Positions 1 to 13,777 of a stretch of DNA of 13,777 bases are shown piece after piece (positions within the stretch are counted from its first letter, which is position 1; each line of letters opens with the position of its first letter). The notes under the pieces were generated by a model that ran no database searches, was not told the origin of the DNA, and saw only the letters and a program-made list of their open reading frames with translations. Position numbers and translations under genes: made by a program. Origin of the DNA: Bryobacteraceae bacterium (GTDB taxonomy: Bacteria > Acidobacteriota > Terriglobia > Bryobacterales > Bryobacteraceae); contig JASHQT010000087.1 of NCBI GenBank assembly GCA_030039005.1, forward strand, positions 1 to 13,777, read 5' to 3'.

Positions 1-144
1 GACGCGGCGAGCGGCGCCATTCTCTGGCAGTTCCCCACCAATCAGGTTTGGAAAGCCTCGCCGATGACCTACCAGTTCGACCACAAGCAGTACATTGCGG
101 TGGCGGCGGGCAGCGGGATCGTCGCGTTCGCGCTTCCCGAGTAA
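1..144 (+). CDS. C-terminal end of a PQQ/quinoprotein-type beta-propeller protein (5' truncated by window)
   Basis: The first frame is open from base 1 and stops at TAA 142-144, giving 47 residues. It reads D-A-A-S-G-x-I-L-W-Q-F, then a W-K-A-S-P-M-T-Y pattern, then Q-Y-I-A-V-A-A-G-S-G and a short hydrophobic strand. This is the usual ending of PQQ-dependent alcohol/glucose dehydrogenase-like eight-bladed propellers: a last 'D..tG..lW.f' blade, then 'sPmtY..dgkqYvav.aG' closing the ring. Such proteins are periplasmic quinoproteins or structural relatives. The catalytic residues lie upstream of the window, so I cannot tell whether it is an active dehydrogenase. No clear terminator follows; there is only a weak GC stem near 146-162. 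Confidence 0.75.
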   Translation, partial: DAASGAILWQFPTNQVWKASPMTYQFDHKQYIAVAAGSGIVAFALPE

Positions 145-188
145 GCTGCGCCGGAAAATCCGCTAGTCCGTTTTAGTACAAGACTGGC

Positions 189-217
189 TTGCATATAGCC
201 AACTATCTTGATAGACT
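189..217 (+). promoter_or_regulatory. Possible sigma-70-type promoter of the alginate-export-type gene
   Basis: TTGCAT (189-194) and TAGACT (212-217) are separated by 17 bases and lie just ahead of the ATG at 226. Neither hexamer is a strong consensus match, and the implied leader is very short. The 11-base string TTGATAGACTT that carries the -10 (208-218) occurs again just before the next gene (1730-1740). Low confidence. Confidence 0.25.
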
Positions 218-225
218 TAGTGAAC

Positions 226-1689
226 ATGAAAATCTTGCCTGCTGCCCTTGCTGGGGTGGTCTCCCTGGGATTTGGGTCCATGATTGCCCTTGCCCAAGAC
301 GATGTTACGACGCAAAACGCGGCGAGCGCCTACGGAGGCGCTTATATCACCGGGCCTGCTTCTAACCCATTGAGTTTTTTAAATGGGCCAGCCTATAGGA
401 CTACTGGACAGAATACGCCTTATGATTTCCCCGACTTCGCTCCCATGAGCGCCTTGGACGAAGAGCTCCCGTCCTGGATCTACTTCGGCCTCGAAGAGCG
501 CCTGCGCGCCGAAAGCATGGTGAACCAGAGCTTTAAGCGGGACGACGTTGATACCTACCTGCTGAACCGCTGGCGCTTCTCGATGACCATCCAACCCACC
601 AGTTGGATGAAATTCGTGGGCCAGATGCAGGACGCGCGCGCCTGGTGGCAGCAGCCGCCGTTGCAGCCGCCGAACACCAATCGCTTCGATCTCAAGCTGG
701 CTTATGCCGAATTCGGCAATCCGAATCAGCAATGGATCAGCTTGCGTGTGGGACGCCAGCTCATCAACTACAACAACACCATCATCGCGGATTCGGAATG
801 GCGCGATCAGGGCCGTTCCTACGACGCCGTCGTCACCAACATTCAATACCAATGGTTGCAGCTCGGGATCTTCGCTGCTTCCGCGGTAGTTCCCATGGAC
901 GAGGGGATCAGCCACCACCAGGAAGGCAACAACATCTACGGCATTTACAGCCACCTCAACAACTCCTCGGCCAAGATGACATTGGAGCCCTTTGTTTTGT
1001 GGCGCGTGCAGCCGAGCGTTTCCGTCGAAACGGCCAAGAAGGCCACTACCGGTCCTCAGAGCGAACAGGCCTACGGCCTCCGCTGGAAGGGCCTGGCGTG
1101 GAATAACTTCGACTACTCTTTTGAAAGCATCCGCGAAGGCGGCGACGATGGCAGCAACCGCATTCGCGCTTGGGGCACCACGGACGGCTTAGGCTACCGC
1201 TTCTCGCCCGTGCCTTGGAAACCGCGCGTGTTCACTCAGTACGACTACGCTTCAGGCGACAAGAACGCGCACGACGGCATCCACCAGACGTTCGACACGA
1301 TGTATCCTACCGCGCACGATCGCTTCGGAATTTCCGACCAGTTCGGATGGGAGAACATCAAGGCGATTCGCGCGGGAGGAACCGTGGAACCTCACCGCCG
1401 CTGGACGGTGACGGCTCAGTGGCTGGACTTCTGGCTGGTGAGCGCGACTGACTCGCTGTATAACACCTCCGGCGGCTCGATCGTGGACAATGCGAAAGGA
1501 ACAGCCGGCACTCACATCGGCAATGAGGCCGATACGTACACCTGGTATGAGCTCAACCGGCACGTGAACGTAGGCGTCGGCGTGGGGCACATCTTCCCGG
1601 GGCAATATCTGAAGATCATGGAAAAGGGGCCGAACTTCACCTATCCGTACTTCGCCGTCAACTTCAAGGACAATTACACGCCCCGTTGA
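226..1689 (+). CDS. Alginate-export-family outer-membrane beta-barrel protein
   Basis: This 487-residue exported protein belongs to the alginate-export barrel family, which forms single-chain outer-membrane channels for anionic polysaccharides or other solutes. I prefer ATG 226 over TTG 208 because it begins directly with a signal peptide (MKILPAALAGVVSLGFG..., probable cleavage near IALA/QDD). After a short Pro/Tyr-rich linker, strands alternate aromatic and polar residues. Family landmarks visible are 'R-V-G-R-Q' followed by a W-R-D-Q-G-R-S-Y-D-A stretch, a D-Y-A-S-G-D-K-N loop, and T-M-Y-P-T-A-H-D ahead of G-I-S-D-Q-F-G-W. The barrel closes with a V-G-V-G-V-G-H strand and Y-F-A-V-N-F, but a seven-residue tail (KDNYTPR) follows, so the usual terminal aromatic is not last. 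No strong Shine-Dalgarno is seen. The real substrate in this lineage is unknown. Confidence 0.88.
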   Translation: MKILPAALAGVVSLGFGSMIALAQDDVTTQNAASAYGGAYITGPASNPLSFLNGPAYRTTGQNTPYDFPDFAPMSALDEELPSWIYFGLEERLRAESMVNQSFKRDDVDTYLLNRWRFSMTIQPTSWMKFVGQMQDARAWWQQPPLQPPNTNRFDLKLAYAEFGNPNQQWISLRVGRQLINYNNTIIADSEWRDQGRSYDAVVTNIQYQWLQLGIFAASAVVPMDEGISHHQEGNNIYGIYSHLNNSSAKMTLEPFVLWRVQPSVSVETAKKATTGPQSEQAYGLRWKGLAWNNFDYSFESIREGGDDGSNRIRAWGTTDGLGYRFSPVPWKPRVFTQYDYASGDKNAHDGIHQTFDTMYPTAHDRFGISDQFGWENIKAIRAGGTVEPHRRWTVTAQWLDFWLVSATDSLYNTSGGSIVDNAKGTAGTHIGNEADTYTWYELNRHVNVGVGVGHIFPGQYLKIMEKGPNFTYPYFAVNFKDNYTPR

Positions 1690-1751
1690 GAACGTCCGCT
1701 GGCATCGCAGCCTCCAAGTGGTTGCGCGTTTGATAGACTTCCCACAGGACG

Positions 1752-2231
1752 ATGCTGCGACGTGACGCTTTGGCCCTGCTCGGTTTGTCAGGAGCAGTGC
1801 AGCTCGCTGCCGCGCCCTCGGCGCGCGACCGGTTTATCGGCGTCTGGCGGCTGGTCAAAGAGTACAACATCGGCGAAGACGGCAGCGAAGTTCCAGCGGC
1901 CCTCCGGCAGCGCGGCCACATCTCGTGGGATCGCGCCGGCCGCGTTTGGGTGCTGCTTTACGACGAGGGTCGCACCGCTCCGGCCAATCCGCTGATGCCG
2001 ACGCTCGAAGAGTACCGCGAAATGAATGCCGGTTTGATGACCTACTTCGGGACCTACGAGGTGGATGAAGCCAAACAAACCGTGACCCATCATCTCGAAG
2101 CCGCCGCCAACCCCGGTTTGATCGGAACGGACCTGGTGCGCCATTACGTGTTTTCGGGAAATCGCCTGACGCTCATCTTCGCCGGCCAGGCGCAGCGGCA
2201 TATCGTATTTGAGCGCTTGCCCGACGCCTAG
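1752..2231 (+). CDS. Exported lipocalin-like domain protein
   Basis: This 159-residue protein has an N-terminal signal (M-L-R-R-D-A-L-A-L-L-G-L-S-G..., cleavage probably after A-A-A near residue 21). The arginine pair resembles a Tat signal but lacks the full twin-arginine consensus. The mature part opens with R-D-R-F-I-G-V-W-R-L-V, the typical 'GtWrLv' start of lipocalin-like domains of the PF13924 type. Beta-rich segments follow, ending in L-T-L-I-F-A-G and H-I-V-F-E-R-L. Members bind or sense small hydrophobic molecules only by analogy, and no ligand can be predicted. ATG 1752 sits 2 bases after a weak AGGA (1746-1749). The 62-base gap from the upstream barrel gene carries no obvious terminator, so co-transcription is possible. 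It converges with the minus-strand gene ending at 2248, only 16 bases away. Confidence 0.72.
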   Translation: MLRRDALALLGLSGAVQLAAAPSARDRFIGVWRLVKEYNIGEDGSEVPAALRQRGHISWDRAGRVWVLLYDEGRTAPANPLMPTLEEYREMNAGLMTYFGTYEVDEAKQTVTHHLEAAANPGLIGTDLVRHYVFSGNRLTLIFAGQAQRHIVFERLPDA

Positions 2232-2247
2232 AATCGCCGCGTGCGGG

Positions 2248-2658
2248 TCATCTCTTCCTTGGGCGGGGGTGAATCCCGAATCGGGGGTCATCGCGCGCGA
2301 TGGCTTCCGCCACTTGTTGCATGGTCGGTTCGAAACGCTCATGGCGCGAGTCGATGTAGAGCCACTTCCGCAGGACGTCATGAGGTGCCAGGTGGGGGAA
2401 CTGGCGGGCGATGGCGCGATGCTGCGCGTATTCGGTGCAGATCAGGACTCCGTGCCACTTCCAGCGGCCGGTTTTAGCAGGCTCGACCAGGACCAGCATC
2501 ATGCGGCCGAACAGATAGGCGGCCAGTCCACTGAACATTCTCTTAGTGAAAAAGCTGGGGTGATCTTTGAAGGCCTGAAAGATCCATTCGTTGTCGAACG
2601 TTCTGGTGCCAGATTCGCGGCGGTCTCCGGGCTCACGCCTCTTGATACGACCCGTCAT
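2248..2658 (-). CDS. TfoX N-terminal-like small protein
   Basis: This 136-residue soluble protein is encoded on the minus strand from ATG 2658 to TGA 2248. Residues 35-62 (S-F-F-T-K-R-M-F-S-G-L-A-A-Y-L-F-G-R-M-M-L-V-L-V) match the 'kRMFGGla.Y..GrmvLvl' signature of TfoX/Sxy N-terminal-type domains. A W-H-G-V-L-I-C-T-E-Y segment and an L-A-P-H-D-V-L-R-K-W-L-Y motif follow, found in a stand-alone subfamily that I remember as uncharacterised. The frame continues upstream to about 3042, but that extension is basic, low in family character and antisense to the DoxX-like gene. I therefore start at 2658, just inside the intergenic dyad. TfoX proteins regulate competence in some bacteria, but a single domain like this has no established role. 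Confidence 0.7.
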   Translation of the reverse strand: MTGRIKRREPGDRRESGTRTFDNEWIFQAFKDHPSFFTKRMFSGLAAYLFGRMMLVLVEPAKTGRWKWHGVLICTEYAQHRAIARQFPHLAPHDVLRKWLYIDSRHERFEPTMQQVAEAIARDDPRFGIHPRPRKR

Positions 2659-2666
2659 GCGGCGAT

Positions 2667-2691
2667 TTTCGCATATACTACATCTGCGAAA
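2667..2691. promoter_or_regulatory. Perfect inverted repeat (operator-like) between divergent genes
   Basis: TTTCGCA (2667-2673) and TGCGAAA (2685-2691) form perfect 7-base arms around an 11-base AT-rich spacer that contains TATACT (2674-2679), a near-consensus -10 for the plus-strand gene. The dyad sits in the 53-base gap between the TfoX-like gene (minus) and the DoxX-like gene (plus). It is placed where a repressor could control both divergent promoters. No regulator gene lies next to it, so the binding protein is unknown. Confidence 0.45.
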
Positions 2692-2711
2692 CGATCCAGG
2701 AGGCAACGCAC

Positions 2712-3137
2712 ATGCATGCCGTGAATGTTCCAACTCGTGAAGCGGGCGGGAAGCGCTGGTTGCTGTGGACCGGGCGCGTGGTCTCGCTCTGGCCCGTATT
2801 TGTTGTTCTCGCGAGCGCCACCTGGAAGCTGACCCGCAATCCCGCGTACGTTGCCGAGTTTGCGAGAATCGGATGGCCCGAAAGCGCTCTGCCGCTGCTT
2901 GCCGGGCTGCAACTCGGCTGCATCGTGCTCTACCTGATTCCGCGGACGGCGATTCTCGGGGCGGTGCTGCTGACCGGTTACTTAGGCGGCGCGATTGCCA
3001 GCTATGTGCGCATCGCAGATCCGTATCCTCTGTTGGTTCCACTTTCGACCGCTGTGATCGCCTGGGTGGGAATCTGGCTGCGCGAGGAGCGCCTGCGACA
3101 GCTGCTGCCGTTCCGCGCGCGCGCCGTGCGGCCCTGA
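2712..3137 (+). CDS. DoxX-like small integral membrane protein
   Basis: This 141-residue protein appears to have four membrane segments (roughly residues 18-36, 56-78, 78-98 and 103-123). A basic N-terminus (R-E-A-G-G-K-R-W) precedes the first helix and a basic C-terminal tail (R-E-E-R-L-R-Q) ends it. The core L-G-C-I-V-L-Y-L-I-P-R-T-A-I-L-G-A-V-L-L-T-G-Y-L-G-G-A matches the DoxX-like family, where 'yliPrtavlGAiLLTgylGGA' is characteristic. The start is well fixed: AGGAGG at 2698-2703 lies 8 bases before ATG 2712. Family members are inner-membrane proteins of unclear biochemical role. It is transcribed away from the TfoX-like gene, across the dyad at 2667-2691. Confidence 0.85.
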   Translation: MHAVNVPTREAGGKRWLLWTGRVVSLWPVFVVLASATWKLTRNPAYVAEFARIGWPESALPLLAGLQLGCIVLYLIPRTAILGAVLLTGYLGGAIASYVRIADPYPLLVPLSTAVIAWVGIWLREERLRQLLPFRARAVRP

Positions 3138-3162
3138 CGAATCGAAGGCGCCCCGCCGCTGG

Positions 3163-3168
3163 TATATC
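3163..3168 (+). promoter_or_regulatory. Possible -10 element ahead of the kinase gene
   Basis: TATATC lies 17 bases before the kinase ATG (3186), in the 48-base gap after the DoxX-like gene. No convincing -35 or Shine-Dalgarno is visible, so this is only a candidate. Confidence 0.2.
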
Positions 3169-3185
3169 CTTACAGCTAACCCGCT

Positions 3186-5927
3186 ATGCCACTCTGCGCT
3201 TCCTGCGTCACGGAGATCCCCGAAACCAGCCGATTCTGCCCGCAATGCGGCCAACCGTCCGGCCGCCTGGATCCGGAAAACGCGGTGACCAGGGCGACGA
3301 CGGCTCTCACGCAAGCCATGCCCGAGCAGCGCACGCGCACCCCTGCGCCGGTGCTGGACGCGAGAGAACGCTTCGCGCCGGGCGCGCTGCTGGCCAGCCG
3401 GTATCGCATCGTCTCGCGGTTGGGCAAAGGCGGCATGGGCGAGGTCTATCGCGCCGACGATCTCATCCTGGGCCAGCCGGTGGCCCTGAAATTTCTGCCG
3501 GAATCCGCCAAGGACAACCTGAATCTTCTCACCCGCTTTTATGACGAAGTGCGCATCGCGCGCCAGATCTCGCACAAAAACGTCTGCCGCGTTTACGACA
3601 TCGGGGACATGCAGGGACAGCCGTATCTTTCCATGGAGTACATCGATGGCGAGGATTTGGGCAGTCTGCTGCGCCGCATCGGGCGGCTGCCTCAGGATAA
3701 AGCCCTGGAGTTCGCGCGCAAGCTGTGCGCTGGCGTCGCAGCGGCTCACGCGCAAGGCATTCTGCATCGCGATATCAAGCCGGCCAACATCATGATCGAC
3801 GCGCGGGGCGAACTGCGGATCACCGATTTCGGCTTGGCTGCGGTTGCCGAGCAATTGCAGGGCGCCGAGATTCGCAACGGCACTCCCGCTTATATGGCGC
3901 CCGAGCAGCTTCGCGGCGAACATGTGTCGGTGCAGAGCGACCTGTACGCGGTCGGTCTGGTGCTCTATGAGATGTTTACCGGAAAGATGCCGTTTGAGGC
4001 CGGCACGCTCGCCGAGATGACGCGCCTGCGTCAGGAGAGCCGCGTGACCATGCCCTCAACGCTCGTCGGCGAGCTGGATAAGAATGTCGAGCGTGCGATC
4101 CTGCGGTGCCTGGAAGCCGATCCAGCGCTTCGGCCGCCGTCCGCGCTCGCGCTCGCGGCGATGCTTCCCGGCGGCGATCCGCTGGCCGCCGCGTTGGCCG
4201 AAGGCGAGACGCCGTCACCAGAAGCCGTCGCCGCGGCAGGTTCCACAAAGGCGCTGTCGCCCAGGATCGCCGTTCCCGCGCTCGCAGGGATCCTTTTGGG
4301 AATCGCTGCGTACGGTCTGATCTCTCCGCGGTTGTACCTCCTCAACCTGGTGCCGATGGAGGACTCGGCCGACGTGCTCCAGGCCAAGGCGCGCGATATC
4401 GTTCGGAGCTTTGGCTATATCGAGCGCGCGGGCGACTGGGCGGGGGGCTTTGTTCCGGATCCCATTAATATCGCGTATCTGAGGGCTAAGGGGCACAACA
4501 TGGCCGACTGGGCGCGGATCTTTGCGCTCCCTGCGTCCGGTCTTGAATATTGGTATCGGCAAAGCCCGACGCCTCTCGTCCCGGAGCGTAGCCGGTCCTA
4601 TGGTGCAACCGGCATCACGGACCCGCCCCTTACGGCGCCGGGAATGATCTCCATGGCCCTGGAAAGCGACGGGCGCTTACGCCGTTTCACCATGGTGCCG
4701 CCGGACCGGGAGCCGTCTGGTACGGCAACCCAGACGCCCAATTGGGCTCCTCTGTTCGCTGCCGCGGGACTGGACATGCGCGATTTCAAGCCGGCCGCGC
4801 CGGAATGGGCGCCGCCCTTCGCCAGTGACGCGCGCGCCGCCTGGACGGGGCCGTACACAGGCCGGCCCGATGTTCCGGTGCGCGTCGAGGCGGCTTACTT
4901 TCAAGGCCGTCCTGTCTTCTTTCAGGTTTTTGGGCCGTGGACGCGCTCGAATCGCCTGATCCCGCAGACTCTGACTACTGTGCAAGCCATCAGCAACGCC
5001 GCGTATTACATTTTCGGCGCGCTGGTTCTGATCGCTGCGATTTGGATCGCCCACTACAATTGGAAGGCCGGCCGCGGCGACCTGCGCGGTGCGACCCGCA
5101 TTGGAATCTATTGCGCCTGCATGAGCCTGATCGCTTGGGTACTGCGTGCGCACCATGTGGCAGCCCAGGGCGAACAGGGTCTGATCGGCGATGCGCTGGC
5201 CAATGCGGCGTTCATACTATTGGAATACTGGCTCATCTACCTGGCTCTCGAGCCCTGGGTGCGGCGATATTGGCCACAGTCGCTGATCACGTGGTCGCGC
5301 GTGTTGGCTGGCAGATGGCGCGATCCGCTGGTGGGACGCGATCTGCTGTTCGGAGCCTTGTTCGGGATGGTCTACCTCTTGTTGCTGGCCCTGTTCTCCT
5401 TCGCCACTATGCGGAGCGGCTCCCCCAGTTTCGCGGAGTTCAACCTGGGTCAATTGGACGGATTGCGCGCGTTTTCCTCCTCCACTGTGGACAATCTGTG
5501 GGGAGTGGTTTCCGGCTCGCTGGTTCTTTTCCTGACTCTGTTTCTATTGCGGGCGCTGCTGAGAAAGCAGTGGCTGGCCGCCATTGTTTGGGTCGTGGCT
5601 TGGGCCGCGGTCCGGATGTTCCAAGGCAACGCAATGCCGTTTCCCGAGAACCTGTATCTGGCGGCGCTCTACGTGCTCATTTACAGTCTTTTGGTTTTCA
5701 TCCTGCTGCGCCTCGGATTTTTCGCGCTGGTAGTCTCGACCTTCGTGTTGGATACGATGAGCCGCTCGTTTTTCACCACGGATTTCTCGGCTTGGTATGG
5801 CGTGAGCTCGCTGGCTGTCGTGCTCCTGATCGCCGCGTTAGGCCTGTGGGGATTCCGGCTCGCACTCGGGTCGCGGCCCCTGTTCGGCGATGCCGCAGGC
5901 GTCTTGGCGAGCCGTCGGCTACAATGA
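3186..5927 (+). CDS. Zinc-ribbon Ser/Thr protein kinase with polytopic membrane C-terminus
   Basis: This 913-residue protein has three parts. Residues 4-21 carry a zinc ribbon (C4, C7, C18, C21). Residues ~73-330 form a Hanks-type kinase that looks catalytically complete: G-K-G-G-M-G-E-V loop at 80-87, Lys102 in A-L-K, Glu121 in the C-helix, H-R-D-I-K-P-A-N with Asp196 and Asn201, D-F-G at 214-216, and A-P-E at 238-240. The HRD arginine suggests activation-loop control. A first membrane segment (~361-380) follows, then a ~220-residue Trp/Pro-rich region that topology would place outside, then about eight further membrane segments (~602-892) with a D-P-L-V-G-R-D-L-L motif at 713-721. Such fusions are common in Acidobacteria. 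The outer region may sense a signal and drive the kinase, but ligand and targets are unknown. PurS starts 6 bases downstream. Confidence 0.92.
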   Translation: MPLCASCVTEIPETSRFCPQCGQPSGRLDPENAVTRATTALTQAMPEQRTRTPAPVLDARERFAPGALLASRYRIVSRLGKGGMGEVYRADDLILGQPVALKFLPESAKDNLNLLTRFYDEVRIARQISHKNVCRVYDIGDMQGQPYLSMEYIDGEDLGSLLRRIGRLPQDKALEFARKLCAGVAAAHAQGILHRDIKPANIMIDARGELRITDFGLAAVAEQLQGAEIRNGTPAYMAPEQLRGEHVSVQSDLYAVGLVLYEMFTGKMPFEAGTLAEMTRLRQESRVTMPSTLVGELDKNVERAILRCLEADPALRPPSALALAAMLPGGDPLAAALAEGETPSPEAVAAAGSTKALSPRIAVPALAGILLGIAAYGLISPRLYLLNLVPMEDSADVLQAKARDIVRSFGYIERAGDWAGGFVPDPINIAYLRAKGHNMADWARIFALPASGLEYWYRQSPTPLVPERSRSYGATGITDPPLTAPGMISMALESDGRLRRFTMVPPDREPSGTATQTPNWAPLFAAAGLDMRDFKPAAPEWAPPFASDARAAWTGPYTGRPDVPVRVEAAYFQGRPVFFQVFGPWTRSNRLIPQTLTTVQAISNAAYYIFGALVLIAAIWIAHYNWKAGRGDLRGATRIGIYCACMSLIAWVLRAHHVAAQGEQGLIGDALANAAFILLEYWLIYLALEPWVRRYWPQSLITWSRVLAGRWRDPLVGRDLLFGALFGMVYLLLLALFSFATMRSGSPSFAEFNLGQLDGLRAFSSSTVDNLWGVVSGSLVLFLTLFLLRALLRKQWLAAIVWVVAWAAVRMFQGNAMPFPENLYLAALYVLIYSLLVFILLRLGFFALVVSTFVLDTMSRSFFTTDFSAWYGVSSLAVVLLIAALGLWGFRLALGSRPLFGDAAGVLASRRLQ

Positions 5928-5933
5928 GATTCC

Positions 5934-6179
5934 ATGAAAGCGCGTGTGTACGTCTCGATGAAGCCGACGGTGCTCGACCCCCAGGGTCAGACCATACGGT
6001 CGGCGCTCGCTGGCCTCGGGCACACCTCGATCGCCGCGGTGCGGCAAGGGAAGTTTTTCGAAATCACGCTGGAGCCGGGGACCGACCGCACGAAGGCCGC
6101 TCCTGAGATTGAGCAGATCGCCCGCGACGTGCTGGCCAATCCGGTGATCGAAGAATACCGGGTGGAATTCGTGGATTAG
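5934..6179 (+). CDS. purS: Phosphoribosylformylglycinamidine synthase subunit PurS
   Basis: This 81-residue protein has the usual PurS length and pattern: R-V-Y-V-S-M-K-P-T-V-L-D-P-Q-G near the start, then L-A-G-L-G-H, V-R-Q-G-K-F-F-E-I, and a C-terminal helix and strand (D-V-L-A-N-P-V-I-E-E-Y-R-V). PurS is the small structural subunit that joins PurQ and small PurL to make FGAM synthase, which converts FGAR to FGAM with glutamine and ATP in cytosolic purine synthesis. purQ and purL are not in this window. The gene begins 6 bases after the kinase stop, with no clear Shine-Dalgarno; a TACAAT (5920-5925) could be its own -10. The following gene has its own promoter signals, so purS probably ends its transcript. 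Confidence 0.9.
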   Translation: MKARVYVSMKPTVLDPQGQTIRSALAGLGHTSIAAVRQGKFFEITLEPGTDRTKAAPEIEQIARDVLANPVIEEYRVEFVD

Positions 6180-6192
6180 CCTTCGTCCGGCG

Positions 6193-6216
6193 CTCAAATT
6201 TTCCCTCAAGATTTCC
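6193..6216 (+). repeat. Imperfect tandem 12-base repeat at the -35 region
   Basis: CTCAAATTTTCC (6193-6204) is followed directly by CTCAAGATTTCC (6205-6216), matching at 10 of 12 positions. The second copy contains the proposed -35 of the sigma-28-like promoter. It may be an activator site, a duplicated promoter half, or chance. Confidence 0.35.
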
Positions 6217-6231
6217 GTTCTCTGTCGATAT
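6206..6231 (+). promoter_or_regulatory. Sigma-28 (FliA)-like promoter of the porin gene
   Basis: TCAAGATT (6206-6213), 10 bases, then GTCGATAT (6224-6231). This resembles the flagellar sigma-28 pattern TAAAGTTT-N11-GCCGATAA, matching 6 of 8 positions in each box with a spacer one base shorter. A second copy with the same spacing precedes the binding-protein gene (7687-7712). The implied start is near 6238, giving a leader of about 88 bases before ATG 6326. Confidence 0.55.
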
Positions 6232-6325
6232 GCAGGCCGGTGCGCCTGCCGCCGCTTTGCTCCGCCCTGAACTTCGCCCTCAAACTAAGGCGCGCCCCGA
6301 CGATGAGTTTTCGCAAGGAGAACAT

Positions 6326-7540
6326 ATGACCCGGTGTTTTCGATTGCTTGCTTCCGCGGTGATGGGGGCGGCGGCGCTTTCCGCTCAGGATATCTCTCCA
6401 TACACCAATTTCACGGTGTTCGACAAGACATTTCAGTTCCACGGATTCTTCTCCGAGGGCTACGCTCAATCGAATGACAATAACTACCTGACGATGGAAA
6501 CCAGCAAAGGCACCTTCGATATGACCGACGCTGGCGTAAACCTATCGAGCCAGCTCACCGATCACCTTCGCATAGGCGCACAGGTATACGCCCGCGATAT
6601 CGGGCAATTGGGAAAATGGCACCCGACACTCGATTGGGGTTTTGTGGACTACAAGTTCACCGATTGGTTCGGCATCCGCGCTGGCAAGGTGAAAACGGTG
6701 CTGGGACTGTACAACGATACCCAGGATTTGGAGTCCTTGCAGACGTGGGCCCTTTTGCCGCAGTCAACTTATCCCCTGGATTTGCGCGCCACAAATATAG
6801 CCCACACCGGCGGCGACTTTTACGGTACCATCCCTTTGAAGAGAGCCGGCTCGCTGACCTATACGGCGTACGCAGGTCTACGGTCGTTTGACCCTTGGGG
6901 CGGATACTACTATTTCTCGTTCGCCAATGGTTTCAATATTGAGAATATTTCGGGTCATACCGAGGGCTGGGATCTGCGCTGGAACACGCCCGTCTCCGGT
7001 TTGACGATTGGCTCTTCCTGGGTCAATTCCACGATCAACCGCGGCGGCCAGTGGTTTAACGGGCCTTTCGCCGGTTATTACTACGACATCACAGACAATC
7101 CGGAACGAACGATTGCAGGCTATCTGGAATTTATTCACGACAAGTGGCATTTGGCGGCGGAATTTCGCAACTTCAATAACATTGACGAGATCAGCGCATC
7201 CCTCTTCGGCAGCCAACCGTTCCCCTTCAACGCCGGCGACCAGGAGTCCTATGAATCGGCGGCCTACCGGATCTCCAAGTATGTCGAGGTCGGCACGTAT
7301 TATTCGCATTACCACGTCGACACGCCCAATGCCGGCGATCCCAATTCGACCCACATTAACGACAATACGGCCACGATCCGCATCGATCTGACGCATAATT
7401 GGGATCTGAAGGTGGAAGAACATTTCATGCGTGGCTATGGCGGCGCCTATGCCGCGCATGGCTTCTACACCTCGCAGAATCCTGATGGCTTCAAGCCGAA
7501 TACCGACCTGTTTCTGGTCCGTACCGGCTGGAACTTCTGA
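6326..7540 (+). CDS. Porin-like outer-membrane beta-barrel protein
   Basis: This 404-residue exported barrel starts at ATG 6326, chosen because AAGGAG (6315-6320) lies 5 bases upstream and a signal peptide begins at once (M-T-R-C-F-R-L-L-A-S-A-V-M-G..., cleavage near L-S-A/Q-D, residue 20). An in-frame ATG at 6230 lies within the promoter and would add a basic, non-signal extension. The mature protein alternates strands and turns (F-H-G-F-F-S-E-G-Y-A, a W-G-F-V-D-Y-K-F strand, G-I-R-A-G-K-V-K) and ends in V-R-T-G-W-N-F, a terminal aromatic beta-signal recognised by the BAM machinery. Residues 61-145 recall phosphate/anion-type or 'porin' families, but substrate cannot be read from sequence. 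Its C-terminal half is clearly related to the broken gene at 9769-10407. It is probably expressed from the sigma-28-like promoter at 6206. Confidence 0.85.
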   Translation: MTRCFRLLASAVMGAAALSAQDISPYTNFTVFDKTFQFHGFFSEGYAQSNDNNYLTMETSKGTFDMTDAGVNLSSQLTDHLRIGAQVYARDIGQLGKWHPTLDWGFVDYKFTDWFGIRAGKVKTVLGLYNDTQDLESLQTWALLPQSTYPLDLRATNIAHTGGDFYGTIPLKRAGSLTYTAYAGLRSFDPWGGYYYFSFANGFNIENISGHTEGWDLRWNTPVSGLTIGSSWVNSTINRGGQWFNGPFAGYYYDITDNPERTIAGYLEFIHDKWHLAAEFRNFNNIDEISASLFGSQPFPFNAGDQESYESAAYRISKYVEVGTYYSHYHVDTPNAGDPNSTHINDNTATIRIDLTHNWDLKVEEHFMRGYGGAYAAHGFYTSQNPDGFKPNTDLFLVRTGWNF

Positions 7541-7660
7541 GCGGTTTCCAGGTCTGCGATCGGCCTTGCTCGCGTCCGCCACGCACGCTGGTTGCGCACC
7601 CGTGTTCCGCGTTTACCGGGTGCTTGCCTTGCGACCCCGAGCGCCTCTTGCGTGGACGGG

Positions 7661-7682
7661 GCGGGCGTCAGACGCCGCTTTT
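7661..7682 (+). terminator. Terminator-like hairpin after the porin gene
   Basis: A short GC stem (GCG/GGCG pairing with CGCCGC, five-base loop TCAGA) is followed by TTTT. It lies about 120 bases after the porin stop and 5 bases before the next sigma-28-like promoter, a sensible place to end the porin transcript. The T tract is short. Confidence 0.4.
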
Positions 7683-7686
7683 GGGC

Positions 7687-7712
7687 TCAAGCTGCAGCCG
7701 GTTGGCCGATAT
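7687..7712 (+). promoter_or_regulatory. Sigma-28 (FliA)-like promoter of the binding-protein/MCP pair
   Basis: TCAAGCTG (7687-7694), 10 bases, then GCCGATAT (7705-7712). The -10 matches 7 of 8 positions of the flagellar sigma-28 consensus GCCGATAA, and the geometry is identical to that at 6206-6231. The predicted start near 7719 gives a leader of about 114 bases before ATG 7833. MCP genes are classic sigma-28 targets, which supports the call. Confidence 0.65.
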
Positions 7713-7741
7713 GGGAAGTAAGTGCATCCGGCCGGGGAGCG

Positions 7742-7770
7742 AGGCGTACCGCCCCGGGGTGCTACCTCGG
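7742..7770 (+). other. Strong hairpin in the leader of the binding-protein gene
   Basis: GAGG-c-GTACC (7741-7750) can pair with GGTGC-ta-CCTC across a GCCCCGG loop, and an alternative CCGGGG/CCCCGG stem overlaps it. These are mutually exclusive pairings in the ~114-base leader. I could not match it to a riboswitch class that I know (see rejected items). It may simply affect mRNA stability. Confidence 0.35.
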
Positions 7771-7832
7771 ATTCGCCATGAGCTTGTGAGAAGAAGTTGG
7801 CACCAAGATCTGCAATGCGAAGGAGATTCTTA

Positions 7833-8291
7833 ATGACACGGAAAATCGTACGGGCGGCAAGCACGTGGCCGAGGACACCGGCACGCTGTCTCCTGGTGGC
7901 CATGCTAGCCACCGGCGCGGCCACCGCCTGGGCGGCGGACATCAAGGTGATCGCTAATTCGAGCGTGGGAGCTTCCTCGGTGTCGGCCGAGGAGCTGAAG
8001 GGCGTGTTTCTGGGCACCAAGTCGTCGTTGAGCGACGGGAGCCACGTGGAGCCGGTGCTGCTGAAATCGGGCGCGGTGCATGAGGCGTTCCTGAAGGATT
8101 ACGTGGGCAAGTCGGATGCGGCGCTGGAGACCTATTACCGCAGCCTGGTGTTTACGGGCAAAGGGTCGATGCCCAAGTCGTTCGCCAGCGAGGCCGAAGT
8201 CGTGGCATTCGTCGAAAAGACCAAAGGCGCGATCGGGTATGTCAGCGCCGCGACGGCCACCGCGAGCGCGAAGGTGCTGGAAGTCAAGTAG
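7833..8291 (+). CDS. Short PstS-like periplasmic binding protein
   Basis: This 152-residue protein starts at ATG 7833; AAGGAG (7820-7825) lies 7 bases upstream, while the in-frame TTG at 7797 has none. A signal peptide (hydrophobic L-L-V-A-M-L-A-T-G-A-A at 20-30) is cleaved near A-W-A/A-D-I-K (34-35). The mature domain of about 117 residues follows the short 'phosphate ABC transporter substrate-binding-like' pattern: S-A-E-E-L-K-G-V-F-L-G-T-K, a D-G-S-H-V-E-P-V segment, H-E-A-F-L-K-D-Y-V, Y-Y-R-S-L-V-F-T-G-K-G and G-A-I-G-Y-V. It is about half the size of true PstS, and the second lobe and transport partners (pstCAB) are absent. It is 27 bases ahead of the MCP gene and likely co-transcribed with it, which suggests a soluble ligand-binding partner for the receptor. 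Ligand identity (phosphate or another anion) is inference. Confidence 0.82.
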   Translation: MTRKIVRAASTWPRTPARCLLVAMLATGAATAWAADIKVIANSSVGASSVSAEELKGVFLGTKSSLSDGSHVEPVLLKSGAVHEAFLKDYVGKSDAALETYYRSLVFTGKGSMPKSFASEAEVVAFVEKTKGAIGYVSAATATASAKVLEVK

Positions 8292-8318
8292 GCGATCGAG
8301 AGTTCGGAGAGTACAATC

Positions 8319-9746
8319 ATGCGTTTGAATATCACCGCCAAGATCTGGCTGAGCGTGGGAGTTTTCGCGCTGGGATTTGTTCTGTCGATCTTGCTCGGCC
8401 AGGTGCAGGGAACGCTGACGGAGCGGGAACTGGGCGTCACGTCCAGCGCCCTGTTCCCGGCGGCCCAGAAGTCGCAACAGGCCGAGGCGGAATTCGAACG
8501 CATGTTGAAGGGCTTTGGAGACGCGGTGATTACGCAGGACAAGGACGGACTCGCGCGTGCGGCCGGCGAAGGAGCGCAAGCGGTGTCCCAGCTCAAAGCC
8601 GTAGCGGCGATCGCGGGTTTGGCGGCCGACCGGGCGGCGGAAGCGCAGCGGCTGGAGGGCCAGGTGCAGCAGTTGCTCGACGATGCGCGCAACACGTACG
8701 GAGTGGTGCTGGCGGATCCGCAAAAGATGGCGGCGCTGCAGGACAATATCCGCGGCATCGCGGGCCGCAACGATGAAATCCAGGCCGCACTGAACAAAGC
8801 GAAGACGGAATTTTCCGGGGATCTGGATCGCGAACTGAGCGCTTTGCAAAAGCGCTCGGCGCAGCAGCGCTGGCTGGCCATCATCGTCTTCGGGGCCACG
8901 ATCCTGGTGGCGGCGGTGATCGTACATATCACCATTCGCCGCTCGATCACCGGTCCAGTGCTGCGCGTCATCCATGGCGTGCAGGGAGCGGCCGATGAAG
9001 CGGCTCAGGCTTCTCATCAAATGTCAGAGTCGGGCAGTGTGGTCGCGCGCGATGCGCAGGAACAGGCGGCCTGCGTGGAGGAAACCTCGGCTTCACTGGC
9101 GGAAATGTCGGCCACCACCATGGAAAACGCTACGCGCGCCGGCGAAGCCGACAAGCTGATGCAGGAGGCGAGCAAGACCGTGCAGGAAGCCGCGCAAGCC
9201 ATGGAAGGGCTGACCAATTCCATGAACCTGATTTCGAAATCCAGCAGCCAAGTGGCGGCGGTCTTGAAGAGCATCGACGAGATTGCCTTCCATACCAACA
9301 TCCTGGCTCTGAACGCGGCAGTGGAGGCGGCGCGGGCCGGGGAAGCCGGCGCCGGATTCAGCGTTGTGGCCGACGAGGTGCGGTCGCTCGCGCATCGAGC
9401 GGCCGAAGCGGCGCGCAACAGCGGCGACATCATCGAGCGCACCATTGCCGACGTCAACAAAGGCGTGGAACTGGCGACGGTGGCACACGAAGCTTTCAGC
9501 AATGTCACCACCAAAATTGCCGGTAGCAGCCAGGTGATGAGCCAGATCGCCGCTTCGAGCGACGAGCAGGCACGCGGCATTACAAACGTCGGGCAGGCGA
9601 TCCACCGCATCGAACTGCTCACGCAGAACAACGCCGCCAACGCGCACAAAACCGCCGAGGCCGCCGCCGCGATGGGTGCGCAAGTCACGGCGACGCGCAA
9701 GCACATCGATGAGTTGGTAGCCGTGGTCGGCGCCGAGGAAGACTGA
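8319..9746 (+). CDS. Methyl-accepting chemotaxis protein
   Basis: This 475-residue receptor has TM1 at ~8-27, a periplasmic helical region of ~155 residues that looks like a four-helix bundle, and TM2 at ~185-206. Beyond TM2 there is only S-I-T-G-P-V-L-R-V-I-H-G before the coiled-coil signalling domain. A complete HAMP (two helices, ~50 residues) is not apparent. The hairpin tip (320-361) is nearly the family consensus: I-D-E-I-A-F-H-T-N-I-L-A-L-N-A-A-V-E-A-A-R-A-G-E, with trimer/kinase-contact residues F324, N332, E336 and R339 present; residue 325 is His where Gln is usual. There is no C-terminal CheR/CheB pentapeptide (the end is V-G-A-E-E-D). GGAG (8306-8309) precedes ATG 8319. It should relay periplasmic signals, perhaps via the adjacent binding protein, to CheA/CheW encoded elsewhere. 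Confidence 0.93.
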   Translation: MRLNITAKIWLSVGVFALGFVLSILLGQVQGTLTERELGVTSSALFPAAQKSQQAEAEFERMLKGFGDAVITQDKDGLARAAGEGAQAVSQLKAVAAIAGLAADRAAEAQRLEGQVQQLLDDARNTYGVVLADPQKMAALQDNIRGIAGRNDEIQAALNKAKTEFSGDLDRELSALQKRSAQQRWLAIIVFGATILVAAVIVHITIRRSITGPVLRVIHGVQGAADEAAQASHQMSESGSVVARDAQEQAACVEETSASLAEMSATTMENATRAGEADKLMQEASKTVQEAAQAMEGLTNSMNLISKSSSQVAAVLKSIDEIAFHTNILALNAAVEAARAGEAGAGFSVVADEVRSLAHRAAEAARNSGDIIERTIADVNKGVELATVAHEAFSNVTTKIAGSSQVMSQIAASSDEQARGITNVGQAIHRIELLTQNNAANAHKTAEAAAAMGAQVTATRKHIDELVAVVGAEED

Positions 9747-9768
9747 CCCCACTGTTTTTTCGGCATGT

Positions 9769-10407
9769 AGCTATCGAATCTACGCCGGCTCGCGGAGCGA
9801 CGATGCGACGGACGGCTTTAGCATCGGTCTGGCGGAGGCGAGCCTGAATCTCGGAGATACGAGCGGGCCGACCTGGGGAGCGGACGTGCGCTGGAATTCT
9901 CCCGTCAGCGGCTGGATTCTGGGGGCCTCATACCTAAGCAACGACCTCAAGGCTCCCGAGGCCAGCATGGACGGGATGCCGACACCTTATCGATTCAAGT
10001 ACGACACGCAAGATTTCTATTCGGAATATGACTACAAGAAGGTAACGCTCTCGATGGAGTGGAATATCGAGCCGTCCTGGCAATACCTCGGAACTTCACC
10101 GGTTCTCTACAGCCCCTCCCGCATTTGGTACTGGATGGGCACGTATCATGTGACCGATCGATGGTCCGCTGGAGCGTACTACTCCACCGATTGGGGACCC
10201 GAGGGCAATCGAGACCGCAACGACCCCGCCAACTACAGTCATGAGGCCGTGGTCAATACGCGGTTCGATTTCAATAAGTTTTTCTACCTCAAGGTCGAGG
10301 GGCACTACATCGACGGCGACGCCGACGGATTGTATTCGATCTACAATCCCAACGGGCTGGAGAGAATCACGCGCCTGTACGTTATGCGTGCGGGTTTTGC
10401 ATTTTAA
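9769..10407 (+). pseudogene. 3' half of a second porin-like barrel gene (5' end lost)
   Basis: Similarity to the intact porin begins abruptly at S-Y-R-I-Y-A-G (from 9769), which aligns with T-Y-T-A-Y-A-G at residues 178-184 of the 6326-7540 product. It continues to the end: D-V-R-W-N-S-P-V-S-G versus D-L-R-W-N-T-P-V-S-G, a late L-K-V-E-G-H-Y strand, and a terminal V-M-R-A-G-F-A-F beta-signal. The signal peptide and roughly the first 178 residues are missing. The frame opens only after TAG 9718-9720, and the first usual start codon is GTG 9886, so no plausible barrel can be made. The two copies are clearly diverged paralogues, not a recent duplicate. Loss of the 5' half lies 23 bases after the MCP stop, which suggests a deletion or insertion joined here. 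Confidence 0.82.
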
Positions 10408-10431
10408 GCCTCTTCGCTGCTGACGAGGCTT
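10406..10431 (+). terminator. Hairpin after the porin remnant
   Basis: AAGCCTC (10406-10412) and GAGGCTT (10425-10431) are perfect 7-base arms around a 12-base loop, starting within the stop codon of the porin remnant. No T tract follows on the plus strand. It is probably the original terminator or mRNA-end stabiliser of the lost porin gene. Confidence 0.4.
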
Positions 10432-10465
10432 GAACCGTTGTCCTCCGCAAGTGCATCCTATCGGC

Positions 10466-11260
10466 ATGGACCTGCAACTGGAGGGGAAACGCGCGCTGGT
10501 GACCGGATCGACCGCCGGAATCGGTTACGCCATCGCCGCAGCGCTGGCGCGGGAGCGTGCGCACGTCATCGTCAACGGCCGGACCCAACCGCGTGTGGAC
10601 GCCGCACTGGAAAAGCTGAAGGCTGCCGCGCCCGGCGCCGGCGTGGAAGGATTCGCCGCCGATTTGGGAACTAGCGAAGGCGTGAAACGGGTCATCGCGA
10701 AATATCCCGAGGTCGAGATTCTGGTCAACAATCTGGGTATCTTCGAGGTCAAACCATTCGAACAAATCCCTGACGAAGACTGGTTCCGTTTCTTCGAGGT
10801 CAACGTGATGAGCGGAGTGCGCCTCGGCCGGCAGTATCTTCCCCGCATGAAGGAACGCGGTTGGGGCCGGATTGTATTCATTTCGAGCGAATCGGCGTTG
10901 CAAATTCCCAAGGAAATGATTCATTACGGCATGACCAAGACCGCGCAGCTTGCCGTCGCTCGCGGGATGGCGGAAACCACGGCCGGCACCAACGTCACGG
11001 TGAACTCGGTGCTCGCCGGTCCGACCAAATCGGAAGGCGTGGAGACGTTCGTGGAGCAGATGGCCGGGGCGCAGAACGTCAGCGCCGCGGAGGTGGAGAA
11101 AGAATTCTTCCACAACATGCGTCCGTCGTCGCTGCTCCGGCGCTTCGCGAGCACGGCCGAAGTGGCCGCGATGGTGGCATTCGTGTGCAGCCCGCTTTCC
11201 TCGGCCACCAACGGCGCCGCACTGCGCGCGGACGGCGGCGTCGTGCAAGCGATTGTCTGA
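10466..11260 (+). CDS. Short-chain dehydrogenase/reductase (SDR)
   Basis: This 264-residue cytosolic oxidoreductase has the classical SDR layout. The cofactor loop is T-G-S-T-A-G-I-G (13-20), N-N-L-G (88-91) replaces the usual NNAG, Asn113 is present in E-V-N-V, and the catalytic residues are Ser141, Tyr154 and Lys158 (Y-G-M-T-K). After the first strand the sequence reads V-I-V-N-G-R-T, and an Arg at the end of that second strand is typical of NADP(H) preference. The C-terminus has the usual G-A-A-L-R-A-D-G-G pattern. ATG 10466 is chosen because it starts 6 residues before the first beta-strand; TTG 10430 would add a non-conserved stretch. No Shine-Dalgarno is clear. The substrate is unknown. 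Its stop is only 5 bases from the stop of the convergent minus-strand gene. Confidence 0.9.
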   Translation: MDLQLEGKRALVTGSTAGIGYAIAAALARERAHVIVNGRTQPRVDAALEKLKAAAPGAGVEGFAADLGTSEGVKRVIAKYPEVEILVNNLGIFEVKPFEQIPDEDWFRFFEVNVMSGVRLGRQYLPRMKERGWGRIVFISSESALQIPKEMIHYGMTKTAQLAVARGMAETTAGTNVTVNSVLAGPTKSEGVETFVEQMAGAQNVSAAEVEKEFFHNMRPSSLLRRFASTAEVAAMVAFVCSPLSSATNGAALRADGGVVQAIV

Positions 11261-11265
11261 ATGGA

Positions 11266-11757
11266 TCAGGACGGTTGAAAAATAGCGATGCCTTTGCCAG
11301 CCAGGGCGACTCCGAACCATAGGACCAATGACGCGACCGCCGTAAGCTTTGCGAAGGGCCCTTCGACCGGCGGTTCGGCGAGCGTGACACGCCGGTGCAC
11401 GGTGAACTGGAAGAGTACCGCGCTGGCGAGGAGCGCCATCTTGATCCAGAAGGCCGGGGTTTTGTAACAGCGCTCGGCCTCGGAGATCAGCAGAAACGGG
11501 CCGCTCGCGAGCATGATGGCGAGCCCGGCGATCATCCAGCGATTCAGTTGCCGCGCGATCTGGGAAACCGGATAGCTTCCGACGCCGCGGCCCACGAGCG
11601 CCAAATCGACCATGAGGATCGCGCCCAGCAGCAGCGTCAGGCCGATCAAGTGAACGATTTCGAGCGTCGCGATGAGGGTGGCCGAATGGCGGATGGTTTC
11701 GCCGATATAAGTATGTTGCAGCCATTCAAACACCGGCGCGAGCGAAGCGATCATCAT
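11266..11757 (-). CDS. DUF6644-like integral membrane protein (copy 2 of tandem pair)
   Basis: This 163-residue protein has about four or five membrane segments and is a paralogue of the gene just upstream. Shared features are E-I-V-H-L-I-G with His36 at the start of the first helix, G-A-I-L-M-V-D-L, I-S-E-A-E with Glu93, Y-K-T-P-A-F-W-I-K-M, and His121 in F-T-V-H-R-R-V. The start ATG 11757 overlaps the upstream stop as ATGA (11757-11754), which implies translational coupling; a second ATG at 11754 is also possible. The frame continues upstream antisense to nothing meaningful, so the long version to 12303 is rejected. I assign DUF6644 from memory of the family pattern. Function is unknown; the two conserved histidines could bind heme or metal. 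Confidence 0.75.
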   Translation of the reverse strand: MMIASLAPVFEWLQHTYIGETIRHSATLIATLEIVHLIGLTLLLGAILMVDLALVGRGVGSYPVSQIARQLNRWMIAGLAIMLASGPFLLISEAERCYKTPAFWIKMALLASAVLFQFTVHRRVTLAEPPVEGPFAKLTAVASLVLWFGVALAGKGIAIFQPS

Positions 11758-12257
11758 CCTAGATCGTAGCCCGGCCCATAAGCGATGGCGCGTCCGGCCG
11801 CGATGATGGCGATCCACAGCGCGAGCGACAGCAGACCAGCGAGGCGCGCGCGCGCCGGCGCCTTCGCGGGGTCCCACCGGGCCACGTCGCGATACACCGT
11901 GCGATGGAAGATGAGAGCATTGAGGCCGGCCGAGGCGAGCAAAACCATTTTGATGCGAAACGCCGGGCTCTGATACATCTTTACCGCTTCGGAGGCGAAC
12001 AGCAGGGCGCCGGTCGCGAGCATGAGCCCGAAGCCCGCAAGCGTGGCGGGTACGATGCGCCCCACCAGGTCCCGGATGGGAACCGTGCGCAAACCCAAGC
12101 CGAGCAGCCGAAGGTCCACTAGCATAATGGCGCCGGCGACCAGTACGATCCCCAGCGTGTGGACGGTGTCGAGCGCCGGGAAGGCCCAATTGGACTGGCG
12201 CAGCAGATGGCTCAGGTGTGTGCCGTCCACCCACTGACAGATGCGGAGCAGGAACAT
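11754..12257 (-). CDS. DUF6644-like integral membrane protein (copy 1 of tandem pair)
   Basis: This 167-residue membrane protein is transcribed leftwards as the first gene of a two-gene unit. It starts M-F-L-L-R-I-C-Q-W-V and has His33 in T-V-H-T-L-G, D-L-R-L-L-G-L at the end of the first helical pair, F-A-S-E-A-V with Glu90, Y-Q-S-P-A-F-R-I-K-M and His118 in L-I-F-H-R-T-V-Y-R, all aligning with copy 2. ATG 12257 is preceded by GAGAGA in the loop of a perfect hairpin that covers the start codon (12256-12281). No domain beyond the DUF6644-like fold is recognised, and no partner gene reveals its role. A respiratory or electron-transfer membrane role is conceivable from the paired histidines but is inference only. 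Confidence 0.76.
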   Translation of the reverse strand: MFLLRICQWVDGTHLSHLLRQSNWAFPALDTVHTLGIVLVAGAIMLVDLRLLGLGLRTVPIRDLVGRIVPATLAGFGLMLATGALLFASEAVKMYQSPAFRIKMVLLASAGLNALIFHRTVYRDVARWDPAKAPARARLAGLLSLALWIAIIAAGRAIAYGPGYDLG

Positions 12258-12281
12258 TGGAGTTCTCTCGCGTACTCCAAT
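12256..12281 (-). promoter_or_regulatory. Perfect inverted repeat covering the start codon of the DUF6644 operon
   Basis: ATTGGAGT (12256-12263) and ACTCCAAT (12274-12281) are perfect 8-base arms around a 10-base loop. In the minus-strand transcript the A and U of the AUG at 12257 are in the 3' arm, and the GAGAGA that could act as ribosome-binding site is in the loop. It may be an RNA hairpin limiting initiation or a DNA operator. Confidence 0.5.
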
Positions 12282-12330
12282 ATCTCACGGCAGCGTCGTG
12301 CAACGGCTCCGGCTCCCGATACCGGCTGCT

Positions 12331-12621
12331 CTACTGTTCGCAGGCGCTCGGAGCTTGAGCGCCGCGGTCGCAACGGTGGTCGGCTTCATGGCGGTACAGC
12401 GCCATGCGGGATCTTTCGGTTTCCTCCCAGGCGGCGCGGCACTTCCGGCGCACTTCCCAGACGTGTTCTTCCTGGCCGGAGATGGCCGAATCGGCCATCT
12501 GGCGCACGCAATCTGCATAAACGCCGGCGCGGTCGCTGTGCGCGCGCAACAAACGCACGCGCTCCTCGCAGTGTGGCAACTGGCGAGGCGGAGGATCGCT
12601 CGGCGGCGGATCGTCCGGCAT
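12331..12621 (-). CDS. Small helical protein of unknown function, Cys-containing
   Basis: This 96-residue protein on the minus strand has a Pro/Asp-rich start (M-P-D-D-P-P-P-S-D-P-P-P) then a helical charged region with C-E-E-R-V-R-L-L-R, a Y-A-D-C-V-R-Q-M segment and R-K-C-R-A-A-W-E-E-T-E-R ending with Y-R-H-E-A-D-H. The gene call is supported because the minus-strand fragment at the right edge of the window ends with C-R-A-G-W-E-I-Q-E-Y-V-C-L, a match to the C-R-A-A-W-E-E region. I recall similar small helical proteins ending in an H-x-x-x-H pattern in acidobacteria. GGGAGA directly abuts ATG 12621; an alternative GTG at 12645 has AGGA at better spacing. It is divergent from the propeller gene, 58 bases away. 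Function is unknown. Confidence 0.58.
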   Translation of the reverse strand: MPDDPPPSDPPPRQLPHCEERVRLLRAHSDRAGVYADCVRQMADSAISGQEEHVWEVRRKCRAAWEETERSRMALYRHEADHRCDRGAQAPSACEQ

Positions 12622-12679
12622 TCTCCCATTCGACGCTGATTGCACCGGCAGGTGTCCTGTTTGGCGACAATGAGGTCCT

Positions 12680-13660
12680 ATGGGTACTTGGACCGTTGCC
12701 TTGTTGTGTACTAGTGTGTTCCTGGCGAGCGCCGCCGAAACTCCTTCGCCAGCGCTGCTGGTGGTCGACAAGGCAGACCGGCAGCTCGCCATCGTCGATC
12801 CGTCTTCGGGAACGGTGATTGCGCGCGTTGGCGTGGGCGACGGGCCTCATGAGGTGACTGTTTCCCCTGACGGCCACTTCGCCTATGTCAGCAATTACGG
12901 CGCCGCGACTCCGGGCAACACGATTTCCGTCATCGATCTGCCGGTGCAGGCCGAACTGCTTCGCGTGGATCTCGGCGCCTTGCGCCGGCCGCATGGACTT
13001 TTTTTCGTGGCGGGGAAGCTGCTCTTCACCGCCGAGCTCAACCGGCTGATCGCACGCTACGACCCTGTGTCCCAAAAGGTGGACTGGATGTGTGGCACTG
13101 GCCAAGCGACCACGCACATGGTGATCGCCAATTCCGAGGGGAGTTTGATCTTCACCTCCAATATCGGGTCGAACACGGTAAGCGCGATCGCGCGCACTGA
13201 TTCGCCGCCCGGCTGGAACGAAACGCAGATCCCGGTGGGGCAGGGACCGGAGGGCATTGACTGGTCGCCGGATGGAAAGCAGGTCTGGGTCGCGACGGGC
13301 GGCGACGGCGGCGTATCCATGATCGATGTGGAGTCGAAGAAAGTGATCGAGACACTGAGTGTGGGGACCAGGCGGACGAATCGGCTGAAATTCACGCCCG
13401 ACGGCAAATGGGTGCTGCTGTCCGATCGTGACGGCGACGAACTGGTGGTGCTGGATCGCGCGACGCACCAAGTCAAAACGCGTCTGAAGATGGGGCGCTA
13501 TCCCGAAGGTATTCTCGTGACGCCCGACAGCTCGCGCGCTTACGTGGCCGAGGAGGGCGCGAACGACATCGCGGTGATCGATCTGAAGACTTTGAGCGTT
13601 GCCGGACACATCTCGCCAGGCAACGGGCCGGATGGCATGGCCTGGGCGGTGAGAAAGTAG
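12680..13660 (+). CDS. YVTN-family beta-propeller protein, exported
   Basis: This 326-residue protein has a signal peptide (M-G-T-W-T-V-A-L-L-C-T-S-V-F-L-A, cleavage near A-S-A/A-E, ~18-19) and then repeating propeller blades of ~40 residues. Each carries a 'V..SPDG..aYVsn......isviDl.......i.vG..P' pattern: V-S-P-D-G-H-F-A-Y-V-S-N, W-S-P-D-G-K-Q-V-W-V-A, F-T-P-D-G-K-W-V-L-L-S and V-T-P-D-S-S-R-A-Y-V-A. About seven blades fit the length. YVTN and lactonase-like propellers act as surface or periplasmic binding proteins, some with lactonase or copper/heme-linked roles; no catalytic residues identify an enzyme here. GAGG (12672-12675) lies 4 bases before ATG 12680. The gene is bracketed by two minus-strand small-protein genes of the same family. 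Confidence 0.85.
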   Translation: MGTWTVALLCTSVFLASAAETPSPALLVVDKADRQLAIVDPSSGTVIARVGVGDGPHEVTVSPDGHFAYVSNYGAATPGNTISVIDLPVQAELLRVDLGALRRPHGLFFVAGKLLFTAELNRLIARYDPVSQKVDWMCGTGQATTHMVIANSEGSLIFTSNIGSNTVSAIARTDSPPGWNETQIPVGQGPEGIDWSPDGKQVWVATGGDGGVSMIDVESKKVIETLSVGTRRTNRLKFTPDGKWVLLSDRDGDELVVLDRATHQVKTRLKMGRYPEGILVTPDSSRAYVAEEGANDIAVIDLKTLSVAGHISPGNGPDGMAWAVRK

Positions 13661-13688
13661 CGGCTTCGAACTACTGGGGCGCTTGGAA

Positions 13689-13777
13689 TTACTTAGGTTC
13701 CGTGGTGCCCAGGTGCAACAAGTCCTTATTGTTCTCCAGGCAGACGTATTCCTGAATTTCCCAACCGGCGCGGCACT
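13689..13777 (-). CDS. 3' end of a second small Cys/Trp protein (runs off the window)
   Basis: Reading leftwards from the right edge, one minus-strand frame is open to TAA at 13691-13689, giving 28 residues: C-R-A-G-W-E-I-Q-E-Y-V-C-L-E followed by a polar tail ending T-E-P-K. The C-R-A-G-W-E motif aligns with C-R-A-A-W-E in the product of 12331-12621, and the DNA in this part is also alike. It therefore looks like a second member of that small-protein family whose 5' end lies beyond the window. It converges on the propeller gene with a 28-base gap. Confidence 0.55.
   Translation of the reverse strand, partial: CRAGWEIQEYVCLENNKDLLHLGTTEPK

Follow-up and report, generated by a model that had tools for sequence, protein, structure and literature searches.

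Promoters read by sigma-28 (FliA) are given the consensus TAAAGTTT-N11-GCCGATAA in the available part of one source (PMC7286023), and the RpoF consensus of Pseudomonas, in the available part of another, is TAAAAG-N15-GCCGATA (PMC3247240). FliA sites of Escherichia coli have a spacer of 14 by our own count, and tar-tap-cheRBYZ, tsr, aer and trg are the FliA-controlled chemoreceptor genes that appear in the accessible text of the same study (PMC4183435). The word porin is absent from the main text of that paper. In the literature searched, which lay mostly outside subscription journals, we found neither a FliA-controlled porin of the kind described below nor a study of FliA promoters in Acidobacteria.

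The stretch of DNA analysed here (the window; 13,777 nucleotides), from a soil acidobacterium, carries two sigma-28-like sites in front of genes for an outer-membrane porin and for a binding protein followed by a methyl-accepting chemotaxis protein (MCP). Its features are as follows.

3186-5927, protein kinase
5934-6179, PurS
6206..6232, + strand, sigma-28-like site 1, TCAAG-N13-GTCGATATG, upstream of the porin gene
6326..7540, + strand, outer-membrane porin of 404 aa with a signal-peptide-like start and a predicted beta-barrel, ATG at 6326 after AAGGAG
7541..7832, + strand, gap of 292 bp between porin and binding protein, with a hairpin GCACCCG...CGGGTGC at 7596-7623 that lacks a T run
7687..7713, + strand, sigma-28-like site 2, TCAAG-N13-GCCGATATG, in front of the genes for binding protein and MCP
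7833..8291, + strand, small PstS-like periplasmic binding protein of 152 aa, ATG at 7833 after AAGGAG
8319..9746, + strand, MCP of 475 aa (MCPsignal PF00015, E 2.8e-38)
9766..10407, + strand, 3' part of a second, diverged porin, 29% identical to residues 176-404 of the first
10466-11260, short-chain dehydrogenase

The resemblance to known sigma-28/FliA promoters lies in the -10 box GCCGATAT, the -35 box T(C/A)AAG and the position shortly before a chemotaxis gene; as with the chemoreceptor genes of E. coli, an MCP stands behind a sigma-28 site. The window differs in having 13 nucleotides from TCAAG to the -10 box, vs. 14 in E. coli and 14-15 in the acidobacterial order studied here, and in having a porin as one target. 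Unlike the E. coli genes, it also has a periplasmic binding protein in line with the MCP, which in relatives is joined by a porin.

Pfam and NCBIfam searches gave no match for the porin at the usual thresholds. AlphaFold predicts a beta-barrel for it (pLDDT 77), and the best Foldseek matches of this model in the PDB were the general porins OmpC, Vibrio OmpT, PorB and OmpF (TM about 0.5, rmsd 7-9). The first ATG in the porin frame is at 6230, inside site 1, and the one at 6326 is preceded by AAGGAG. The binding protein had no Pfam match either; some of its relatives carry the name ABC-type phosphate transport system substrate-binding protein and others are called hypothetical protein. Proteins named Bryobacteraceae occur among the relatives of both binding protein and porin, in line with the acidobacterial origin of the window. 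Its model, of moderate quality (pLDDT 71), suggests that it may share the fold of PstS-type phosphate-binding proteins, and its best PDB matches were PstS structures (E 3.4e-6, TM about 0.5, short chain). It differs from PstS in adjoining an MCP and in its length of 152 aa, about 120 columns of which were aligned to chains mostly of 240-320. The ten window genes scanned with Pfam include no ABC transporter gene, and our guess from the model is that the ligand might be phosphate or another oxyanion.

The original prediction had described two sites with equal boxes and spacing at 6206 and 7687, and both were recovered there on the + strand, as TCAAG-ATTTCCGTTCTCT-GTCGATATG and TCAAG-CTGCAGCCGGTTG-GCCGATATG, respectively. 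Their common form, TCAAG-N13-G(T/C)CGATATG, occurs exactly twice in the whole window. The looser pattern TCAAGN{12,15}CGATA also has exactly two matches in the window, whereas 200 dinucleotide shuffles gave a mean of 0.09 and none of the 200 reached two. Searching the window for TCAAG-N13-GNCGATAT with up to two mismatches returned the same two sites alone, both perfect. The strength of the two-site signal lies in these perfect matches, because the tolerant search often gives pairs in shuffles (two or more matches in 30 of 200, mean 0.72). A sigma-28 score applied to both strands with spacers of 12-16, its weights set by hand once the sites were known, ranked 7687 first (16.9) and 6206 second (15.9), with the next match at 14.9.

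The -10 box of site 2 agrees with GCCGATAT at 8/8 positions and that of site 1, GTCGATAT, at 7/8. Both sites carry the GCCGATAA/T expected in the -10 box of a sigma-28 promoter, and both have TCAAG, one of the two forms (TAAAG/TCAAG) of the -35 box. The sigma-28-type character first ascribed to the sites is supported. The spacers ATTTCCGTTCTCT and CTGCAGCCGGTTG are dissimilar, and the sites are therefore not one copied stretch. As had also been proposed, both precede genes: they are intergenic, with 94 nt between the end of the -10 box and the likely ATG of the porin and 120 nt in the case of the binding protein, which is followed by the MCP.

A profile search of the genome collection with the binding protein detected 29 loci. 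In all 23 acidobacterial loci (L001-L021, L026 and L029, from 19 assemblies), the gene immediately upstream of the binding protein encodes a porin of the window's family, and an MCP related to that of the window stands behind a binding-protein gene in 15 of the 23, which is a lower bound since some loci end soon after the binding protein; in L019 the similarity to the window's MCP is only 26%. The window itself has porin, binding protein and MCP in this order on one strand, with a gap between the first two of 292 bp vs. 33 bp in L009. A porin in a motility regulon is less odd because in relatives the porin precedes the binding protein and often the MCP. Outside the phylum the gene order is reversed, binding protein then porin (L022-L025 and L027), and L028 has no porin match.

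The Desulfoluna kinase-binding protein-porin loci (L022-L024) resemble the module in that the binding protein adjoins the porin. They differ in that the binding protein comes before the porin and in that, at L022, the one locus covered by a Pfam scan, the place of the MCP is taken by a PAS-histidine kinase-receiver protein. Each of the three loci has TAAAG-N15-GCCGATAT at 2.4-2.5 kb ahead of the binding-protein gene, near 3541-3622 and with differing spacers; in L022 it lies just before the PAS-histidine kinase-receiver gene that opens the cluster. An MCP behind the Desulfoluna site was rejected, the gene being a histidine kinase. A Desulfoluna homologue of the binding protein scored just under the PBP_like_2 cut-off (23.7 of 27 bits).

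Tandem porins or tandem porin-binding protein pairs were seen in L001, L003, L012 and L016, with L001 and L003 being arrays of porin-binding protein pairs. The second porin of the window (9766-10407) starts directly behind the MCP, lacks its N-terminal half and had no Pfam match; it is probably the remnant of a tandem array. A porin may plausibly have occupied the space from site 2 to the binding protein in the past, which would match the layout of the arrays. A strong intrinsic terminator in the present porin/binding-protein gap is unsupported: the hairpin has no T run and, with z = -2.2 as a 41-nt cut-out, it sits in an ordinary 100-nt stretch (z = -0.4).

The two sites are probably sigma-28-type promoters of a sensory module that consists of the porin and of the PstS-like binding protein with its MCP. 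RNA polymerase with the flagellar sigma factor would most likely start near 6238 to give the porin transcript, and a second start near 7719 would give a transcript of the binding protein with the MCP. Flagellated cells would thereby be equipped with a channel in the outer membrane, a ligand-binding protein in the periplasm and the chemoreceptor by which that protein is read. Relatives probably transcribe all three genes from a single promoter ahead of the porin, and in the window the module genes would have come apart, each part with its own site. We infer that FliA reads the sites despite the 13-bp gap, along with the start points, the co-transcription and the working of binding protein and MCP as one receptor; FliA and flagella are assumed for the window's own genome.

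Site 1 is conserved at orthologous genes and site 2 is not. Scores of at least 14 within 200 nt of the porin start were found in 20 of 38 distinct upstreams vs. 3.15% of 4000 random windows from the same loci (Mann-Whitney p = 4.6e-16 with the window included), a conservative comparison as the random windows include the tested upstreams; without the window the figures are 19/37 and p = 1.9e-15. Start codons of porin and binding-protein upstreams were picked by rule. Ten porin alignments without the first 45 residues and five without a start codon upstream of the alignment were left out before the 38 were reached, the five including L102 (the same gene as in L001 and L122) and L129, both scoring 14.7, and seven binding-protein alignments were left out on the same grounds. 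No two kept porin upstreams of equal length are more than 60% alike (ungapped), although as orthologues they are still not independent. Only 2 of 33 binding-protein upstreams reached 14, namely those of the window and of L100. By our own reading of the coding assignment the L100 match falls in the end of the porin reading frame, and the window alone among the 33 has a strong intergenic site before the binding protein.

All six array porins whose start is seen carry a CCGAT box at N15 with poor -35 boxes, the -10 boxes being ACCGATAAG, ACCGATAAG and ACCGATAAA in L001/L102/L122 and GCCGATTGG, GCCGATAAG and GCCGATATG in L003/L108. The genome closest by porin (G018, 54-55% identity) has an N16 site with a poor -35 box at one porin (14.7), and at its second porin (L123) no site reaches 14, the best score being 11.2. 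The idea that the porin belongs to the motility regulon gained from this comparison: membership in the regulon of the order is supported, on purely computational grounds, by the sites before relatives' porins and by the same boxes before FliS, CheX and c-di-GMP genes in three relatives (below).

The spacing proposed as specific to the lineage did not survive at the level of the order. With the strict boxes TMAAG/SCCGATAWG, the 257 genomes of the order gave 45 sites at N13 (as many as the rows listed) vs. 45 for the reversed-pattern control, a sum added by eye. There were 266 vs. 129 at N14 and 350 vs. 54 at N15, and TMAAG-N14/15-SCCGATAWG thus totals 616 vs. 183; these N14/N15 figures were retyped by hand and summed, and the numbers of genomes with a site (143 for N14, 162 for N15) agree with the tallies. 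TAAAG and TCAAG were counted together in the N14 and N15 sets, and TCAAG matches occur in both. Because TCAAGGTTCGTGGGGTTCTCCCGATAAG, a 28-bp match present four times in G142 (C247, C424, C476 and C618), sits in a repeat, the N14 count is slightly inflated. Since N15 and N14 are enriched over the control and N13 is at background, the sigma-28 of the order is predicted to act mainly at 15, also at 14, and not at 13. The 20 porin upstreams scoring at least 14 have N15 in ten, N14 in eight, N16 in one and N13 in one, the window.

Both window sites, at N13, fall outside the 14-15 of the order. A strict N13 site was absent from the genomes nearest by DNA (G206, G195, G196, G142 and G029) and by porin (G018), an absence that carries little weight since each has at most four strict sites of either N14 or N15; nor are these genomes close to the window, porin identity being 55% at best. 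Nearer porins, 71-88% identical (P0121-P0131), come from metagenomes. Viral contigs, considered as a source of closer DNA, held no porin relatives. The N13 spacing is thus off-type, and either it is derived in the window's own sublineage or recognition rests on the -10 box. In the strict sense the two sites are candidates for the sigma-28 class, since both have an off-type spacing and the second lacks a counterpart in relatives. Judged by their boxes and position both look like sigma-28 promoters, and for site 1 conservation adds to that likeness.

Recognition through the -10 box, with TCAAG at N13 a coincidence, is a sub-case of the preferred reading that shares in its probability, and taken alone we regard it as doubtful. 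According to the available part of the study, changes in the -35 region of the Pseudomonas putida bifA promoter had no obvious effect and changes in the -10 region lowered activity, but shortening the spacer did have an effect (PMC5300878). By the authors' own measure the bifA spacer is 13 bp long, a figure that may differ in its box borders from our count, and deletion of fliA only halved the activity of the promoter (PMC5300878, available part). In relatives, CCGATA(A/T)G is kept in 8 of 13 usable flagellin upstreams, mostly with poor -35 boxes. Against a role for the -10 box alone, TCAAG stands at an equal distance in both window sites despite their dissimilar spacers, and in a number of relatives the -10 box is likewise paired with a T(C/A)AAG-like box.

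That the sites are decayed or chance look-alikes, with porin and receptor transcribed from other promoters (sigma-70, ECF or read-through), seems unlikely to us. This reading would account for the imperfect match to the working geometry, N13 being at background in the order, and for the 18 of 38 porin upstreams that score below 14. It sits poorly with two exact matches where 0.09 were expected, both just upstream of genes, and with the strong enrichment at the position orthologous to site 1. A sigma-70 promoter was rejected as the alternative for porin and receptor, as positions 5900-8400 hold no sigma-70-like match on the + strand and a single one on the - strand, within the porin gene.

Patterns were counted genome-wide because the flagellin loci of relatives gave a poor matrix; they were set aside as a source, the -10 boxes being fair, the -35 boxes poor and several starts not found. 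Among 19 module-bearing genomes, TMAAG-N13..15-SCCGATAWG exceeded its reversed control in G007 (17 vs. 0), G003 (12 vs. 1), G006 (10 vs. 0) and G009 (6 vs. 0), with no excess in G002 (0 vs. 3), G005 (2 vs. 2) and G008 (0 vs. 2). Thirty-three sites were taken from G006, G007 and G009, and the genes behind 20 chosen ones were scanned with Pfam. Nine of these belong to motility, chemotaxis or signalling (FliS, CheX, a transglycosylase SLT, two GGDEF proteins, an EAL-receiver, an HDOD, a receiver-LuxR and a PAS/GAF protein), FliS and CheX alone being of strictly flagellar or chemotaxis families. The N14/N15 sites before FliS, CheX and the transglycosylase come from one relative each, and the distance from site to start is 263-330 nt in five of the nine (FliS 316, CheX 78). 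The other 11 genes have no evident motility role and comprise a beta-lactamase-family protein, a cytochrome, a DJ-1 family protein, a polysaccharide biosynthesis protein, a propeller, a LuxR-type regulator, two BACON-like proteins and three without a family.

FliA/WhiG proteins over the family cut-off and flagellin were both detected in 18 of 20 module-bearing genomes and were both absent from G008 and G017. Two to four FliA/WhiG proteins over the cut-off were present in 11 of the 20 (G001, G003, G004, G005, G007, G009, G010, G012, G016, G018 and G019), with four in G004. Flagellin occurred in 22/22 genomes of the order with a porin match vs. 199/235 without one, a weak association (Fisher p = 0.05), and co-occurrence of porin and flagellin was discarded as evidence for that reason.

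It is quite improbable, in our judgement, that the sites are read by a non-flagellar FliA/WhiG paralogue, which might be dedicated to porin-receptor modules or to some other programme and might favour a shorter gap. For this reading, several genomes have multiple FliA/WhiG proteins, members of the family share promoter specificity and can serve other programmes, as with the predicted WhiG promoters of Rubrobacter, some at a type IV pilus cluster (PMC8325347, available part), and G008, with neither flagellin nor a FliA over the cut-off, has a fair site before a porin (L010, 14.9). Against it, the porin sites share boxes and spacing with those before FliS and CheX, and a crude profile, a few of whose sequences were in the wrong frame, matched no FliA-like gene in the module flanks at E 1e-5.

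The sigma-28 reading of the module draws on the exact matches, on a gene order kept among relatives, on the abundance of the motif upstream of orthologous porins, on its boxes recurring in front of some of the relatives' motility genes, and on FliA and flagellin in 18 of 20 module-bearing genomes. Counted against it are the N13 spacer, the porin upstreams below 14, the lack of conservation of site 2, the 11 of 20 genes without an evident motility role, the 263-330 nt from site to start in five of the other nine, the second porin of G018 without a site, and G008 and G017, which lack FliA and flagellin while a site is present at L010. If the reading is true, outer-membrane permeability for a chemotactic ligand would be co-regulated with its receptor and the flagellar regulon would extend to a channel. 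The order's motility regulon would also gain a working motif, TMAAG-N14/15-SCCGATAWG. A similar signal precedes the channel gene in many relatives, which suggests that the channel is part of the cell's sense-and-swim equipment. A bolder version, to which we give little credence, would have the flagellar sigma factor transcribe porin, PstS-like binding protein and chemoreceptor together as a conserved sensing unit of acidobacteria, so that permeability of the outer membrane to the attractant would be built along with receptor and motor; in the window's sublineage, sigma-28 would also work at a 13-bp gap.

Several genes behind canonical sites deserve separate mention. L145, one of the three without a family, looks by its sequence like a further outer-membrane barrel and is weakly similar to the window porin (E 1e-5 in a two-sequence comparison). 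L136 and L169, from two genomes, follow a canonical sigma-28 site at 78 and 75 nt, respectively, and encode long proteins (at least 655 and 642 aa, respectively) that look exported and have weak BACON-like matches. In G007, five canonical sigma-28 matches (L140, L142, L148, L150 and L152) fall before or in a repeated protein family whose members share HIELQSxN-like and VLYVGR-like stretches, and these five matches may be one duplicated element.
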